Shown: piece after piece, positions 1-64,000 of the stretch
Layout: every line of letters begins with the position of its first letter
Numbering within the stretch: the stretch's first letter is position 1
Virus record (IMG/VR): IMGVR_UViG_3300042878_000903
Span: 45,969 to 109,968 of that record
Length of the DNA: 64,000 nt
Reading direction: 5' to 3' (one strand)
DNA from: a virus
Notes under the pieces: generated by a model
Seen by the model: the letters and a program-made list of their open reading frames with translations, nothing else
What the model was told of the DNA's origin: nothing
The model's database searches: none
Made by a program: the position numbers and the translations under genes

Positions 1-606
1 AGATTCTTGCTCTGCATAGGTAACGTGACGAACTGCAGTCTTTTCTAGGTCATATAATTCTAAACTAGAAAAATCAAATGGAGCTTCATCCTTACCTAAT
101 GGAATAATCGTGTAGCTTGTGTCTGTCTTTGAACCGTTACGCTTAATTCTCCACATCAAGTTTGTGATGCTTCCCATTTCGCCAGCATATTCAATTAAGG
201 TAGGTGTGATTGTCTTGCCACTTGTTCCTTGTGAAAGAATTGCTACATAAGGCTCTTCTTTGCCATCGTCTACCAAGACGTTAATGTACAAACGAGTTCT
301 GGCTTTCCAGCCAGCTTTTGGATCCTTGCGATGTTGTTCATTTGCCCAGTCACGTCCTTCTGTCTCCATTGTATCTAGAGCCTTGCGACGGTAATCTTTT
401 GGATTTGTGTGCTCTAATGCAATAAACCCACAACCAAGCTTGTCATCATATGTTGGTGAATCAGGATCTAGTTCTTGCAAGAAACGAACTTTTACGCTTT
501 CTCCATCCTCAATCTTTAACCAACGGCCTTTATTTTCATCCCCACCACTGTAGGTAGGCTTATCTAGTGCTTTGTTTAAGTCTTTTAGACCTTTTACGAT
601 ACTCAT
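1..606 (-). CDS. Putative single-stranded DNA-binding protein (3' part outside window)
   Basis: The reading frame is open from an ATG at 606 to the window edge, about 202 residues, and must continue to the left. The start follows a GGAG ribosome-binding site (GGAGATACAATG). The protein begins MSIVKGLKDLNKALDKP and is rich in charged residues and short beta-strand-like stretches such as VKVRFLQEL and RTRLYINVLV. This pattern recalls phage ssDNA-binding proteins of the gp32 or actinophage SSB type. It lies directly downstream of primase and helicase in the same direction, which fits a replication-fork role. The identification rests on gene position and general sequence character, not on a diagnostic motif. 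Confidence 0.55.
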   Translation of the reverse strand, partial: MSIVKGLKDLNKALDKPTYSGGDENKGRWLKIEDGESVKVRFLQELDPDSPTYDDKLGCGFIALEHTNPKDYRRKALDTMETEGRDWANEQHRKDPKAGWKARTRLYINVLVDDGKEEPYVAILSQGTSGKTITPTLIEYAGEMGSITNLMWRIKRNGSKTDTSYTIIPLGKDEAPFDFSSLELYDLEKTAVRHVTYAEQES

Positions 607-660
607 TGTATCTCCTTTTTATATAGTTGACGGTATAAATCCATCTGTTGTTTTAGTATA

Positions 661-1656
661 TCATATCCATGAGCGATATTCAATATCTGATACGGATTTT
701 TTTATGCATGTTTTTATTTCTTCTTCGGTTAAATCTCCAGCATCCTTAGCCTTATTTGGGTATATTTCACGATATCCAAAAGAAGCCCAAGAAATATCTT
801 TGTTGCGTAGCTTACTAGAAATAGATTTACCTAACTCTCTGCCAGCTTCATCAGCATCAGTCATAATAATTATCTTATTAAAATGTCTGTTTAATAAAGA
901 CTGCTGTTCATTAGATAAAAATCCTCCCAGTGTAGCAACAACATTTGGAAAGCCCGCTTGGTGAATTCTTATTGCATCAAAATTAGATTCGCAAACTATT
1001 ACTTGGTCACCAATTTTCTTAGCCCTGTGAATATTAAATAGAGTTTTGCTCTTAGGCAAGTTTGTGCTATTTTTAAAAGACTTGCCCTCAATAGACCTTC
1101 CGACTATTCCAATTGGAATTCCATCTGGGCTATGAACTGGAGTAACAACCATATTCATTGATGGCGAATAGCCAAGACCAAAGTGTTTCATAGACTCTAC
1201 GCTAATACCTCTAGACTCTAAATAGGTTCTGGCATTACCGTTACCAGCAAGATCGGAATGAAGTCTATCTAATGTTTCTTGTGAAAATTTATCAAAAGAT
1301 GGTTTTTCTGAAAGCATTTCTTCCATTAGGCTATCAAAATTATTTAACGATTCAGTTTCTTTAGCCGCAATTAATCTTAACGCTTGAAAGTCATTCTTAT
1401 CCATAGTACGTTTAATTAAATCAATTAAAGTTCCAGTTTCCCCACATGCAGGATTAAAGCATATAAATGCCCCAGATGTTTGGCTTACGCTAAAACTAGA
1501 CGTATGCCTATTAGAATGAAATGGACAGTAGCATAGGAAATCATTGCCTGTTGCGCCAACAATATTAAGTCCTATTTCAGCTAAGACTGATTTAATATGG
1601 CTTGGGGCGTAGTCCTTGGTATCAATTTGTTTTGAGTTATACCCTCGAATTGCCAT
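661..1656 (-). CDS. DNA primase (CHC2 zinc finger plus TOPRIM)
   Basis: This 331-residue protein would synthesise RNA primers at the phage replication fork. An N-terminal CHC2-type zinc-binding site is formed by C44, H47, C66 and C71 (CPFH ... CFNPACGETG). A TOPRIM domain follows at roughly residues 200-265, with the acidic residue in VIVCESNFDA and the metal-binding pair in MTDADEAG. There is no helicase domain, and the helicase is a separate gene two frames upstream. I chose the ATG at 1656 because GGAAGGAAG lies just before it; an in-frame ATG at 1707 would overlap the upstream gene more and has no such site. The 5' end overlaps the preceding small gene by 76 bases. Confidence 0.9.
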   Translation of the reverse strand: MAIRGYNSKQIDTKDYAPSHIKSVLAEIGLNIVGATGNDFLCYCPFHSNRHTSSFSVSQTSGAFICFNPACGETGTLIDLIKRTMDKNDFQALRLIAAKETESLNNFDSLMEEMLSEKPSFDKFSQETLDRLHSDLAGNGNARTYLESRGISVESMKHFGLGYSPSMNMVVTPVHSPDGIPIGIVGRSIEGKSFKNSTNLPKSKTLFNIHRAKKIGDQVIVCESNFDAIRIHQAGFPNVVATLGGFLSNEQQSLLNRHFNKIIIMTDADEAGRELGKSISSKLRNKDISWASFGYREIYPNKAKDAGDLTEEEIKTCIKKSVSDIEYRSWI

Positions 1657-1883
1657 GCTTTCTTCCTTCCCACATATATCCCGTGAAGAGTCATTAAGAA
1701 TCTCCATGTTGCTCCAGTAAACTCTATTGAAAAAGCTGGATCAATATCTAATACTCTTACGTATCCTTTACCACGCATATCTTGTATTAATAAGTTTTCG
1801 TACTGAGGTCTTAAGCTTATAATCTGACTATCGTCATTAAACTCTACCTCAATTTGAAACCTTTTAATTCTTTTGTGCGTCAT
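1581..1883 (-). CDS. Small conserved-looking phage protein, unknown function
   Basis: This 100-residue protein sits between helicase and primase and overlaps both, by 20 bases at its start and 76 at its end. The likely start is MTHKRIKRFQIEVEF at 1883; an alternative start lies at 1916. It is basic at the N terminus and contains the aromatic-rich stretches YENLLIQDMRGKGYVRVLD and GIYVGRKKAWQF, but no motif I can name. Its lodging inside the primase-helicase pair suggests a replication accessory role. The long overlap with primase is unusual, so the C-terminal third is the least certain part. Confidence 0.6.
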   Translation of the reverse strand: MTHKRIKRFQIEVEFNDDSQIISLRPQYENLLIQDMRGKGYVRVLDIDPAFSIEFTGATWRFLMTLHGIYVGRKKAWQFEGITQNKLIPRTTPQAILNQS

Positions 1884-3111
1884 TTGCAAACGGATTTTCG
1901 TAAATCTCTTTGACAATACCCCTGTTAATATCCCAATCTAGGAATACACCGAAGTCGTGTCCGTGTCTATTTTTTCTAGAAACAATTTCGATCATGTCTG
2001 TGCCCTTGTACTTATGAATAGCCATAGCCATGTCTGCATCGTATTCAATTGCTTTTGACCAAGCAACTTGACTCATCATAGGAGGGTTATCTTGGTCTGT
2101 AATATCGTCTGCTGTAGCAGCAGTAATATCAATAATAGGAATATTATTCCTTACTGCTAAATTTTTAAATTCACGAGAAATATTCATATTGCGCTCTGTA
2201 GGAGCCTTTGAATTATTATTATCAGTAAACAACTGATGATAATCAAGAATAACAATGTCTGGCTTGTGTTGATCTATCTTAGCCTGAATAGCATTTGGAG
2301 TTACATTACCAGAGCCTTCATTTGATACTAAAATAAACTTATTCTTGTCTACAAATTTTTTCCCCGACCAGGTTCTAAAATCGTCAATATTAATATCACC
2401 CTTTGCAAAATCGCTAGCCTTAAATAAACCTGAGCCAAGCATTGTATAAATTCTGTCACGCATATTTTCTGGTGTCATTTCAAGAGAAACAATCATAGGC
2501 TTAAATCCCTGCTCCCATGCCTTGCAGGCAAGGTAGGATGTAAACCATGTCTTTCCTTTCCCTGGCCAGCCAATAGCCACTATAAGGTGTCCTGGAGCCA
2601 TTCCAGTGGGGTATGCAAGGTCAATTGACTGGAACCCAGTCTTAATGCCTGGAGAACCTCCCATCTCGGCTGTACGGGCCTTTAGAGCCTCTAAATGCTT
2701 AATTGCTTTATCTGCATCAGTTATATCTAGGTCACGGACATTATTCGTATATTTATTTAAGCTAGAAAGCTGGGACTGAAGTTCGGCAATAACCCTAGAA
2801 GCGACATCTTCTTTAAGCATTGATCCGCCACGAATTAAAATACTTTTTAGTCTGCTAGATAAGAATTCATTCTTTAGGTTATCTAGGTAATATGCAGTCT
2901 CTGCAGTTGCATTTAGGTCTGGCTCAAAGTCTTTAAACTTTTCTTGTAGGATTCCAATTTCTGGTATAGCCTTAAACTTATTATAATAAGACTTTAGACC
3001 ATCCCAAACATCTCCGTGAGAGGTAAATAGCTCATCAACATTTTCTGCCATAACAGTGCTTATATCTTTATTCTTGCATATAGCAGAAATTAGTGTTGCT
3101 TCTGTATTCAT
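1864..3111 (-). CDS. Replicative DNA helicase, DnaB/RecA-fold type
   Basis: This 415-residue protein would unwind DNA at the fork as a hexameric RecA-fold ATPase. The N-terminal ~145 residues are helical, like DnaB N-domains. The ATPase core has Walker A GWPGKGKT at residues 181-188 and a Walker B in PDIVILDYHQLF. A C-terminal basic segment (SRKNRHGHDFG) is where DnaB proteins carry the arginine finger. The usual DnaB 'SQ' sensor position reads DITAAT here, a small departure. Its ATG overlaps the stop of the upstream gene (ATGA), indicating translational coupling. Length is close to the shorter phage DnaB-like helicases. Confidence 0.88.
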   Translation of the reverse strand: MNTEATLISAICKNKDISTVMAENVDELFTSHGDVWDGLKSYYNKFKAIPEIGILQEKFKDFEPDLNATAETAYYLDNLKNEFLSSRLKSILIRGGSMLKEDVASRVIAELQSQLSSLNKYTNNVRDLDITDADKAIKHLEALKARTAEMGGSPGIKTGFQSIDLAYPTGMAPGHLIVAIGWPGKGKTWFTSYLACKAWEQGFKPMIVSLEMTPENMRDRIYTMLGSGLFKASDFAKGDINIDDFRTWSGKKFVDKNKFILVSNEGSGNVTPNAIQAKIDQHKPDIVILDYHQLFTDNNNSKAPTERNMNISREFKNLAVRNNIPIIDITAATADDITDQDNPPMMSQVAWSKAIEYDADMAMAIHKYKGTDMIEIVSRKNRHGHDFGVFLDWDINRGIVKEIYENPFANDAQKN

Positions 3112-3428
3112 AGCCCGCCCTCTTCCACCATCTTTTTAGTAGACTCTCGCAGTAGTCGGCGTGTCTCAATATCCTTTTGTAACTCTATTCTAGCATTTTC
3201 CATTTTATCAAAGTTATAATAAAAGAATTGTAGTGGGTGCCCTGTTTTTTCTAGGCTAAAATAATAATTCAACAAGTCATTTGCCTTATGAAATCCTACG
3301 CTATCAATTACATCCTGCATGGCCCATTTTTCTCTAAATTTATTTAATACAGGAAGCCTGCCATATCTTTCTTTATAAAGATTTTGGTAATTTGTCATAA
3401 GGATATATGGCTCTCTGTTATTTGCCAC
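3108..3428 (-). CDS. Hypothetical protein upstream of helicase
   Basis: This protein of 96 to 106 residues has a GTG start at 3428 (preceded by GAAAGAGC) and an ATG alternative at 3398. It is helical and charged, with the stretch YKERYGRLPVLNKFREKW near its N terminus and an aromatic-rich centre (LQFFYYNFDKM). The stop overlaps the helicase start, so the two are probably translated together. Small helical proteins in this position are sometimes helicase loaders, but no loader motif is visible and I do not assign that role. Confidence 0.65.
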   Translation of the reverse strand: MANNREPYILMTNYQNLYKERYGRLPVLNKFREKWAMQDVIDSVGFHKANDLLNYYFSLEKTGHPLQFFYYNFDKMENARIELQKDIETRRLLRESTKKMVEEGGL

Positions 3429-3621
3429 TTTTCAGCTCTTTCTCTATTTCACCAATTTTTTCAATTAGCTTTTTTTCTACAAATTGGTAAACTCTTTCCG
3501 TAGCAATATCAACTGTTTCTCCAGAACGGGCATCATCTTCTATGCCAACATTTATCCTGATGCTTTCATAATTACCAAGATTTCTGGTAAAAGAAAGATC
3601 AACCTTTACTCTTGTTGTCAT
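3418..3621 (-). CDS. Small conserved phage protein, unknown function
   Basis: This 67-residue protein has an N-terminal beta-strand half (RVKVDLSFTRNLGNYESIRI) and a helical, charged C-terminal half ending in EKELKSGK. Its ATG overlaps the stop of the zinc-finger gene upstream (ATGA), and its own end overlaps the next gene's GTG. Proteins of similar size and shape occur among phage replication genes, but I know no function. Confidence 0.65.
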   Translation of the reverse strand: MTTRVKVDLSFTRNLGNYESIRINVGIEDDARSGETVDIATERVYQFVEKKLIEKIGEIEKELKSGK

Positions 3622-3731
3622 TTATGCTCCGCCTTCTTATGTCTAGTTAATGTATCGCTGGCAAATATTCCCCAGCGAACTTCTATATCCCGTTTACAAA
3701 TATCACAGGTAGCTAACCTACTTTTTTCCAT
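3618..3731 (-). CDS. 37-residue C2H2-like zinc-finger protein
   Basis: This very short gene has C9-x2-C12-x18-H31-x4-H36, the spacing of a single C2H2-like zinc finger. The start is supported by GGTAGAAG before the ATG at 3731, and the stop overlaps the next start (ATGA). It may bind nucleic acid or a protein partner in the replication cluster. Its size leaves room for little beyond the finger. Confidence 0.55.
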   Translation of the reverse strand: MEKSRLATCDICKRDIEVRWGIFASDTLTRHKKAEHK

Positions 3732-3849
3732 CTTCTACCTTCTTTATTATAACGGGGCCGTTCTTAGAATTCCACTCCTCAACTTCTTTTTCTCTTTTAC
3801 GTTTTTTAGAAGCACCAGTCTCAAGTGTATATATTGCGTTGTAACTCAT
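3718..3849 (-). CDS. 43-residue basic hypothetical protein
   Basis: This short lysine/arginine-rich protein has a basic centre (SKKRKREKEVEEW). It lies in an unbroken run of overlapping small genes, which is the main support for it being real. The ribosome-binding site is poor (GGCGTAATAATG), so translation may depend on coupling to the gene upstream. I recognise no function. Confidence 0.45.
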   Translation of the reverse strand: MSYNAIYTLETGASKKRKREKEVEEWNSKNGPVIIKKVEDGKK

Positions 3850-3851
3850 TA

Positions 3852-3989
3852 TTACGCCTTCCATACTGCAGTAAACTCAAACTTACTAATACATTTAACG
3901 CAAATGGCAAAAATATCTGGCTGCATAATAACTGGATACACCTTAGCTTTTGCACCTAAATTCCTACCGCATTCTTCACAAGAATTCAT
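3852..3989 (-). CDS. 45-residue zinc-ribbon-like protein
   Basis: Four cysteines form two knuckles, SCEECG near the N terminus and ICVKC in the second half, a classic small zinc ribbon. The ATG at 3989 is preceded by AAGGCGGAG and overlaps the end of the upstream HTH gene. Such proteins are common as tiny accessory proteins in phage early regions. The function is unknown. Confidence 0.55.
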   Translation of the reverse strand: MNSCEECGRNLGAKAKVYPVIMQPDIFAICVKCISKFEFTAVWKA

Positions 3990-4471
3990 TACTCCGCCTT
4001 CCATACTGGTACAAAGCCATCAACGGTCTTAGTATACAATATAAAGCTGTGTTTGAGAAGGGCCAATAATTCTGCCTTAGACGGAACATTTTTAGAATGC
4101 CCTGCCTCTAATATATATTGATGTAAATCTAATATATCTTTATCGCTAAACATATACTTATACCAAACATCTTCTGAAGCACTACCTATAGGATAAATTT
4201 TTTGTGGAGATTTAATTTTTCCTTCTAGAATATATTCTTGTATCGTAACCCTATGTTTATTTAACATTGAGGCAACCTGAACAATACTATACGCACTGCC
4301 CATATTTTTATCTACTTCTGAATATGGGTAAAGCATTCTTTTCTTATCTAAATACGACCAAGCAATTAGTTGATCTTTAGCTCTAGATAAGCTAAGAGTC
4401 TTGTGTATTTTTTCGTTTAAGAAGAAATACCGTACTTCTTTGAGTGATTTTCTTCTAGTGTCTCTAGCCAT
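3989..4471 (-). CDS. Putative helix-turn-helix DNA-binding protein
   Basis: This 160-residue protein has a central segment (AYSIVQVASMLNKHRVTIQE followed by YILEGKIKSP) that reads as a MerR/excisionase-like winged helix-turn-helix. That region would bind DNA around residues 60-95. The C-terminal third contains further helices. It could regulate the early genes or take part in replication. The first 55 bases overlap the upstream zinc-ribbon gene, so a later start is possible, but the HTH lies well inside either version. Confidence 0.6.
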   Translation of the reverse strand: MARDTRRKSLKEVRYFFLNEKIHKTLSLSRAKDQLIAWSYLDKKRMLYPYSEVDKNMGSAYSIVQVASMLNKHRVTIQEYILEGKIKSPQKIYPIGSASEDVWYKYMFSDKDILDLHQYILEAGHSKNVPSKAELLALLKHSFILYTKTVDGFVPVWKAE

Positions 4472-4605
4472 TTGCCCATCTTATTTGTACTTTTATTCAT
4501 CATCCAGCGCTTGCCGCACATGATGCAAAACAATTCCATATGCATTTTTTGAGAAAATACTCTGTCTACAAATACTCTCCCACCGCATTTATTGCATTTA
4601 ATCAT
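4417..4605 (-). CDS. 62-residue zinc-ribbon protein
   Basis: Two CxxC knuckles (CNKCGG at the N terminus and CIMCG after about 25 residues) define a zinc ribbon. The ATG at 4605 overlaps the stop of the metallophosphoesterase (ATGA), which decides the start over an in-frame ATG at 4635. The charged C-terminal tail overlaps the next gene by 55 bases. The function is unknown; it may bind RNA or DNA. Confidence 0.6.
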   Translation of the reverse strand: MIKCNKCGGRVFVDRVFSQKMHMELFCIMCGKRWMMNKSTNKMGKWLETLEENHSKKYGISS

Positions 4606-5417
4606 ACCTGAAATAACTTTCCATCTACTACACAAGTATAATCTGGAGATACGTGTATCATATTAACGTGTGGATACTTTCCATTTTCAATATGAGCTAT
4701 TGCAAATCCTTTTTGCCAGTCATGATGCTGTGTATATTTCATACCTGGACCCTTTTCATCACACATGTGGCCAATCTCATACCCACGTAAAGTTTCTCCT
4801 TTGCCTTTATTTCTAAGCTCGTAAGTAACCATGTGTGAAGCAATCCTATGAGAATGACCTCTAATTAAAGACACCTGCATATCTTCCATATCTTTTCTAA
4901 CAGATCCAGTTGCTGCAATAGACATTCCATGATGAACATGTATATCTCCAAAACGGCGCTCTGGCAATTCGTTATAATAAATATAATCGTAGCCCAATGA
5001 ATCTAAACTCCATAGAGCTTCTGGTGTTACATGCTTTGCATATTCAGGTATTTTTTTATCTAGATAATCAAAAATTCTAATATCATGGTTTCCTAGTGCT
5101 GAGAACAGCTGGGAGTCTGGAAGCATTTTTCTTGTTCTTTCATAAAATTCTCTAGCGCCGCTTGCTTCAATCTTCATATCTTTTAGCATTAGCTCTAAAT
5201 CATTTGTCACGTCATCATTCTTATATGCCTTTAAAAATTCTGTCGGTTTGCCATCTGTATATTTACTATAACAGGCTTGATCGTCTGTGTCACCAAGGTA
5301 ATCGACAACGTCTGGCTTAAACCATTTCATAACTTTAAACCAAAGCTCGATCATCTTGTCGTCCTGATATGGAAATTGCTGATCTGAGGACAGCATCCAT
5401 TTTAAGTCGTTAGTCAT
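4602..5417 (-). CDS. Calcineurin-like metallophosphoesterase
   Basis: This 271-residue protein shows the metal-binding blocks of the calcineurin-like phosphoesterase family in order: SSDQQF (D12), LGDTDDQ (D43), LGNHD (N110-H111-D112), IHVHHG and RGHSHR. Phage members act on nucleotides, DNA ends or cyclic nucleotides, and the substrate here cannot be told. It is the first gene downstream of the promoter at 5473-5500, with AAGG before the ATG, so it is probably expressed strongly with the replication genes. The first block reads DQQ rather than the usual DxH, which may alter one metal ligand. Confidence 0.85.
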   Translation of the reverse strand: MTNDLKWMLSSDQQFPYQDDKMIELWFKVMKWFKPDVVDYLGDTDDQACYSKYTDGKPTEFLKAYKNDDVTNDLELMLKDMKIEASGAREFYERTRKMLPDSQLFSALGNHDIRIFDYLDKKIPEYAKHVTPEALWSLDSLGYDYIYYNELPERRFGDIHVHHGMSIAATGSVRKDMEDMQVSLIRGHSHRIASHMVTYELRNKGKGETLRGYEIGHMCDEKGPGMKYTQHHDWQKGFAIAHIENGKYPHVNMIHVSPDYTCVVDGKLFQV

Positions 5418-5435
5418 TGTTTACCTTAATGTCAG

Positions 5436-5459
5436 TAGGCCATGAATATTCATGGCCTA
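5436..5459. repeat. Perfect 24-bp palindrome in early leader
   Basis: A perfect inverted repeat (arms TAGGCCATGAAT / ATTCATGGCCTA) lies just downstream of the predicted early transcription start and 18 bases before the metallophosphoesterase ATG. In RNA it would be a 5' leader hairpin. It could instead end transcripts coming from the gene at 5504-5929, though no U tract follows. Confidence 0.6.
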
Positions 5460-5472
5460 TAGTCTAAATCAA

Positions 5473-5500
5473 ATTGTAGCATAGTGCTACATATTGTCAA
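5473..5500 (-). promoter_or_regulatory. Early promoter with built-in operator palindrome
   Basis: On the minus strand TTGACA, a 16-base spacer and TGC-TACAAT form a consensus-like sigma-70 promoter with an extended -10. The spacer and -10 carry the inverted repeat GTAGCA-tag-TGCTAC (5476-5490), a good operator candidate. It would drive the replication operon toward position 1. Confidence 0.7.
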
Positions 5501-5503
5501 TAC

Positions 5504-5929
5504 CTAAGTCGTGCTACAAGCAATCCAATTTACGTAAAGACTTCCGCTAGCACTGGCGCCTACATTCTGCATTTGTATTGAAAACCCTGTAGTGGATGCA
5601 GCAGTCACTATTGGCTGAAACTTATTAACTAATATTGCACTAGCTGAAGGTTGCCAAATCGTACACACGATATTTGGCTGAGCATCAAAATCCCTTTTAA
5701 ATTTTACTGCGGTAACTGTCTTTCCGTCTTTATTGGCAGTAATTTTCAGTCTGCCAGACTCAATTTGTGTTTGAACACTCGACCCAGGAGGTGGTGTTGA
5801 GCTGCCACTATCGTTAATAGAATTTGATAAACTATTTATTATATTTATATTAGACACAATGTTGGACAATAACTCTGATGTTATTGGATCCCCTGGATTT
5901 ACAGGCATTGGTTGCAATTGTTCAGCCAT
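5504..5929 (-). CDS. Putative virion protein with lectin-like beta domain
   Basis: This 141-residue protein has a Pro/Ser/Gly-rich linker (SGSSTPPPGSS) near residue 45, then a beta-strand-rich domain whose pattern (FKRDFDAQPNIVCTIW, ending LYVNWIA) resembles H-type-lectin-like domains on phage fibres. It is the last gene of the tail cluster, preceded by AAAGGAGT, and could contribute to surface recognition. The lectin comparison is from pattern only and is tentative. Confidence 0.45.
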   Translation of the reverse strand: MAEQLQPMPVNPGDPITSELLSNIVSNINIINSLSNSINDSGSSTPPPGSSVQTQIESGRLKITANKDGKTVTAVKFKRDFDAQPNIVCTIWQPSASAILVNKFQPIVTAASTTGFSIQMQNVGASASGSLYVNWIACSTT

Positions 5930-5931
5930 TT

Positions 5932-6093
5932 TTACTCCTTTGGTTTTTCCTTTGGTGCCTCTAGTTCTTGAATTTTTAATGACAACTGAGTAATCTCGGC
6001 ACGAAGAACAGCAATACTTGTCTCATATTGTGAGACAATTTCTCCAATACGTTGCTGTAATGCTGTTACAATTAATTCTAATCTATTATCCAT
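5932..6093 (-). CDS. 53-residue coiled-coil protein
   Basis: This short protein is almost entirely an amphipathic helix (RLELIVTALQQRIGEIVSQY and onward) ending in a charged tail. Its ATG overlaps the stop of the fibre gene by one base (TAATG). The heptad-like spacing suggests a trimeric or dimeric coiled coil, perhaps a fibre adaptor or chaperone. No family is recognised. Confidence 0.55.
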   Translation of the reverse strand: MDNRLELIVTALQQRIGEIVSQYETSIAVLRAEITQLSLKIQELEAPKEKPKE

Positions 6094-8621
6094 TATATAC
6101 CCTTCAGTGTATTTACTTCTTGTTGTAATGATTCTACCATATTTGACAATTCTTGTATAGCTTTGGTTAGCGGTGAAATAAATTCTTCATAAACCAAAGC
6201 CTGGCTAGACTCTGGATCATCCTTGTCGGCTAGCGTCCAAAAAGCTGCTGAGTCATATATACCTGATTGGTCTAAAGCTTCTTTTACTTCTTGAGCTACA
6301 AACCCGTAATGATTTCTTAATCCTGGGTCATTCAAATTTGGCTCAGTTATTGGCTTATCAGAATTTTCATGTAATATTTGGTTACCGTCTTCATCTATAA
6401 CTGGCTTAACGGATCTTGAATTCAGTTTGTATTTTCTTGGATTCAATTTTTTAATAAAATCTAGGCCTAGATCTGAAACCTGTATGTTATTTTTATTTCT
6501 ATTATCTGAGCTTACGTTTGGACTATTTATTAAAAATACGTTTCTCCATCTAAGGTTAAAAGGGGAGCTTACAAATCCGAGTGAAGCGTCGTCAGTATAA
6601 TACGGATACCAATTTGAAAGAGTTCCAGCTGATCCCGCAGACATCATGTTTATAGCATTTACTGCTAAAGCCTCAATCGAGGTACCAGTTCGTATAGACT
6701 TTGTTTTAAAATAATAAGAATTAGTCAATGATCCAACTGTAATGGTTGGGGTTGTAATAGCTACACTTGCACCAATTGTTCCAGCAGTAATTTTATCTGC
6801 GTTGATATTAAATGCTGAAATAAAAGTTGAAACAACTGCATCTGAAGATATTGTTCCAGCTGTTATTTTACCTCCGCTAATTGTAGTTGTTGTAGTAGAA
6901 CTGTTAATGCTATTAACAATTGCATCCCTGTTAAAACTACTAGATGGTAAAGCGGCATCTGCCGTTGCTTTTGCAGCCTGAGCAGCAATTTTTGCGGTAT
7001 TGGCATCTGATGCAGCAGTTGTTGCGGTGGTAGAAACAGTAGTTAACTGTGTAGATGTTGCGTACCCAGAAATACTTGAGCCCGCTCCAAAAACTGCACC
7101 TGTCGCATAAAGAGTTCCATCAGATTTAATTTTAAACTTTGCGTTTGCATCTGGTGTATTGTTGCCAGCCCACATAAGAAATGTGTCGCTACCAGAAACT
7201 TCTGTTCCTAAATAAATACTATTTTGTGCACTTGCCCCAACTTGTATTTTGCCATTACCAGTGCTATCTAATATAATATTGTTTTTAGAAAAAGTATTAT
7301 CTCCCAATGCCCAACCAGCAATACTTCCACCATTTGCGGTTATAGTTCCTGTTGCAGCAGATATAGTTACAGACTTTGTGCCATTAGCAACTTTAAGTCC
7401 TGTTGAGTTTAATGCAAATCCATTGCCTGTTAAGTTTCCAGTTGTAGCATCAATTGTTCCGCTATATATAGATGCTCCAGTTGTAGACATAAATATATTA
7501 CCGCTAAACTGCCCACCTCTAGCTGTTATGTTACCATCTACAGCAAATGTAGAGCCGTCCCACAAAAGGTAGTTTGAGGTTGACCCTCCAACTTTAAGTC
7601 TGGCACTGTTTGCTGCATTAATATACCAATAGTTGCTGGCATCAAAATATAAACCTTTATTTGTTGCAACTGATCCCACCCCTACTCCAAATTCAAAATC
7701 TCCGCCCTTAATAAAATTTGTTACTGATGGAGTTCCAGTAACCGTAACATCTGGTCCAGATGTATACAAAGAAGATGTATTATTATATTCATCATATGTA
7801 GCAACTGCTATTTTATAGGTTGAGCCAATTACTAATCCAGCAAGTTTATATGTTGTTCCAGTTCCTGGAGAATCGACATAAGAATAAGTGGCTCCGCTAT
7901 CATTACTAAATCTAATTCTATATCCTCTTATGCCACCTCCCGTTACTGCTGGCCAAGATATGTTTGCGTAAGCATTGAATCCCAAGTATCCAGATGTATC
8001 AATTCCACTTTCAGTAGTCACGGAAGTTACGTTTGCTGGTCCAGTTGTATCTACAACAATTGGGTCTATTGCTTTGAATGGGCCAAAAGAAACACTTTTC
8101 TTTCTATAATCTTGATCTCGTGTGTCAACTCTTATCCACCTGTTTGCCGTATTTGAAACAAGTATGGTTGCAGAATTTCCGTTCCCATTCCAAACTAAAT
8201 ATTCTTCTCCTGCAAATGCTCCAGTTAAACTTTCGTATATTTGTATATCAATAAGCCATTTGTTTGCAACCAAAGCTTTATCTATTAAAGTCCAGTTTAC
8301 TCCATAAGAAAGAAGTGAAGGTGTTACAACAAGGTTGGTAACTGGCTGAGTTAAATCAGGAGTTTGTAGCGTAAATACAAAGTTTGGGGACCTAGTTCCA
8401 GGAATAAGGTTTGAAGCATTATTTGGATCAGAGTATAAATACGAAAATGAGAATTGATATTTACCATTCATTACAACATTTAATCCTGATTTTTTAACAG
8501 TAAAGGAATCTGCGCTTTTTGTATTGGCCGCTGTAGCCGCTTCTGCATTTGTTTTGCTTAAGTCTGCTGGTATATATCTTCCACTTACTGGATCATATCT
8601 GCCTGGGGAATATTTATCCAT
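6093..8621 (-). CDS. Tail fibre with fibronectin-III domain and S74 chaperone
   Basis: This 842-residue fibre-like protein probably contacts the host surface. A fibronectin-III-like domain lies near residues 190-295 (TTGPANVTSVTTESG onward). A long Gly/Thr/Ser-rich beta-repeat region follows at about 310-690. The C terminus is an intramolecular chaperone of the peptidase S74 family, starting at the self-cleavage signature SSDNRNKNNI (residue 704). It continues through HYGFVAQEVKEAL and ends in a coiled coil. Such domains help the fibre trimerise and are then cut off between the last virion residue and the Ser. The gene overlaps its upstream neighbour by one base. Confidence 0.8.
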   Translation of the reverse strand: MDKYSPGRYDPVSGRYIPADLSKTNAEAATAANTKSADSFTVKKSGLNVVMNGKYQFSFSYLYSDPNNASNLIPGTRSPNFVFTLQTPDLTQPVTNLVVTPSLLSYGVNWTLIDKALVANKWLIDIQIYESLTGAFAGEEYLVWNGNGNSATILVSNTANRWIRVDTRDQDYRKKSVSFGPFKAIDPIVVDTTGPANVTSVTTESGIDTSGYLGFNAYANISWPAVTGGGIRGYRIRFSNDSGATYSYVDSPGTGTTYKLAGLVIGSTYKIAVATYDEYNNTSSLYTSGPDVTVTGTPSVTNFIKGGDFEFGVGVGSVATNKGLYFDASNYWYINAANSARLKVGGSTSNYLLWDGSTFAVDGNITARGGQFSGNIFMSTTGASIYSGTIDATTGNLTGNGFALNSTGLKVANGTKSVTISAATGTITANGGSIAGWALGDNTFSKNNIILDSTGNGKIQVGASAQNSIYLGTEVSGSDTFLMWAGNNTPDANAKFKIKSDGTLYATGAVFGAGSSISGYATSTQLTTVSTTATTAASDANTAKIAAQAAKATADAALPSSSFNRDAIVNSINSSTTTTTISGGKITAGTISSDAVVSTFISAFNINADKITAGTIGASVAITTPTITVGSLTNSYYFKTKSIRTGTSIEALAVNAINMMSAGSAGTLSNWYPYYTDDASLGFVSSPFNLRWRNVFLINSPNVSSDNRNKNNIQVSDLGLDFIKKLNPRKYKLNSRSVKPVIDEDGNQILHENSDKPITEPNLNDPGLRNHYGFVAQEVKEALDQSGIYDSAAFWTLADKDDPESSQALVYEEFISPLTKAIQELSNMVESLQQEVNTLKGI

Positions 8622-9508
8622 TATAAAAATCCTAAGTCTATCTTATATTCAATGTCCATTTCTATTCCAAGTGTTTTAACTAATGGGGTAGACAAGACTG
8701 ATCTACTAATTAAACCATATTGGCTATTATATCTGTCTTCATCATTTAATCTTAGCCCGTCTAATAAAACATTTGTAGCCCCTGAAACCTTAGCCTTAGC
8801 CCCTATTTCTATTATAGTAATTTGAGAAAAGTCTGTTGCTCCAGCGGATGAAAATGTAGAGTTAAATAGGCTAGATAACTTAAGTGATAAAATTTTATGT
8901 CCTATAGACGTTGTTGCTGCAAATCTTATTTCTTTATAATTGGTTGGTGAGCTATAAAATCTAACATAAATATAATCTAGGTTTAAATCTGTTTGATAAA
9001 AAGCAAGGGAAATTGAATCATCCACTCCGTATCCAGCAAGATCAAAAACGGTGTCTAGGCTGTATGATTTTGATTGATTGCTTGCTGCGGTAATAGAAAA
9101 ATATGAAGAGCCTATTCTGGGAGTTGGAGTTGAAACTGATATTGGCTGTTCACCATTTGAATCTTTCCAGCTTGTTGTGTTTTCAAAAGAAGATATGTAT
9201 TTAGATGAATAGTCTGTATTTTGCAAAAACCCAGTAGGGAAAATTCCAATTTCTGATATTATTCCTTCAACATCTGTTGGTAGGGTGGTCTTATAAACTA
9301 CGGAATATGTTGTTACTCCATTTGTTGTATTTGTTTGTATGTCAGAACTTCCAAGGAAAACTCCTGATCGATAAAATTCAAATTGCATGTCTGAGTCATT
9401 TACAGTTGGGGCTTGAGACCCTATTCCTACTGCAATGTCTTTTTGATTAAAATTAAGTCCGCTTGCCAAATAAGATGTTATAAACCTTTTACCAAATTTT
9501 GTTATCAT
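8621..9508 (-). CDS. Tail/baseplate structural protein
   Basis: This 295-residue beta-rich protein begins MITKFGKRFITSYLASG and contains GIISEIGIFPTG, a pattern seen in phage tail-collar and baseplate proteins. It lies between the large minor tail protein and the S74 fibre in one transcript and overlaps its upstream neighbour (ATGATA). It is probably a fibre-attachment or distal tail component. There is no catalytic motif. Confidence 0.55.
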   Translation of the reverse strand: MITKFGKRFITSYLASGLNFNQKDIAVGIGSQAPTVNDSDMQFEFYRSGVFLGSSDIQTNTTNGVTTYSVVYKTTLPTDVEGIISEIGIFPTGFLQNTDYSSKYISSFENTTSWKDSNGEQPISVSTPTPRIGSSYFSITAASNQSKSYSLDTVFDLAGYGVDDSISLAFYQTDLNLDYIYVRFYSSPTNYKEIRFAATTSIGHKILSLKLSSLFNSTFSSAGATDFSQITIIEIGAKAKVSGATNVLLDGLRLNDEDRYNSQYGLISRSVLSTPLVKTLGIEMDIEYKIDLGFL

Positions 9509-9915
9509 ATTATCATTACTCCCTTTACAATCTCTCCAACACTATTTTTAACTTCAAAAGTAACTCTAAGCAGCCTATTATTATTCCCATCGTAATATAT
9601 TTCTGGATCGGTTATTGTTTGGCCAGAAGAATATCTTTTTCCAGTTGTTCCAATTAAAACTATGTCCTCTAAATTTGGGGCATCCGAAGTATCTATTGGT
9701 TCATCTGGTGCGGTATCATCATCGTCATCTTCAACGTCTCCATTATCACCTGGAGATGAAGCAACATATGTTTTATCTACTTTATTAGTGTATATATTTA
9801 CAATATCATATTGATCGCTTTTTAATACGTCAATTAGGGGTGAGTCTTGGGGTAGCTGGACTTTAACTCCACCAGCAATTTGCGACTTTCCTATTCTTGG
9901 TTTTTTTGTAGCCAT
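9505..9915 (-). CDS. Hypothetical tail-region protein
   Basis: This 136-residue protein has a basic N terminus (MATKKPRIGKSQ), a strongly acidic linker around residues 58-80 (DNGDVEDDDDDTAPDE) and a beta-like C terminus. The acidic run could be flexible or bind cations. Position suggests a virion or assembly role; no family is recognised. Confidence 0.55.
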   Translation of the reverse strand: MATKKPRIGKSQIAGGVKVQLPQDSPLIDVLKSDQYDIVNIYTNKVDKTYVASSPGDNGDVEDDDDDTAPDEPIDTSDAPNLEDIVLIGTTGKRYSSGQTITDPEIYYDGNNNRLLRVTFEVKNSVGEIVKGVMII

Positions 9916-9935
9916 ATTAAGATTCTACCATTTCA

Positions 9936-12900
9936 TTAAACATAAATCGACCTACAAGTAAGTTTTGTAGACGGGGCTTGGCTATAACCCTGCTCAATAT
10001 CCAAAACAATATATTTACCAGCCGTTTGCCCAGTATCTTCAGTTGAATAAATCATATTATTTGGATATGATATTTCAACTACATCTCCCGTTTCAATAAT
10101 AGGGTTTGGGAAAACGTCTATTTGAATAACTGTTTGTTGCTTAGACCATTGAGTTCTCATCCATTTAGAAAGCTCTTTAGCTTCAGATTCTTTTTGTATC
10201 CACATAGATTCAAATGCTACTTGCTCATCATTTTTAGTTGCAGATAAATCTGGATCAAGATACTCGAACGGGTCTAGGGGAGCTACTGTTTCTCCTACTA
10301 CGATAAAGCTTTTTTGACCACCGTCTGCTAAATCAACAAATGCTCCTGTGTTATTTAAAATATAAGCATCAATTCCAAATGAGTTTGCATCGTACCCAAG
10401 TAGAGTTACGTTGGGGTTTAATATTATTTGAGGGTATTTAACAAAACCTGGTCTTGTTGCATACCTGGTTGATATTTTTTTAATTTCTCTGGCTACTGGC
10501 CCAAATTCTTTTATCCATGGACTCGATAAAGTAGAGGCAGATCCAATAGCAATAAAGTCGCCAAACACATTTTTTAGTTCCGTGGCAGAACCAACGTATG
10601 AGCCGTAATTGTCATAAGAATAAGATCCAGTAAAATCTTCTTTCTTTAATGAAGCTATATATGCATAGTCAAATGCTGATTCACCTTGTATGCCAATTAA
10701 TGCAATTTTGTTGCCCATTGTTGTGGCTGCAGAATCAGTTGCTGTTATTACGGCATTGTTAAATTTAATTTTAAATATTCTTTGACCTGTTGTTGCTTGA
10801 GAAACTCTTACGTCTACTCTATAAAATTCTCCTCCAGATACTCCAGTAATTGATGCCTCTTCTGTCTTTTGAGTATCAGAAACTGGTGTCTCTACTCCGT
10901 TAACTATTTTAAATAGTTGTACATCTCTATAATTCAATCCTTTGTTTGCTACGTTTTGAGAAGTTCCAATTTTTAAAATATAGCCGTTTAAATTATTGGC
11001 GTCAAGACCAATGCCTAGTCCAGCAGAAACAAACTGTTCCCCAGTAACTCTTCCATTGCTACCTTTAGCAAGCTTAAAGAATAAAGCTGTTCCAATTGAA
11101 AAATATTTTTGTGATGTAAAATTAACATCTGGATTAATTGAAGCGCAATAGTATTCTTTAGATGCCGTGGGTGCAACTATTGTAAGCAAGGATCTAGATA
11201 TTAAAGAACCTGATCCATCTGTTTGTCTTAATGAAAATACTGATTGATCTTCAACATTTGTTTTTGCAGACAAGTTTAGTTTAGATCCTGTCCATTGATT
11301 TTTTAATTCGTCAATATTTACTGAGTGGCTATCGCCTACACCGATGCCTTTACCAGTTGCATTAAATGCATTTCTTTCTTTAATTCTATATCTTAGGGTA
11401 GGCTTAAAAGAATTTATCTTGCTTTCCCCAAGAAATTTAGCAATGTCTGAGTCTGACGTTATCCATTTCTTTATAACTGTATTTGGTGCAGATAGAGGTT
11501 CATATTGAAATTCAATTGCATCATATTCAATTATTTCATTGTTTATTAAAAAATACCCAGCTTTATTATAAAAAGATGTATCTGCTAAGTCGCTGTAAAT
11601 ACTAATTGGAGACAAGGATACAACTCCTTTGTCGGCATTTGTTTCGGCTGGTGCCGTTGCCAATAAAGTAGTTTGTAACGCAGCTGCACCAATTGCGGCT
11701 GGCGGAGAAACATAAAGGTTGTCTGATGAGCCCTGATAGTTTGTGCTAATAATCGGAGTGTAAATTACTTTTACTGCCTTAACAGAAGGAACTGTTTCTT
11801 TGGTTAAAGATATTATGTTAGGAATATTAACCCCCTTAGATTCACTTCTAAACTTAAATCCAGATGTCCTTGTTGGATCAAACAAATAATCTCTAGGATA
11901 AAACTGCAGAATATCATTATTATCAAATGTTGCTATCATCTGTGTGTCTCTACATAGATCTTGAATGTGTTGCCATACAGTTTTTGTGTCTTCTGTAAAC
12001 CAGTACAAAGGGACTATGGTGGCGGAGTCAACTTTATTTGCATCCCCCTTGCCATAAGTATTAAAGTTGTACCCAGTAAATCCTACGCTATCTAAAAGCC
12101 TTCTTATGATTGCTTGTGATGGAGCATTTTGAATTACAATATCTGGAGCTAGTATTTCTTGTAGAAATTTTGCTCCGTCTAATCCCTGTATGTCGATGTC
12201 TCCAAATTCAGACAAAGTGAATGAGTCTATGTAAAATACACCCTGTGGAATAACATCATCTCCTATTTTATTAAATGGAGAAACTTTTACATTCTTATAT
12301 AGGTTAATGTTGTCTTTGTTAAATGGCATTGTTTTATCATACTCAATACCCCTTTTATCGTAGCCCTCAAGCGACATAGATAAGGCATTTGAAGTTACAG
12401 ATCCAACTGGAACAATACCAGATGAGTCATCGGATGAGGTTTTTGAAACTTGAAAAGAAACTATTCTATTTGACACATCTTGTATATATCTGGCTCCGAC
12501 CTCTATTATTCCAAGATACGAGTTGGCAACACTGATTGTATTAACAGTGACAATAATCTTTTTAATATTTACTGGGGCCGACGGAGTTGTAAATTTTGTC
12601 GTTGACCATGAGGATCCATTCCAATATAATTGAAACACTCCATTGTCTGGAACAACTCCATTTGTAGATATTGTTGTTTCTGTACCAGCGTGATCTTGTA
12701 TTTTAATAGACCATGTAGATGGCTTAGAGTAAGAAGTTTCAAATTTAACAAGTATGGTATTAGTAACAGCAGTTTTTGATATTGGATAATCTACAGTAAA
12801 ACTAAAATTACTTAATGTTGTGCCGCCAGATTTAGGTGAAACCCAAAACTTGTATTGATTTTTAGGACTAGAAAAATAAGTTCTTACTGGAAGATCTGAA

Positions 12901-13199
12901 GAAACGTTATATTTTGGTATGCTATTTGTAACATTTGGGTTTAATATAAAATAATTAATTCCTGCTGCCGAAGGTCTTCTTGGGTCTATTATGCTGGTTA
13001 ATGGAAATAATTTTTTAAATGGCTGATATGTTTTACCAGTAATTGGGTCTGTTTGAGTTGCAGTTTCAGCTGGTGTAGCCGTAACAGATGCATTTAAAAT
13101 TAAATCGTTCATATTATATTCTAGCCAGCATCCGCCTGACATTGAATATGAAGCAGATGTATTTAGTTTATCTAGAGTTGTTTGGCTTACTGATTGCAT
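9936..13199 (-). CDS. Large minor tail protein / tail hub
   Basis: This 1087-residue protein lies just downstream of the tape measure and one small tail gene, the usual place for the tail hub or tip. It is beta-rich with several long Ser/Thr-rich segments. The end resembles other hub proteins (VVEISYPNNMIYSTEDT, then IVLDIEQGYS near the C terminus). The ATG at 13199 overlaps the upstream stop (TAATG); an in-frame start at 13232 is less likely. It probably closes the tail tip and carries the fibres. No enzymatic domain is visible. Confidence 0.65.
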   Translation of the reverse strand: MQSVSQTTLDKLNTSASYSMSGGCWLEYNMNDLILNASVTATPAETATQTDPITGKTYQPFKKLFPLTSIIDPRRPSAAGINYFILNPNVTNSIPKYNVSSDLPVRTYFSSPKNQYKFWVSPKSGGTTLSNFSFTVDYPISKTAVTNTILVKFETSYSKPSTWSIKIQDHAGTETTISTNGVVPDNGVFQLYWNGSSWSTTKFTTPSAPVNIKKIIVTVNTISVANSYLGIIEVGARYIQDVSNRIVSFQVSKTSSDDSSGIVPVGSVTSNALSMSLEGYDKRGIEYDKTMPFNKDNINLYKNVKVSPFNKIGDDVIPQGVFYIDSFTLSEFGDIDIQGLDGAKFLQEILAPDIVIQNAPSQAIIRRLLDSVGFTGYNFNTYGKGDANKVDSATIVPLYWFTEDTKTVWQHIQDLCRDTQMIATFDNNDILQFYPRDYLFDPTRTSGFKFRSESKGVNIPNIISLTKETVPSVKAVKVIYTPIISTNYQGSSDNLYVSPPAAIGAAALQTTLLATAPAETNADKGVVSLSPISIYSDLADTSFYNKAGYFLINNEIIEYDAIEFQYEPLSAPNTVIKKWITSDSDIAKFLGESKINSFKPTLRYRIKERNAFNATGKGIGVGDSHSVNIDELKNQWTGSKLNLSAKTNVEDQSVFSLRQTDGSGSLISRSLLTIVAPTASKEYYCASINPDVNFTSQKYFSIGTALFFKLAKGSNGRVTGEQFVSAGLGIGLDANNLNGYILKIGTSQNVANKGLNYRDVQLFKIVNGVETPVSDTQKTEEASITGVSGGEFYRVDVRVSQATTGQRIFKIKFNNAVITATDSAATTMGNKIALIGIQGESAFDYAYIASLKKEDFTGSYSYDNYGSYVGSATELKNVFGDFIAIGSASTLSSPWIKEFGPVAREIKKISTRYATRPGFVKYPQIILNPNVTLLGYDANSFGIDAYILNNTGAFVDLADGGQKSFIVVGETVAPLDPFEYLDPDLSATKNDEQVAFESMWIQKESEAKELSKWMRTQWSKQQTVIQIDVFPNPIIETGDVVEISYPNNMIYSTEDTGQTAGKYIVLDIEQGYSQAPSTKLTCRSIYV

Positions 13200-13648
13200 T
13201 ATACTTCTTCCAGCGAAATACTTACATCCCAAAATGCCTGTGCTGCATCCGCCGTTTTTTCCTTTACATTTCTTTTGATCATATTAAATGAGCATGAAGT
13301 AAAGCTTGCGGCAAAATCTTCGGTTCTGGCTGAGTTATAGGCTATTCTTACATTAAATGTTCCTTGGCCCTTAGCACTTAAATAAAATGCTTTTATATCT
13401 TCTGCTCCCCAGCCTGCATCTACGGTCATGGTGGAATATGACGGAACCATGCTCCAGGAGGTGGATATGTTCTTCTTATCGGCTATAAACAGCTTTCTAA
13501 GGCTTCCATTGGCCATCCTAGAGGTCTGCTCAAAGCGTTGTACATCTACGGATATTGGGGACCTATTATGTTCAGTTAATTTTTGCCATACGCTATTAGC
13601 ATCTTGTATAAACAATGCTGAGCCGACTGGTAATACTAAAGCTGCCAT
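13199..13648 (-). CDS. Distal tail / tail-tip protein
   Basis: This 149-residue beta-rich protein contains RFEQTSRMANGSLRKLFIAD and the closing strand AFWDVSISLEEV. Proteins of this size and pattern directly downstream of a tape measure gene are typically tail-tube-like distal tail components. It is coupled by one-base overlaps to both neighbours, the tape measure and the hub. The exact role is inferred from position. Confidence 0.6.
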   Translation of the reverse strand: MAALVLPVGSALFIQDANSVWQKLTEHNRSPISVDVQRFEQTSRMANGSLRKLFIADKKNISTSWSMVPSYSTMTVDAGWGAEDIKAFYLSAKGQGTFNVRIAYNSARTEDFAASFTSCSFNMIKRNVKEKTADAAQAFWDVSISLEEV

Positions 13649-16600
13649 TATATATTCTTCCCTTGTCCAACCATTTTAACATTAACTTTAGCCTTTTGTC
13701 CAATAACAACTTCTGCTTTTTTAATAATCATATTTGATAATGCCTCAACATCCATTCCATCAGATGCGTATATGTTTTGATTTACAACATATGATGCTCC
13801 AATTGCTCCATCGCCTTTTACATTATATGACCTCTTGTCAAAGCTATATCTTGGAGATGCGGCAGCCAATGTATTCATAACATCGTTTGGCATAATATTG
13901 GCACGATTTTTTAAGTGAACAAACTCTGGTCCCTTTTCTCCAACAAGATACATTCCGCTAGCGCCACCCTGTACGCCAGCAGCAGCTTTACCCATGAAAA
14001 CAATATTTCCATTTGTTTTGCTCTTGCCATACCTTTGACCATTCCAAATAAAGGTCTCACCTATTTGTAGGTCTTGGTTATTTGCAATTGATCTTCTAGC
14101 CTGTGCATTTAAAACCTTTGTCTTAACTCCATTAAATTCTTTTTCTTCCATTGCATTTGAATAATTTCCTGAAACAGCAATATCTTTTCTTAATGCTGGC
14201 TTGCCATTTACACCCTTTACCGCATCTACAACATCTTTAAGAGATGCTCCGCCTTTAATGCTATTTGCAAGTGCTTCATTTACAGCAGATCCCGCTCCCG
14301 ATTTTGCCAATATGCTTAGTGCATTTGCTTGTGGAGAAACTGGAATTTTATTAGTTACTACTTTTCCACCTTCATAATTTGAATACTCGGTGTATCTTGG
14401 CATTTTTTCGCCAGTAGCAGCTTCTACTGCAGCTACTAATCCTGCTGCTGCTTCTTTATTTGTTTTAACATAATCTTCTACAGATTTACCAGCAGCTTGT
14501 GCATTACCATAAAGCGCAGTCATGGAGTTATTAACTTTGTCTATTGCTGCAATTGCTTCAGCTTGTTTTTTGCGGTACGAATCTAGACTTTCTCCAGCAA
14601 GTGCTGCGCTATCTGCAAGGTCCTGTTGTTTATTTCCAAGAGCTTCGATGGCGGCCTTAAGAGGTGCATTTGCTGCTTCAGTTGCCTTATCAATAGCTTT
14701 TGATTGCGACTCTGTTTGTTGTTGACTTGTTAATGATTCTAAATCAAGTCTAAGCTCTTGAGACTTTTGAGTATCTCCAGTTGCTTCAGCATTTTGCATT
14801 GCAAGTCTAGTCTTTTCAATTTGTCTGCCAAGATCCGCATCTGCTTGTGCGGCAGATAATGCTTTCTTTCTAGCTTCTGCCAGTTTATTATTTGCTTCAA
14901 TTTGCTTGTTAAGTGAAGACAACTTATCTCTATCAGATATTTGCTGTGAAACTGTTTGTCCCTTTAGTGCTTTTGTATAAGACTTAATCTTATCTTCTAG
15001 CTTAGCAAGTGCACTATATTGTTTCGATAGAAGCCCGTCTTTGCTTGAATTTGTTGCCACTACAGATGTATTTATAGCTGCAAATGAATCGGCAATTAAT
15101 TTTGTTTGTGCAGCATTTAATTGAGAAAGATCTCCAGTAAATCCTTGCGCCTGCAGCCTAATCTTTTCCCACACACTTACAACCGTATCAGATCCATTAA
15201 TCATTTTCTTAACCTCTGGATTTGTTTTGGCCATTTCATCAACTGTTCCCTGAGTAATTACTGCCCCAGCTTCTTTTGATTTATTTATTTGATCAAGCAT
15301 TATTTTTTCAGCTTCTGCATAACTGAGAGACTTTGTTTTTCCAGTTAAATCTTTTGCTACTAGTCTTTCTCTCTTTGCGATTAAATCATTAATTCCAGTC
15401 TCGGTAGCCATAAGAGCTGTGTTTAATGATGCTGCTTTTTCTTTATTTCCTTGGTCTTTTGTATCAGCCCCAAAACTTGTAACTGCAGAAACTGCAGCAG
15501 TTTGAGGATCTGTAATTGCTTTAAATGCTGCATTGCCAAGTGTTGCAGTAATTGATTGGTCTTTCTTATTTGAAAGCTGAAGCATTGTATATACTTTCTT
15601 GGTTGCTTCTTCTGCAGACATCCCAGCAGCAATTAACTGCTCTTTAATTCTTCGAACTGCATCTGGAACCTTATTAGATGGCTGTCTATCTAGTGCCTTA
15701 ATCTGTTCACCAAATGTTTCTTTTACTTCAATCTTTAATTTTTTGTATTCTGCAATAGTCATTTGGAATGGAGTTCCGCCATCCTTCATGCTTTCGTAAA
15801 TTAATTTATTTGCATCAGCTAAATCTTTTGCGTCTTGTATAGTATCTTTAATTTTTAAACCAAAGTCTGTGAATCTAAGTCCAGCTTTTTTAGCTGCTTC
15901 TGCGGTTAAACCAAATGTAGCTATATTAAGAGTTTGTCCTTCTTTATAATTTTTCCATGCTTTGTAACCAGCAATTACTGCTACTGTTACCGCTGCTAAT
16001 GGTGCAACTAGTCCTGCTGCTGCTGCTGCAGTTGCGCCAAATCCTGCAGAAGCTAATCCTGCTGTTGCTGCGCTGGCCGCTGCACGTTTTGTGATCATTC
16101 CACCAATTTTTGGAAGAAGCATTTGGCCACCCATCATTCCAGCCATGCTACCCATCATTGCGCCATTTTGACCACCAAGTTTTCCACCTATTGCTCCACC
16201 TGCTGCCATTCCGCCCATCATACCAACCATGTTTGCGCCAGCACCTTGACCAAACTCTGGATTTAATCCTTTTGTCTTTAAGTATTGTATTGGGTGCATA
16301 ATTGCTGCTGTTGAGTATGCGGCATTAGTTTTAAATGAACTAGCCATTCTTGCAGCACGATCTTCTTTTCCACCTGGGAATGCTCCTGGTACTCCAGCAA
16401 CTAATATTTCAGAACCACCACGTTTGTAAGACGAACCAATGGATTTAGCTGCTGATGTTATAGAGTTTGCATATAATTTTGATCCGTCTACAAGTGATCT
16501 TATTGAATAAGATACCTGATCATTAATCATTCTTGTGCTTGTTATTAATTTATTTGAGCCTGCTTTAAGAGAAGAAGCTATTGATGAGAAAGCAGAGTCT

Positions 16601-19600
16601 ATAGATGAGCCTGCTCCTGATAAGGGAAGTTTTAATCCTGGTGCATAAGGGAAAGATCTTTGGCCCCCGTAAGATTTAGCTGCTTCAGCACGTGCTGCTT
16701 TTTCTGCAAGTTGTTCTGCACGTTTTGCTGGATTTCCACTAAGCCCATATGAGTCTTTATCATTCCTAATAACTCCGCCAATTTCATATCCTGGAATAAT
16801 TTTTCCACTTTGAAGTGGTCTAAATATTTCTGGTCCTTTTTCTCCAACAACATAATTTTGTCCTGGAGATACTGGCCCACCCATTTCTCTATTTCCTCTA
16901 ATATCAAATATTTTCTTTTTAAGCTCTTCTGTCATTGGGGTATTTTGTTTTGAATCCCAAGTTAAATATTTATTTTTTAATATGTCTTTATCTATTGGAG
17001 AAAGCTGTCTTATAATATTTCTGTCAGCAATTAAATCATTAGCAGCCTGTCTAATAATTGAATCTAGTACGTCTGGCTCAAGACCATGCTTTAAAGCACC
17101 AGTCTTTGGATCTTTAACATATCCGTACGGCTTTTCTTTTGCCATAGCCGCTGCAAACTTGTCATAGAATAATTTTTGTGTATTTTTTCTTAAGCCAGAA
17201 TTTGCAAATAATGTTTCTGCCATTCCTATTGAAAGTGAGTTAACTCCCCATGGCGCTGACTCATACATACTAGGCTTAGGAGCTCCAGTTGGTCCAAATC
17301 CTGCACCAATTCTTCTCATAGCTAAGCCCTTTAAAACATTGCCAATTATTCCTCCGTTATTAAACTTAGGCATCATGTGTGCCAGTGCGGTAGGTTCTCC
17401 ATTAATTTTTTCTATTCCATAATTACGATATGATCCCATGTACCGTGTACCATTGGCATCATTTGCTTCCATAAGTTTTGCTAAATCTGTTTTACCATAT
17501 GGGTTTAAAGCAGTCTCTGCTTGAATTCCCCTAGCAACTGGGTCAGTTGAATGTGCTCTTCTTTGTCCTGGTACATTTAAGCTTTCTAAATATTCTTTTC
17601 TTAAACGAAGTTCTTTGGCTATTGAAAGGTATTCTTTGTGTTGAAGCCTTGACCATTCTGCTTCTCCAATTTTTCCAGTACCAGATAAACCAGAAACTAT
17701 GTTTGTTCTAGCACGATCAGTTAATAGTGCTATTTTATCTGGAGGTACTTTGTTTACCTGTAAGAATCTGGTAAGTGAAGGTAAAGCCTGTTGAGATGAG
17801 CCATGCATTAAATCGCTTACAATGTCAGCTTTTTTAGCAGCACCATGAGAAAGAGCTGTATTAACACTTGCTCTTAATCTTCCGCCCCAATTTCCTACGA
17901 AATAATATTGCCTACTTAATTCTTTGGATGACGATCTAAGCGCAGTTCCAAAAACACTGTCTTGGTATGCTCTAGCTTCTGCACCAGACAAAGACATATC
18001 TCTGCCTCGAAGCATTTCTCTTGAAAGCTTTGGATTACGCTTAAATAATTGTGCTAAAATTTTGCCCATTACTGCTGGGTTTATTGCTCCATAATTAGAG
18101 GTTGAAAGACTAATCTTTCCGCCACCCATATTTCCTGGAAGTGGTCTTCCGTTATTTGCTGCATCTACTGCTGCAAATAGTTCTGGATTGTCTTGAATTC
18201 CTGGACCAAATACTGTTTCTTGCGGTGTAAGAAGAGCAGTAATATTACCACTAGATTTTTTATGTGTTGAAGGAGCGGCTGCAACAAGTGCTGCATTTTT
18301 TGGATCTAAAGATGCTTCTTGATTTAATACATATCCGCCCAATGGAACGCTACCCATTCTATCATCATACGAAATAGATGCAGGTCCGCTTACCCGAGTT
18401 TTATTTTGACCAAAGTCTTCAATTTTTCCGCCAGCATTAAATCTAGGTTTTGTTGTTTGAATACTATATCCTGCTCCAGAAGTTCTAACACCAAGACCAC
18501 GGGCAATAGAATCTACAAGCTTAGAAGTGTCTGACTTATGGAAAAGCTCTTTCATATTTGACTTGCCAGCTGCGCTTACTACTGGCTGAGATGTGAGCGG
18601 TACCATCCCTAAGTTTATGCTTCTTGCTTGAGCCGTAGCTACACCCTGTGCTGTTTGAGCTAGCATAACTTCTACTTGTCGATTTAATGCAAATATCTTG
18701 GCTCTAGCTGCCTCTACTGTAATTTTACCAGCCTGTAATTGTTTAACAATTAATGCTGTTTCGTCTGCTGCCAAAGAAGTTATCTTTGTCATTTGTGGAA
18801 GTAATGCTTGATATGAATCTGATAGTGATGCTGTTACTGTTCCAGTAGCAGCAATTTCAGTTTTAAGTAATGCTATTTCCGCCTTGGACTGCATTGCTAA
18901 TGCTGCAGTCATAGAATGCCACTTAGCTGCTTCTGCTGCAACTATTCCATTTGAAACTCCATTAACTGAAGTAACTCCAGGAATCCTTGGAAGGTCATCA
19001 CTCATGTATGTCTGTGGTGAATTTGAAAGTCTTAGGTTTACTGGCTTAGGCCCAGGAACAGTAGAGAATATTGTTTCGCCTGCCCTTTGTTCTGCAGTCT
19101 TTGATCCAGTTGGAATAACATGGGACATGTCTCTTGAATAAGATTTACCGACAAGTGGATTGTCTTTGTCTACAATTCTTCCTCCGCCTCGCATAACTGG
19201 ATTACCAGCTATTGTAGACATGCTGTTGCTAGTTGCAACGGTAGATGACATTGCGCTCTGTTTTAATTTTTCAAATGATGCTGCTAATGTTAAAACTGCA
19301 TCAGAAAATGTAGCTGCTGCCTTTGTGTCACTGTAGAATGATTGCTCTACATTTTTTGCAGCAGATGATGCTGCCATTAATTCTGGAGTTAATAACTTAA
19401 ATCCTGTCCCGCCCTTGCCAATGTTTTTAAGAGCAAGTATTCCTTTAATAATGTATCCAAAGAAGTTGGCAAGTACACCAGTTAACATAATAATAGGACC
19501 AGCAACTGCTGTAAGGCTTCCAATAAATCCTAATACTGCTTTAATTGGGCCAGGAAGGTTTCCAATAAACTTTACAATGCCGTCAATTGCATTTAATACA

Positions 19601-21147
19601 AATGTTCCAACTTTTAGGAACTGCTCTCCAATTACTGCTAAATCTGCCTTTACTGACTCTAATGCTCTTCTGTATTTACCAGATGCAGACTCAGTCATTG
19701 TTTTTAATTCTCGCTCAGATATGCTAGCAAGATCTTTTGTGCTGGCCTTCATCAAATCTAGTACCTGTAGTGTCTGGCTTCCTTCTTTTCCAAGGTTCTC
19801 AAATAGTGCGTTTATTCTTGCAAATTGAAACTTACCAAATAGTTGTTCAATTGCTCTTGCTCTTTGTAATGGCTCAAGAGAATCTAATGAATCTTTCAGT
19901 GCCATAACTGTTCCAGTTAGATTGCCAGCATTCTTTTCAACTATTCCGCCTAGATCAATGCCAAATCCCATGAACTGCTCTTTGGCAACCTTTGTTGGAT
20001 TAATTATAGATGCTAATGCAGACTTTAATGCGTTTGCTCCTTCTGAAGCATTAATACCACCTTCACGCATTGCAGTTAAATAAAGTGCAAGATCTTGTAT
20101 GTCTCCGCCCAATGCTTTTACAACTGGACCAGCTTTAGGAATTGCTTCTACTAAATCTGCAAGGCTTGTTGAAGTTTGGTTTTCTACTGAGTTTAAAAAG
20201 TCAATTGATTCTGCAAGCTCTTGTGAGTTTTGGCTAAATGCTGTTTGAATTGCAAGAGTAGCTTTCATTGCTTCTTGTCTATCAACTTCACCAAGTACTG
20301 CAAGTCTGGTTGTTTGTCTAGTAGATTCTAGAAGGTCTGCTCCTTCTTTTCCAGTTGCGGCAATGTCCGCAGCTAAACCAATCGTTTCTGTAAAGTTTGC
20401 GCCTAGGGTGGAAGCTAGCTCTCTAGACAATGAAGAAACATCTTTTCTTACCTTTAATAAATCAGCAGCTGATGTTGCTGTTAATCCGCCATAAACCTTT
20501 GTAAGTCTTACAAGACCTTCGTCTGCTTCTTTAAATGCTTTTGCAGCAGCCATTCCAAACGCTGCTAGCGGTACAGTAAGTCCTACTGTAAGCTGTCTAC
20601 CCGCCCATTGTGTATTTTTACCCCAGTTAATAAGTTGGTTTGATCCATCCATCATTACCTTATTCATGATAGATAGTTCTTGTCTTAATAATGCAGACTT
20701 ATTCTTGGTTACGTCTAGTCCAGATTGAACCATTACGTTATATTGCATTAACCCTTGAGCATTTTTGCCTAGTGGTTGTATGATTGAGTTTTCAAGCATT
20801 ACTTGCTGTTTAGCTAAGTCTCTAACTAATGAGCTAGTTTTTTGTGTATGTCCTTGCCAGGTTCTAAAATATTGTCCTAGCTTCATTCTTCCGCTATCTA
20901 GGTTCTGTCCGAACTTAGATACGTCTGAGGTTAGTGTTACGAAGTGTCTGGCAAACTGGCCAGTGGAGCGCATGGTTTCGTCAAACTGACGATTCATTAC
21001 TCCAACTTGGCTAGTTAAATTTTTATTTAAACCAATTGTTGTAGCTTGAAGTTTTAGAAGTTGGGAGGTCACCGCTTGTAACTGCGCTGTTAGGCTACTA
21101 AAATTAGCCGTCGCAGTTATGTTGGTAACTATATTTTGATCTGCCAA
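13648..21147 (-). CDS. Tape measure protein
   Basis: At 2499 residues this is the largest gene. It sets tail length and enters the cell with the DNA. The N-terminal ~620 residues show the helical tape-measure core, with AFKEADEGLVRLTKVYGG and KEGGINASEGANALKSALAS-like segments, then a hydrophobic stretch (VLGFIGSLTAVAGPIIMLTG). The tape-measure motif VGEKGPE occurs twice, near residues 1436 and 2403. A Gly/Ala/Met-rich hydrophobic region lies at about 1640-1735. Residues ~1020-1310 form an unfamiliar basic helical insert. A C-terminal coiled coil precedes the end. At ~1.5 angstrom per residue the tail could exceed 350 nm (inference). Confidence 0.9.
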   Translation of the reverse strand: MADQNIVTNITATANFSSLTAQLQAVTSQLLKLQATTIGLNKNLTSQVGVMNRQFDETMRSTGQFARHFVTLTSDVSKFGQNLDSGRMKLGQYFRTWQGHTQKTSSLVRDLAKQQVMLENSIIQPLGKNAQGLMQYNVMVQSGLDVTKNKSALLRQELSIMNKVMMDGSNQLINWGKNTQWAGRQLTVGLTVPLAAFGMAAAKAFKEADEGLVRLTKVYGGLTATSAADLLKVRKDVSSLSRELASTLGANFTETIGLAADIAATGKEGADLLESTRQTTRLAVLGEVDRQEAMKATLAIQTAFSQNSQELAESIDFLNSVENQTSTSLADLVEAIPKAGPVVKALGGDIQDLALYLTAMREGGINASEGANALKSALASIINPTKVAKEQFMGFGIDLGGIVEKNAGNLTGTVMALKDSLDSLEPLQRARAIEQLFGKFQFARINALFENLGKEGSQTLQVLDLMKASTKDLASISERELKTMTESASGKYRRALESVKADLAVIGEQFLKVGTFVLNAIDGIVKFIGNLPGPIKAVLGFIGSLTAVAGPIIMLTGVLANFFGYIIKGILALKNIGKGGTGFKLLTPELMAASSAAKNVEQSFYSDTKAAATFSDAVLTLAASFEKLKQSAMSSTVATSNSMSTIAGNPVMRGGGRIVDKDNPLVGKSYSRDMSHVIPTGSKTAEQRAGETIFSTVPGPKPVNLRLSNSPQTYMSDDLPRIPGVTSVNGVSNGIVAAEAAKWHSMTAALAMQSKAEIALLKTEIAATGTVTASLSDSYQALLPQMTKITSLAADETALIVKQLQAGKITVEAARAKIFALNRQVEVMLAQTAQGVATAQARSINLGMVPLTSQPVVSAAGKSNMKELFHKSDTSKLVDSIARGLGVRTSGAGYSIQTTKPRFNAGGKIEDFGQNKTRVSGPASISYDDRMGSVPLGGYVLNQEASLDPKNAALVAAAPSTHKKSSGNITALLTPQETVFGPGIQDNPELFAAVDAANNGRPLPGNMGGGKISLSTSNYGAINPAVMGKILAQLFKRNPKLSREMLRGRDMSLSGAEARAYQDSVFGTALRSSSKELSRQYYFVGNWGGRLRASVNTALSHGAAKKADIVSDLMHGSSQQALPSLTRFLQVNKVPPDKIALLTDRARTNIVSGLSGTGKIGEAEWSRLQHKEYLSIAKELRLRKEYLESLNVPGQRRAHSTDPVARGIQAETALNPYGKTDLAKLMEANDANGTRYMGSYRNYGIEKINGEPTALAHMMPKFNNGGIIGNVLKGLAMRRIGAGFGPTGAPKPSMYESAPWGVNSLSIGMAETLFANSGLRKNTQKLFYDKFAAAMAKEKPYGYVKDPKTGALKHGLEPDVLDSIIRQAANDLIADRNIIRQLSPIDKDILKNKYLTWDSKQNTPMTEELKKKIFDIRGNREMGGPVSPGQNYVVGEKGPEIFRPLQSGKIIPGYEIGGVIRNDKDSYGLSGNPAKRAEQLAEKAARAEAAKSYGGQRSFPYAPGLKLPLSGAGSSIDSAFSSIASSLKAGSNKLITSTRMINDQVSYSIRSLVDGSKLYANSITSAAKSIGSSYKRGGSEILVAGVPGAFPGGKEDRAARMASSFKTNAAYSTAAIMHPIQYLKTKGLNPEFGQGAGANMVGMMGGMAAGGAIGGKLGGQNGAMMGSMAGMMGGQMLLPKIGGMITKRAAASAATAGLASAGFGATAAAAAGLVAPLAAVTVAVIAGYKAWKNYKEGQTLNIATFGLTAEAAKKAGLRFTDFGLKIKDTIQDAKDLADANKLIYESMKDGGTPFQMTIAEYKKLKIEVKETFGEQIKALDRQPSNKVPDAVRRIKEQLIAAGMSAEEATKKVYTMLQLSNKKDQSITATLGNAAFKAITDPQTAAVSAVTSFGADTKDQGNKEKAASLNTALMATETGINDLIAKRERLVAKDLTGKTKSLSYAEAEKIMLDQINKSKEAGAVITQGTVDEMAKTNPEVKKMINGSDTVVSVWEKIRLQAQGFTGDLSQLNAAQTKLIADSFAAINTSVVATNSSKDGLLSKQYSALAKLEDKIKSYTKALKGQTVSQQISDRDKLSSLNKQIEANNKLAEARKKALSAAQADADLGRQIEKTRLAMQNAEATGDTQKSQELRLDLESLTSQQQTESQSKAIDKATEAANAPLKAAIEALGNKQQDLADSAALAGESLDSYRKKQAEAIAAIDKVNNSMTALYGNAQAAGKSVEDYVKTNKEAAAGLVAAVEAATGEKMPRYTEYSNYEGGKVVTNKIPVSPQANALSILAKSGAGSAVNEALANSIKGGASLKDVVDAVKGVNGKPALRKDIAVSGNYSNAMEEKEFNGVKTKVLNAQARRSIANNQDLQIGETFIWNGQRYGKSKTNGNIVFMGKAAAGVQGGASGMYLVGEKGPEFVHLKNRANIMPNDVMNTLAAASPRYSFDKRSYNVKGDGAIGASYVVNQNIYASDGMDVEALSNMIIKKAEVVIGQKAKVNVKMVGQGKNI

Positions 21148-21151
21148 CTAC

Positions 21152-21813
21152 CTACTCCTTTTTGTATCCGAGTCCCGCTCCGATACCAAACCCTGCTTCT
21201 GAAGCAAACTGACCTTGTAGTGAAACAACATCGGATGCATCTGCAGTTATTCCAAGAGCCTTTCTTCTTACATCTTCAAAGCTCTTGCTTTCTTCTTGTT
21301 CTTCGGCGCCATCAAGTTCTACGCCTTGTATTGCGGCCAAAAACTTTCTTTTTTCTGATTCAGACTTTTGCATAGATTTAAAAGTTTGAATCAATTCTGG
21401 CATTGAAAGGTTGTCTTCCAATTCCTCGTAATTCTTATAGTTTCCTATTAGAAATACTTCTCCTTCTAATGCAGCTAGATCTAGTTCTGACCAGCTAGAA
21501 CCGCTGCTGCTAGCAAATTTGGATCGTCCATCTTAATGCCACCGCAAACTTCAAGGATGCGATTAATTGTTGGAACATCAAGAGTATCCTCAAATGCGTC
21601 TCTATTTTTTACCAAATCTGGAAGCTGCTTCTCTAGTGCTACTGCACAAGCATCGATTAGGATGGTTAGCGTCTCATCTTCTGTAGTTACTTCTGCTGTC
21701 TTTGCAATAGCTGCCATAAACTTTCTAAGCTCTTTAATTGTTAAAGGCTTTAACTTTACGGTTGCGCCATTTTGTAGTTGAATCTCTTCTACATCATATA
21801 CTGTTGTTGCCAA
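21152..21813 (-). CDS. Tail assembly chaperone, -1 frameshift (G-T) product
   Basis: This is the 220-residue fusion made when ribosomes slip back one base at AAATTTG (21514-21520). The parts are 21813 to 21514, then 21514 to 21152. The -1 frame is open through the junction and continues as SSWSELDLAALEGE, NYEELEDNLSMPEL, KRKFLAAIQGVELD. The segment 'SLSMPEL'-like plus 'KFLAAIQGvdLD' is typical of T-type tail chaperones. Such pairs coat the tape measure before the tail tube polymerises, and the tape measure gene follows five bases later. A separate TTG start at 21421 is possible but would lack the conserved lead-in. Confidence 0.8.
21481..21813 (-). CDS. Tail assembly chaperone, short (G) product
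   Basis: This 110-residue protein is the product when no frameshift happens. It starts at a TTG with AGGAGG six bases before it (AGGAGGATTTAAATTG). It is helical and acidic, with LKPLTIKELRKFMAAIAK and PTINRILEVCGG. Phages make G in excess over the G-T fusion, and the ratio matters for tail assembly. It follows the tail tube gene after a terminator, so it probably has its own transcription signal or relies on read-through. Confidence 0.8.
   Translation of the reverse strand: MATTVYDVEEIQLQNGATVKLKPLTIKELRKFMAAIAKTAEVTTEDETLTILIDACAVALEKQLPDLVKNRDAFEDTLDVPTINRILEVCGGIKMDDPNLLAAAVLAGQN
21514..21520 (-). promoter_or_regulatory. Slippery heptamer for -1 frameshift
   Basis: A AAT TTG read in the G frame matches X XXY YYZ, with both tRNAs able to re-pair as AAA TTT. 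It lies 33 bases before the G stop, and the -1 frame is open across and beyond it. Confidence 0.8.
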
Positions 21814-21876
21814 TTTAAATCCTCCTAGGATCTCGTCTTAATTATTGTATCATATCAGAATTACCAATACAATGAT

Positions 21877-21906
21877 AAAACCCCCCTAATTTCTTAGGGG
21901 GGTTTT
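21877..21906 (-). terminator. Terminator after tail tube gene
   Basis: A nine-base GC-rich stem (CCCCCCTAA/TTAGGGGGG) has a four-base loop, with AAAA and TTTT flanks that make it work in both directions. It lies 22 bases after the tail tube stop on the minus strand. Confidence 0.85.
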
Positions 21907-21928
21907 ACTAATTAATAAGAATTAATTA

Positions 21929-22663
21929 TTATGCGTGGGTTGAAATGATACGGTCAATAATTAGTCCGTATTCCTGACCTACCTTGATGCCGTCTGGAAG
22001 CAAACGGAATGTTACTGGGAATGTTGATGCTGCGTTACGAGCCAAAGAGAACTGTGACTGTTGTACAGAAAGAACACGACGTGCATAATATACACGCTCA
22101 GCAATCAAACCTAGTGTACCGTCAGATGCTGCTGTACCACCTTGTGGTGCTGCACCGACTGCAACTAATTGACGCTCATTTGGAGCTGCTCCTAGAGCAC
22201 CTGCCTCAAGACCAAGTGTGCTCTTTGCAGCAGCAGCTGTTCCTGAATTTGATAAAGTTGATGTTCCTTGACCAAATACGGCTAGAATGTTCTCAAGAGT
22301 ACCTTCTGCCATTTCTGTTGCGATCATAACTTCCATTGACTCCTTGAAAAGCTTTGCTGTATCAAGAAGCTGATCTACTGTTACTGAACCGTATGATGGG
22401 TTGTAAGTAATTTGAAGACCGTTGTTTGTGTAACCTACGTTACGGAATTTGTTTGTTGCATCTGCATTTAGAGTTTCTGTATAAGACTTTCCTGCTGTCT
22501 TAACTGCTGGGGTTCCAGTTGAAGTTTCGTTTTCGAAAGCTACACCTGCTGCTGAACCTGGCTCCATGTTTTCTACATATCCTGATGTTGTGATGTCTTT
22601 AGTAGACAAAAAGAGCGGTGAAGCTCCAACAAGAATATTTTTAGCATTGTTATACTTTGCCAT
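21929..22663 (-). CDS. Major tail tube protein
   Basis: This 244-residue protein, with an upstream promoter and its own strong terminator, fits a highly expressed tail tube subunit. It begins MAKYNNAKNILVGASPLF and has the features of tail tube proteins: GLQITYNPSYGSVTVDQLLD, a long insertion loop, and a C-terminal FRLLPDGIKVGQEYGLIIDR. AGGAGGTAGT precedes the ATG. It stands between the tail terminator and the chaperones, the expected order. Confidence 0.8.
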   Translation of the reverse strand: MAKYNNAKNILVGASPLFLSTKDITTSGYVENMEPGSAAGVAFENETSTGTPAVKTAGKSYTETLNADATNKFRNVGYTNNGLQITYNPSYGSVTVDQLLDTAKLFKESMEVMIATEMAEGTLENILAVFGQGTSTLSNSGTAAAAKSTLGLEAGALGAAPNERQLVAVGAAPQGGTAASDGTLGLIAERVYYARRVLSVQQSQFSLARNAASTFPVTFRLLPDGIKVGQEYGLIIDRIISTHA

Positions 22664-22756
22664 GCTGTACTACCTCCTGTTAAATAAATATATATATATA
22701 TTGACTTACTGTAAATCTTTAAATCAAGCTGGCTAGGCTCATTTCCTCTTGGTATA

Positions 22757-22785
22757 ATTTTATCTTACAATCAACTAAAAGGCAA
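22757..22785 (-). promoter_or_regulatory. Promoter for tail tube gene
   Basis: On the minus strand TTGCCT, a 17-base spacer and TAAAAT lie about 94 bases before the tail tube ATG. An AT-rich leader with a TATATATATATA run follows. Boosting tail tube expression would explain it. Confidence 0.5.
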
Positions 22786-22786
22786 A

Positions 22787-23293
22787 CTAATCAAATCTAC
22801 CGTTTGGACCTACTGTTCTGGAGTATTTGACTTCTAGTATTACGTCGGCGGCTAGAAAGCCTGCAAGCTCCTCAGATGGCTCTGTAGGAGACATGTCTAC
22901 AATTAAGGTATTGTGAAATATTATTTTGTCTGTAGATCTTGACCTGTTTAGGTCTCTGGCAGAATCGTCCATTCTCCTGAATACGTCCATCATCATATTT
23001 CTAATGGCATTTATTTCGGCGTGGTCTACTGAGTAGATTGTAAATGATATCTTTTCGCAACATATCATCCAGTTCTCTTCGTATGTGCTACCTATCTTGT
23101 CATAAACAATATGGGTCTTACCGCTTAAAAATTGGCTCATTTCTGGAGCTTGCTGAACTGGAATAATTGGAATTATTGATTCGCCTAAATTGTCGCTATA
23201 ATATGAGTTAGGATCTACTAGGCTATTGAGTATAAGTTCTTGCCATAAGTGTTTTCTAATTTCATACATTGCATCTATATTATAATTTACCAT
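22787..23293 (-). CDS. Tail terminator protein
   Basis: This 168-residue protein lies between the head-tail joining genes and the tail tube, the standard place for the tail terminator that caps the tube. It has an N-terminal helix (YEIRKHLWQELIL) and a ferredoxin-like strand-helix pattern (SFTIYSVDHAEINAIRNMMM ... DVILEVKYSR). The preceding gene overlaps its ATG by one base. The assignment is by pattern and position. Confidence 0.65.
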   Translation of the reverse strand: MVNYNIDAMYEIRKHLWQELILNSLVDPNSYYSDNLGESIIPIIPVQQAPEMSQFLSGKTHIVYDKIGSTYEENWMICCEKISFTIYSVDHAEINAIRNMMMDVFRRMDDSARDLNRSRSTDKIIFHNTLIVDMSPTEPSEELAGFLAADVILEVKYSRTVGPNGRFD

Positions 23294-24087
23294 TATGCTG
23301 CTCCTCCAAATTGTTCAGTTAATGCTGAGTCCGCCTGTAGTCTAATTGTACCTGGACTAAAAGAATAACGCACCTTGGATATAGAAGAAGGAACCCTCAT
23401 TGCTTTTTCAAATTTGGATCCGAATATATTTTGAAATCCAGACGCTTTTATAGAATGAGATACCATAGGTCCACTAAAATATCTGCTATATGCAAGATTG
23501 AATTGATTAGTAGATGCTCTACCGCCTGGGCTTCTTACTGTAACTGACTTACCCTTTGGCATAAATACAACTTCTCCATCAATTTCAAATACCAGCCTTT
23601 CAGCTGATTTTGGTCTGATTGTAATTGGCATACCTTTTTCCATTACCGCAGCTTTATTTGCAAAAACGTATCTGCTCTTCTGTTTTCTATTTTTTGTAGG
23701 CACGGAAGATTTAGATAATTTTAAATCATAATTAATTTTAAATGAAAGTCCAACTGAATCCATTCTATTTAGTTTAAATAATCTACCAGCAGTTTGCCCA
23801 GTTTTATTCCATTCATATACATGGTGTAATGATTTTGGCTTTGTACGAGCTTGTGAGTCTATGAATAAACCAAAGTCCTGATCTATCTGGTTAAATATTG
23901 TAGTTTTAAAAAGTCTTTGAAAGGACTTATTTGCCGTAAGCTTTGCTGCTACATTTGCCTGGTAATATAAAAATGCAGATATCTGTGCTACGTTACTATC
24001 TTTAACAACTCCAGCAGCAGATGAACCGACCATTAATCTTTCTAGGCCAGACGCCGCTTGTAGTAGTGCTACTCCGTTAGTCTCCAA
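23293..24087 (-). CDS. Head-tail connector / neck protein
   Basis: This 264-residue basic protein is found in the connector cluster. It contains HHVYEWNKTGQTAGRLFKLN and VMEKGMPITIRPKSAERLVF, which resemble HK97 gp10-like neck proteins, with an extended N-terminal part. It overlaps the upstream gene by 11 bases and the downstream one by one, so the set is translated together. It probably joins the portal ring to the tail. Confidence 0.6.
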   Translation of the reverse strand: METNGVALLQAASGLERLMVGSSAAGVVKDSNVAQISAFLYYQANVAAKLTANKSFQRLFKTTIFNQIDQDFGLFIDSQARTKPKSLHHVYEWNKTGQTAGRLFKLNRMDSVGLSFKINYDLKLSKSSVPTKNRKQKSRYVFANKAAVMEKGMPITIRPKSAERLVFEIDGEVVFMPKGKSVTVRSPGGRASTNQFNLAYSRYFSGPMVSHSIKASGFQNIFGSKFEKAMRVPSSISKVRYSFSPGTIRLQADSALTEQFGGAA

Positions 24088-24505
24088 TTATCTGGTTCTC
24101 CGACCTTTTGGCAATTGAGTTATATGCCATAAGTGTTCCAAACGGATCTGTAATTGGTGTTGAGCTTACTATCTCAAAAACTGTGGGTGTATCATTTGGG
24201 TAATTCAATTCATACCATATTACATTATTAGATGAATCTTTAATGTTAGTTATCTTTTGTCTATATGTAATTGGTGTTTGTGTTCTAATTTCTATAGTTT
24301 GAGTGTTTTCATATTTAATTGATATAGACCTATTGTCTCCGCTTCTTGCAGAAGATGAGTTAGATATAATTCCTTTTGCAAAACAAGGGAGTGTCTTTTC
24401 ATATATCCAAGACTTTTTAATGGCACCAGTATTTGGGTCCTGATAATCTTCTTGCATATATATATCTACTTTCATATTGAAAATAGAATCGACCAGATTG
24501 TTCAT
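24077..24505 (-). CDS. Head closure protein
   Basis: This 142-residue beta-rich protein begins MNNLVDSIFNMKVDIYMQED and ends with a DPFGTLMAYNSIAKR segment. The size, strand-rich pattern and place after the adaptor match phage head-closure (stopper) proteins. It closes the portal channel after packaging. It overlaps the next gene by 11 bases. Confidence 0.6.
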   Translation of the reverse strand: MNNLVDSIFNMKVDIYMQEDYQDPNTGAIKKSWIYEKTLPCFAKGIISNSSSARSGDNRSISIKYENTQTIEIRTQTPITYRQKITNIKDSSNNVIWYELNYPNDTPTVFEIVSSTPITDPFGTLMAYNSIAKRSENQIIGD

Positions 24506-24506
24506 G

Positions 24507-25487
24507 TTAAATAACTACCATCTTATTTGTAACGTATGGCAGCAATAGCTGGTCTGCATAGTTATTTCCTGTGCCGCTAAATGCTGATGTGTCGTATTGG
24601 AACTGCCAGTCAAATGTTTGTATGCTCTTTATGTATTTATTGCGCCACTCTTTGTCTTTAGAAAAAAAGTCTCTCATTAATTCTATACATGCAAGCTCTA
24701 CTTCGTCTGGAACATTATCCCAGCCATATCTACCAGCAACTCTGTATGTTCCGCCATTTACAAATATACCTCTTCCGCTATCATTAATGCTTGGAGGAAT
24801 CATGCCATTTGCGTAATACACTACATTGTCTAAAGCGTTTGATCTATCCACTCTTAACCCAAATCCACTTTCAGATATGGAAACTGGCATGTTTAAATTA
24901 TTAATACTGTTAATGGTGTCAACCAAAAGCATGTCATTTAAATAAAGCTCGTGTAACTGGTTAATTTTTTGAGGCAATGGCAGGACGTCTGCTCCAGTTG
25001 AATAAACAATATTTACATCATCATATAAATGGAACTGCTGTCCAGTATAATTTTCAATTAATTTTCTAGCATATCGCTCTGCAGCAACTAGGTCAGCAAA
25101 TGTTTTATAATTTGGGTCAGACTGATCAAATCCAAACCCTAATGCATCTGCTGCCTGAGTTAAATCTGCGTATGGAGTTACAACAAAAATCTTATGCTCT
25201 TTTGTTACTAACTGTCCGTCAACCTGATATTCCCATACTAGCTTTAATGATCTAGGTCTGTTTGTAAGAGTCAGTGGCGGGTATACGCTGTATACTCCAA
25301 AGTCTGTGTCTACTTCTTCTGCTGTTTGTGTGTGTAGAATAGTGACTGGATTAATAGATGGAGCAACTGCTGGGTCTTCAGTTATGTCATAAAACTTAAC
25401 TGTTGGAAGTGAATCTGCTCTAGATATGCCGCCTTTCCAAAAGACTCTTTGCTTTACTGGAGCATTTGTTCCTACTATAATTTCCAT
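24507..25487 (-). CDS. Head-tail adaptor protein
   Basis: This 326-residue protein has an N-terminal beta domain (about 1-105) and a helical part typical of head-tail adaptors. The helical part includes FADLVAAERYARKLIENYTG, the DVLPLPQKINQLHELYLNDM strand region and VPDEVELACIELMRDFFSKD. It probably forms the ring directly below the portal. It lies one base upstream of the head-closure gene. Confidence 0.7.
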   Translation of the reverse strand: MEIIVGTNAPVKQRVFWKGGISRADSLPTVKFYDITEDPAVAPSINPVTILHTQTAEEVDTDFGVYSVYPPLTLTNRPRSLKLVWEYQVDGQLVTKEHKIFVVTPYADLTQAADALGFGFDQSDPNYKTFADLVAAERYARKLIENYTGQQFHLYDDVNIVYSTGADVLPLPQKINQLHELYLNDMLLVDTINSINNLNMPVSISESGFGLRVDRSNALDNVVYYANGMIPPSINDSGRGIFVNGGTYRVAGRYGWDNVPDEVELACIELMRDFFSKDKEWRNKYIKSIQTFDWQFQYDTSAFSGTGNNYADQLLLPYVTNKMVVI

Positions 25488-25502
25488 TTTGTGTTGTTAA
25501 GA

Positions 25503-25898
25503 TTAGCCGTAATAATCCTGTACTTCTTTTGGTGTGGCTAAACGAAACCCCTCCTCTATATCAAAAATTTCTTGAGCAGAATCTTTGTGCATTGCTACAA
25601 ATGGGTGTTCTTGTGTAAAAGTGTGGCCCAAAATATCATACCTAAAGTTTGCTCTTGTCATTCTAACTAGTACAGTATCTTCTGTACGCTCTGCCTTTGG
25701 ATCAAATACTGGAAGGACTTCAATTTCCTCTTTTGCATCTTCTATATCTTTTAGTGTCTTGGCATACAGTTCGTATGTAACACCCTCTTCTGATAATGCT
25801 GCGATTATGTCTTGCTTATTCTTAAGTCCTTCTGTTTCAACTGCAAAATCTTCTGCAATTGCTTTTAGTTCTCCGACCTTTAATGTGTCAAAAGACAT
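25503..25898 (-). CDS. Hypothetical protein with SAP/HeH-like N-terminal motif
   Basis: This 131-residue acidic protein begins with a helix-extended-loop-helix pattern (LKVGELKAIAEDFAVETEGL followed by a KQDIIAAL helix) like SAP/Rho-N-type nucleic-acid-binding motifs. The C-terminal half is beta-rich. It lies between the capsid and the adaptor and has its own promoter after the capsid terminator. Similar small proteins sit next to many phage capsid genes. The role is unknown, perhaps head assembly. Confidence 0.6.
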   Translation of the reverse strand: MSFDTLKVGELKAIAEDFAVETEGLKNKQDIIAALSEEGVTYELYAKTLKDIEDAKEEIEVLPVFDPKAERTEDTVLVRMTRANFRYDILGHTFTQEHPFVAMHKDSAQEIFDIEEGFRLATPKEVQDYYG

Positions 25899-25925
25899 TT
25901 ATTACTCCTTTTTCTAGGTAAATCC

Positions 25926-25934
25926 ATTATAGCA
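25926..25934 (-). promoter_or_regulatory. Extended -10 promoter after capsid terminator
   Basis: TGC-TATAAT on the minus strand lies 21 bases downstream of the capsid terminator and 28 bases before the next ATG, which has AAGGAGT. No clear -35 is seen, so the extended -10 probably drives it. Confidence 0.55.
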
Positions 25935-25954
25935 TTGTATAATTAAAATGAAAA

Positions 25955-25976
25955 GCCCCCAAAATTAATTGGGGGC
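25955..25976 (-). terminator. Terminator after major capsid gene
   Basis: Stem GCCCCCAA/TTGGGGGC with a six-base AT loop is followed by TTTT on the minus strand, 22 bases after the capsid stop. Confidence 0.85.
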
Positions 25977-25997
25977 CTCTCTGAGATTAATTCCTAA

Positions 25998-27050
25998 TTA
26001 GGAAGCAACCTTAACGTTCTTTACAACTACCCAAGCGTCTGCCTGCTCGATTTGAACGCCAACACGAGTATACATTGTGTACTCGATTGAGTCCTTACGT
26101 GGCCAGAAGAAGCGGTAAACTGTTACGTCACGCTTTACACCAATTACCACGTTGTTAGGGAATGTCAAGTGGACATCTCCGTGTGATCCTGATGGACTTG
26201 CGTATGTACCAGTTTGTGTCTCTGGAAGAAGTGGAACTTCAACGATTGGAATACCAAATGCGTATGGAGCTACATATCCTGCAGGACCTCCTAGAACAGG
26301 AACATCACCACGGATAATGCCAGAGGCAATATCTTGTGGAGTAACGTTCTGAACGTTCTGTGAGTTAGAGTATAAGTAATCTTGGATCAAGTTTGATCCT
26401 GCAAGGAAGCGAAGGTCTGTACGACGTTGCTTGTACTTACGTGGAAGAGCCTTAAGTGCTGAGTTGAATACTGCACGGGAGATATTAGCTCCTGCTGCAT
26501 CTACTACACGACCAGAGGTCTTAGCTTTCTTTACAACACCATTAAATGACTTGTAAAGAGCATCGGTTGTTAGAGATTCGTCACCGTTAAGAATAACATC
26601 TTCGATGTCATTTCCTGCTTGTGTCGCCATCAAACGTGCAATGTGATCTTCTAGATCTGCACCCTCGATGTTATCTTCTAGTGATTCTGTTGAAAGCTCC
26701 CAGTCCATGCGTAGCTTCTTTGTTGTTAAAGAGATCTTTGAGAAAGTTACAGCTGAGTTAACACCTGTATTGTCTCCTTCGGATGCAAGCTTAACAAGCT
26801 TCTCTCCTACTGACATACGATCAATTTCTGTTGTGTCTGACTTCATTCGAACTGTACGTGCGACTTTTCCAATTACGGTTGAATCGAACATATAGTCTAG
26901 GAAGCGAGCTGATTGTTCTGGATTAAGAAGACCACCGTTGCCAGCCTCAGCTGCTACGTGTGTTCCACTTGTTGCTCCAGTTGATGATGCGAATCCAGCT
27001 GTAGCTGTTGTGCCTGCTGCGATTGCTTTTTCTAATGTTTCATTACTCAT
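25998..27050 (-). CDS. Major capsid protein (HK97 type)
   Basis: This 350-residue protein forms the icosahedral shell. It directly follows the protease-scaffold gene and is followed by a strong terminator, as expected for the most abundant protein. HK97-like features include QSARFLDYMFDSTVIGKVAR, KLRMDWELSTESLEDNIEG, a central ALPRKYKQRRTDLRFLAGSN and a strand-rich C terminus (YTMYTRVGVQIEQADAWVVV). The N-terminal ~30 residues are Ala/Gly/Thr-rich and may be removed at maturation. Confidence 0.88.
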   Translation of the reverse strand: MSNETLEKAIAAGTTATAGFASSTGATSGTHVAAEAGNGGLLNPEQSARFLDYMFDSTVIGKVARTVRMKSDTTEIDRMSVGEKLVKLASEGDNTGVNSAVTFSKISLTTKKLRMDWELSTESLEDNIEGADLEDHIARLMATQAGNDIEDVILNGDESLTTDALYKSFNGVVKKAKTSGRVVDAAGANISRAVFNSALKALPRKYKQRRTDLRFLAGSNLIQDYLYSNSQNVQNVTPQDIASGIIRGDVPVLGGPAGYVAPYAFGIPIVEVPLLPETQTGTYASPSGSHGDVHLTFPNNVVIGVKRDVTVYRFFWPRKDSIEYTMYTRVGVQIEQADAWVVVKNVKVAS

Positions 27051-27066
27051 TTTTATTTCACCTACC

Positions 27067-28410
27067 CTAGTTAAATATTTCGTTTACGGAACCGAGGAAA
27101 GAACCGTTCCATTTTGATTTGTTTACTGCTGGTACAACAGACCCGCCAAGGTCTGAGGACTTTTTAATTGCTGTATCGCCTTCTACGGCATCTACACGCT
27201 TTTGAACACCATCAATGGTGCCCTTTATTTCTGTGACAGCGGCACTAAGTGCACTGTGCTTTTCTGCTAACTCTGTAATTTGAGCATTTACGCCCTTGCT
27301 AAAAGTCTCTACAGTTTCTTTGATTTCTGAAACCTGTGCTGCATTTGCCTCTGTAGCCTTGCTAAGAGTATCTGCAAAGAATCCCTTTAGGTCTACTAAC
27401 ATTTTTGCAAAATCAGGTTCTTCAACTGCAGCTTCTGCTTGAGGAGCATCAACTGACTTAAAGACATCTACAGAAGCAGAGCCTGCATCTTCCACTGAGT
27501 TATCAGCGTTTGGTGCATCTTCGACTGCAGGTGCATCAGATGCCACTACGGTCTCTTCAACGATTGCTGTTTCTGCAGTTACTACTGTTGAATCTTCAGC
27601 TGTTACGTTTAGTTTTTCCACTTCATTACCTCCTTGTACGTTAACCTGTTTTGCTATTGTTTGTATTCCAGGTAACGGAACTCTTGACTTCTTAAATGAA
27701 GCAAGAATCTTATCTATCTCTTTTGATTTGTTTATGTCTGAGCTTTCGACCCATCCAATTAGCGTAGCTTCTTTTCCAGTAACTGGAGAAGAATACGTTT
27801 TGTCTGTCGAGATAAAAACAGAATCGCTTTCTTCGCAATAAAAAATATTTTCTGTAACTACATCTGCTGCCATACCTTTAAATACAAGTTGGCCGTTCAT
27901 TTTTTCTATTGAAATAATATTGCACATTTCGTTTGCTGGAGAATCAACAATTGATAATTCAATTAAATCGTAATCTTTAATAAATCTTACAGTTTCTCCT
28001 GTTGCTTTATTCATTTCATTATCTGACTCTTTAATTTTTCCGCCAATTGAAAAACCTGAAAGTGTTCCGTCAAGAACTTTCTCCCATGTATCTTGTGCAC
28101 CTTTAGAGATATATGATGTTACATAAACTCCATTATAAAATTCTTTTGATTTTTGATCGTAATATGTTTCTGGTTTAAAAGAAACTACTTTGCCTACAGC
28201 TAGTGGCTGATGCATCTCTCTAAGATTGCCTCTAAAACTTTCAAATGCTTTCAGGCTTGCTTCTGCTGTTACAACATCACCTGTTTGATCTACATTGTCT
28301 AATGTAGCAAATCCAGAAACAGTTCTATTCTCCCTATTCACTTTTGTGAACGGGACAGCTAAATGAATGTTTTGGCCGTCGGTGGACCACTGGGCTTTTT
28401 CAATGTTCAT
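27067..28410 (-). CDS. Prohead protease fused to scaffold
   Basis: This 447-residue protein joins two assembly functions. Residues ~1-190 are a herpesvirus/HK97-type prohead protease with the likely catalytic His in REMHQPLAVG and Ser in GTLSGFSIGGK. The middle (about 255-320) is acidic and low-complexity. The C-terminal part (about 325-410) is a coiled coil (SEIKETVETFSKGVNAQITE) typical of scaffolding proteins. It would shape the procapsid and then digest the scaffold. It precedes the capsid gene by 16 bases. Confidence 0.8.
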   Translation of the reverse strand: MNIEKAQWSTDGQNIHLAVPFTKVNRENRTVSGFATLDNVDQTGDVVTAEASLKAFESFRGNLREMHQPLAVGKVVSFKPETYYDQKSKEFYNGVYVTSYISKGAQDTWEKVLDGTLSGFSIGGKIKESDNEMNKATGETVRFIKDYDLIELSIVDSPANEMCNIISIEKMNGQLVFKGMAADVVTENIFYCEESDSVFISTDKTYSSPVTGKEATLIGWVESSDINKSKEIDKILASFKKSRVPLPGIQTIAKQVNVQGGNEVEKLNVTAEDSTVVTAETAIVEETVVASDAPAVEDAPNADNSVEDAGSASVDVFKSVDAPQAEAAVEEPDFAKMLVDLKGFFADTLSKATEANAAQVSEIKETVETFSKGVNAQITELAEKHSALSAAVTEIKGTIDGVQKRVDAVEGDTAIKKSSDLGGSVVPAVNKSKWNGSFLGSVNEIFN

Positions 28411-28463
28411 ATGCTTAATTTTAATGGTTTATCTACTATAAAGCAAATAGCAGTTGATTAGGG

Positions 28464-30047
28464 TTAGTCAACCCTTTTTCCGTCACCCTTTGCATTTCTG
28501 CCTTCTCCGACTTTATCGGAAGATGCGGCAGATCTTTCTGAATCCCTAGCCCTAGTTTTGCCAGCAGTTGCTTTTTGATCAGCTGCTTGCTGTGGCTTTA
28601 ATTCAACCATTTCATCTCCACCGTCAACAGGAATCATTCCTTTTCTAATTCTAACTTCATTAGGCGTAATTACCTGCATTCTTAAATATCTTTCGTCTAT
28701 TTGAGACTGAGTATCTTCGTCAGTTAAGGTCAACTCTTCAAATTTAATTTTTAATGCATCTGTTTTTTCTTCAATTATTGAATTAATTCTTTTTTCAAGT
28801 CTCATTTGAGCTGGACGGCAAACCTGCTCTTTAAATGTTTTATCTGCATCCCTGGCATTTGCCAAAGACACGCCTTCTGGAACACCAATTTTATTAATTG
28901 GAACTCTGTGTGCCAATAGAATTTCATCTCTATTTGATTGTCTATAAATATTAAATGAGGACTCTTGGGCACCAGCTTCAACTGGCTCCATTTTAAATTC
29001 AACTTTATTGTCTTGAGTGTCGGCTGGCAGAGGGATATATAGTGATCTATGGTTTTTACCCTTTAGTCCAACCTGGAAAAATTCAAGCAATTTTCTTTCT
29101 GACTCTGGAGAAAGCTTTGCTCCCTTTACGGTAATAATATATCTTGGGACAGCTTTGTTTTCAAAATAGTCTAAGTTATATCTTCCAGCAAATTCATTTC
29201 CAGCAAGCGACATCTGGGCTGCCACAATATCTGGGATTCCGTAATAGTTATTCATTGGAGTGTATTTCTTTAAATGAATAATTTCGTTTGGCCTATCTTC
29301 TGAATCACCAATTGGATTAATGGTTTCTGTGTCTCCAAAATTTCTAAAGAATACAGCCTTTCCATAAAGCAATTGCATAAATCCATCTCTAAGTCTTCTT
29401 ACACGCATGGTTTTTGATGGTATATGTCCAATATACCCAATGTCTCCACCTGTGGTTCTACCAATTTCAAGGTACCCGTTGCCAGTTGCCTCTAAGTCTG
29501 TATAAGCCTTTATTAATGTTTCGGTAAACGTATCTTCTTGATTTGTTGCATCTAGCCAGTCTTGAAGATCTTGCTTTAATTTATTTAATTTTCTACGAGC
29601 TCTATCTAGTTGCTTATCATCTGTTATTGCATCAATTGCATCATTTGTTTTTCTTGTTTCCATAAAAGAATATCCGAGACCAACAATGTTTGCTACCTTA
29701 GCATTAATGGCTGCGTAGTTGTATGTTGAAACTTCATATATTTGAGAAAGGTATTCTAAATTATATACTGGCTGTACAAGGTCAAACATTGCATATCCAG
29801 TAACTGCTGATTGTAATAGATTTTGCTGTGTCGCTGCACCATCTTTACCAGTAAATGATTTTGAAAAATCTCTATTTACTTTTCTTTTAAAATTTGTTCC
29901 AAGGCCTCTTACTTTTTTAAGGTCATCAATACCAATTGCAAATGGGTCTACGTGTTCTTTTTCTTTCTTAAATGAGAATAAGTCTGAGCTATTTTTAACA
30001 GATACTTCGTATGCATCTTCTGGTCCGTCTTCTAAAAATTGTGTCAT
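28464..30047 (-). CDS. Portal protein
   Basis: This 527-residue protein forms the dodecameric DNA entry channel at one capsid vertex. Portal features include KAYTDLEATGNGYLEIGRTT, a wing/stem-like middle with IIHLKKYTPMNNYYGIPDIV, the conserved FENKAVPRYIITVKGAKLS, and RDEILLAHRVPINKIGVPEG. The C-terminal tail is basic and disordered (KTRARDSERSAASSD). It overlaps the upstream small gene by four bases. No terminase gene lies upstream in this window. Confidence 0.88.
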   Translation of the reverse strand: MTQFLEDGPEDAYEVSVKNSSDLFSFKKEKEHVDPFAIGIDDLKKVRGLGTNFKRKVNRDFSKSFTGKDGAATQQNLLQSAVTGYAMFDLVQPVYNLEYLSQIYEVSTYNYAAINAKVANIVGLGYSFMETRKTNDAIDAITDDKQLDRARRKLNKLKQDLQDWLDATNQEDTFTETLIKAYTDLEATGNGYLEIGRTTGGDIGYIGHIPSKTMRVRRLRDGFMQLLYGKAVFFRNFGDTETINPIGDSEDRPNEIIHLKKYTPMNNYYGIPDIVAAQMSLAGNEFAGRYNLDYFENKAVPRYIITVKGAKLSPESERKLLEFFQVGLKGKNHRSLYIPLPADTQDNKVEFKMEPVEAGAQESSFNIYRQSNRDEILLAHRVPINKIGVPEGVSLANARDADKTFKEQVCRPAQMRLEKRINSIIEEKTDALKIKFEELTLTDEDTQSQIDERYLRMQVITPNEVRIRKGMIPVDGGDEMVELKPQQAADQKATAGKTRARDSERSAASSDKVGEGRNAKGDGKRVD

Positions 30048-30382
30048 TTTACAGCTCCCCCTCTTAACATTGAATCTTTATACTCTCCAATATCTAATGG
30101 ATCTGGAGTAAGACCCCATTTAAGCCTTTCGTTTTGATGCTCAAACTCTTCGTCATCAATTTTTCTTCTACCTGAAAGAAACTTAGGTTGACCTTCGTTA
30201 ATTCCATAATGTCTAACAGAATCTGCGAGTGCGGCGATTTTAGATCTGTTACCTTTAGTTGATGTTATAGAAAGGAAATTGCCATCATCGTCGCCGATCC
30301 ATCGGCCATCTGGCATTTCCCATACGTATATGCCTAGACGTGTCTCTTCAATAACTTGACTTTTTTGATTTAAGATTTCCAT
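30044..30382 (-). CDS. Small conserved protein before portal, unknown
   Basis: This 112-residue charged protein contains IYVWEMPDGRWIGDDDGNFL and a helical RSKIAALADSVRHYGI. The stop overlaps the portal ATG, so it is probably made with portal. Small proteins between packaging and portal genes are common in actinophages and usually uncharacterised. Confidence 0.6.
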   Translation of the reverse strand: MEILNQKSQVIEETRLGIYVWEMPDGRWIGDDDGNFLSITSTKGNRSKIAALADSVRHYGINEGQPKFLSGRRKIDDEEFEHQNERLKWGLTPDPLDIGEYKDSMLRGGAVK

Positions 30383-30440
30383 ATGTTAACCAGTTTACCA
30401 TTATTCTCAACAAAAGTCCATCTTCTGTACCAGTCTATGA

Positions 30441-30459
30441 CAATATTTTAAAAATATTG
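30441..30459 (-). repeat. AT-rich hairpin after LamG-like gene
   Basis: CAATATTTT/AAAATATTG arms flank one base, five bases after the stop of the 601-residue gene. It could be a weak terminator or processing site, and the lack of GC pairs makes efficiency doubtful. Confidence 0.35.
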
Positions 30460-30463
30460 CAGG

Positions 30464-32269
30464 CTAGACGTCAAAAGATCTTGTGAAGTAGGCTGTGTTG
30501 TCTAGGCCAGTAGCACTTTCTGAGAAAGTTATACCTGGGTCTTGTACGGTAAATGAATTTTCTGAGCAATACAGCTTATAATTCTTTAGAGCCTCTGGGG
30601 CCGTAAATGGGGTTTCATAAAATGCTAAATTGCTATAGGTATTAGATCCACCATATTCCGACCCGCTCTGGTTCTGATTTAATTTAATATTTGTAGCGCC
30701 TGCGTTTAGTACTATTAAAATGTGATGAGATACTCCGCTTAATAAAAATTGGGATACGTTGGTGGATGTAGTTCTATTTACTCCATTTACATATATTGCA
30801 CTAATTCCATTTTTTGTTATTACTCCGCTATTTGTCCAGCTTAGAGAAGCTGAGGCTGATGAGAATAAAATATTTTTTCCTTCTCTTGGAGTAAAAAACA
30901 TCTCTATTGTTCTTGGATGTATTGGGAGGTCTACTGAAAAGCCGTAACCAGATTGCATAGTCAATCCATTATATTTATTTTGCATTCTTACTGGGTAGTT
31001 ATAATAACCCAATGAATAGTCGTAGTCTGAATATATTTTGCCTCCACCATTATCAGAATAAAAATCTTTATTTGAATATAAGTCAATTTCTAATTTATCA
31101 AAGAAAGGGAGGTCAAAAGATGAATCTAGGGTAGTCATTGTTACACGAATGTCTAGTATTGGACCAGATAGGTCTTCATTTTTATTATAATATGGAAGAG
31201 CAGAATTGTTTTTACATACTACCCATGGCTGCCCTGGAACTTTAGCTTCTACTAAAATATTTTGTACATCTTGGCCATAAGATATTCTAGAAGAAACAAT
31301 GTTTTCTGGGTTTGGCACATAAAGTCTTTCTTCAAATACAAAGGTTTTTGTTTCTACTAATTCTGTTTGGGCAAATTCTATTCTTTTATAAGTTGGATTA
31401 TAATATGCATCTCCCGAAACTATAGAATCTAAAGATTTAGATCCAGGATATCTATATGAGACTGCTGGTTTTAAAAATACAGAATTTAATGAAAATAATA
31501 TACCGTTTTTAGAATAAACAATTTGTGAATATTTAGTCTCTTTATACCCAGCTAAATAATGTGCTAAAATTTTTGTGTCTTCTATTTCATAATTATATAC
31601 TGCTGCTGAATCTACTAAAAATCTTTTACCAGTATTTGCTGGACCAATTTTAGGAGTCATAACTGCATTTGTAAATTTAAAGCCTGCCGTAATAAATTTT
31701 TCAGAAGCCAGAGATCCGTTTATGTACAAAGATATTTTATCTTTAGAAAATATTCCCACTATATGCATTACTTTGGTCTTGGCCACTTTAGACCATACCT
31801 TTTCTTGATTTGTGCACTTAAATATTACATTTTCATTTTTATAAAATAGGCCTATATTATTTGTTGCATCTCCAATGATTAAGTATTCTGATAGGTCAGA
31901 AGGATCTGGACTAAACCATATTTCAAATGCGAATGGATTGTCTGGGCTTTTAGAATTAGCAATCCCTAAAGCTTTTAAAGATAGATCAACGTTTTCATTA
32001 ATTTCAGTTCCTCTAATACCAGATCCTACTATTGGAATAACTTCCATATCCGAAGCATCTATCGCATAGCCTTCCATAGAATTTCCAGAATAGTCTACAA
32101 TTGGAAGTCCGCTAACTGCTGCATATGAAATTCCATTATCTTTTAAATCCTGATAGGTAGAATATAATGAAGTTAAGTTACTATATAGACCAGTCTCTCC
32201 AGAACGAACCTCATCTAACAAAAAAAATGCAAGTGGGTTATCTTTTAAGACAGTATATTTATATGACAT
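30464..32269 (-). CDS. LamG/concanavalin-like virion protein
   Basis: This 601-residue protein carries a jelly-roll sugar-binding type domain near residues 85-235 (PFAFEIWFSPDPSDLSEYLI, HIVGIFSKDKISLYINGSLA, PKIGPANTGKRFLVDSAAVY). A second similar domain is likely near 420-580 (RTIEMFFTPREGKNILFSSA ... HHILIVLNAG). Such domains sit on phage tails or capsids and bind glycans. It is encoded between the collagen-like fibre and the head genes. I see no catalytic residues. Confidence 0.65.
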   Translation of the reverse strand: MSYKYTVLKDNPLAFFLLDEVRSGETGLYSNLTSLYSTYQDLKDNGISYAAVSGLPIVDYSGNSMEGYAIDASDMEVIPIVGSGIRGTEINENVDLSLKALGIANSKSPDNPFAFEIWFSPDPSDLSEYLIIGDATNNIGLFYKNENVIFKCTNQEKVWSKVAKTKVMHIVGIFSKDKISLYINGSLASEKFITAGFKFTNAVMTPKIGPANTGKRFLVDSAAVYNYEIEDTKILAHYLAGYKETKYSQIVYSKNGILFSLNSVFLKPAVSYRYPGSKSLDSIVSGDAYYNPTYKRIEFAQTELVETKTFVFEERLYVPNPENIVSSRISYGQDVQNILVEAKVPGQPWVVCKNNSALPYYNKNEDLSGPILDIRVTMTTLDSSFDLPFFDKLEIDLYSNKDFYSDNGGGKIYSDYDYSLGYYNYPVRMQNKYNGLTMQSGYGFSVDLPIHPRTIEMFFTPREGKNILFSSASASLSWTNSGVITKNGISAIYVNGVNRTTSTNVSQFLLSGVSHHILIVLNAGATNIKLNQNQSGSEYGGSNTYSNLAFYETPFTAPEALKNYKLYCSENSFTVQDPGITFSESATGLDNTAYFTRSFDV

Positions 32270-32272
32270 GTC

Positions 32273-33385
32273 TTACTTCTCTTCTAGGGCTTTGACTCTC
32301 GCTGTAAGCTCTTGTACTGCTTTAATTAATGGTGATATAAATTGATCGTACCTAAGTCCTTGCATAGAATCTTCTTGTGACATATCCATTTTTACCCAAC
32401 CAGCAAAATCCCCGACACCAGATTCATCTAAGGCTTGTTTTACTTCTTGGGCAATAAGTCCATAATGTGTTCTTGATCCAGGAATAGAAACTATGTCTCC
32501 TTCGACAACTTCTTTGCCGCCTTCAACGAACTTATATTTTACGGGATTTAAATTATTTATAAAGTCAAGACCAAGCGGGGATGTAGCAATATCAGTTTTT
32601 AATCTTTCATCTGAAGTATTAATGGTTCCAGTATTAGAGTATATTGTTTTCCAAAATCTATTTGATGAAACTCCATTTGGTACATCTGTTGGCTGACCTA
32701 TTGAATAAAGATTGTTTGCAAAAGGATACCAGTTAGAATTTACTCCGTATCCAGAAGATGTTGGTATGTTTAAACTTATTGTTGTTGGAATTGGGTCAAT
32801 TGTTGCGCTCTCTCCAGGAATACCTTGAGGTCCAGTTGCGCCAGTTGCGCCAGTTGCGCCTCTTGGTATTGTAAATGAAAAAATAGCATTTGCTGTTGTT
32901 CCAGTATTTGTTACCGAAGCATTTGTTCCAGCATTGCCAGTTGTGGTTGTTCCAACAGCTATTGTTGCTGGGCCTTGTGGACCTACTGGTCCTTGTATGC
33001 CTTGTGGACCTTGAGGGAGAACTAAATTTAATGTTTGTGAAGGGCTGGTTCCAGTTATTGTTGCACTAGCAGAACCTCCCTCAACAACCGTTCCAATATT
33101 TAAAACATTGGATGGGCCAGGGCCACCAATAATTCCATCAACACCTCTTGGTAATGTTAAATTTAATATAGCATTAGATGCAGTTCCTACATTAACAACT
33201 GATGCTGGTGTAGCCGCACTAACAGTAGTTACTGTACCCACCGCTAACGTGCCTGAAGGGCCCTGTGGGCCTGGATTAGCGGCTATAAAGGTTGCAATGT
33301 CGGCACCAAGGTTTCCAAGGTCTCTAGGGACGTCTGGGGTGTCTGTATAGTCTGGAAATCTCCAGCCATTTACTCCTGTACTCAT
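32273..33385 (-). CDS. Collagen-like tail fibre with S74 chaperone
   Basis: This 370-residue fibre has three short Gly-X-Y collagen-like stretches (GPQGPSG near residue 40, GPQGIQGPVGPQGP near 125-145, GATGATGATGPQGIPG near 175-190) that would form triple helices. The strands between them repeat 'AVGTxTTxxAxTxASVxNxGT'. The C terminus is an S74 intramolecular chaperone starting at SDERLK (residue 258), with HYGLIAQEVKQAL and a closing coiled coil. Five 2OG oxygenase genes lie just upstream in the same direction. The ATG has no ribosome-binding site but an extended -10 six bases before it. Confidence 0.82.
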   Translation of the reverse strand: MSTGVNGWRFPDYTDTPDVPRDLGNLGADIATFIAANPGPQGPSGTLAVGTVTTVSAATPASVVNVGTASNAILNLTLPRGVDGIIGGPGPSNVLNIGTVVEGGSASATITGTSPSQTLNLVLPQGPQGIQGPVGPQGPATIAVGTTTTGNAGTNASVTNTGTTANAIFSFTIPRGATGATGATGPQGIPGESATIDPIPTTISLNIPTSSGYGVNSNWYPFANNLYSIGQPTDVPNGVSSNRFWKTIYSNTGTINTSDERLKTDIATSPLGLDFINNLNPVKYKFVEGGKEVVEGDIVSIPGSRTHYGLIAQEVKQALDESGVGDFAGWVKMDMSQEDSMQGLRYDQFISPLIKAVQELTARVKALEEK

Positions 33386-33391
33386 TTTTTT

Positions 33392-33400
33392 ATTATACCA
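33392..33400 (-). promoter_or_regulatory. Extended -10 for leaderless collagen-fibre mRNA
   Basis: TGG-TATAAT is followed by six bases (AAAAAA) and then the ATG of the fibre gene, with no Shine-Dalgarno sequence. Transcription would start at or next to the ATG. Confidence 0.6.
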
Positions 33401-33405
33401 CCTAT

Positions 33406-34056
33406 CTATTTAATATATATGTGTGCTGGGCTCATGTATCTAATGCCAGACACAATAGGCTTTACTTCGTGAATATATGGCTCTTGTGATGGGAACATTA
33501 TTAGGCTTCCAGCTTTTGGTTTTATAGTAACATTGTGATTTGGGAAACTAATTTCTCCACCCTCATAATCATCATTAACATATGCCACTAAAGAAAATGC
33601 TAAATCCTTGTTGCCATCCTGTCCATCAAAATGTGGGCCCATTGATTGTCCTTCATTCCAGGCTTTTATTGGTATGCGATCAAGACTTAAATTATATTTA
33701 TTTCTATCTAATTTTCTAGCGTCTAAATATCTATCAGTACACATTTGAAAGGCCATCAAAAAACTATTGGCAATATAAAGAGTTTTTTTATCTACTATAT
33801 CTGATCCAGTAGTTGTTTTTAACGCAGATCTATTTATTGTTTTTGTTTTACCATATACCAGACTAGAATCATTGCTTGCCGTCCAATTTTCCCATTTGGA
33901 TATCCTGGAATACGACTCTGGCTCTTCGTCTATTTTGTCTATAAAATCTTTTAAATGTTCTGGAAAGCTTAATGCATTTTCCCAGTACCAGATATCTGTT
34001 CCCAAAATTTTAAGATCAAACATTATAAACTGCTTAAACTCTACATTATTTTGCAT
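33406..34056 (-). CDS. 2OG-Fe(II) oxygenase, prolyl-hydroxylase-like (1)
   Basis: This 216-residue protein shows the iron-binding triad H142-x-D144 (GPHFDG) and H196 (YIHEV), with R206 as the 2-oxoglutarate-binding residue. The motif AYVNDDYEGGEISF between them is typical of the prolyl 4-hydroxylase branch. It would use 2-oxoglutarate and O2 to hydroxylate a protein side chain or another substrate. It lies one base after the previous oxygenase and immediately upstream of the collagen-like fibre. Sequence spacing is complete, so it is likely active. Confidence 0.82.
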   Translation of the reverse strand: MQNNVEFKQFIMFDLKILGTDIWYWENALSFPEHLKDFIDKIDEEPESYSRISKWENWTASNDSSLVYGKTKTINRSALKTTTGSDIVDKKTLYIANSFLMAFQMCTDRYLDARKLDRNKYNLSLDRIPIKAWNEGQSMGPHFDGQDGNKDLAFSLVAYVNDDYEGGEISFPNHNVTIKPKAGSLIMFPSQEPYIHEVKPIVSGIRYMSPAHIYIK

Positions 34057-34057
34057 G

Positions 34058-34810
34058 TTAGCCCTCTACTTCTGATGCTGGATACACTTCTCCACGGGGG
34101 GTTATTCTTAATCCTTTATTTCTATAGTCTTCCCACTCAATAGCCTCATCTGCTTGCATTGCTCTAACCTCAGCAAGCTCTGCCGCCCAAGCATCTCTAA
34201 CTTCTTGCGGGTAATCACTTTCTTCTCTATCGTCCCAGAATGATCCTAGAGTATATCTAATAGATTTTTTAACTGTGGTAACTTCGTGCATGTTATGGAA
34301 TCCTCCAGCAAATGTTACTAGAGTTCCAGTTTTTGGAACAATTGTTAATCCATGCTTAAAGTTTAAAATACCATCTTCAAAGTCATCGTTTAAATAAAGA
34401 AAGGTTGCATATCTACTTCTAGTAAATGCTCCTGAAACTCCATCATTAGAAGTATTGTCTGAGTGCATATTTGCAAAAGCTCCTGGTGCCCATCTTTGAG
34501 AGTGCCAGCTTATCTGCGACATTTGTGCTGAATCTTTTCCAGCCATATCTGCAGTAGCATCTATAACTCTTTGTCTAAGATCTACAAAAAAATCTCCTGG
34601 TAAGCCACAGGCAATTGTGTCTGGGTCATTTAGCTCTGGAGTGCCTGATGAGTATGACTCATAAAATGAAATTGGCATCCACTTTAATTGTTCTTTTTCC
34701 ATCTTAATAGCTAGAACATCAATAATTGATTTACATTCATCTGGGGTTAAAAAATTGTCATATTGCACAATATCTGGCTTGTGTCTAGTTATAACCATAT
34801 CTCTTTCCAT
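34058..34810 (-). CDS. 2OG-Fe(II) oxygenase, prolyl-hydroxylase-like (2)
   Basis: This 250-residue protein carries H116-x-D118 (NMHSDN), H175 (NMHEV) and R185. The core LYLNDDFEDGILNF matches the family's NDD(Y/F)xGG signature with one Gly replaced by Asp. The N-terminal part includes DNFLTPDECKSIID, the usual lead-in helix. A charged C-terminal extension (~55 residues) is not shared with its neighbours. It is encoded two bases after the third oxygenase. Confidence 0.82.
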   Translation of the reverse strand: MERDMVITRHKPDIVQYDNFLTPDECKSIIDVLAIKMEKEQLKWMPISFYESYSSGTPELNDPDTIACGLPGDFFVDLRQRVIDATADMAGKDSAQMSQISWHSQRWAPGAFANMHSDNTSNDGVSGAFTRSRYATFLYLNDDFEDGILNFKHGLTIVPKTGTLVTFAGGFHNMHEVTTVKKSIRYTLGSFWDDREESDYPQEVRDAWAAELAEVRAMQADEAIEWEDYRNKGLRITPRGEVYPASEVEG

Positions 34811-34812
34811 AA

Positions 34813-35712
34813 TTACATCATTCCTTTTTCTGCTTTAGCATCAGATGGGACACCAAATTCTTTAGCATCAAATGGGACACCAAATTGTTTTTCATCATAT
34901 GGGACACCAAATTGTTTTTCAACATGTTCCTCATATGTAACTGGAACTCCGTCATTAAAATAAACCATGTTTCTTTTATCATCGTATTCAATTCTTTGTT
35001 GCTCCATTTTTGCCCACTTGTAAGCACCAAATTTTCTTTGGTTTGCAAGCCATTCTTCTGTGCCATTATGAGGAGTCATTATAAAGTTTCTAACAAAAAA
35101 TTTCTCATTGCTGTTAATTGTTTTTACCCCATGATAGTATGGCTCTGTTGATGGAAATACTAAAATATCTCCAGCCTTTGGCTTATGATTAATAAATTGC
35201 CCATCAATATAAAACTCTATATCTCCGCCATCGTAATCATCATTAATATACATTGTGCAGGTAATTGAAAATTTCTCCCCAGGCATATCTTTTTGTGATG
35301 TTATGTGATCTGTATGATATTGCATTGTAAGCTTACTTTTAAGATTATCAACTCCTGCATGATATTTAGAATAAGATGATCCGCTAAAACGCCAGCCTTC
35401 TGGCAATTTTATATTGTGTCTTTCTATGTAGTCCGCTATAACCTTACTATATGCCGATTCAACTTCTTCAACGAATGCCTTTTCTTTAATAAACATTTCT
35501 GTAGATTGAATTTCTGCAGAAACTTCTCTCATATCTTTTTTCTGAGTATACGTTCCAAAATGGGCCCAAGGATCCCAGGTCTTTAAAAAATACTTTCCTT
35601 CTGAAGTTTTTTCTGAAGAATTCATGACTTCATATAGTTGTGCTGGATCTTTTAAAACATTTCTATAAACATCAACTTTTGGGTACAGTTCTATATAGTC
35701 TAATTGGCTCAT
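34813..35712 (-). CDS. 2OG-Fe(II) oxygenase with C-terminal QFGVP repeats (3)
   Basis: This 299-residue enzyme has H133-x-D135 (QYHTDH) and H194 (YYHGV), with K204 in the usual Arg position. The core TMYINDDYDGGDIEF is standard. The C terminus carries three 9-residue repeats of the type K(Q/E)FGVP(Y/F/S)D(E/A), encoded by 27-bp tandem repeats at about 34840-34925. The start at 35712 overlaps the previous stop (ATGA), and GGGAG lies before it. The repeats may bind a partner or be a variable tail. Confidence 0.82.
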   Translation of the reverse strand: MSQLDYIELYPKVDVYRNVLKDPAQLYEVMNSSEKTSEGKYFLKTWDPWAHFGTYTQKKDMREVSAEIQSTEMFIKEKAFVEEVESAYSKVIADYIERHNIKLPEGWRFSGSSYSKYHAGVDNLKSKLTMQYHTDHITSQKDMPGEKFSITCTMYINDDYDGGDIEFYIDGQFINHKPKAGDILVFPSTEPYYHGVKTINSNEKFFVRNFIMTPHNGTEEWLANQRKFGAYKWAKMEQQRIEYDDKRNMVYFNDGVPVTYEEHVEKQFGVPYDEKQFGVPFDAKEFGVPSDAKAEKGMM

Positions 35713-36386
35713 GGTTGTTTTTCTCCCGTATGTTTTTGTATCGTCCAAAAGAATGGAGATGTAAATCTATTTCCAGAGATTACTGGACGTACTCCATGTG
35801 TATAATTCATATCACCTGGAAAAAAATATGCTGCTCCTGCAACTGGCTGAAATTCAATTCCGTGCTGTGGGAAATATAATTCTCCGCCTTCATAGTCATC
35901 GTTAAAATAAAATAAGCCAGCCAAATCATACCAAGGAAAATCATTTGCTCTTCCTTTTTCTGGGCCAGAATGAAATTCTTTATCTGCATGCGGCTCTTGT
36001 CTGGCACCAACAGGCCATCTAACAATTGCTGGACCAGTTTCTTTTGCATCAACATTAAAAAATGCATCTACTTCTATTTTAAGTCTTGCTATCATGCTAT
36101 AAATTAATTCTAATATCGATGGGTCTGACGCCATTAAAGAATTGTAGGTGCAAACTCTATTTTCCCAAACTGTGTGGTCATATAAAACTAGGCCATCGGC
36201 ATCTCTATGGGTTTCTGTTATGTCCCAAATTTTATTATTAAGGGAAAAGTCCATCAATCTTTTACGCTCTTCTATTGTAAGGAAATCTTTTATTTCTACT
36301 ATGTTATTTATGGAATTACCAAAAAATCCAGACGGAGTAATAGATTTTGGCTTTTGATCTTCTGTCCATTGGTTTGCTAGCTTCAT
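35709..36386 (-). CDS. 2OG-Fe(II) oxygenase, prolyl-hydroxylase-like (4)
   Basis: This 225-residue protein has H133-x-D135 (EPHADK), H197 (YTHGV) and R207, with LFYFNDDYEGGELYFPQHGI between. The triad spacing is as expected for an active enzyme. It begins a leaderless transcript: TGA-TATAAT lies six bases before its ATG with no ribosome-binding site. The stop overlaps the next oxygenase start. Confidence 0.83.
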   Translation of the reverse strand: MKLANQWTEDQKPKSITPSGFFGNSINNIVEIKDFLTIEERKRLMDFSLNNKIWDITETHRDADGLVLYDHTVWENRVCTYNSLMASDPSILELIYSMIARLKIEVDAFFNVDAKETGPAIVRWPVGARQEPHADKEFHSGPEKGRANDFPWYDLAGLFYFNDDYEGGELYFPQHGIEFQPVAGAAYFFPGDMNYTHGVRPVISGNRFTSPFFWTIQKHTGEKQP

Positions 36387-37111
36387 TTATCTATTATATC
36401 ATTTCCCTTGTTTAATTCATGATTGACTTTAAGCCTAATAGCTTTTACTTGATGACCGCCTAGGACATTTTTAAGGTGATCTACAGCATCTCTATAAAAA
36501 TTAGACCAAATTGCTTTTCTGTTTAAATCGTAAATAACATTAGAATACTCGTTAGAGTCAAATTTAGGGTCTGGCAAAGACTCTACTTTATCAAAATTTA
36601 TTTCTGAGTTTTGTAAAGCCTCTAAATCTATTGGTAGTATAGCAATTATTGGTGTTCCTGCTTTTATGGTAATAACTTCGTTTGGTTTAGTTATCATCCA
36701 GGCACATGGCAATTCTCCTCTAAAAAATGATGTACTCATTAAGGTTGTAAAAGGAACGGCACCGTCAATGAATAAATTTGGAACTGGCATAGATAGAAGA
36801 CTTAAATTTTCTTCAGTAGAAAACATTAGGCCCGTATTAAAACTTACTGTTCCATTAGCTCTACCAGAATAAGCATACTTTTCACCAGACAAAATTTTAA
36901 CGTGATCTGGAGTGCTGTCTGTTACGCCATCCCATATAAAAGATATATCTTCTGGAAAAGATATTCCCCAGCCAAGCTGGTTAGTGAGTCCTACTGGAAA
37001 ACATTTATATGCATGAGATTCCCAAGTATTATCCATCCAATCTCTTTTAATTGAAAGAGGAAAAACTTCTCCGTAACCATTTCTTATTGTATAGGCTTTA
37101 ATTTTATGCAT
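36383..37111 (-). CDS. DUF6065-family protein
   Basis: This 242-residue protein matches the pattern I know for DUF6065: a RDWMD motif, AYKCFPVGLTNQLGWGISFP, then FIWDGV, and a later segment around FFRGELPCAWMITKPNEVI with a Gly-Thr-Pro turn. The fold is probably a cupin-like barrel, and no reaction is known. It sits between two 2OG oxygenases, so it may act on the same substrate. The ATG at 37111 lies inside the overlap with the upstream stop (ATGCATAA). Confidence 0.7.
   Translation of the reverse strand: MHKIKAYTIRNGYGEVFPLSIKRDWMDNTWESHAYKCFPVGLTNQLGWGISFPEDISFIWDGVTDSTPDHVKILSGEKYAYSGRANGTVSFNTGLMFSTEENLSLLSMPVPNLFIDGAVPFTTLMSTSFFRGELPCAWMITKPNEVITIKAGTPIIAILPIDLEALQNSEINFDKVESLPDPKFDSNEYSNVIYDLNRKAIWSNFYRDAVDHLKNVLGGHQVKAIRLKVNHELNKGNDIIDK
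36393..36401 (-). promoter_or_regulatory. Extended -10 for leaderless oxygenase mRNA
   Basis: TGA-TATAAT lies exactly six bases upstream of the ATG at 36386, and the intervening AGATAA carries no ribosome-binding site. Confidence 0.6.
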
Positions 37112-37817
37112 ACGAGTTTTTGCCAGTTTTTTCATCTTCTACTAACCATCTGGCTCGTGCTTCAAAAAATTCTTGTCTGTGAGCATGATCATTATAATCA
37201 AGCATTGTTACAATAGAAAACTTCATGCCATCTTCTACTGGCATTGCTCTATGCGAAAATAGATAGGTAGATGGGAAAATATATAAATCGCCAGCTCTTG
37301 GCTTAATGTTTAGACCTAATTTAGGAAAAAATAAATTGCCTCCTGCATAATCGTCATTTACATAAGCAACTAATGATACTGTGGCACTATATGAAAATCC
37401 GTGGTCGGCATGCTCTTGGAAGTGTTGTCCTTTGCCGTATCTAATACAGTTCATAACTTCCCAATAATTCATCTTTACACTATATTTAGTACAATAATCT
37501 TGAACTGCTACATCCTGTGCTTTTTTTAAATCAGACCATAAATCTGCAACTAGTTTCTGGGTTTCATTGACTGGATTAATTATCTCTCCAATTTTAATAT
37601 CTTCACAGTCTCTATATGATGGTCTTTTTTCACTATACCCAACAAAACCAAATGTCCAACTGTATCTGGAATCTGCCTCTTTATCAGCAGAATTTCCTAT
37701 TGCGTTTAATCTATTAATAACGTCTAAATCTTTTTTAATTACATCTCTGTATACCCACACGCCTGGGAAAAGCTCTTCCTTTGAAGAAAATCCATATTGG
37801 TCATTTATAGTAGTCAT
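37104..37817 (-). CDS. 2OG-Fe(II) oxygenase, prolyl-hydroxylase-like (5)
   Basis: This 237-residue protein carries H136-x-D138 (QEHADHG) and H189 (LFSHRA), with K199 in the 2-oxoglutarate-binding position, and the core LVAYVNDDYAGGNLFF. It is the first gene of the oxygenase cluster in transcription order. Promoter TGA-TACAAT lies six bases before its ATG, so its mRNA is probably leaderless. A terminator stands between it and the Hint gene upstream. Confidence 0.83.
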   Translation of the reverse strand: MTTINDQYGFSSKEELFPGVWVYRDVIKKDLDVINRLNAIGNSADKEADSRYSWTFGFVGYSEKRPSYRDCEDIKIGEIINPVNETQKLVADLWSDLKKAQDVAVQDYCTKYSVKMNYWEVMNCIRYGKGQHFQEHADHGFSYSATVSLVAYVNDDYAGGNLFFPKLGLNIKPRAGDLYIFPSTYLFSHRAMPVEDGMKFSIVTMLDYNDHAHRQEFFEARARWLVEDEKTGKNSYA

Positions 37818-37823
37818 GCCTTT

Positions 37824-37832
37824 ATTGTATCA
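37824..37832 (-). promoter_or_regulatory. Extended -10 for oxygenase cluster
   Basis: TGA-TACAAT is followed by AAAGGC and the ATG at 37817, the same six-base spacing as at two other genes in the fibre region. Confidence 0.55.
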
Positions 37833-37857
37833 TTTTGAATTTACAAATACAATAGCA

Positions 37858-37891
37858 AAAAGAGGGGGGCATTGTGTGCCACCCCTCTTTT
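37858..37891 (-). terminator. Terminator after Hint-domain gene 1
   Basis: AAAGAGGGG-(G)GGCA / TGCC-A-CCCCTCTTT forms a long stem with a five-base loop and runs of A and T at the ends, nine bases after the stop of the 401-residue gene. Confidence 0.8.
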
Positions 37892-37899
37892 ATAGATAT

Positions 37900-39105
37900 T
37901 TAAGCTATTACTAGGAAGGAATTAACGATAAACCATGGATTTGGAGATGTTCTAACATCGTACACGGTAGATTCTGTTTCACTCTTTTCAACTGAGGTTA
38001 CTGGAGTTCCTTGGACTAGTCCATTTGAATCTACTCCTATGATTATTTCTCCTATCTCAATTTCTCCTGCATTCTTATAGGTAATACCATTTGAGGTTTT
38101 TACAAATAACGGCTGGGTTTCTGAGTAGTCTTTACCTCTGTAATTAAATCCAATTAGCTTTCCAGTTTTTTCTGTTATTGAAATAACTTCTGAATTTGTA
38201 AGCTTAACTGTTGATTCTAAATGTCCAGATGTTTTATTTGCGGTTATAGATTCAAGATTAATATTAGAGTTATCAACTGTTATTACTTGATCTCCAATTT
38301 TAATATCTTTAGCTTTTACCCATCCAGTATTGGTGAAAATAACTGATTCTGGTGATAAACACTTACCCTTAAATCCTGGTGGGGAAAAGAACCCTGGTGG
38401 GGCAAAGAACCCTGGTGGGGCAAAGAACCCTGGTGGGGCAAAGAACCCTGGTGGGGCAAAGAACCCTGGTGGAAAGAACGGTGGAAAGAACGGTGGAAAG
38501 AACGGTGCTTGAGTTGTAATTTCCGCTGTATTTGCTGAAGCTGCTGACCGACCATTAGCATTATCTGCATAAACATTATAATACTGAGATGTATTAGCAG
38601 TATCATTGATGGTTATACTTAGGGATGCTGTATTTCCATTTGTTCCATCATTACCTGCAACATAGTAGTTAGTTATTGCGGATCCACCATTTGCTGGCTC
38701 TGTCCAAGTAATTGTGTTTTGGTTAACTCCTGCAGTTGCGATTGGGCTTTGTGGAGCTTGAGGTACGGTTGTTGCAGTAATGCTATTTGAGGCAGCAGAT
38801 GCTGCACCAGTTCCTACTGCATTTGTTCCCGTTACCGTAAATGTATATGCTGTATTTGATTGTAAACCAGTTACAGATATTGGAGAAGATGCTCCTGAAG
38901 CAGTATACGATCCTGGAGAGGATGTTACTGTAAAGGATGTAGCAGCAGGTGAATTTGCTGGCAAAGAGAACGTTACGTCGGCCCGTCCATTGTTATATGC
39001 ACGACCAGATGGTACGTTTGTTGCTGTTACTGACTCTGGTGCCCGTGGCTCCAAAAAGTCATTTGATGCCTGTGCCTTTTTACCGAATTTCTTACCTACT
39101 GCCAT
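37900..39105 (-). CDS. Fibronectin-III / PPGFFA-repeat / Hint-domain surface protein
   Basis: This 401-residue protein has three parts. Residues ~20-200 form two fibronectin-III-like domains (ESVTATNVPSGR, TPITWTEPANGG-like segments). Residues 201-247 are proline-rich: PFFPP units, then four PPGFFA repeats and PPGFFS, PPGF. Residues 249-401 are a Hint (hedgehog/intein) domain beginning at C249 (KCLSPESVIF) with GWVKAKDIKIGDQVI. The usual block-B 'THP' reads TQP (Q331), and the end is WFIVNSFLVIA, with no terminal His-Asn. It probably sits on the virion surface. A GGAG site precedes the ATG. Confidence 0.82.
   Translation of the reverse strand: MAVGKKFGKKAQASNDFLEPRAPESVTATNVPSGRAYNNGRADVTFSLPANSPAATSFTVTSSPGSYTASGASSPISVTGLQSNTAYTFTVTGTNAVGTGAASAASNSITATTVPQAPQSPIATAGVNQNTITWTEPANGGSAITNYYVAGNDGTNGNTASLSITINDTANTSQYYNVYADNANGRSAASANTAEITTQAPFFPPFFPPFFPPGFFAPPGFFAPPGFFAPPGFFAPPGFFSPPGFKGKCLSPESVIFTNTGWVKAKDIKIGDQVITVDNSNINLESITANKTSGHLESTVKLTNSEVISITEKTGKLIGFNYRGKDYSETQPLFVKTSNGITYKNAGEIEIGEIIIGVDSNGLVQGTPVTSVEKSETESTVYDVRTSPNPWFIVNSFLVIA
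38374..38507. repeat. 18-bp coding tandem repeats (PPGFFA) and PFFPP units
   Basis: Unit CCTGGTGGGGCAAAGAAC repeats four times nearly unchanged, flanked by a variant copy and by GGTGGAAAGAAC units. The repeats are in frame and encode PPGFFA and PFFPP on the minus strand, so length changes by 18-bp steps would keep the frame. Confidence 0.9.
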
Positions 39106-39138
39106 TTTGAATCTCCTTTTTAACTATTTAAATTTGTA

Positions 39139-40974
39139 TTACGCCATCAAGTCGCCGTAGACAACCCATGTATTTGCTGCTCTCTTAAAGAGAGTACAAG
39201 ATGACCAGGTTGTACGAAGCTTTAGGCCAGGTGTTGCGTTAACTGTAACTGTTCCTGATACTGGGGCAATTGTTACTTGTCCAGCTCCAGTTTGAAGAAT
39301 ATCAATAGATGTTCCGATTGGGAAGTCTAGAGTTGCGTCTTCTGGTATTGTTAAGGTTAGAGGTGATCCTGATCCCATTTCGATTAGATCATCTCTTTCA
39401 GTTAGTGATGAAAGTGTATATGATGCTGTTTTTGCAACGATTGGTGTTAAAGAATCTACCTTTAATCCAAGGCTGGTTGTTACTGATGCTGCAAAGTTTG
39501 CGTCATCTCCAAGTGCTTGAGCAAGTTCATCAAGTGTATTCATTGCTGCTGGTGCACCAGATATAAGTGCGCTTACCTGTGATGTTGCGTCTGCAATTGC
39601 TTCAGATTTTGCTGTTGCGATTGCTGAAGACTGTGCTGTTGATACTGGCTTATTAGCATCAGAAGTATTGTCAACATTTCCAAGTCCAAGTGTTGCTGGT
39701 GTTACTGCTGCAACCTCTGACTTAAGTGCTAGAAGTGCTGTATCTGCAATTCCATGAACATTTGTAGTGTCTGCTTCATGGGCTGAAAGAGCGGTAGCTG
39801 CTGCTGTAATTTGTGTTTGAACTGATGATGTAACTCCATCTAGGTATCCAATTTCTGTTGAAGAAACTGTACCAATTGATGTTGTACTTGGAAGAGTTAC
39901 TGTACCAGTAAATGTTGGTGAGGCCAAATCTGATTTAGCTGCAAGAGATGCACCTAGTCCAGAAATTTTGTCTTGGTGAATTGCTGCAGTAGCACTTACA
40001 TGATCATTTGTAATTTGAAGATCTGCAATTTTTTCTGCAGTTATTGCATCAACTGCAATTTTATCTGCAGTTACTGCACCATTTAGAATTTTTACTGTAG
40101 ATATTGCATCGGTTGCTAAATCTGCTGTTTCTACAGAGCCTGCAGGAAGTGTTACTGATCCTGTTACTGTTAAGTTAGTTAAGCCGATATCTGTTGCTGT
40201 AAGGTTTCTAAGCTCAAGATCATCTAGGCCTCCTTGGCTAAAATTAATTGTAGTGGTTGGTGCATCGGTTACTCCTGTAAAGAGTTTCCATTTATTAGCA
40301 GATGCATCTCTTGCAAATCCTGTGTGATTAGCAACTCCATCATTGTGTTTAGCTACAAATCCTAGATCTAAAGCATTTCCTGCGTTGGTTGATGCTAATG
40401 CAATTAGTGGATCTTCTGTTGTAAAGTTAGCTGTATCTAATGTTACAGTTGTTCCATTAACAAAAAGATTTCCAGCTAATGTTAAATTTTCTCCTGATAT
40501 GCTTCCACTTGTTGAAATATCTGTTGCTAGTCCTGTTAGCTTTAATTGTGCCTCTGGAACCTTAATGTTTCCATCAAGTGAAGCAACACCATTTGCTGAT
40601 CCACGATCTGAATTCTCTAAGTATGTGCTTGCTGTTGAATTTGTAAGTCCAGTTACTGCTGCATCAACATAGGCTACTGTTGCTACTACTGCTGAATCTA
40701 CAGAAATTGTAATTGTATTTGCGCCATCATTATAAGTCTTTGTTAAACCTGCACCCATTGTAAGTGCTGTATTGATTGCGTCTTGTGAAATTTCTCCAAT
40801 TTCAGGTGCATCTGCTGCTACGTAAGAAAGGGAATTCCATGCGGTGGATCCATCTCCAACTTTAATTTTTCTAGTGTTTGTTTCAACGCCTAGCTCTCCT
40901 GCTGCAAGTATTGGATTTACTCCAGACCAGTCTGTTGCTGATCCTCTTCGAACTTGAATTCTTACTGTTGACAT
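39139..40974 (-). CDS. Long tail fibre with Mtd-N-like head
   Basis: This 611-residue protein begins RIQVRRGSATDWSGVNPILA followed by GELGVETNTRKIKVGDG, the N-terminal virion-binding domain shared with Mtd-like fibres. It continues with long beta-helix-like repeats (ITVSVDSAVVATVAYVDAAV, later TVTLPSTTSIGTV) and ends in a compact C-terminal domain (TIAPVSGTVTVNATPGLKLR). It probably contacts the host. A TGG-TATAAT promoter and a GGGAG site precede it. Confidence 0.72.
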   Translation of the reverse strand: MSTVRIQVRRGSATDWSGVNPILAAGELGVETNTRKIKVGDGSTAWNSLSYVAADAPEIGEISQDAINTALTMGAGLTKTYNDGANTITISVDSAVVATVAYVDAAVTGLTNSTASTYLENSDRGSANGVASLDGNIKVPEAQLKLTGLATDISTSGSISGENLTLAGNLFVNGTTVTLDTANFTTEDPLIALASTNAGNALDLGFVAKHNDGVANHTGFARDASANKWKLFTGVTDAPTTTINFSQGGLDDLELRNLTATDIGLTNLTVTGSVTLPAGSVETADLATDAISTVKILNGAVTADKIAVDAITAEKIADLQITNDHVSATAAIHQDKISGLGASLAAKSDLASPTFTGTVTLPSTTSIGTVSSTEIGYLDGVTSSVQTQITAAATALSAHEADTTNVHGIADTALLALKSEVAAVTPATLGLGNVDNTSDANKPVSTAQSSAIATAKSEAIADATSQVSALISGAPAAMNTLDELAQALGDDANFAASVTTSLGLKVDSLTPIVAKTASYTLSSLTERDDLIEMGSGSPLTLTIPEDATLDFPIGTSIDILQTGAGQVTIAPVSGTVTVNATPGLKLRTTWSSCTLFKRAANTWVVYGDLMA

Positions 40975-41005
40975 TTTTTCTCCCTTTGTTACTTTATATT
41001 AGATT

Positions 41006-41014
41006 ATTATACCA
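41006..41014 (-). promoter_or_regulatory. Extended -10 promoter for long fibre gene
   Basis: TGG-TATAAT lies 31 bases before the ATG at 40974, with a GGGAG ribosome-binding site between, so this transcript has a normal leader. Confidence 0.5.
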
Positions 41015-41022
41015 TTATTTAT

Positions 41023-41556
41023 TTATACTAAAGTGCCTGAATCAAAAGTTAATTCGTACACTAAAGTGTCTGGGTATCCACCATTTGCATATTTATTTGC
41101 CGATGTTGAAACCCCGTTGCCTTGAACTGTATATACTGGTTGACCATTGTAATCAATTGCAAGACCTATATCCATGAAGCTTATATCTGGGGTTGCTTCC
41201 CAGTCTACGTTTCCAGAATCAAAAACCATTCCATAAGTTGGAGTTGATGGGCTTCCGCCATCAGCAAATTTAGTTGCTGTTGTAGATACCCCATTAGCTT
41301 GAATTGTATAGATTGGCTCACCATTGTAATCAATTGCAAGACCTACGTCCATTAAATTGATCATTGTGTTTTCGTCTGGAACTTCTGAATTTAAAGCTAT
41401 TGGCATCCATTGGCCATTTAGCTGAATTTGTAATTTGTTTGTTACGGTATCAAATCTTAAGGGAGTAGACCCTAATACAACATTAGACTCAAACGTAGCA
41501 GTGCCTGCGACATTTAGTCCATTCTTAACTCTAAAATTCTTATTTACTGTTGCCAT
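41023..41556 (-). CDS. Short fibre/decoration protein with internal duplication
   Basis: This 177-residue protein begins MATVNKNFRVKNGLNVAG, shared with the next fibre gene (MATVVKNFRIKSGLIVEG), then 'TNKLQIQLNGQW'. A ~60-residue unit is duplicated, each copy holding GLAIDYNG(E/Q)P and YTxQxNGVST. No ribosome-binding site is obvious. It is probably a small virion surface protein. Confidence 0.6.
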   Translation of the reverse strand: MATVNKNFRVKNGLNVAGTATFESNVVLGSTPLRFDTVTNKLQIQLNGQWMPIALNSEVPDENTMINLMDVGLAIDYNGEPIYTIQANGVSTTATKFADGGSPSTPTYGMVFDSGNVDWEATPDISFMDIGLAIDYNGQPVYTVQGNGVSTSANKYANGGYPDTLVYELTFDSGTLV

Positions 41557-41588
41557 TTAAGTTCACATATCCCCTAAGTGTTTTTTGT

Positions 41589-41610
41589 GGGGAGATTTCA
41601 GGCTCTCCCC
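41589..41610. repeat. GC-rich hairpin between fibre genes
   Basis: GGGGAGA/TCTCCCC arms flank an eight-base loop, 16 bases after the 384-residue gene's stop. On the minus strand it is followed by ACAAAAAAC rather than T residues, so it is a weak terminator candidate or an mRNA-stabilising hairpin. Confidence 0.45.
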
Positions 41611-41625
41611 AGGCCGTTTATTTAA

Positions 41626-42780
41626 TTATTTAAGAAGTGTTCCAGATACTTTAACTGTTGAGTTATCTACTGGAGTTACTCTTATTCGTACATTTGAACC
41701 TGATACGTCTGCTGTGATAGTTCCTCTTGATCCATTAGTTCCGACAATTGCATATTCTGTAACTGCTACATTGTCTGACGAGTCTAGTGTTATTAGAACC
41801 TCTGATACTTCATTGTGTGTTGCGTTGTCAATTTTAACAAGAACTTTGGCTGAGCGGTAGTCTGCCTTTGCCCACTCATAAGCTGTTCCAGCAACTGATG
41901 CTGTTCCAGATGATGAAGCTGCAAATTGCTTAGCTTGATCATTTACGTTTAATGCTGTAAATGCTGTTGTTCCGTTTTGCTGTGCTGTATTAGCGGCTGC
42001 TGCTGTTGCTTCTGCTGCTGCTTGCGCTGCGTTGGCCTTAGTTGTTGCGTCTGCTGCTGCAGTTGATACTGAAGCTGCGTCGCCTGATACTCTAAGTGCT
42101 GCTTCTGCTGCTATGTCTGTAGCAACTTGGGCTGAGGTAGCTTTTGTTGCAAGAGCTGTTGTAATAGTTGTTGTGTAATTAGCATCATCATTAATTGCTG
42201 CTGCTAATTCATTTAATGTATTAAGAAGGTCTGGTGCGCCATCTACTAATGTGCTTACTGCGCCAGAAATTGCTGTGTTACGATTTGAAACCTCTGTTGA
42301 TATTGCAGATGAAAGAGCGGCTGCTGCTGTTGCTTCTGCTGCTGCTTGCGCTGCGTTAGCCTTTGTAGTTGCGTCTGCTGCTGCTGTAGCTACTGAAGCT
42401 GCGTCTCCTGATACTCTAAGTGCTGCTTCTGCTGCTACCTTAGTAGTTGCATCTGTTGCTGCAGCTGTAATTGCTGCAGATTGCGCTGCGTTAGCCTTTG
42501 TAGTTGCATCTGATGATGCTGCAGAAATTGCTGCAGACTGAGCAGATGAAGCTGATCCATAAGCGTCAAATACGTTAGCCTTTACTGTAAGATTGCCTGC
42601 ACCATCGACTGCAAATGTTCCTGCGTCTACGGATTTTACAAGAGTAGCACCGCCAACAAGGTTGAGGATGTAAGCATTTCCGCCTGTTTCTGTAAGTATA
42701 TTTTGACCATTGATTGTACCTGTAGCACCCTCAACTATAAGGCCTGATTTAATTCTAAAGTTTTTTACTACTGTTGCCAT
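41626..42780 (-). CDS. Ala-rich coiled-coil tail fibre
   Basis: This 384-residue fibre has an N-terminal domain like its neighbour. It then has long alanine-rich helical repeats: the unit ATTKANAAQ(S/A)AA is seen four times and the unit AEAALRVSGDAASV twice. These form a rod, likely a trimeric coiled coil. A conserved DLLNTLNELAAAINDDANYT segment, as in other long phage fibres, lies in the middle. The C-terminal ~100 residues are a beta domain (KVLVKIDNATHNEVSEVLIT). The function is probably attachment. Confidence 0.7.
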   Translation of the reverse strand: MATVVKNFRIKSGLIVEGATGTINGQNILTETGGNAYILNLVGGATLVKSVDAGTFAVDGAGNLTVKANVFDAYGSASSAQSAAISAASSDATTKANAAQSAAITAAATDATTKVAAEAALRVSGDAASVATAAADATTKANAAQAAAEATAAAALSSAISTEVSNRNTAISGAVSTLVDGAPDLLNTLNELAAAINDDANYTTTITTALATKATSAQVATDIAAEAALRVSGDAASVSTAAADATTKANAAQAAAEATAAAANTAQQNGTTAFTALNVNDQAKQFAASSSGTASVAGTAYEWAKADYRSAKVLVKIDNATHNEVSEVLITLDSSDNVAVTEYAIVGTNGSRGTITADVSGSNVRIRVTPVDNSTVKVSGTLLK

Positions 42781-42810
42781 TTTATATGACTCCTCTTATT
42801 GCTTTTTTTG

Positions 42811-43368
42811 TTATGCTTTAAGCGTTGTTCTGATATATCTTACTGAGATAGAACCAGAAACAGGGGTGACTCTTAAACTAATTATACCTGAGTTTTCTTC
42901 AAAGGTATAAGAAAATAAACTAGTGTTTGTGTTTGAGATAATGTTTGATTCTGAAACCATTATGTCTGTTCCGTTATGAGAAACAAGAATTTCTGATGTA
43001 TAAACATCGGAATTTTTTGTCACCTGAATGTTATATTTAGCTGTTCTCCATACGCTCTTTGAAAAAGAGTCTACGTTTGTAGCGTTTTCAATACCATAGA
43101 CTGCAAGGTCATTGTTGCCTTCTAATCCAAGAAGCTCTATAACGTTGTCTGTGCTATTGTCTAAATTGATTAACGTAGTTTCAATAGTAGATACTTTGTA
43201 CGTCAGTGATGCAGGATCTGTTGAACCGTTTACACCAACTTTTGTTTCTAATGCTTCAATGGCATCATTTGCATTTATATGTTGCTGCGAATGAGATGGT
43301 GATGATAGCTCGTCGGAAGAATTAGGATTAACTAATTGATCTAAGCTAGATGGATAATTGGTGGCCAA
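42811..43368 (-). CDS. Fibre-associated structural protein
   Basis: This 185-residue protein starts at a TTG with AGGGGGT before it. The N-terminal half has the pattern SSLDQLVNPNSSDELSSPSH followed by HINDAIEALETKVG-like residues, a module seen at the foot of many phage fibres. The C-terminal half resembles the beta domain of the preceding fibre (YTSEILVSHNGTDIMVSES ... ISLRVTPVSGSISVRYIR). It is probably a fibre partner. Confidence 0.62.
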   Translation of the reverse strand: MATNYPSSLDQLVNPNSSDELSSPSHSQQHINANDAIEALETKVGVNGSTDPASLTYKVSTIETTLINLDNSTDNVIELLGLEGNNDLAVYGIENATNVDSFSKSVWRTAKYNIQVTKNSDVYTSEILVSHNGTDIMVSESNIISNTNTSLFSYTFEENSGIISLRVTPVSGSISVRYIRTTLKA

Positions 43369-43441
43369 TTGACTACCCCCTATGTGTAATTATGTTGCTT
43401 AGATAATTATACCTTATTATTTTTTACAAAGAAGGTTTATT

Positions 43442-43681
43442 TTACCATTTTGACAATGGGCAGGTTGCTGCTTCCATTGCTGTCTTCATTTTCATTAGAC
43501 AGCCACATTGTTTACATTGTGTAGTTAATGATATGAACTCAGGACATCCCCTGCAAATATTTAGTCTTTGTTCTTTTTTTTCATCAGTAGTCCATACGGT
43601 ATTTGGATTTAGCATATCCCATGGCTTGACGGTATTTGGATCAACTAGGTTTGCTTTTATTGTTTTCCACCTTGAAGTCAT
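43442..43681 (-). CDS. Cys-rich small protein (DUF6171-like)
   Basis: This 79-residue protein ends in a compact cysteine cluster: NICRGCPEF, then QCKQCGCLM and a final CPLSKW. The pattern C-x2-C ... C-x2-C-x-C ... C matches a small zinc-binding family found in many phages. The N-terminal half (MLNPNTVWTTDEKKEQRLN) is helical. The function is unknown. It sits among fibre genes. Confidence 0.62.
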   Translation of the reverse strand: MTSRWKTIKANLVDPNTVKPWDMLNPNTVWTTDEKKEQRLNICRGCPEFISLTTQCKQCGCLMKMKTAMEAATCPLSKW

Positions 43682-43683
43682 AA

Positions 43684-43914
43684 TTAATCCTTGTTAAATG
43701 ATGTGCCGTTCCATTTCCATCCAGATGCTGGGGTTGGAAGTTGTGATATTTCTATAGGCAAATCTGTAAAATTTATTATTTTAGGGTTACTTGATAGTCC
43801 TGATCTTAATATTTCTGTTTGAAAGTCTCCTGTTGGTATAGCAAACCATCCAGCAAACTCATTATCAACAAGAACAAAAAATACTTCTCCGTCAATATCT
43901 CTTTTTATAGACAC
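43684..43914 (-). CDS. Small hypothetical protein in fibre region
   Basis: This 76-residue protein has a GTG start preceded by AAAGGAGAT. It is beta-rich with aromatic turns (VFFVLVDNEFAGWFAIPTGD) and ends SGWKWNGTSFNKD, a pattern also seen at the tips of short fibre or chaperone proteins. It has its own promoter (TGC-TATAAT). It may assist the following fibre. Confidence 0.55.
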   Translation of the reverse strand: MSIKRDIDGEVFFVLVDNEFAGWFAIPTGDFQTEILRSGLSSNPKIINFTDLPIEISQLPTPASGWKWNGTSFNKD

Positions 43915-43934
43915 GGTAAATCTCCTTTTTTAAA

Positions 43935-43958
43935 ATTATAGCATAAAAATTATGCTAT
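43935..43958 (-). terminator. Terminator-promoter composite hairpin
   Basis: The stem ATAGCATAA/TTATGCTAT (43938-43958) begins in the stop codon region of the large Hint gene. Its right arm carries TGC-TATAAT (43935-43943), an extended -10 for the next gene on the minus strand. One element may both end and start transcription. Confidence 0.5.
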
Positions 43959-46142
43959 GGCTATAGTAGAATTAACAATAAACCAAGGTTCTGGGGAAGT
44001 TCTAATATCATAAACCTTTGAATCAAAATCATCTACTTCAATTGATTCTACTACAATATTTGAGACTGACCCGCTTGAATCTACATTTATAATTACATCC
44101 CCAATATTAATATCTCCAGCATTTCTATATTCTATTCCTTCTGAATTTTTAATAAATATAGGCTGATTAATAGAATAGTTTTTACCAATTTTATTAAATC
44201 CAATTAATGTTGAAGTTTTTTCTGTTATAGAAACAACCTTTACATTTGAAAATTCAATAACGGATGGTAATTCCTGTGATGTCTTATTTTGAGATACAGA
44301 ATTAAGGTTTATGTTTGAACGGCTAATCGATATAAGGTCATCTCCAACAAAAATATCTTTTGCTTTTACTAAACCATTTTTAGTAAAGACAAGTCCGTCT
44401 GGTGATATACAGGCTTTACCTCCCTTAAATGATGGTGGGAAGAACGGTGGAACGTTTGGTTCAAAAATTGGTGGGAAGAACGGTGGTATGCCACCATCGA
44501 CTCCAAAACTTGGTGGGAAGAACGGTGGGAAGAACGGTGGGAAGAACGGTGGTGCAAAAACTGGTGCTGGGTCAGTTGATTGACATGCTGGATAACTTGT
44601 CCCAAACGAACACTGACGAGAGTAGCCGCTACCAGATGCGGACGTGTCGGAACCAGGTTTTGTGTAGCTGCAATTACCTACGCCAGCTCCAGGACTAGAG
44701 GTTGTACAATGCCATTCGCTTTGTATGCCTATTGGTGCGGGATCTGTTGATTGGCATGCTGGATATGTTCCAGTGTTGTTGTATATACACTGACGAGAGT
44801 AGCCGCTACCAGATCCTGAATTATCAAAACCAGGGGCTGTGTAACTACAGTTACCTACGCCAGCACCTGGAGAAGAGGTTGTGCAATACCATTGAGAAGC
44901 TGGTGCTGGGTTAGTTGATTGACATGCTGGATAAGTTGTTCCAAATGTGCACTGACGAGAGTAGCCGCTACCAGATGCGGAGTTATCAAAACCAGGGTCA
45001 GTATAACTACAGTTGCCTACGCCACCGCCGTTGGTAGAGGTTGTGCATTTCCATGTGTTTGGTGCTGGAGGATATGTTATGGTTACGGCTGGAGAAGAAA
45101 GCCAGGCGGTCTCTGTAAATCTTGGAGATGTTCCTATAATTAATACTACAAAAGATCCAAATGTATCTGGAGAAGCACCAGGTCGATCTATGTCTAAGAA
45201 ATTAGTGCTAGGACTTGAAGATGCAGAGCTTGCATATACTGAACCATCATTGTACACTGTCCAACTAGTTACAGTTATGTTTGTAGCAGACCAAACCAAT
45301 TTTCCTCCGTAACTGTAAGAAAGCATTCCTGCTGCAACTGAAGGTTTGTTTGGCTTTAAATCGGTAACCGATGCATTTTTGCCGTATCCGCTTAATGACG
45401 TTCCAGAAACATTGGATGTATTCAATGGATTAATTAATATTCCTAAAGTTCCTGAAGCGGATCCTGTGTCAATTGTAAATTTACATGTAGTACCTGATGT
45501 AGAATATACACCTTTTGCAGAATCTGTATTATTTACCATACTAGTAACTTCTGTAAATGCTACTTCTGGTCCTTGGTATTGTATATAATAATCATTAGCG
45601 CCTTTTACTTTTTCCCATGTAAACTCTACTACGCCATTTGACACAACATTAACAGTTATATCTCCTAAATTAGCGGGAGCAATTACTGGACTTGATAAGG
45701 TATATATATCTCCTGAATTTTTACCATCTGCATTAGTAGCCGAAACTTTACACCTAACCGCATAGCCAACATATTTTAATGTTTGTTGAGAATCCCATTC
45801 GTCTTCAGATAATGCCAAAGAGCTTGTTGTTTTATCAAGTATGTTAGACCAATTAGATGTAGGATATGGAGCTTTTTGCCATTGATATTCAAATGTTGTT
45901 GGTGAATTTTCCCAAGTACCATTTGTTGTTAAAACTGTTTGTTCTGCAGCATAAAGAAATGATGAACCTTGCAAAGAAAGAGTTGGCAAAACTGTATTGA
46001 CTGGAACTATTCCTAGTAGATTTTTCCACTCAGACCCATTCCAAACATAAGCCGCCTTAGAATCGTTCCAAGATGTTCCATCATGGATTTGAATCTTTTT
46101 TAAAGGATTCCAACTGGAACCATCAAAAATGTTTAGCGGCAT
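43950..46142 (-). CDS. Cys-repeat / PFFPP / Hint-domain surface protein
   Basis: This 730-residue protein has an N-terminal domain and several Ig/fibronectin-like parts (about 1-355). Three ~50-residue repeats with four cysteines each follow (W-x-CTTS, GVGNCSY, YSRQC, YPACQST), then a PFFPP-rich linker. A 153-residue Hint domain starts at C578 (KACISPDGLVF). This is the same length as the Hint domain of the 401-residue gene, with block B again NQP (Q660) instead of a His. The end is WFIVNSTIAIA. It is probably an exposed virion protein, and the cysteines could form disulfides outside the cell. Confidence 0.8.
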   Translation of the reverse strand: MPLNIFDGSSWNPLKKIQIHDGTSWNDSKAAYVWNGSEWKNLLGIVPVNTVLPTLSLQGSSFLYAAEQTVLTTNGTWENSPTTFEYQWQKAPYPTSNWSNILDKTTSSLALSEDEWDSQQTLKYVGYAVRCKVSATNADGKNSGDIYTLSSPVIAPANLGDITVNVVSNGVVEFTWEKVKGANDYYIQYQGPEVAFTEVTSMVNNTDSAKGVYSTSGTTCKFTIDTGSASGTLGILINPLNTSNVSGTSLSGYGKNASVTDLKPNKPSVAAGMLSYSYGGKLVWSATNITVTSWTVYNDGSVYASSASSSPSTNFLDIDRPGASPDTFGSFVVLIIGTSPRFTETAWLSSPAVTITYPPAPNTWKCTTSTNGGGVGNCSYTDPGFDNSASGSGYSRQCTFGTTYPACQSTNPAPASQWYCTTSSPGAGVGNCSYTAPGFDNSGSGSGYSRQCIYNNTGTYPACQSTDPAPIGIQSEWHCTTSSPGAGVGNCSYTKPGSDTSASGSGYSRQCSFGTSYPACQSTDPAPVFAPPFFPPFFPPFFPPSFGVDGGIPPFFPPIFEPNVPPFFPPSFKGGKACISPDGLVFTKNGLVKAKDIFVGDDLISISRSNINLNSVSQNKTSQELPSVIEFSNVKVVSITEKTSTLIGFNKIGKNYSINQPIFIKNSEGIEYRNAGDINIGDVIINVDSSGSVSNIVVESIEVDDFDSKVYDIRTSPEPWFIVNSTIAIA

Positions 46143-46152
46143 TTCAGGCTCC

Positions 46153-47646
46153 TTAGTATTGTATGTAAATATCTCCAGCAGAATTACCGCTTGCAGGTGG
46201 TGTTAAGCTTGTGCTATATGTAATTTTATTTATGTTAGCAGAAGAGCTTCCGTTAGTATATGTTCCGTTAATATTATTAGATGCAGCAGTGGTGGCAGCT
46301 GTAATAGATGATGTGATGGCTGATGGAATTGCAGACTCTAGTATTTTACCGTTTGAATCTAGCCCAGCATATCCATTATTTTCATTTCTTTCAGATTCTG
46401 GCTGGTACCCGCCTAATGAGTTATCAATACTATTTTTGGCTGTATCAGTATATGCTTTTGCTTCGGTTAAAGCGGCTGTAAGATTGGCAGAAGTTGCATA
46501 TCCAGGAATTACTGGAGTTCCAGTAAATGTCGGCGAAGCAATTGGAGCATAAGTTGTTGCTGCCAAGTCAGAAGACAATTTTGTTCCAACCAAAGTTGTT
46601 AATGTTGATGCACCAGTTTGATCTGATGCAATATAATCTGCAATTTCTTTAAGTGTATCAAATGAAGCTGGTGCCGCATTTACAACATTTGCTATTGCTG
46701 CAGAAATATCTGATGTTCTTGCTATGGAAGATGGAATCAGTGATAGTGGTATTAAAGCAGAAGCATCTAGTCCAGCTACGCCATTTAACATATTCCTATC
46801 TGACACTGGAATATATGCGCTAGAAATTTCTGTTCTTAAATCATCTACAGCTGAAAGAGCAGCATTTAAAGAAGCAGTACGTGCAGCATTTGTTGCTGTA
46901 ACAGCTCTTGCATTTGTAAAGTATAAATTAGTTCCTTCTGGTAATTGAGTTGTTGATGTAATTGGAGAAGGTACTGTAAAATTAGCTAATGAAGAGTCAA
47001 CATAACTTCTGGTAGTAGTAATTAATGGGTCTACTATTGCTGATACTCTATTTGTTGTAAAATATAGGTTTGTTCCTTCTTCTATGTCTGAAGTAGTAAT
47101 AAGATTAATTGCCGTGTTTATTTTTGTATCTGCAATTTGTCCCGCTAAAGTTACTGCGTTTGTAGATTTTGTTGTTGCATCTGCCGCTGCGGTAGTAATT
47201 GCTTCTTGGAATTTTGATGTTGTGTGTAAATTAGCTGAACTTAAAGCTTGTGCTGCAGATCCGTAAACATCAAAATATCCGTCTCCTGCAGTCCTTGCTC
47301 TTGCATTAGTAAAAAATAAATTTGTTCCTTCTAAAAGACTTGATGTTGTAAATGGACCAGAATTATTTATAGCATTTTGAATTGCCGTAGCGGCTTCTGT
47401 GTCTAAAGAAATTTGATCTGGTAATTGTGATAAAGGTATTTTGCCGTCAGAATTTAATGTAGCAATTCCATTTGCTTGTCCTGGTTTAAATGCATAGTTT
47501 GTAAGAAGATTCCATCTTTGGGTTCCGTTACCTATTTTAAATTTAAGAGTATCAGTTTCTATTCCTATTTCACCGTTTAAAAGAAGTGGATTGTTCGCTG
47601 TCCAATTTGCTGCGGTGTCTCTTCTTAATTGAATTTTAAATGCCAT
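46153..47646 (-). CDS. Tail fibre with Mtd-N-like head
   Basis: This 497-residue protein begins AFKIQLRRDTAANWTANNPL followed by NGEIGIETDTLKFKIGNG, the same virion-binding head as the 611-residue fibre. The shaft contains repeats of the type LLEGTNLFFTNARARTA and IEEGTNLYFTTNRVSAI. Later comes PASFDTLKEIADYIASDQ, a common fibre motif. The C terminus is short and Ser/Thr-rich (SAGDIYIQY). It is probably an attachment fibre. Its ATG overlaps the upstream stop. Confidence 0.7.
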   Translation of the reverse strand: MAFKIQLRRDTAANWTANNPLLLNGEIGIETDTLKFKIGNGTQRWNLLTNYAFKPGQANGIATLNSDGKIPLSQLPDQISLDTEAATAIQNAINNSGPFTTSSLLEGTNLFFTNARARTAGDGYFDVYGSAAQALSSANLHTTSKFQEAITTAAADATTKSTNAVTLAGQIADTKINTAINLITTSDIEEGTNLYFTTNRVSAIVDPLITTTRSYVDSSLANFTVPSPITSTTQLPEGTNLYFTNARAVTATNAARTASLNAALSAVDDLRTEISSAYIPVSDRNMLNGVAGLDASALIPLSLIPSSIARTSDISAAIANVVNAAPASFDTLKEIADYIASDQTGASTLTTLVGTKLSSDLAATTYAPIASPTFTGTPVIPGYATSANLTAALTEAKAYTDTAKNSIDNSLGGYQPESERNENNGYAGLDSNGKILESAIPSAITSSITAATTAASNNINGTYTNGSSSANINKITYSTSLTPPASGNSAGDIYIQY

Positions 47647-48101
47647 TATGAATTACCTCCATCTAGTGATGGTGCGGCAAAGTCTTCTGACCCACCGCCA
47701 CCTAAAGTTTCTTCTTCTGTTACTGCTGTTCCATCAAATAATCCTGCGTCAAATAATGTTTCATCAACAAATGAAGGCTCATTTAAATTACTCATTGGGT
47801 TTCCTCCATCGTATCCTATAATTTGTGGTAAAACTGTTGCTGGTGTATCGGGATTAGATAATGATTTAAAATCAACTTGATTTTGAATATCAATCGTATG
47901 CACATCTCCATCAAACGTGTGTGTATGCATATAAAATGGAGTTGGATCTGTACTTGGTGGTGTTAATTCTATCCATGTAGTTCCATTGTGAACACGTAAA
48001 TTTTTAGTTACGGTATTAATGTATATTTCGCCGACTTGTCCAAATACTGGGTCTGCTGACAGGGCCAGAAGTTTAAGTGGTACCAGCATCTGTCTTGACA
48101 T
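47646..48101 (-). CDS. Small fibre/structural protein
   Basis: This 151-residue protein contains GEIYINTVTKNLRVHNGTTW near residue 25, the 'NTxTxxLxxxNGTxW' module of many phage fibres. A His-rich stretch (HTHTFDGDVHTID) follows, then an acidic Gly-rich tail. It probably decorates or caps a fibre. Confidence 0.55.
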   Translation of the reverse strand: MSRQMLVPLKLLALSADPVFGQVGEIYINTVTKNLRVHNGTTWIELTPPSTDPTPFYMHTHTFDGDVHTIDIQNQVDFKSLSNPDTPATVLPQIIGYDGGNPMSNLNEPSFVDETLFDAGLFDGTAVTEEETLGGGGSEDFAAPSLDGGNS

Positions 48102-48103
48102 TA

Positions 48104-49075
48104 TTAACCTACTACAACTACTCTATATTCTCCAGCAGTTGGTGCGGAAGCAAAGTTAACAACTACAGCATTTGCATTTGATCTTTGAACATCTGCTTCT
48201 ACCTGAGCAAACGGTGTGGCCGCTTCAAATATTTGAACGGTTACGTCTGTTGTTCCAAGATTGTGTGTTATTGTATAAGACGTTGCTGATGCGCCAAGTG
48301 TTTCTGAATATTTTCTAGCAATTGCATGATAATTTGTGCCGTTATTTGTTAATGTCCATGTATCAGATATTTCATTCCATAGAATTTCTGTATCTATTGA
48401 AGTTCCACGTTCTACAACAATTCCTGCATCTGTTGTAGGTGTTCCAGTAAATCCGCTATTAAGTTTTACTTTATTATCTTCAATGTTAATCTGTGTAGTG
48501 TTTACAGAGTTAACAGTTCCAATAACATTTAAGTTTCCGCCAACTTGTAAGTTACCAGTAATTTCGACATTGTCTGGTAAACCAATTGTTACTGCAGCAT
48601 TATGTCCACTATTTGGAGAAACTGTAACTTCATTTGCTGTTCCAACAATAGTTGCTACATAGTCACCTGTTGTTTGCGTATCTAATGGTATAACTAGATT
48701 TGTATCGCTTGCTGATGTTAAACGACCCTGTTGATCTACCGTAAATGTTGGTACTTTTGTAATTGATCCATATGTTCCAGCTGTTACTGCAGTATCATCT
48801 AAATCTATTGTTGTTATATTTGTTGTGTCGTTAAATGATTTTGTTAAGCCAACTCCGCCTTCTACGTAAGACCCTATTGCATCGGTAATTACTTCTAGCG
48901 AACCAGAAGCTGGGATCCAAGAAGATCCATTATAGAAGTATAATGTGTTGTCTGCTGTATTAAAATAAATTTGACCTGATACTGGGTTGCTTGGTGCTGC
49001 GCCTAAGTTTTGAATTCTAGCATTGAGCAACTCATTTTTGTTGAGATCAATACTAACTAAAAATTTTCTTGCCAT
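48104..49075 (-). CDS. Tail fibre protein
   Basis: This 323-residue protein has SGQIYFNTADNTLYFYNGSS near residue 35, then a beta-helix-like shaft (VTAGTYGSITKVPTFTVDQQ and onward). The C-terminal domain (YHAIARKYSETLGASATSYT then ITHNLGTTDVTVQIFE) is typical of attachment fibres. It is part of the same operon as the surrounding structural genes. Confidence 0.65.
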   Translation of the reverse strand: MARKFLVSIDLNKNELLNARIQNLGAAPSNPVSGQIYFNTADNTLYFYNGSSWIPASGSLEVITDAIGSYVEGGVGLTKSFNDTTNITTIDLDDTAVTAGTYGSITKVPTFTVDQQGRLTSASDTNLVIPLDTQTTGDYVATIVGTANEVTVSPNSGHNAAVTIGLPDNVEITGNLQVGGNLNVIGTVNSVNTTQINIEDNKVKLNSGFTGTPTTDAGIVVERGTSIDTEILWNEISDTWTLTNNGTNYHAIARKYSETLGASATSYTITHNLGTTDVTVQIFEAATPFAQVEADVQRSNANAVVVNFASAPTAGEYRVVVVG

Positions 49076-49091
49076 TTTTTTTATCTCCTTT

Positions 49092-49529
49092 TTAGGACAG
49101 GTATGCTGTCCCCGAAAATGGCTGGGCCATTGTCAATGTTAGTCTACTAGTACTATTATAGTCTATACCTGTTTCCAGTATATCACCTGAGCTTGATTTA
49201 ACAGATACGTTTGGGTGGAAAAGCAAATTGTGGTTTATTACTACTGAATACACCCCATTTACTGGCCCAGTTAATTGGGCTAGCTCCCAAGAATACATGA
49301 AAGATACCTGTTTATCTAAAACAAAGCTTTTTTCTACATTCCAGGTATTTGATGTAGGGGATTTTGGTCCCCAAAATCTTGTTGTTAAGGTATCAAAATA
49401 AAAATCTCCAGGTACGCCTAAAGAATTGGCTGGATTACCTTCTCCACTAATTATTGTTCTTCCAGGAGAGCCTGAAGCTCTTACTACTACTAAGGGGTTA
49501 TTTTCGGTAACAATTAGGCGGGTTGCCAT
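49092..49529 (-). CDS. Fibre-type structural protein
   Basis: This 145-residue protein contains GVPGDFYFDTLTTRFWGPKS and a C-terminal beta domain (LLFHPNVSVKSSSGDILETG then RLTLTMAQPFSGTAYL) seen in many phage fibre tips. It overlaps the previous gene by one base. It is probably a small virion component. Confidence 0.6.
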   Translation of the reverse strand: MATRLIVTENNPLVVVRASGSPGRTIISGEGNPANSLGVPGDFYFDTLTTRFWGPKSPTSNTWNVEKSFVLDKQVSFMYSWELAQLTGPVNGVYSVVINHNLLFHPNVSVKSSSGDILETGIDYNSTSRLTLTMAQPFSGTAYLS

Positions 49530-49873
49530 TATAGTGTTACCGCCCTATTTAATGTTAAATATCCTTCTAATAATCTTGTTACATTTACACTAGGGTCAAC
49601 TAAAACTAAATCATAAGCAGATTTTGGATAAAAAAGTTTTTTTGTTCTATCTGCTGAAATAGAAACTGAAAGTTTTCCAAGTGAGGGTGTTATTGTTATT
49701 CCATCTATTTCTGAAAGACTAAAGGCTAATTTTTTTCCACCTTGGGTATCTCTTACTTGCATTTTTGCTGTGTGGTGATTTAATTGTATGGGCTGATTAT
49801 CTTCGTCAAGATATTGCAACTCAAAAGTAAACGTTGCGTTTTCGTCTACCTGAAAATTTTTTTGAGCTGCCAT
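49529..49873 (-). CDS. Small virion/structural protein
   Basis: This 114-residue protein is beta-rich: NATFTFELQYLDEDNQPIQL, TAKMQVRDTQGGKKLAFSLS, KSAYDLVLVDPS and RLLEGYLTLNRAVTL. The layout is like phage BppU/receptor-binding N-domains that attach fibres to the baseplate. It is the first gene of the fibre block after the holin terminator. Confidence 0.55.
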   Translation of the reverse strand: MAAQKNFQVDENATFTFELQYLDEDNQPIQLNHHTAKMQVRDTQGGKKLAFSLSEIDGITITPSLGKLSVSISADRTKKLFYPKSAYDLVLVDPSVNVTRLLEGYLTLNRAVTL

Positions 49874-49893
49874 TTTTTACCCCTAAAAAGAAA

Positions 49894-49924
49894 ATACCCT
49901 TACACTATTTTAGCATAAGGGCAT
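49894..49924 (-). terminator. Terminator after holin gene
   Basis: On the minus strand ATGCCCTTATGC ... GTGTAAGGGTAT forms a stem, followed by TTTTCTTTTT. It lies 18 bases after the holin stop. Confidence 0.65.
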
Positions 49925-49941
49925 TCCCAATTGACTAATAA

Positions 49942-50184
49942 TTATTTAGCCACAAATCCGAATTCTTTGTTGCTTGGGCTTAGGGCCTTTAAAATTACTG
50001 GGGCAACTGCTGCTGCTCCAGCTGCAATTAAATCCTTTGGATTTGTATTGCCAGTCATATATAGAGCGGTGGCTGCTGCCAAAAATGCTCTTCCGTATGT
50101 TCCAAGTGCTGCTAGTATTTGCTCTTGCATAGTCACTTTCCCATCTTTATTTAAATCAGCTTTATCAAAGTTTTTGATAGCCAT
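49942..50184 (-). CDS. Putative holin with N-terminal EF-hand-like loop
   Basis: This 80-residue protein combines two parts. Residues ~6-20 hold DKADLNKDGKVTMQE, a calcium-binding EF-hand/dockerin-like loop. After that come two hydrophobic segments (AFLAAATALYMTG and LIAAGAAAVAPVILKALSPS). The ending KALSPSNKEFGF is like the C terminus of small actinophage holins (LNPNDxxFG). It would make the membrane hole for lysis; the endolysin is not obvious nearby. AGGAG precedes the ATG. A tail-anchor role is the alternative. Confidence 0.6.
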   Translation of the reverse strand: MAIKNFDKADLNKDGKVTMQEQILAALGTYGRAFLAAATALYMTGNTNPKDLIAAGAAAVAPVILKALSPSNKEFGFVAK

Positions 50185-50254
50185 TTTTTATCATCTCCTC
50201 GTGGGCGGTGTGCCCATGAATTTTGGGTATTATCCCAATCCTATAAGTTTACCA

Positions 50255-52189
50255 CTAAGCTGAAATATCTACAAGTTCGCAATTACCGTCTGAACTGCAG
50301 GCTAGAGTGGCATTTGTTGAAGTTCCGTCTTCTGTTTCATAAAATGACAGATCTTCCCAGCGAATATTGCTAGGCATTTTTGCTACTAAAACATCATATT
50401 CTTCTTTTAAAATTTCTTGATATGGAGCTTGCTTATATGTATGTTCTGAGTGAGGCAGAAATGAGATGCCAGAAACTTCATCAAAGTTTTTATAAACCCA
50501 TGCCCCCACTTCCATCCATTCATCTTCTTTTACAGAAACTGTAATTGAAGGTTTATGTTCGCACCAAGCACGTTGGTATACAAGCCAAATATTTAAATGA
50601 TCAATTGCAGTTAAATCGTTTCTAACAATTGCACCCTCTGGTGCCTTTACTGGAAATGAAAATACATAAGTTTCGTTTGGCTTCATTACATCATCTTCAA
50701 CTGGAATTCCAACTTCTTTTAAAAATGTTGAAATTGGATCTCCCTTTGAACCACGAACTGTACGAACATAATATGGTGAATGCCAAGGATGCATCCCTGA
50801 AGATACCCCAACTAATTGAGACACTGTTCCAGAAGGTTTTACACATGTAATTGCTGCAGACTCAGGAATTCCAATTTTTCCAGACTCTTCTCTATTTACT
50901 TCTCTTGCCTTTTCACGTAGTGTGGTCAAGAATGCTTCTAGTGCAACTAGGTCTTCTTTACCAGACATAAACTTGTGACCAAATTGTCCAGTCAAAGAAA
51001 CTCCAAGAAGTCTTTCTTCTTCTGTATTGTCTTTCCAAATTTTTCTAAGATATTTAAAATCTGTAAGGGTCGATTGCCATGTCCCAAGAATAGTTGCTAG
51101 TTCTACCTTACGCTCAATATCTTTTTTAGTGTCGTTTTCACGCAATACAACTTCTGAAAGATTACAAAATTGATATGGACGCAAAATAATTTCAGAACAT
51201 GGGTTAGTTCCATAATGAATGTCTGGATCTCTTCGACCAAATTTTGCAGCTTGCGCTTGCGCTGCAGCTACGTTATATATACCACGCTCTCCAGACTTGG
51301 AATCGTATAATGATTTCCATTCTGCAATAAACTGTTCCATTTCTGGTTTACGAGAGTATGCTACGGAATTGTTTGACAAGGCACGTTGTGAATTTTGCTC
51401 CCACCAATTTCCAGATTTTGCCTGTGCCATTTCTATATCGTTAATGTTTGAAAGTGAAATCATTGCGGAGCGTCTAACGCCACCTACAACCACAACTTCT
51501 CCAATTTTACACATAATGTCGTGACACTCAATTGGCTTAAGGTTTCTACCAGTTGCGTTTTTAAATTTTGCAATAGTGAAATCAAAAAGATTTACTAAAG
51601 GTTGCGGTCCAGATGATCTTCCACCCATTGTCTTAAGTCTTGCTCCTGCTGGCCTAACTTTAGAAATATCTATGGCTGGAATTTGTCCAGACCAAAGTAA
51701 TGCAAGTAATTCACGATATGCCTTTGCCCATCCTTGTTTTGAATCTTCTACAGTTATTACAGTAGTAGATTTTTCCAAAGATTCTGGAACGGCAGGAAGC
51801 TTATTAATGTATTTATACTCAACGGAAAAGCCAACTCCAGTACCACACATTAAAACATACATTGTTTCATCAAAAGATCTTGGAGAATCTACTGGCAAAA
51901 AGGCGCAATTGTATCCTGCTACATTATCTCTTTCTAGTGCGGCGCCAGATGTCATTACTGCTCTCATTGATGGCATTACATTTCTTTCAAACACGAACTC
52001 TTTTAATTCCGCAACTAGCTTTTCATTTGGAATATAATTATAATTTTGCTTTAAATGATTTGTCATAAAAGAAAAATATCTATCTACTGTTTCTCCCCAT
52101 GTCTCTCTACGTGATTCTGCCTCTACCCATTTAGCATATCTAGAAAGTGCAATAAAATTTTCATAAGGATTATTAATAGTATTTTTCAT
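50255..52189 (-). CDS. Ribonucleoside-triphosphate reductase, class II (B12-dependent)
   Basis: This 644-residue enzyme reduces ribonucleotides to deoxyribonucleotides with adenosylcobalamin, supplying DNA precursors. It matches the monomeric Lactobacillus leichmannii type. N329, C331, E333 and C342 in GTNPCSEIILRPYQFCN have the same spacing as the catalytic N406, C408, E410 and C419. C95 (GYNCAFLPV) pairs with them. C-terminal cysteines (ACSSDGNCELVD) would accept electrons. No separate small subunit is needed. It is the first minus-strand gene left of the divergent 52.2-52.4 kb region, an arrangement that would allow early expression. Confidence 0.9.
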   Translation of the reverse strand: MKNTINNPYENFIALSRYAKWVEAESRRETWGETVDRYFSFMTNHLKQNYNYIPNEKLVAELKEFVFERNVMPSMRAVMTSGAALERDNVAGYNCAFLPVDSPRSFDETMYVLMCGTGVGFSVEYKYINKLPAVPESLEKSTTVITVEDSKQGWAKAYRELLALLWSGQIPAIDISKVRPAGARLKTMGGRSSGPQPLVNLFDFTIAKFKNATGRNLKPIECHDIMCKIGEVVVVGGVRRSAMISLSNINDIEMAQAKSGNWWEQNSQRALSNNSVAYSRKPEMEQFIAEWKSLYDSKSGERGIYNVAAAQAQAAKFGRRDPDIHYGTNPCSEIILRPYQFCNLSEVVLRENDTKKDIERKVELATILGTWQSTLTDFKYLRKIWKDNTEEERLLGVSLTGQFGHKFMSGKEDLVALEAFLTTLREKAREVNREESGKIGIPESAAITCVKPSGTVSQLVGVSSGMHPWHSPYYVRTVRGSKGDPISTFLKEVGIPVEDDVMKPNETYVFSFPVKAPEGAIVRNDLTAIDHLNIWLVYQRAWCEHKPSITVSVKEDEWMEVGAWVYKNFDEVSGISFLPHSEHTYKQAPYQEILKEEYDVLVAKMPSNIRWEDLSFYETEDGTSTNATLACSSDGNCELVDISA

Positions 52190-52478
52190 TTGTCGCCTTT
52201 TTCTTCCGATTTACGGATTAATTATTTTGAGTGAGGTATAAGTGTATCAAACTTTTTTCTAAAAGAAAAGAAAAAATATTTTTATTGTTGTTTTTTAGTT
52301 AACTGTAATATATAATACTGTATATATAATATATTTTGATTTGTTTGATTTGCTGACCCCCCGACCCCCCTATGGAAGTATACTAAATATAGATTCTTTG
52401 TCAAGAAAAAATTATTTGACATATTCTTGCTTACAATGGTATGATTATACTTCGCTATCTCTAAAGGAGGAAATGCCA
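52190..52478. other. Divergent regulatory region between RNR and lysozyme-like gene
   Basis: This 289-base space lies between divergent genes. It is very AT-rich, with TATATATAATA runs at 52308-52335 and a poly-C-like patch (CCCCCCGACCCCCC) at 52357-52371. The plus-strand promoter lies at 52416-52445. For the minus strand TTGATA/TACACT-type matches are weak, so the reductase promoter is not clear. Confidence 0.5.
52416..52445 (+). promoter_or_regulatory. Sigma-70-like promoter for lysozyme-like gene
   Basis: TTGACA, an 18-base spacer and TATGAT are followed about 19 bases later by AAAGGAGG. Both hexamers are close to consensus. Confidence 0.7.
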
Positions 52479-53027
52479 ATGGAGAATATAAAGAAAAGCT
52501 TAAGCGATATTGTTCATCAATATGCTGCGATTATATTAACAGTAATGTTTTTATTTTCCAACACAGTTAATGCAACAAGTGCACAAGCTTTAATAGTACA
52601 ACCAAAGACAGAAGTACAACTTAAGAAAGAAACCTTAGAGAAGTACAGCAATACTGTTTACAAGCCTTCACAAATGCTTTCAGACATTGAACTGAAAGAA
52701 CTACTGCAAGCAGTAGGCTTTGAAGGAAAAGCCCTTAAAACGGCTTGGGCCATTGCTAAGCGGGAGTCTAACGGACGACCACTAGCATATAATGGTAACA
52801 GGAATACTGGAGACAGTTCTTACGGAATTTTTCAGATCAATATGTTGGGTAAACTCGGCGTAGATCGTAAAGAAAAATTTGAATTAAAGTCAAACGAGTC
52901 ATTGTTTGACCCAACTAAAAATGCAGAGATAGCGTATTACATGACCGATGGCGGAATTGATTGGTCAGCTTGGAAGGGTTTAACCCCAAGAGCACAGGAA
53001 TTTTATTTAAAGTTCCCAAACAGTTAG
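52479..53027 (+). CDS. Exported lysozyme-like (transglycosylase) protein
   Basis: This 182-residue protein has an N-terminal signal/membrane segment (YAAIILTVMFLFSNTVNA) and a C-terminal lysozyme-like fold (about 75-182). The presumed catalytic Glu is in AIAKRESNGRPLAY, with SSYGIFQINMLGKLG and YYMTDGGIDWSAW. It would cut cell-wall glycan, either at lysis or to modify the host envelope. The ATG at 52479 has AGGAGG eight bases before it; a start at 52473 would be too close to that site. A strong promoter precedes it, and small genes follow. Confidence 0.75.
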   Translation: MENIKKSLSDIVHQYAAIILTVMFLFSNTVNATSAQALIVQPKTEVQLKKETLEKYSNTVYKPSQMLSDIELKELLQAVGFEGKALKTAWAIAKRESNGRPLAYNGNRNTGDSSYGIFQINMLGKLGVDRKEKFELKSNESLFDPTKNAEIAYYMTDGGIDWSAWKGLTPRAQEFYLKFPNS

Positions 53028-53039
53028 AAAGGAAGTGTA

Positions 53040-53255
53040 ATGAGGATACAGTACGTGTCTACTTACATTAAACTTTCTGAAGAGGGCCTTGTTCCTAAGC
53101 TTTTATGCCCACAGGATCAGGGCTCTCTTTTATGTAATGGAGACGGAGAGTCTCTTATATATCTATATTGCCTTGAATGTGATTATAAAAATACTATGGG
53201 CATATCCAAGTATGAAAATATAGTAGAATTAGTAGATGAACAAAAAAGAATTTAA
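53040..53255 (+). CDS. Small Cys-containing protein
   Basis: This 71-residue protein has an N-terminal YVSTYIKLSEEG, then LLCPQDQGSLLCNGDG and LYCLECDYKNTMG. These are two pairs of cysteines in a zinc-ribbon-like layout. AAAGGAAG precedes the ATG. It has an acidic tail. The function is unknown. Confidence 0.6.
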   Translation: MRIQYVSTYIKLSEEGLVPKLLCPQDQGSLLCNGDGESLIYLYCLECDYKNTMGISKYENIVELVDEQKRI

Positions 53256-53346
53256 TTTTGAGTATGACACAGTTTCCGAAACGGATGCTATGGGTAGAGA
53301 AATTTGGTGGTTAGATGCAGGAAGACCAGAAGACGGAAACAAATAA
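53236..53346 (+). CDS. 36-residue acidic protein
   Basis: The short frame MNKKEFNFEYDTVSETDAMG continues to REIWWLDAGRPEDGNK. It overlaps both neighbours by about 20-30 bases and has no strong ribosome-binding site, so it may be made by coupling. The lack of stops in such a compact array is the main support. Confidence 0.4.
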   Translation: MNKKEFNFEYDTVSETDAMGREIWWLDAGRPEDGNK

Positions 53347-53539
53347 TTTAGAAGATAACCTGCCTATGGTTAACTATATAATGCTACACAGAATTTATGA
53401 TTTACTAAGTCTTATTTCAAATAAAATAGTTGGATCGGAAGATACGCAAAAAATGGTATCTTATCACGAAGCAGGGTACTTACTTGGGCCAGTTCCATCA
53501 TTTTCACCAGCAGAAGATATAGATGATATCAAGAACTAA
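53315..53539 (+). CDS. Small hypothetical protein
   Basis: This 74-residue protein has an acidic N-terminal part (MQEDQKTETNNLEDNLPMVN), a central helix (YIMLHRIYDLLSLISNKIVG) and a Pro/Ser-containing tail. The start overlaps the previous frame. It lies immediately before the methyltransferase and overlaps it by 17 bases. The function is unknown. Confidence 0.5.
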   Translation: MQEDQKTETNNLEDNLPMVNYIMLHRIYDLLSLISNKIVGSEDTQKMVSYHEAGYLLGPVPSFSPAEDIDDIKN

Positions 53540-54152
53540 TGTCTGGGCCAATGACGAAGACTTTAAAAAATGTTTTAAAGAATTTATGGCTATAGGAAAT
53601 TTTGATAATTCTATAGAAGACCCAATTAATGAAAGGCTTTATGTTTTACAACAATTTGCAAAAAGACAGCAGAGGCTAAATTCTAACTTTGTCGAAATAG
53701 GTGTTTATGCTGGAATGTCTATGTATTTTATGGCAGATTATTGCAAAAAAATATTTGTAGGAATAGATTCATTTGAGGGTGTTTCGGAGCCAACCCCAGG
53801 AATAGATACTAATTATTTTGTTAAGGGTTCTCTATCCTGTGATATTTCAAATGCAAAAAATTATTTAAATAAGTTTAACAATGTTGACTTACTTAAAGGT
53901 TGGGTTCCCGATGTTTTTAGTTTACTCCCAGAACTAGAATACTCTTTGGTACACATTGACGTTGACCTTTACGCCCCTACAAAACAATCTATAGAATATT
54001 TTTGGGACAGATTGCTGCCCGACGGGGTTCTAATTTGTGACGATTTTGGCTCAAGCAAAACCGTTGGGGCAAAAAAAGCAATGGTAGATTTTTTTGGAAG
54101 AGAAAACATAATTGAATTTAGTACGCAGCAGGCTTTTGTAATTAAGCGTTGA
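53523..54152 (+). CDS. TylF-like class I methyltransferase
   Basis: This 209-residue protein has the S-adenosylmethionine-binding glycine loop FVEIGVYAGMSMYF, then FVGIDSFEGVSEPTPGID. The TylF/macrocin-O-methyltransferase signature HIDVDLYAPTKQSIEYF and GVLICDDFGSSKTVG follow. Such enzymes methylate sugars or other small substrates. A phage role could be glycan modification of the virion or host surface. The next genes are a leaderless small gene and a 2OG oxygenase. Confidence 0.78.
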   Translation: MISRTNVWANDEDFKKCFKEFMAIGNFDNSIEDPINERLYVLQQFAKRQQRLNSNFVEIGVYAGMSMYFMADYCKKIFVGIDSFEGVSEPTPGIDTNYFVKGSLSCDISNAKNYLNKFNNVDLLKGWVPDVFSLLPELEYSLVHIDVDLYAPTKQSIEYFWDRLLPDGVLICDDFGSSKTVGAKKAMVDFFGRENIIEFSTQQAFVIKR

Positions 54153-54222
54153 CTTAATTCTGATAATATATTATAATTAATATTCAGGTTGAGATTGTAA
54201 AATTTCCCTGATTGCATGAAGA

Positions 54223-54264
54223 TGCACAAACCCCTTACGGATCCGCCTCTGTAGGGGGTTTGCA
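54223..54264 (+). terminator. Terminator after methyltransferase
   Basis: The stem TGCA-CAAACCCC-TTAC / GTAGGGGGTTTGCA has a 12-base loop, 70 bases after the methyltransferase stop. It is immediately followed by the extended -10 of the next gene. Confidence 0.65.
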
Positions 54265-54273
54265 TGATATAAT
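54265..54273 (+). promoter_or_regulatory. Extended -10 promoter beside terminator
   Basis: TGA-TATAAT directly follows the terminator stem, ten bases before the ATG at 54284, with no ribosome-binding site. The transcript may be leaderless. Confidence 0.55.
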
Positions 54274-54283
54274 ATATATTACT

Positions 54284-54427
54284 ATGGTGCACCATTTTGC
54301 TAACTTTATGAGAAGTCCACAATTCACTCATCCTCAAGTATGTAAGGATGACTGTAAGCTTAAACACGGTAATAAAAATCATCAATCAAAATTTGAAAAA
54401 TTTTTAAAAAGAATAGTGGGTAAATAA
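54284..54427 (+). CDS. 47-residue basic protein
   Basis: The frame from MVHHFANFMRSPQFTHPQVC contains VCKDDCKLKHGNKNH, a possible C-x3-C plus His metal-binding patch, and ends in a basic helix (FEKFLKRIVGK). I start at 54284 because of the promoter spacing; the open frame extends to 54212 but would run through the terminator. Its stop overlaps the oxygenase start (TAATG). Confidence 0.5.
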   Translation: MVHHFANFMRSPQFTHPQVCKDDCKLKHGNKNHQSKFEKFLKRIVGK

Positions 54428-55275
54428 TGTTTTACGACAGAGAAGACTGTATAAAAGCTTCATTTTTCCCAGATGATTACGGCACACAAAGCGGAGTGTT
54501 TATATTTAAAGGATTTTATACAGACGAAGAGTGCAAGACTGTAGAAGACGAGTTAAAAGATTACGATCTGAAACAAAAATATAGAGATACTTTAATCAGC
54601 TGGTATTCTAATAAAATTAGCCCCCCACTTGCTTCCATACATCCACTTTGGGAAAAGGCAAGCGAGCTTTTGTATCCAGAGTATGTTATGCATCCTCAAG
54701 GCAACGTATTAATTATTACCCCAGAAATGAACGAGGGAATGTTTACACACTCTGATTCTCCTGGGAAAGGAGAATGTCACAGACTTTCCCAAGTAGACGT
54801 TTGGAAAACTTGTTGTGAATTAGATTTTGGCTTAGTTGCATATTTTGGAGATTTTGAAGGCGGAGAAATATTTTACGTAAACATAGACAAAGACGGAAAC
54901 AGATCTGAAGGAGTTCCCGCAGCAAATAATTTAAAAATAAAGCCAGAAAGAGGAGATCTAATAATTCACGGGGCATTTTCGCCACACGCTCACGGAGTTA
55001 ATCCAGTCACATCTGGTAGAAGATATGCTTTCTCAAACTTTGTGTTAAAGGCAGAAGATAATCCTGGATCTTTTTATAACTACAAGACTCCAGAGTACTA
55101 TGAGCAAATTAAAGATAAAGATAATCTTACGCTAGAAGAATTTACTGCCATATGGATGAAACCACTAAAAGAAAATCCTCAGTTTAGCAGAGATAGAATT
55201 CAAAAGTATCAGGCTTCTGGTCTAGAGGGTATAGAGCTATCTGATGCATATATGGGTGAATTTAAAGAACATTAA
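54427..55275 (+). CDS. 2OG-Fe(II) oxygenase (6)
   Basis: This 282-residue enzyme shows H108-x-D110 (FTHSDSPG), H189 (HAHGVN) and R198, with FGDFEGGEIFYVNID between. It is longer than the clustered oxygenases and lies far from them on the other strand, so it may act on a different substrate. The ATG overlaps the stop of the small gene before it. It probably hydroxylates a protein, nucleic acid or small molecule. Confidence 0.8.
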   Translation: MFYDREDCIKASFFPDDYGTQSGVFIFKGFYTDEECKTVEDELKDYDLKQKYRDTLISWYSNKISPPLASIHPLWEKASELLYPEYVMHPQGNVLIITPEMNEGMFTHSDSPGKGECHRLSQVDVWKTCCELDFGLVAYFGDFEGGEIFYVNIDKDGNRSEGVPAANNLKIKPERGDLIIHGAFSPHAHGVNPVTSGRRYAFSNFVLKAEDNPGSFYNYKTPEYYEQIKDKDNLTLEEFTAIWMKPLKENPQFSRDRIQKYQASGLEGIELSDAYMGEFKEH

Positions 55276-55340
55276 ATACCATATAGTGCGAAAAAAAGTG
55301 CGTCGGCGAGAAGAACACATTTTAGTCAACTGTAATATAT

Positions 55341-55356
55341 TGTTTCATGTGAAACA
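55341..55356. promoter_or_regulatory. parS-like ParB-binding site
   Basis: TGTTTCATGTGAAACA has the seven-base arms of the chromosomal parS consensus (TGTTTCACGTGAAACA), differing only at the central base pair step (TG for CG). It lies in a noncoding region. No parB gene is in this window, so binding by host ParB is the inference. Confidence 0.6.
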
Positions 55357-55398
55357 TATTATCTAAACTACAGCAACTTCCTAGAATACCCCATATAA

Positions 55399-55432
55399 AG
55401 CCTCTACAGGCTCTCTAAGCCTTTACTAGGCT
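55399..55432. repeat. Two tandem small hairpins
   Basis: AGCCT-ctac-AGGCT and AGCCT-ttact-AGGCT occur as neighbours five bases apart. They may be a structured RNA element or protein-binding sites. Confidence 0.45.
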
Positions 55433-55572
55433 ATTTGCCTATGTCAGGACGGGGAGGGCCAAAATAACCCTTTACGTGAATATTCTACAATTTCCCAGAA
55501 GCAAGTAGGACGAGATATAGACTCATAAGCGACAAGGATAATCTAATTAGGAATATATATACCTTAGATCTA

Positions 55573-55710
55573 TTATAAGTCATCTTCGTCATCTATATCA
55601 AAGATATCTTTTATCCCGCCCATTTTTCTAATTTGATCAGCTATGAATATGCTTGCAGAAAAGAATATCAATGTAGGTATCATCCACCTTTTAAAATATT
55701 TTCTAATCAT
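55573..55710 (-). CDS. 45-residue membrane protein, leaderless
   Basis: This short protein has a basic N terminus (MIRKYFKRW), one hydrophobic segment (MIPTLIFFSASIFIA) and a strongly acidic C terminus (DIFDIDDEDDL). By the positive-inside rule the basic end is cytoplasmic. The ATG at 55710 lies six bases after a TATAAT with a TTGACT -35 and has no ribosome-binding site. The function is unknown; it may be an early host-takeover or holin-like protein. Confidence 0.5.
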   Translation of the reverse strand: MIRKYFKRWMIPTLIFFSASIFIADQIRKMGGIKDIFDIDDEDDL

Positions 55711-55716
55711 AGATTA

Positions 55717-55744
55717 ATTATACTATACATAATATTCTAGTCAA
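55717..55744 (-). promoter_or_regulatory. Promoter for leaderless membrane-protein gene
   Basis: TTGACT, a 16-base spacer and TATAAT are followed by TAATCT and the ATG. The promoter lies within the last codons of the SGNH-like gene. Confidence 0.65.
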
Positions 55745-56402
55745 CTGCAATAATACTAAGTCTATCTGAAAACAATTTCCAAATCTTTTCCATATGCTCA
55801 GGCTTTAATCCATCTACTGGATGTGGAGCATCTGTATGTGTCATAGATGGAGTTAACTCAGGAACTCCTAATGAATCTAATATATCTTGTTGAGTAATAA
55901 TTATCTCAAATCCAGCTTCACTTGAATACTTGTGTAATGCAGCCAAGAACTCTCTATTCTGATCTATCCTCTGCTCATGTGTGTAATATGGACTAATACC
56001 TTCATGCTTTAAAAGCATCTCAGTAAACTGAGGCAATGGCTCTATTACAACTACTTTAGAATTAGGGAAATTGTCCTTTATGTTCTGAATGAACGATTTT
56101 ACCGTATTGTCCGCATTTTTATATTTAGGTAAAAATGTTCTAGTATCAACATATCCCATCCATAAGGCCAATATGCCATCATCTTTAATGATTGAGAATG
56201 GCTGTGGCATATGATTAACAGTTCTAGCAATTTCTACTCCAGAAGACATTTCATCTTCTTCCCGCATTTGCTCAACACTAAATCCATGCATTTTTTTAGC
56301 AGCTTTAGGCCAAGGAATAAATGTCACATCGTGCTTTTCTGGATAGTAATGCTCTATTGCCCTAGATAGATGACAATCACTAATCATATAAACATTTTTC
56401 AT
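55737..56402 (-). CDS. SGNH/GDSL-hydrolase-like protein
   Basis: This 221-residue protein has a block-I-like YMISDCHLSR near the start, a block-III-like ALWMGYVDTR, and a closing DAPHPVDG with the D-x2-H of SGNH hydrolases. The usual catalytic Ser position reads Cys or is shifted (SDCHL), so activity is uncertain. It may deacylate or act on glycans. It begins one base after the upstream stop (TAATATG). Confidence 0.45.
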   Translation of the reverse strand: MKNVYMISDCHLSRAIEHYYPEKHDVTFIPWPKAAKKMHGFSVEQMREEDEMSSGVEIARTVNHMPQPFSIIKDDGILALWMGYVDTRTFLPKYKNADNTVKSFIQNIKDNFPNSKVVVIEPLPQFTEMLLKHEGISPYYTHEQRIDQNREFLAALHKYSSEAGFEIIITQQDILDSLGVPELTPSMTHTDAPHPVDGLKPEHMEKIWKLFSDRLSIIAVD

Positions 56403-56403
56403 A

Positions 56404-56955
56404 TTATATAAATTCCCGTCCTGCCGCAGCATATTGTCTTGTAAGAAAATCCTTTAATATATCATTACTCATAAAAATAATAGAAAATTTGGCTTGTAAA
56501 TTTTCAACAGAATGGTCTTTGCCTTTTTTAAACCATACAACATCTCCAGCGTTTAATATAATTTTTGTTTCAAACTGTATTGAATCTGTTGGATTATCAT
56601 AAAAAGTCCATTCTGATTTTCCCATGCATTGCCAATGTATTACATCGGATTCATCTGAATGTTTAGTTGTTCCCTCCCCATCAATCCGTCCCTCTATAAT
56701 TAAAGGTGTAGTTTTTACGCCATAGGTATTTGAGCATTCATTTATAAAATTACTTACATTTTCGTTTTCAAGAAAATATTCAGGCAACTTTTTCATTGAA
56801 GCCAGAGATTTACCATCATCACTATTATTTACATCGGGCCTCCAGCTAAATGCTTTATCAAATAAAGATGCATCTGGTGGAGTAGCATAATTTCTAAATA
56901 CTACGTAGTTATTTGTGTCAAGGATTGTACGTGCTTCTTTAGAATTTATTTTCAT
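56404..56955 (-). CDS. JmjC/cupin-like putative 2OG oxygenase
   Basis: This 183-residue protein has H99-x-D101 (TKHSDES) and a distal H148 (KKGKDHSV) on a cupin-like framework (DVIHWQCMGKSEWTFYD ... LNAGDVVWF). This is the iron-binding layout of JmjC-type oxygenases. It belongs to another branch than the prolyl-hydroxylase-like set. It is transcribed from a leaderless-type promoter, with the SGNH-like gene after it. Confidence 0.6.
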   Translation of the reverse strand: MKINSKEARTILDTNNYVVFRNYATPPDASLFDKAFSWRPDVNNSDDGKSLASMKKLPEYFLENENVSNFINECSNTYGVKTTPLIIEGRIDGEGTTKHSDESDVIHWQCMGKSEWTFYDNPTDSIQFETKIILNAGDVVWFKKGKDHSVENLQAKFSIIFMSNDILKDFLTRQYAAAGREFI

Positions 56956-56961
56956 TTATTA

Positions 56962-56970
56962 ATTATACCA
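56962..56970 (-). promoter_or_regulatory. Extended -10 for leaderless cupin-like gene
   Basis: TGG-TATAAT is followed by TAATAA and the ATG at 56955. It is the same arrangement as at 33392 and 36393. Confidence 0.6.
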
Positions 56971-57158
56971 GTATATATTTTAGTTGACTGCTATTTAAGA
57001 TTTATCAAAATGTTAATAAATTTTTAATTTGTATGATACACGTATTTCAGATGTCCGTTTTGTCTATATAGTCCGCACATATATAAATGACCTTGAGCGT
57101 GAGTGTGGTGTAACTCACAAAAATAGTTTGTGAATACTAGCGAGTAACCCCCCTAAAT

Positions 57159-57179
57159 GTCAGACCCCCCTGCTAGGAT
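57159..57179 (+). promoter_or_regulatory. GTCRG-N10-TANNNT promoter (copy 1)
   Basis: GTCAG, ten bases ending in TGC, then TAGGAT; a TATAGT also starts at 57180. It lies 48 bases before the first right-arm gene, which has AAAGG. Confidence 0.55.
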
Positions 57180-57226
57180 TATAGTATAAAGAAAGTAAGA
57201 AAGTCTTACTAAGAAAGGTAGTTAAA

Positions 57227-57409
57227 ATGACTACACTAATCCGAGAGATTACTCTCTCTAATGTCCGAGCCGATGAGGCTAATCTAATTGTCTGCGCTTT
57301 CTGCTCAGACTACGCAAGCGAAATGTTTTGCGGTAAATGTAAAGAATACAAGGGCTTAATGACCCTTGGTGAGTGGTTATCTTACACTCAGGAAAGTTGG
57401 GTGATGTAA
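57227..57409 (+). CDS. 60-residue zinc-ribbon protein
   Basis: CAFCSDYASEMFCGKCKEYK holds two CxxC knuckles, forming a compact zinc-binding site in the middle of the protein. An N-terminal helix-strand (LIREITLSNVRADEANLIV) and a C-terminal helix flank it. AGAAAGG precedes the ATG. It is first in its operon. The function is unknown. Confidence 0.6.
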   Translation: MTTLIREITLSNVRADEANLIVCAFCSDYASEMFCGKCKEYKGLMTLGEWLSYTQESWVM

Positions 57410-57558
57410 TGTTATCCGAAAAAACTTTTAATAAAATTGTTTGGGAATACCAAAATGGTGGCGTGGTTTCTAATCACCCCGAATTAACTACCTATGAGCG
57501 TAAGGTATTGCTACGCTACTTAATCTCTCTCCCTACTGTGACTAAGGTCACAGAATAG
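57409..57558 (+). CDS. 49-residue hypothetical protein
   Basis: The start at 57409 overlaps the previous stop (TAATG). It is helical (KTFNKIVWEYQNGG and TYERKVLLRYLISL). The last codons contain the palindrome CTGTGAC-taag-GTCACAG, which may serve as a terminator or operator. No known family. Confidence 0.5.
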   Translation: MLSEKTFNKIVWEYQNGGVVSNHPELTTYERKVLLRYLISLPTVTKVTE

Positions 57559-57581
57559 GCGACAGCGTGTCGCTTGATAAT

Positions 57582-57602
57582 GTCGGTTGCTAATGATAGT
57601 CT
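57582..57602 (+). promoter_or_regulatory. GTCRG-N10-TANNNT promoter (copy 2)
   Basis: GTCGG, ten bases ending TGA, then TAGTCT. It lies 37 bases before the ATG at 57640, with GAAAGAAGG between. Confidence 0.5.
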
Positions 57603-57639
57603 TACCTTAATAAACAAACTAACGAAAGAAGGACAGAAA

Positions 57640-57732
57640 ATGGATAAACTAAACGAGGCACTAGAGGCCTTACAACAAGCAAACAAAGTGTTTGCTGAAA
57701 TGTTCGACATAGACGAGAGCGAGGCTAACTAA
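57640..57732 (+). CDS. 30-residue helical protein
   Basis: The frame MDKLNEALEALQQANKVFAE then MFDIDESEAN is a single amphipathic acidic helix. It has GAAAGAAGGA before the ATG and couples to the next gene by TAATG. It is very short but begins an unbroken chain of coupled genes. It may be a peptide effector or only a translational leader. Confidence 0.45.
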   Translation: MDKLNEALEALQQANKVFAEMFDIDESEAN

Positions 57733-57845
57733 TGTTATTTTTTGATTGGGTAGAGGATTATCCTCACATTGTTTTGCCTATCGTGTTAGGCACGATAACT
57801 ATAATTGCTATTGTCGGTGCTATTGTTAATGGAGGTAATAACTAA
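57732..57845 (+). CDS. 37-residue membrane peptide
   Basis: An N-terminal aromatic/acidic piece (FFDWVEDYP) leads into one membrane segment (IVLPIVLGTITIIAIVGAIV) ending in Asn-Gly. It is coupled by TAATG to both neighbours. The function is unknown; it may act on the host membrane. Confidence 0.45.
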   Translation: MLFFDWVEDYPHIVLPIVLGTITIIAIVGAIVNGGNN

Positions 57846-58006
57846 TGAAACTAACCTACTCAATTTGGCAAGGCTCTTTACAGAAGGGCACACTAACCGC
57901 TAAGAGCATTAAAGAAATTATCGCTCTAGTTAATGAATTAAACGAGGCAAACCCTCCGTTAAAATTCGAATACCTAATACACAAGATAGAGCAGGTGAAT
58001 AACTAA
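57845..58006 (+). CDS. 53-residue hypothetical protein
   Basis: The frame KLTYSIWQGSLQKGTLTA continues as a helix (KSIKEIIALVNELNEAN) and PLKFEYLIHKIEQ. It lies in a chain of TAATG-coupled genes, which supports translation. No known family. Confidence 0.5.
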   Translation: MKLTYSIWQGSLQKGTLTAKSIKEIIALVNELNEANPPLKFEYLIHKIEQVNN

Positions 58007-58179
58007 TGATGACTAAATGGGATACTATCCAAGCGGATATAGCAGACGCTTATGTCTATCTAGATGAAGAAGAGGCGTTAGATAAGATTAACGCTGAGGC
58101 GATTAGCGATAGCGATATCGTTAGCCTTGATGAAATAATCGAGAAAGAATTAACATTAGATTGGGAGGCATACGAATAA
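58006..58179 (+). CDS. 57-residue acidic protein
   Basis: The protein is strongly acidic (DIADAYVYLDEEEALDKI and SLDEIIEKELTLDW), like small DNA-mimic or inhibitor proteins, but this is only a resemblance in charge. It starts ATGATG and is coupled to both neighbours. Confidence 0.5.
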   Translation: MMTKWDTIQADIADAYVYLDEEEALDKINAEAISDSDIVSLDEIIEKELTLDWEAYE

Positions 58180-58331
58180 TGAACTTAGAATTGTTATTAG
58201 ATAGCGAATACTTTTCTCTATACATTAACGGGCTATGGCCTAATGGTGTCGGTATAGATATCCCGACATGGCTACTAGTTGGCTCTATTGGTTTTATTTA
58301 TTCTATCGCATTACTTAGGAGAGATAAATAA
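58179..58331 (+). CDS. 50-residue membrane protein
   Basis: A short N-terminal helix (LELLLDSEYF) precedes IDIPTWLLVGSIGFIYSIAL, a membrane segment, and a basic end (LRRDK). It would insert with the C terminus inside. It is coupled by TAATG to the upstream gene. The function is unknown. Confidence 0.45.
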   Translation: MNLELLLDSEYFSLYINGLWPNGVGIDIPTWLLVGSIGFIYSIALLRRDK

Positions 58332-58430
58332 ATGGCTAACCCTAGCGGATTTTATACCTGCCCTAATTGTGGCAGGTTAAATGCGGGCGCATATACTAAA
58401 TGCGTATGTGAGCAAACTCACAAAGAATAG
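58332..58430 (+). CDS. 32-residue zinc-ribbon peptide
   Basis: The frame ANPSGFYTCPNCGRLNAG followed by KCVCEQTHKE contains CPNC and CVC, a minimal zinc site. It is the last gene of its operon, after which the first modular intergenic region begins. It is very short and may bind RNA. Confidence 0.45.
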   Translation: MANPSGFYTCPNCGRLNAGAYTKCVCEQTHKE

Positions 58431-58646
58431 ACGGCGTGTCGGCTTGACAAAATCGAGCCGATCCCCCACATAGCTACGGGGTCGGGCGTGTCGTTAAGGG
58501 GGTGATATAAATCACCCTGGATTTTGTGGATAACTTTCGGGCGTGTCGTGGCGTGTCGGGCGTGTCGTCCACAGCCCTAATGTGATTAAGAACACATGAC
58601 TTGAGCGTCTCAAAATGTGGAATTACTGGCTAGTAAGTAGAGAATT
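58431..58646. other. Modular intergenic region 1 with GCGTGTCG repeats and DnaA box
   Basis: This noncoding stretch has five GCGTGTCG copies (from 58434, 58486, 58541, 58551 and 58560), a CCCC/GGGG hairpin (58463-58481), a GGGTGAT/ATCACCC palindrome (58500-58517) and one perfect DnaA box on the minus strand (58525-58533). Confidence 0.6.
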
Positions 58647-58667
58647 GTCGGTGGCTTCCGCTATAAT
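58647..58667 (+). promoter_or_regulatory. GTCRG-N10-TANNNT promoter (copy 3)
   Basis: GTCGG-N10-TATAAT lies 29 bases before the ATG at 58697, with GAAAGGAAG between. Confidence 0.65.
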
Positions 58668-58696
58668 TGCGGTATAACGAAAGGAAGTGGCTAACA

Positions 58697-58894
58697 ATGG
58701 CTAACTTATACACAATAGAAAACCTTTTACAAGGTAAGCAATATCGCTCTAATTCTCTTAATGGAGAAATTATTAGCGGTGAAAAAACCGACCATTGGTT
58801 TGGTAATGATAAAGAAGCGTATCGTGTTTTAATTCGCACACCGCATTCTTATAAAGACCACTATCGCATAATTGCGGTTAAGGTAGGTGAATAA
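58697..58894 (+). CDS. 65-residue hypothetical protein
   Basis: This protein is beta-rich and polar (ENLLQGKQYRSNSLNGEIIS, DHWFGNDKEAYRVLIRTPH), ending RIIAVKVGE. The start at 58697 follows GAAAGGAAG. It is first in its operon. No family is recognised. Confidence 0.55.
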   Translation: MANLYTIENLLQGKQYRSNSLNGEIISGEKTDHWFGNDKEAYRVLIRTPHSYKDHYRIIAVKVGE

Positions 58895-59017
58895 ATGGGA
58901 TATGTAGAAATCTTTAGAATAAATGATGAGGGTGCTGGCTGGGTAGATTTATCCGAAGCAACACCCGCAGAAATGTTAGATTTAGAAATCGGATTATTTC
59001 AGGAAGGTGCGCTCTAG
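58895..59017 (+). CDS. 40-residue acidic protein
   Basis: The frame GYVEIFRINDEGAGWVDLSE continues ATPAEMLDLEIGLFQEGAL. It starts right after the previous stop with a GGTGA before it. The function is unknown. Confidence 0.5.
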   Translation: MGYVEIFRINDEGAGWVDLSEATPAEMLDLEIGLFQEGAL

Positions 59018-59037
59018 GGCGTGTCTTTCCCGAAATT

Positions 59038-59058
59038 GTCGGTGGCTTAGGCTATAAT
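59038..59058 (+). promoter_or_regulatory. GTCRG-N10-TANNNT promoter (copy 4)
   Basis: GTCGG-N10-TATAAT is nearly identical over 15 bases to copy 3 (GTCGGTGGCTT). It lies 35 bases before the ATG at 59094. Confidence 0.65.
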
Positions 59059-59093
59059 TTAACCAATAACAAACTACGAAAGGAAAACTATAA

Positions 59094-59225
59094 ATGGGAA
59101 ATCTAGCAGAAATAATCGGGGTCGCTTGTGATGAGTGTGGCGGTGCTGGCTTCGTATTCTTTGGTGATGAAAAGAATTATGATGTTGAAAGTTGCGATTG
59201 CGTTAAAGAAACATGGGGTTTCTAA
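59094..59225 (+). CDS. 43-residue zinc-ribbon protein
   Basis: VACDECGGAGFVFFG and VESCDCVKETW hold C-x2-C and C-x-C pairs, like a half DnaJ-type zinc finger. GAAAGGAAAAC precedes the ATG. It is coupled by TAATG to the next gene. The function is unknown. Confidence 0.55.
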   Translation: MGNLAEIIGVACDECGGAGFVFFGDEKNYDVESCDCVKETWGF

Positions 59226-59425
59226 TGTATAGACTAGATACTTACTATGACGGACAATTAGAATACACACACAAATTCGCTGACGCTTTACAAGCGTTTG
59301 AGGCTTTCGCAAAATGTTATGATGTCGGATTTGCTAACGAATTCGCAACATATAATTTATCTTTGCCAACGGGCAAAATGTATACTAAAAACTTTAATCG
59401 GATTGGATTGGTGTCGCAGAAATGA
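59225..59425 (+). CDS. 66-residue hypothetical protein
   Basis: The frame YRLDTYYDGQLEYTHKFADA continues LQAFEAFAKCYDVGFANEF and ends in a polar tail. Its start overlaps the stop of the previous gene (TAATG), and its stop overlaps the next start (ATGATG). Similar small proteins occur in actinophages without known roles. Confidence 0.55.
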   Translation: MYRLDTYYDGQLEYTHKFADALQAFEAFAKCYDVGFANEFATYNLSLPTGKMYTKNFNRIGLVSQK

Positions 59426-59613
59426 TGACCCGTAAAGATTATATTGCTACTGCTGAAATTCTAAATTATGCTAGTAATAAAATTCACCCTGCTGTTTTTT
59501 CTAAAGTCGTAAATGATTTCGCAGAAATGTTTGCGAAAGATAATGAGCGATTTGATGTAACAAGATTTCACAAAGCGAGTGGGTATCGTGTTCCTAACTT
59601 CTCTTCAAAATAA
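59422..59613 (+). CDS. 63-residue hypothetical, common phage type
   Basis: The pattern TRKDYIATAEILNYASNK, an FAEMFAKDNERFDVTRF segment and a short tail matches a small family present in many phages (RKDY...NPRFD.xRF). The function is unknown. It is translationally coupled to the previous gene. Confidence 0.6.
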   Translation: MMTRKDYIATAEILNYASNKIHPAVFSKVVNDFAEMFAKDNERFDVTRFHKASGYRVPNFSSK

Positions 59614-59719
59614 AGTAAAACGAATTCAGGAATTGCGCCGTAGTAATGCGGCGCAACCTGTTCGCAATAAAAAAAAATACACACGCAAAATAAAACATAA
59701 AAAATCTGATCTAATATAA
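59579..59719 (+). CDS. 46-residue very basic protein, GTG start
   Basis: The frame starts at a GTG inside the end of the previous gene and ends in a lysine/arginine-rich tail (RNKKKYTRKIKHKKSDLI). It contains the inverted repeat TTGCGCC/GGCGCAA (59633-59656). It may be a small nucleic-acid binder; it could also be only a stop-free stretch. Confidence 0.35.
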   Translation: MGIVFLTSLQNKVKRIQELRRSNAAQPVRNKKKYTRKIKHKKSDLI

Positions 59720-59804
59720 TATCGGGCGTGTCGCAGCTTGCAACGCAGTCGGGCGTGTCGCCCGCATAGGTGCGGGGTCGGGCGTGTCGTTAAGAGTGTG
59801 ATTA
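59720..59804. other. Modular intergenic region 2
   Basis: Three GCGTGTCG copies (59726, 59753, 59782) and a CCCGCA-tagg-TGCGGGG hairpin (59761-59777). There is no DnaA box here. Confidence 0.5.
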
Positions 59805-59831
59805 AAAACACCCTGAAAACTGGGGTGTTTT
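59805..59831 (+). terminator. Terminator before right-arm GP88 operon
   Basis: AAAACACCC/GGGTGTTTT with a nine-base loop, ending in T residues. Confidence 0.65.
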
Positions 59832-59840
59832 GTAATAAAT

Positions 59841-59861
59841 GTCAGTCAGACCTGATATACT
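59841..59861 (+). promoter_or_regulatory. GTCRG-N10-TANNNT promoter (copy 5)
   Basis: GTCAG-N10-TATACT, with TGA before the -10, lies 28 bases before the ATG at 59890 and has GAAAGG between. Confidence 0.6.
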
Positions 59862-59889
59862 ATCAATTCAACCAACGAAAGGTCAACTT

Positions 59890-60033
59890 ATGAATATATG
59901 CGAAGACTTCCCATGCTGCGGGCACGAAATGAATGATTGCGATGGATCTCTTTATGGATCCGATGAAGCTATTAAGCAAGATATGTGGCGCATGATGTCA
60001 CGCATGGCCGATGCAGAAATGGGGGATTTATAA
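59890..60033 (+). CDS. 47-residue Cys-containing protein
   Basis: ICEDFPCCGHEMNDCDG forms a compact cluster of four cysteines and a His. The pattern CEDFPCCGH is one I associate with small conserved proteins in phages. The C-terminal half is a helix. GAAAGG precedes the ATG. Its stop overlaps the GP88 start. Confidence 0.55.
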   Translation: MNICEDFPCCGHEMNDCDGSLYGSDEAIKQDMWRMMSRMADAEMGDL

Positions 60034-60785
60034 TGTCAGACCTAACCGATATAATTGCCCCTATGGTAAAATTAAAAAGATCTAATGATAGAAAGGTGGC
60101 TAACCTTGTCACAAAAAATGGAAAGCAAGCCGCAATTGCGAACACGTTCGGATTACCCGCAGGAAAAGATTTTTCATGTCCTGGTGCTACGTCTATCTGT
60201 GAGACTGTTTGCTACGCTGGGAAACTTGAAAAACTATACAAAGCAGTAAAGGCTAACTTATTACACAATTGGGAATTGTTACGCAATGCGGACAATGACA
60301 CAATGGTGGCCCTATTGGATGATATGATCATAGATTTTATTGCTGATTGTGATAAAAAAAATGCGCCTAAGTTATTCCGTATCCACTGGGACGGAGATTT
60401 TTTTAACGATACCTATACATATGCGTGGAAGACTGTTATTGAAAAGCATTCAGATATTCAATTTTGGGTGTATACACGTGTCAAGGACGCAGCGCTTATT
60501 CTAAAAGATATATCTAATCTATCACTGTACTATTCAACGGATGATGAGAATAAAGAAATTGCATTCGATTTGAAAACTAATTCTAAAATTCGGCTTGCCT
60601 ATCTAGGAAAAACATTTTCTGCTACCGAAGATACAATGAAAGAATTAACGGGTAAGCCTGGCGCTAAGTGCCCTGAAAATATGAAAAGTATTCCGCTTAT
60701 CTCAAGCGCAGGCAGTGCGTGTGTATCATGTGGCCTGTGTGTTTATGGTAAAGCAGATATAAGATTTTCTGCGAGTAAAAAATAA
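60033..60785 (+). CDS. GP88-family protein
   Basis: This 250-residue protein matches the GP88 family of actinophages: C49-PGATSI-C56-ETV-C60-YAGK near the N terminus, LFRIHWDGDFFNDTYTYAW in the middle and C230-VSC-GLC at the end. The N-terminal and C-terminal cysteines could hold a metal or iron-sulfur centre, and the middle resembles radical-SAM-like barrels, but activity is unknown. The ATG overlaps the previous stop (TAATG). GP88 is widespread in these phages and often near small genes. Confidence 0.75.
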   Translation: MSDLTDIIAPMVKLKRSNDRKVANLVTKNGKQAAIANTFGLPAGKDFSCPGATSICETVCYAGKLEKLYKAVKANLLHNWELLRNADNDTMVALLDDMIIDFIADCDKKNAPKLFRIHWDGDFFNDTYTYAWKTVIEKHSDIQFWVYTRVKDAALILKDISNLSLYYSTDDENKEIAFDLKTNSKIRLAYLGKTFSATEDTMKELTGKPGAKCPENMKSIPLISSAGSACVSCGLCVYGKADIRFSASKK

Positions 60786-60880
60786 TGTATGAGGTGATTG
60801 GTGTTATTGGCGGATCAATGATGATTCTTATATCTATTCTGCCAATTTTATTAGCCGCATATGTAATAACCAAGCTGTAA
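60785..60880 (+). CDS. 31-residue membrane peptide
   Basis: The frame MYEVIGVIGGSMMILISILP continues ILLAAYVITKL, a single membrane segment. It is coupled to GP88 by TAATG. The function is unknown. Confidence 0.4.
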   Translation: MYEVIGVIGGSMMILISILPILLAAYVITKL

Positions 60881-61020
60881 CGGCGTGTCGGCTTGACAAA
60901 TTAGCAAGCTCCCGCACATATCTGCGGGGTTATCCACAGGGTTATGAGGGTTATCCACAACCCCTGGAATTGTGAGTATTATCACAAAAGCTGAGACACG
61001 CCCATAATGGATTAGGTGAT
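60881..61020. other. Modular intergenic region 3 with two DnaA boxes
   Basis: GCGTGTCG at 60883; a TTGACA-like tract; the CCCGCA/TGCGGG hairpin at 60911-60929; perfect DnaA boxes at 60930-60938 and 60951-60959 (21 bases apart); TTGTGA-gtatta-TCACAA at 60970-60987; and an inverted GGGCGTGTC at 60995-61003. Confidence 0.65.
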
Positions 61021-61041
61021 GTCGGTGGCTAATGGTAAAAT
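61021..61041 (+). promoter_or_regulatory. GTCRG-N10-TANNNT promoter (copy 6)
   Basis: GTCGG-N10-TAAAAT, with TGG before the -10. It lies 27 bases before the ATG at 61069 with GAAAGG between. Confidence 0.6.
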
Positions 61042-61068
61042 ACTCTTATCCAACAACGAAAGGCTAAA

Positions 61069-61275
61069 ATGAAAACAGTAGAACACTCTCTTAGATTTAT
61101 TACAGAGTTAGATGAGACCAACCCAACCGCACAACGATTACTAGAATTAGATAAAGATATGCAGGCACAATTATTGGAAGGCATGCTACACACTTTACTC
61201 GTTCCCGATATTATGCCACTTATAGATAATCTAAACGCAGGCAACTCTTATGCAACACTAAAGGTTGTGAAATAA
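61069..61275 (+). CDS. 68-residue helical protein
   Basis: The protein is mostly helix: VEHSLRFITELDETNPTAQR, LLELDKDMQAQLLEGMLHTL. GAAAGGCTAAA precedes the ATG, and its stop overlaps the next gene (TAATG). Unknown function; the sequence around 'ELDxTNPTAQ' may be a family mark. Confidence 0.55.
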   Translation: MKTVEHSLRFITELDETNPTAQRLLELDKDMQAQLLEGMLHTLLVPDIMPLIDNLNAGNSYATLKVVK

Positions 61276-61550
61276 TGTTAGCAACTGCTATCGGGATACT
61301 TGACGCAACCAAAGATAGTATTTTTGACGATGAAATTATGGGATTAGCAGGCGAACTCCATGAACGCAGAAATGAACTATCAGATGAAACTTTTGCTAAG
61401 TATTTATTTATGTATTCCACAGCCCTATCTAGCAAAGTAGCCGACCTAGTAACTAAGGTCTGCCTAAGCAAAGAGGAAATGTCGGTGCTATGCGCTACAA
61501 TAGACGAAATGGACAACCTATCAGAAACTATACTAGAAGAGGATAAATAA
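61275..61550 (+). CDS. 91-residue helical acidic protein
   Basis: The sequence has several helices (GILDATKDSIFDDEIMGLAG, ELHERRNELSDETFAKYLFM, SVLCATIDEMDNLSETI). It is coupled by TAATG. Unknown function; it may pair with the gene before it. Confidence 0.55.
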   Translation: MLATAIGILDATKDSIFDDEIMGLAGELHERRNELSDETFAKYLFMYSTALSSKVADLVTKVCLSKEEMSVLCATIDEMDNLSETILEEDK

Positions 61551-61820
61551 ATGGGAAGCATAACTGCATTAGGAATACAAGATAGTGTGTTAGATTTAGA
61601 AACACAATTAGCCTATCACTTACAAGGTAATCATTACCCGCCCGTTCCAATATCTATGGTGCAACCTTGCATAGATGCTATTGACGCATACTATGATGAG
61701 GATTTTGATCGACAGATAAAGATGCCTGAAGGCGTATCTTATAAAGGATTAGATACAGCCCCCGCTCACGCTATCATAGACCAACACCACTTAGAGTTTT
61801 GGCTACCTGAAAGTGATTAG
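61551..61820 (+). CDS. 89-residue hypothetical, actinophage type
   Basis: The pattern DLETQLAYHLQGNHYPPVPI, then MVQPCIDAIDAYYDEDFDRQ, is one I have seen in small actinophage proteins. The end (APAHAIIDQHHLEFWLPESD) is acidic. The gene follows the previous stop directly. The function is unknown. GTGAT-tagc-ATCAC spans its stop codon (61813-61826). Confidence 0.6.
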   Translation: MGSITALGIQDSVLDLETQLAYHLQGNHYPPVPISMVQPCIDAIDAYYDEDFDRQIKMPEGVSYKGLDTAPAHAIIDQHHLEFWLPESD

Positions 61821-61866
61821 CATCACACACTAATATTCTCAAATACTGAGATAAGGCTAGACTAAT

Positions 61867-61887
61867 GTCAGACCCCAATGCTACAAT
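61867..61887 (+). promoter_or_regulatory. GTCRG-N10-TANNNT promoter (copy 7)
   Basis: GTCAG-N10-TACAAT with TGC before the -10. It lies 27 bases before the ATG at 61914, with AAAGAGG between. Confidence 0.6.
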
Positions 61888-61913
61888 ACAACCTAACAAA
61901 GAAAAGAGGCAAA

Positions 61914-62093
61914 ATGACAATAGAAGGAAAACTCTATCAGGTTGGCGATTTATTCACCACCCTAAAGTCAAAAAGAACAGGTGTTATCAAAGAGATACAC
62001 CCACAGGCATCTGGCTCGGTGCGTGTGCTACTAGAAATGCCAACGAAAGAAACTCGTTGGACTTCAGTATCCGCTAAAACGCTACTGGGCTAG
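61914..62093 (+). CDS. 59-residue SH3/KOW-like small protein
   Basis: The frame TIEGKLYQVGDLFTTLKSKR continues TGVIKEIHPQASGSVRVLLE and closes with a Trp-containing strand, like a small SH3-type barrel. AAGAGGC precedes the ATG at 61914. Unknown function. Confidence 0.5.
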   Translation: MTIEGKLYQVGDLFTTLKSKRTGVIKEIHPQASGSVRVLLEMPTKETRWTSVSAKTLLG

Positions 62094-62102
62094 TAATTTA
62101 GG

Positions 62103-62128
62103 GCAGGAGGGTCGTCAGACCCTCCTGC
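62103..62128 (+). terminator. Perfect 11-bp hairpin sharing the next promoter
   Basis: GCAGGAGGGTC-gtca-GACCCTCCTGC, a perfect stem. Its loop and right arm carry the GTCAG-N10 part of promoter copy 8, and TATAAT follows at once. It could block upstream transcripts and support the new start. Confidence 0.6.
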
Positions 62129-62134
62129 TATAAT
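62114..62134 (+). promoter_or_regulatory. GTCRG-N10-TANNNT promoter (copy 8)
   Basis: GTCAG-N10-TATAAT with TGC before the -10. It lies 38 bases before the ATG at 62172, with GAAAGG between. Confidence 0.65.
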
Positions 62135-62171
62135 ACTCATAACAACAACCAACCAACGAAAGGAAACACAA

Positions 62172-62594
62172 ATGGCAAGAGGCAAAGCAATACAGGTAAA
62201 AATCGCTACTACTAAGGTTATCAAAGCCTTAGAAACAAGATTAGCCAAATTAGAGGCTGACTATAAAAAGCAAGATGAAAACGAAGCAAAGTTCCAAAAA
62301 TCTATTGAGAAATGGAAAAAGGAACTTTTCTCTTATGCTATCGCCAACATCTCAAAGGCAGAAAACCTACGCACCAATTATCGTGAGTGGACAAAAAATC
62401 TCAATGTAGATTTTGACCTAACAGTAAAAGATGGTGAGTTCCCTGCTGAGCCTCAAAGAGATTTTGAGCAACTACATGCTCATACTTATCGTGAAATGAA
62501 AGAGGAAATGGAAAATGCTATCCGTATTCTCAAAATGACCGATGAGGACACAGTAAGCACAAGCACTTACAACGCTATTGCTCGTTATCTCTAA
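62172..62594 (+). CDS. 140-residue coiled-coil protein
   Basis: The N-terminal half is a long charged helix (ATTKVIKALETRLAKLEADY and QKSIEKWKKELFSYA). The C-terminal half has a second helical pair (QLHAHTYREMKEEMENAIRI). Unknown function; small coiled-coil proteins of this size are common in actinophage right arms. GAAAGGAAAC precedes the ATG. Confidence 0.55.
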   Translation: MARGKAIQVKIATTKVIKALETRLAKLEADYKKQDENEAKFQKSIEKWKKELFSYAIANISKAENLRTNYREWTKNLNVDFDLTVKDGEFPAEPQRDFEQLHAHTYREMKEEMENAIRILKMTDEDTVSTSTYNAIARYL

Positions 62595-62603
62595 TTAGAT
62601 AAT

Positions 62604-62648
62604 CATAAGGGTGGGTGCGTGGGCGATAGACAACACCCACCCCTTATG
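62604..62648 (+). terminator. Terminator after coiled-coil gene
   Basis: CATAAGGGTGGGTG / CACCCACCCCTTATG forms a long stem with a 16-base loop, followed by GTATAATTTTTA. Confidence 0.75.
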
Positions 62649-62655
62649 GTATAAT
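62647..62655 (+). promoter_or_regulatory. Extended -10 at terminator edge
   Basis: TGG-TATAAT overlaps the last bases of the terminator stem, 29 bases before the ATG at 62685, with AAAGG between. This promoter has no GTCRG box. Confidence 0.5.
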
Positions 62656-62684
62656 TTTTATCCCTACTAACAAAGGTAATACAA

Positions 62685-62918
62685 ATGCTAAACAGATTTA
62701 AGATAGAAATGTATGATGAAGTAAAGGCAAATGATTTAACGATTTATTCAGACGAAGGATACGATAACGAAAGTCTAAAAGAACTCGTGTTCTCAAATCT
62801 AAAACGATTTGATGGAAATGTTAAAGCTTTTGTATTTGATCAACAAAACAAAAAGAAAACTTCTGCAGCATTCTTTCCTATGGAAACAGTTAATTACGTA
62901 AAGTCTCTCTGTAAATAA
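62685..62918 (+). CDS. 77-residue hypothetical protein
   Basis: The frame LNRFKIEMYDEVKANDLTIY continues with GYDNESLKELVFSNLKRFDG and a strand-rich end (VKAFVFDQQNKKKTSAAFFP). It looks alpha/beta, ending MetGluThrVal. AAAGG precedes it. Unknown function. Confidence 0.55.
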   Translation: MLNRFKIEMYDEVKANDLTIYSDEGYDNESLKELVFSNLKRFDGNVKAFVFDQQNKKKTSAAFFPMETVNYVKSLCK

Positions 62919-62921
62919 TCT

Positions 62922-62951
62922 TAGGGCGGGCTTATCTATTTCCCCGCCCTA
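62922..62951 (+). terminator. Terminator before DUF932 operon
   Basis: TAGGGCGGG / CCCGCCCTA stem with a 12-base loop, four bases after the preceding stop, followed by TTTCCCTT. Confidence 0.75.
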
Positions 62952-62965
62952 TTTCCCTTAATTTG

Positions 62966-63041
62966 CCCGCAGAGCTGCGGGGTTATCCACAGTTTTAAGT
63001 GAGGCTGTGGATATCCCTGGAATTCTGTGAGATTACTCACA
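62966..63041. other. Modular intergenic region 4 with DnaA boxes
   Basis: Hairpin CCCGCA-gagc-TGCGGG (62966-62981), perfect DnaA box (62983-62991), a one-mismatch box on the other strand (63006-63014), and TGTGAG-atta-CTCACA (63026-63041). The order matches region 3. Confidence 0.6.
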
Positions 63042-63080
63042 CCGCACAATTCGGACATATTATAACTAATCCTAGACAAT

Positions 63081-63101
63081 GTCAGTGCCACCTGTTATAA
63101 T
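63081..63101 (+). promoter_or_regulatory. GTCRG-N10-TANNNT promoter (copy 9)
   Basis: GTCAG-N10-TATAAT with TGT before the -10. It lies 29 bases before the DUF932 ATG, with GAAAGG between. Confidence 0.65.
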
Positions 63102-63129
63102 AAATCTAACAACAAACGAAAGGTAAAAA

Positions 63130-64000
63130 ATGGCTCATAATCTCGAAATCGAAAATGGCGAAGTTGCTTTCGCTCTTCGTGGCGCTCCTGCTTGGCACAA
63201 CCTTGCAAACCGCATCTTCACAAAAGATGAAGAAGTTACAACCGCTACAATGCTTGAAGAGGCAAAGTTAGCAAATTGGAATGTTCGCTTATCTCCAATT
63301 ACTGAATATATCCCAGAATCATTTAAAGATGTATCTGATGCTTCTTTAGTGTTACGCACAAATCCATTCAATGGTGGAACTGATGTTCTCGCAACTGTTG
63401 GCAAGCGTTACAAGCCTGTGCAAAATGAAGAGTTATTTCAATTTGCAGATGCAATTCACGATGCTAACGCCGATTGCCGTTGGGAATCTGCTGGCTCACT
63501 AAAAAAGGGTAAAGTAGTATTTGGAACTGTAGATATTCCACGCACAATGGTATTAGACCCACAAGGCGCTAATGACCAAACAAAACTATACTTAATTGTA
63601 TGGACTTCACACGATGGTTCTGTTGCCGTTCAAGCAGCCGTTACTCCTGTTCGTGTTGTATGCCAAAACACTCTTAATCTTGCGATGAAGAATGCTAAGC
63701 AATCATTCAAGATTCGTCACACACAATCTGTTGAAGGTCGCATTCAGGTTGCTCGTGAAACTCTTGGGCTTGCTCTAGGTTACTTTGATGAATTTGAAAT
63801 TGAGGCTAAGGCTTTATTTGCTCAGGCAATTACTGATGCTGAATTTTCTAAATTGATTCAAACAATTTATCCTAAGCCAGACAAAGATGCAGCAAAAGTT
63901 GCGCTAACTAAATGGGAGAATAAGGTTGTTCTGCTTGATGACCTTTATCATAACTCACCAACTAACGCTACAATCAAGGGAACAAAGTGGGGTGCGTTTA
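63130..64000 (+). CDS. DUF932 (phage/plasmid-like) protein, 3' part outside window
   Basis: The frame from MAHNLEIENGEVAFALRG is open to the window edge, 290 residues. It holds the DUF932 marks: GAPAWHNLANRIF near the start, a VGKRYKPVQNEELFQFADAI segment, and VQAAVTPVRVVCQNTLNLAM in the middle. DUF932 proteins occur in phages and plasmids and may influence DNA handling or host defences, but no activity is established. GAAAGG precedes the ATG. Confidence 0.82.
   Translation, partial: MAHNLEIENGEVAFALRGAPAWHNLANRIFTKDEEVTTATMLEEAKLANWNVRLSPITEYIPESFKDVSDASLVLRTNPFNGGTDVLATVGKRYKPVQNEELFQFADAIHDANADCRWESAGSLKKGKVVFGTVDIPRTMVLDPQGANDQTKLYLIVWTSHDGSVAVQAAVTPVRVVCQNTLNLAMKNAKQSFKIRHTQSVEGRIQVARETLGLALGYFDEFEIEAKALFAQAITDAEFSKLIQTIYPKPDKDAAKVALTKWENKVVLLDDLYHNSPTNATIKGTKWGAF

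Follow-up and report, generated by a model that had tools for sequence, protein, structure and literature searches.

The array of GTCRG-N10-TANNNT sites

The question raised by this locus is what reads a box, GTCRG, that stands exactly ten bases before a -10-like TANNNT at site after site in about 6 kb of the window, by which we mean the whole 64 kb stretch of viral DNA that was analysed. The genes under this array are small and their orientation is opposite to that of the structural and replication genes. The original prediction listed nine such sites, and a pattern scan recovered all of them with the same coordinates and strand and added two more in the same 6 kb, at 60035 and 61481. Between 57001 and 63200 there were thus 11 matches on the + strand and none on the - strand (shuffle mean 0.11, maximum 3 in 2000). 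The genome count and the search of related phages that had been suggested as checks both bore the prediction out. The window holds 12 matches in total against 2.43 ± 1.44 in dinucleotide shuffles, and in 80 related viral loci, which were collected with the DUF932 protein as query, the gene strand had 1133 matches at spacing 10 and the opposite strand 5, with far fewer matches at other spacings. Each of the 80 loci has at least 8 sites and the median is 15. The box is not equally frequent in coding DNA, the outcome that had been named as counting against a promoter family, as the rest of the genome, about 104 kb, has 4 matches on both strands. The sites, designated here as candidate promoters of the PafBC type for the reasons given below, and two of the genes are as follows.

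57159..57179, + strand, candidate PafBC-type promoter GTCAG-N10-TAGGAT with TGC extended -10; RBS and ATG 57227 downstream
57582..57602, + strand, candidate PafBC-type promoter GTCGG-N10-TAGTCT; ATG 57640 downstream
58647..58667, + strand, candidate PafBC-type promoter GTCGGTGG-N7-TATAAT with TT before it; ATG 58697 downstream
59038..59058, + strand, candidate PafBC-type promoter GTCGGTGG-N7-TATAAT; ATG 59094 downstream
59841..59861, + strand, candidate PafBC-type promoter GTCAG-N10-TATACT; ATG 59890 downstream
60035..60055, + strand, candidate PafBC-type promoter inside the long GP88 frame, at its 5' end; ATG 60063 (MVKLKRSN...); the layout in L016 is alike
61021..61041, + strand, candidate PafBC-type promoter GTCGGTGG-N7-TAAAAT; ATG 61069 downstream
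61481..61501, + strand, pattern match within ORF 61275-61550, with weaker evidence and of uncertain function; no RBS downstream
61867..61887, + strand, candidate PafBC-type promoter GTCAG-N10-TACAAT; ATG 61914 downstream
62114..62134, + strand, candidate PafBC-type promoter GTCAG-N10-TATAAT; ATG 62172 downstream
63081..63101, + strand, candidate PafBC-type promoter GTCAGTGCCACCTGTTATAAT before the DUF932 gene, its predicted driver; 3 of 22 bases off a host recA-type site
60063..60785, + strand, GP88-family gene (Pfam PF17338, match 2e-52)
63130..63999, + strand, DUF932 gene (Pfam PF06067), open at the contig end

When the first base of TANNNT is taken as -12, the box spans -27 to -23, as predicted. 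It was also correct that it is not a -35 element, because no conserved -35 was found among the 194 dereplicated sites that were left after sites more than 75% identical had been dropped, and the logo of these sites has no conserved columns upstream of -31. GTCRG is present at all sites, as a TGTCRG box at -28 to -23 entails. The T at -28, which is not forced by the pattern, is found at 10 of the 11 window sites and at 97% of the dereplicated sites, a T at -22, likewise not forced, at 63%, and a G at -14 at 78%. TGN precedes the -10 at seven of the nine listed sites, the number originally given, the sites at 58647 and 59038 being without it. All nine are followed by a GAAAG, AAAGG or AAAGAGG-type ribosome-binding site and a start codon, in agreement with the original prediction, and the same holds for 164 of the 194 sites compared with 19% of random positions. 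The distance to the ATG peaks at +1/+2, as leaderless mRNAs with predicted starts would give. The transcript from 60035 is a probable leaderless mRNA of this kind, with a predicted start at 60062-60063, at or one base before the GP88 ATG.

That the array is merely duplicated repeat DNA with no regulatory meaning is hardly credible. Although GGCGTGTCG and the dyads described below also recur in these intergenic spaces, the copies have unrelated flanks and their conservation is confined to the box and the -10, and as many as 194 sites survived dereplication.

The match to the PafBC promoter and the likely host

PafBC is the main DNA-damage activator of mycobacteria. The published consensus of the actinobacterial PafBC (RecA-NDp) promoter is tTGTCRgtg-8nt-TannnT (PMC5656591), and GTCRG-N10-TANNNT has the same box, spacing and -10, since N8 after TGTCRGtg is N10 after GTCRG. 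The unforced T at -28 and T at -22 and the missing -35 signal agree with this promoter type as well. In the published structure the HTH of PafB sits on the -26 motif and that of PafC on SigA domain 4, and ssDNA activates the complex (PMC11804915); this mode of action, in which the host's activator PafB recognises the -26 box, has been named 'sigma adaptation'. The phage sites share with the PafBC promoters of Mycobacterium and other actinobacteria the -26 box, the 8-nt gap after TGTCRGtg, the TANNNT and the lack of a -35. They differ from them in that at least 11 are arrayed in one block, in their stronger -10s and, in the window's own phage group, in the GlxR-like dyads upstream. Part of the array also departs from the lower-case tg of the published consensus, because only a minority of the dereplicated sites carry TG at -22/-21 (84 of 194, with AC in 50 of 194); at the nine listed sites the bases after the box are TG in four and AC, TC or TT in the others.

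The probable hosts of these freshwater viruses are the Nanopelagicales (acI), bacteria that are abundant in lakes. The clues to this host are the best KatG match, 63% to acI strain IMCC25003, and a WhiB protein encoded by the phage. Nanopelagicales phages E7 and F5 also carry WhiB (PMC10202952); they infect the proposed host order, but they are 39-kb phages that code for their own sigma-70 factor. In the presumed host order, a PafC domain was found in 61 of the 61 sampled acI/Nanopelagicales genomes, and pafB and pafC are neighbours in IMCC25003. Between the PafB of the likely host and the solved PafB of M. smegmatis the match is 4.5e-40, and both have RMFERDK..LR.LGI. The recA gene of this order has the same promoter upstream with a LexA box adjoining; its sequence is nearly identical to the phage sites, the closest of which are 2 of 22 bases off host recA-type sites. 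Profile searches found no WYL protein in the window phage, nor in a further 27 phage contigs. A phage-coded PafBC or CRP was rejected because none was found by profile.

The factor is most likely host PafBC because the box and spacing are those of the PafBC promoter, the phage has no WYL protein, PafC occurs in every genome sampled from the likely host order and the host recA promoter is the same. We therefore propose, with good confidence, that these sites are PafBC (RecA-NDp)-type promoters switched on by host PafBC. The original prediction had suggested a phage activator or repressor, or a modified host RNA polymerase. What stands of it is that this is a real promoter family with a box that is not a -35, for which a change in RNA polymerase recognition is needed, while the factors it named are probably wrong in detail.

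WhiB proteins are binders of sigma-A domain 4, and the phage WhiB (genome positions 21965-22339), or else a small protein of the block, could bind the -26 box and activate or repress. All 12 contigs of the window's group that were tested encode WhiB, as do two other contigs with promoters of this type, and many block proteins are without a known family. However, the box and spacing are already those of the host recA promoter, the box recurs in phage contigs that have few or no proteins in common with this phage, WhiB is also found in phages without the array such as DSL-LC01, and WhiB factors are not known to read TGTCRG. Thus a phage-coded factor is less likely than host PafBC, and we regard it as unlikely.

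Spread of the array and the upstream dyads

Other phage contigs with few or no proteins in common with the window's group have promoter arrays of up to 24 sites, some of which adjoin perfect LexA boxes; the LexA box CGAAC-N4-GTTCG was not found in the window's own group. A second lineage was found by a scan for TGTCAGTG-N8-TATAAT and its contigs were thus chosen for carrying that pattern, but the clustering on one strand of many further sites, GTCGG included, is not forced by this choice. There GTCRGTGG is near invariant and TG after the box near universal, while the extended -10 is not. When named relatives of this lineage were sought, the sole hit was a glycosyltransferase match to DSL-LC01. 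The nearest named relatives of the window phage are the Stanwilliamsviridae (Streptomyces phages EGole, BillNye, StarPlatinum and Tomas), with portal identity of up to 59% and DUF932 identity of 50%, and in these four phages the pattern counts are close to the reversed-pattern control. The array is also absent from ten diverse other cultured actinophages and from the metagenome-assembled DSL-LC01. Hence actinophages in general do not share it.

The second lineage bears on whether these are ordinary sigma-A extended -10 promoters in which GTCRG is a bystander or a repressor site. The near-consensus TATAAT, the TGN at seven of nine sites and the G at -14 in 78% of the dereplicated sites would fit this, but spacing 10 is strict over 1133 sites, TGN is missing at several of them (58647 and 59038), and it is the box and not the extended -10 that the other lineage retains; we consider this reading of the promoters very unlikely. 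For the PafBC-type promoters that we favour, the near-consensus TATAAT and the frequent extended -10 TGN suggest some basal activity independent of PafBC, and the PafBC requirement may be partial because the -10 elements of the phage sites are stronger than that of host recA.

Most promoters of the window's own group have upstream of them a TGTGA-N6-TCACA dyad, the motif of host GlxR/CRP, and 733 of 796 near-perfect dyads have a promoter no more than 130 bp downstream. The dyad centres fall at -54.5, -64.5, -74.5 and -84.5 (Rayleigh z 64 at 10.25 bp). Those in the window are as follows, none with a strand.

57104..57119, GlxR/CRP-like dyad TGTGGTGTAACTCACA, centre -74.5
57537..57552, GlxR/CRP-like dyad TGTGACTAAGGTCACA (10/10), centre -64.5
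58581..58596, GlxR/CRP-like dyad TGTGATTAAGAACACA, centre -85.5
59797..59812, GlxR/CRP-like dyad TGTGATTAAAAACACC (8/10), centre -63.5
60971..60986, GlxR/CRP-like dyad TGTGAGTATTATCACA (10/10), centre -69.5, off the 10-bp phase
61812..61827, GlxR/CRP-like dyad AGTGATTAGCATCACA, centre -74.5
63026..63041, GlxR/CRP-like dyad TGTGAGATTACTCACA (10/10), centre -74.5

The host genomes have the glxR-nth gene pair and a VGASRETVNKALADF recognition helix, which we take to match that of C. glutamicum GlxR. Counting perfect dyads only, 21 host genomes have 3 TGTGA-N6-TCACA, below the reversed control of 10, and this shortage weakens the GlxR half of the explanation. Since the host genomes show no enrichment of perfect dyads, the claim is limited to this, that the phage dyad would work like a GlxR/CRP class I site. 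GGCGTGTCG repeats and the DnaA-box-like TTATCCACA are also enriched upstream of promoters.

Proposed regulation of the gene block

In light of these findings, the PafB half of host PafBC, a WYL-domain heterodimer, would read TGTCRG at -26 and the PafC half would engage sigma-A domain 4, and with this help host RNA polymerase would start at the array promoters with no -35 element. Since PafBC is active only with ssDNA bound, ssDNA that arises as the phage enters or replicates, or from damage to the host DNA, would turn the gene block on. In the window's own group, GlxR/CRP, a second host regulator, probably acts from the upstream dyads at 10-bp steps. Against the PafBC proposal, the ssDNA needed by PafBC may be scarce early in infection. 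Going further, it is possible, and we suggest it only tentatively, that several unrelated freshwater actinobacterial phage lineages have independently put a gene block under host PafBC and that ssDNA from infection or sunlight damage switches it on, with cAMP/GlxR additionally required in one lineage. No description of such viral use of 'sigma adaptation', and no PafBC-dependent phage, was found in the literature searched.

In LexA-controlled phages and prophages the host DNA-damage response steers phage genes by LexA/RecA derepression. Phage expression there is likewise tied to the host DNA-damage response, whereas in the window phage activation by PafBC is proposed. In the CtrA-controlled phages of Alphaproteobacteria, for which 'lytic deferment' has been tested at the bench (PMC9437464), a phage region is also loaded with sites for a host master regulator in several lineages. 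The regulator, the clade and the signal are different, the last being the cell cycle there and ssDNA or DNA damage here. If the array is driven by PafBC, then phages of very abundant freshwater bacteria time their genes by the DNA-damage state of the host, in parallel to the reading of the host cell cycle by the CtrA phages. The arrays would then also provide dozens of naturally occurring variants of the PafBC promoter, serve as a sequence marker by which phages whose hosts bear pafBC can be recognised, and make it easy to test if the DNA-damage response benefits the virus; loss of pafBC would be a possible route to phage resistance. The virus thus appears to wire its own gene expression to the DNA-damage alarm of its host.

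Promoter array and its conservation

The window is the final 64 kb of a viral contig of 109,968 bases (G+C 36.7%), whose gene content includes WhiB, DnaE-, DnaB-, DnaG- and RecA-like genes, a portal protein and KatG. The promoter block is transcribed in the reverse direction to the portal and replication genes and contains chiefly small frames of unknown function along with GP88 and DUF932. By portal and DUF932 the nearest named phages are Streptomyces phages, Stanwilliamsviridae. Since the contig terminates within DUF932 (63130-64000) and the near relative L010 extends beyond DUF932 into sequence resembling the first bases of the contig (ATGGCTGGACAATTTATAGAT), the genome is probably a circle of which about 3 kb is missing here. 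The missing part probably contains more promoters, as L010 does at 11219, 11365 and 13072.

All nine GTCRG-N10-TANNNT sites of the original prediction, between 57159 and 63101, were found at their coordinates. A pattern scan of 57001-63200 gave 11 matches, every one on the + strand, whereas 2000 dinucleotide shuffles gave a mean of 0.11 and a maximum of 3. The two sites beyond the nine are:

60035, + strand: match within the 5' end of the long GP88 frame; next in-frame ATG at 60063 (MVKLKRSN...)
61481, + strand: pattern match with no ribosome-binding site (RBS) behind it

Transcription from the site at 60035 is predicted to begin right at the in-frame ATG at 60063, an arrangement identical in the relative L016, so this site looks like a candidate leaderless GP88 promoter. 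The match at 61481 may be due to chance.

A search with the DUF932 protein as query yielded 80 related loci, and the array recurs in all of them, with at least 8 sites per locus (median 15). Summed over the 80 loci, spacing 10 gave 1133 matches on the gene strand versus 5 on the opposite strand. Other spacings gave 5 to 203 matches, the higher counts (spacings 5 and 15) probably being a few promoters that recur across orthologues. As relatedness inflates raw counts, the sites were dereplicated at 75% identity across 70 bases, leaving 194. Their logo is A/T-rich from -31 to -29 and has T at -28 in 97%, followed by GTCRG, T (63%), S S, G at -14 (78%) and TAtaaT; there is no signal at -35. An RBS and start codon follow 164 of the 194 sites; for random positions the share is 19%, and for off-spacing controls it is 26 of 286. 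In the dereplicated set ATG peaks at +1 (10 cases) and +2 (11 cases), which supports the predicted transcript start.

PafBC promoter type and the likely host

The RecA-NDp promoter, afterwards linked to the host DNA-damage activator PafBC, reads tTGTCRgtg-8nt-TannnT (PMC5656591; PMC6789036), and the phage sites share its box, -10 and spacing. PafBC sits between the promoter and sigma-A domain 4, with PafB recognising the -26 motif and PafC gripping sigma, and is turned on by ssDNA on its WYL domains (PMC11804915). This bridging would explain a box at -27 to -23 without a -35. By sequence, we assign the promoters to the PafBC type. The earlier idea of unusual polymerase recognition holds, and a phage-coded factor is less likely, since the pattern is of PafBC type, pafBC is present in the likely host, and no WYL protein was found in the contig, 20 relatives and 7 further contigs.

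Among cellular proteins the phage KatG is closest (63%) to that of IMCC25003, an acI strain (PMC5301498), and the freshwater order Nanopelagicales is therefore the likely host. In the viral locus L007, KatG (10123-12186) is accompanied by a glutathione-peroxidase-like protein (7352-7810; the latter by sequence look only), and the two are possible oxidative-stress genes.

PF19187 (PafC HTH) is present in 61 of 61 sampled Nanopelagicales genomes. In IMCC25003 pafB adjoins pafC. The strain's PafB can be aligned with the M. smegmatis protein in the transcription complex (7p5x, 9fnd), RMFERDK..LR.LGI included, and its PafC likewise matches. Across 31 Nanopelagicales genomes TGTCRGTG-N8-TANNNT occurs 98 times versus 25 for the reversed pattern. 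These host sites precede, among others, recA, radA and carD, the one at recA lying beside a LexA box, CGAACA-N2-TGTTCG. Some phage sites match host recA-type sites at all but 2 or 3 of 22 bases. The site upstream of carD is conserved in the order (L185, L193, L195, L196).

Other phage contigs and accompanying repeats

Scanning viral contigs with the strict motif gathered a further lineage. Arrays are present in L295, L272, L288, L262, L306 and L321, which have 0 to 4 proteins in common with this phage, and G086 has the largest (24 sites in 28.9 kb). With few exceptions these sites read GTCRGTGG. In L272, L288, L295 and L321 a perfect LexA box (CGAACA-N2-TGTTCG) lies no more than about 70 bases from a site, the pairing found at host recA. 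L295 also encodes DUF932 and so the lineage is not wholly unrelated to the DUF932 group; both arrays may derive from a single ancestral module. The named actinophages sampled had 0 to 2 strict-motif matches.

In the DUF932 group a near-perfect, GlxR/CRP-like TGTGA-N6-TCACA dyad lies upstream of most promoters: of 796 such dyads in 1.3 Mb, 733 fall in the 130 bp preceding a site, zones that make up about 11% of the sequence. Their centres at -54.5, -64.5, -74.5 and -84.5 recur with a period of 10 bp (Rayleigh z about 64), and a CRP-type activator at class I promoters acts from such helix-phased positions. In host genomes the GlxR gene adjoins nth, with the helix VGASRETVNKALADF; TGTGANNTANNTCACA is reportedly named in a GlxR paper (PMC4254451). 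Since 21 host genomes, in which GlxR is present, hold fewer perfect dyads than matches to the reversed control (3 vs 10) and the window dyad at 60971 is out of phase, a role for GlxR at the phage promoters is a proposal. The other lineage is without the dyads. Two further repeats occur in the window:

58525-58533, 60930-60938, 60951-60959, 62983-62991: DnaA-box-like TTATCCACA, intergenic
58433, 58485, 58540, 58550, 58559, 59725, 59752, 59781, 60882, + strand: GGCGTGTCG

In the 80 related loci TTATCCACA occurs 349 times versus 16 expected, 281 of these in the 250 bp preceding a promoter. GGCGTGTCG is on the + strand throughout this contig, on both strands in related loci (373 +, 91 -), and upstream of some promoters of the other lineage too.

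Proposed regulation of the block

Phage use of PafBC was not found in the literature searched, in which subscription journals were thinly covered and one search was diluted by its terms. The promoter type itself is already known, and a phage gene region governed by a host master regulator has a precedent in CtrA (PMC9437464). The analysis shows the sequence, its spacing and conservation and the host factors, and we infer PafBC binding, an ssDNA trigger, the timing and an advantage for the phage. Host polymerase would begin weakly at the block through TATAAT and the extended -10. When phage replication or damage to the host yields ssDNA, PafBC would load on the -26 box and transcription of the whole block would rise jointly, with GlxR perhaps contributing a metabolic input in the DUF932 group.
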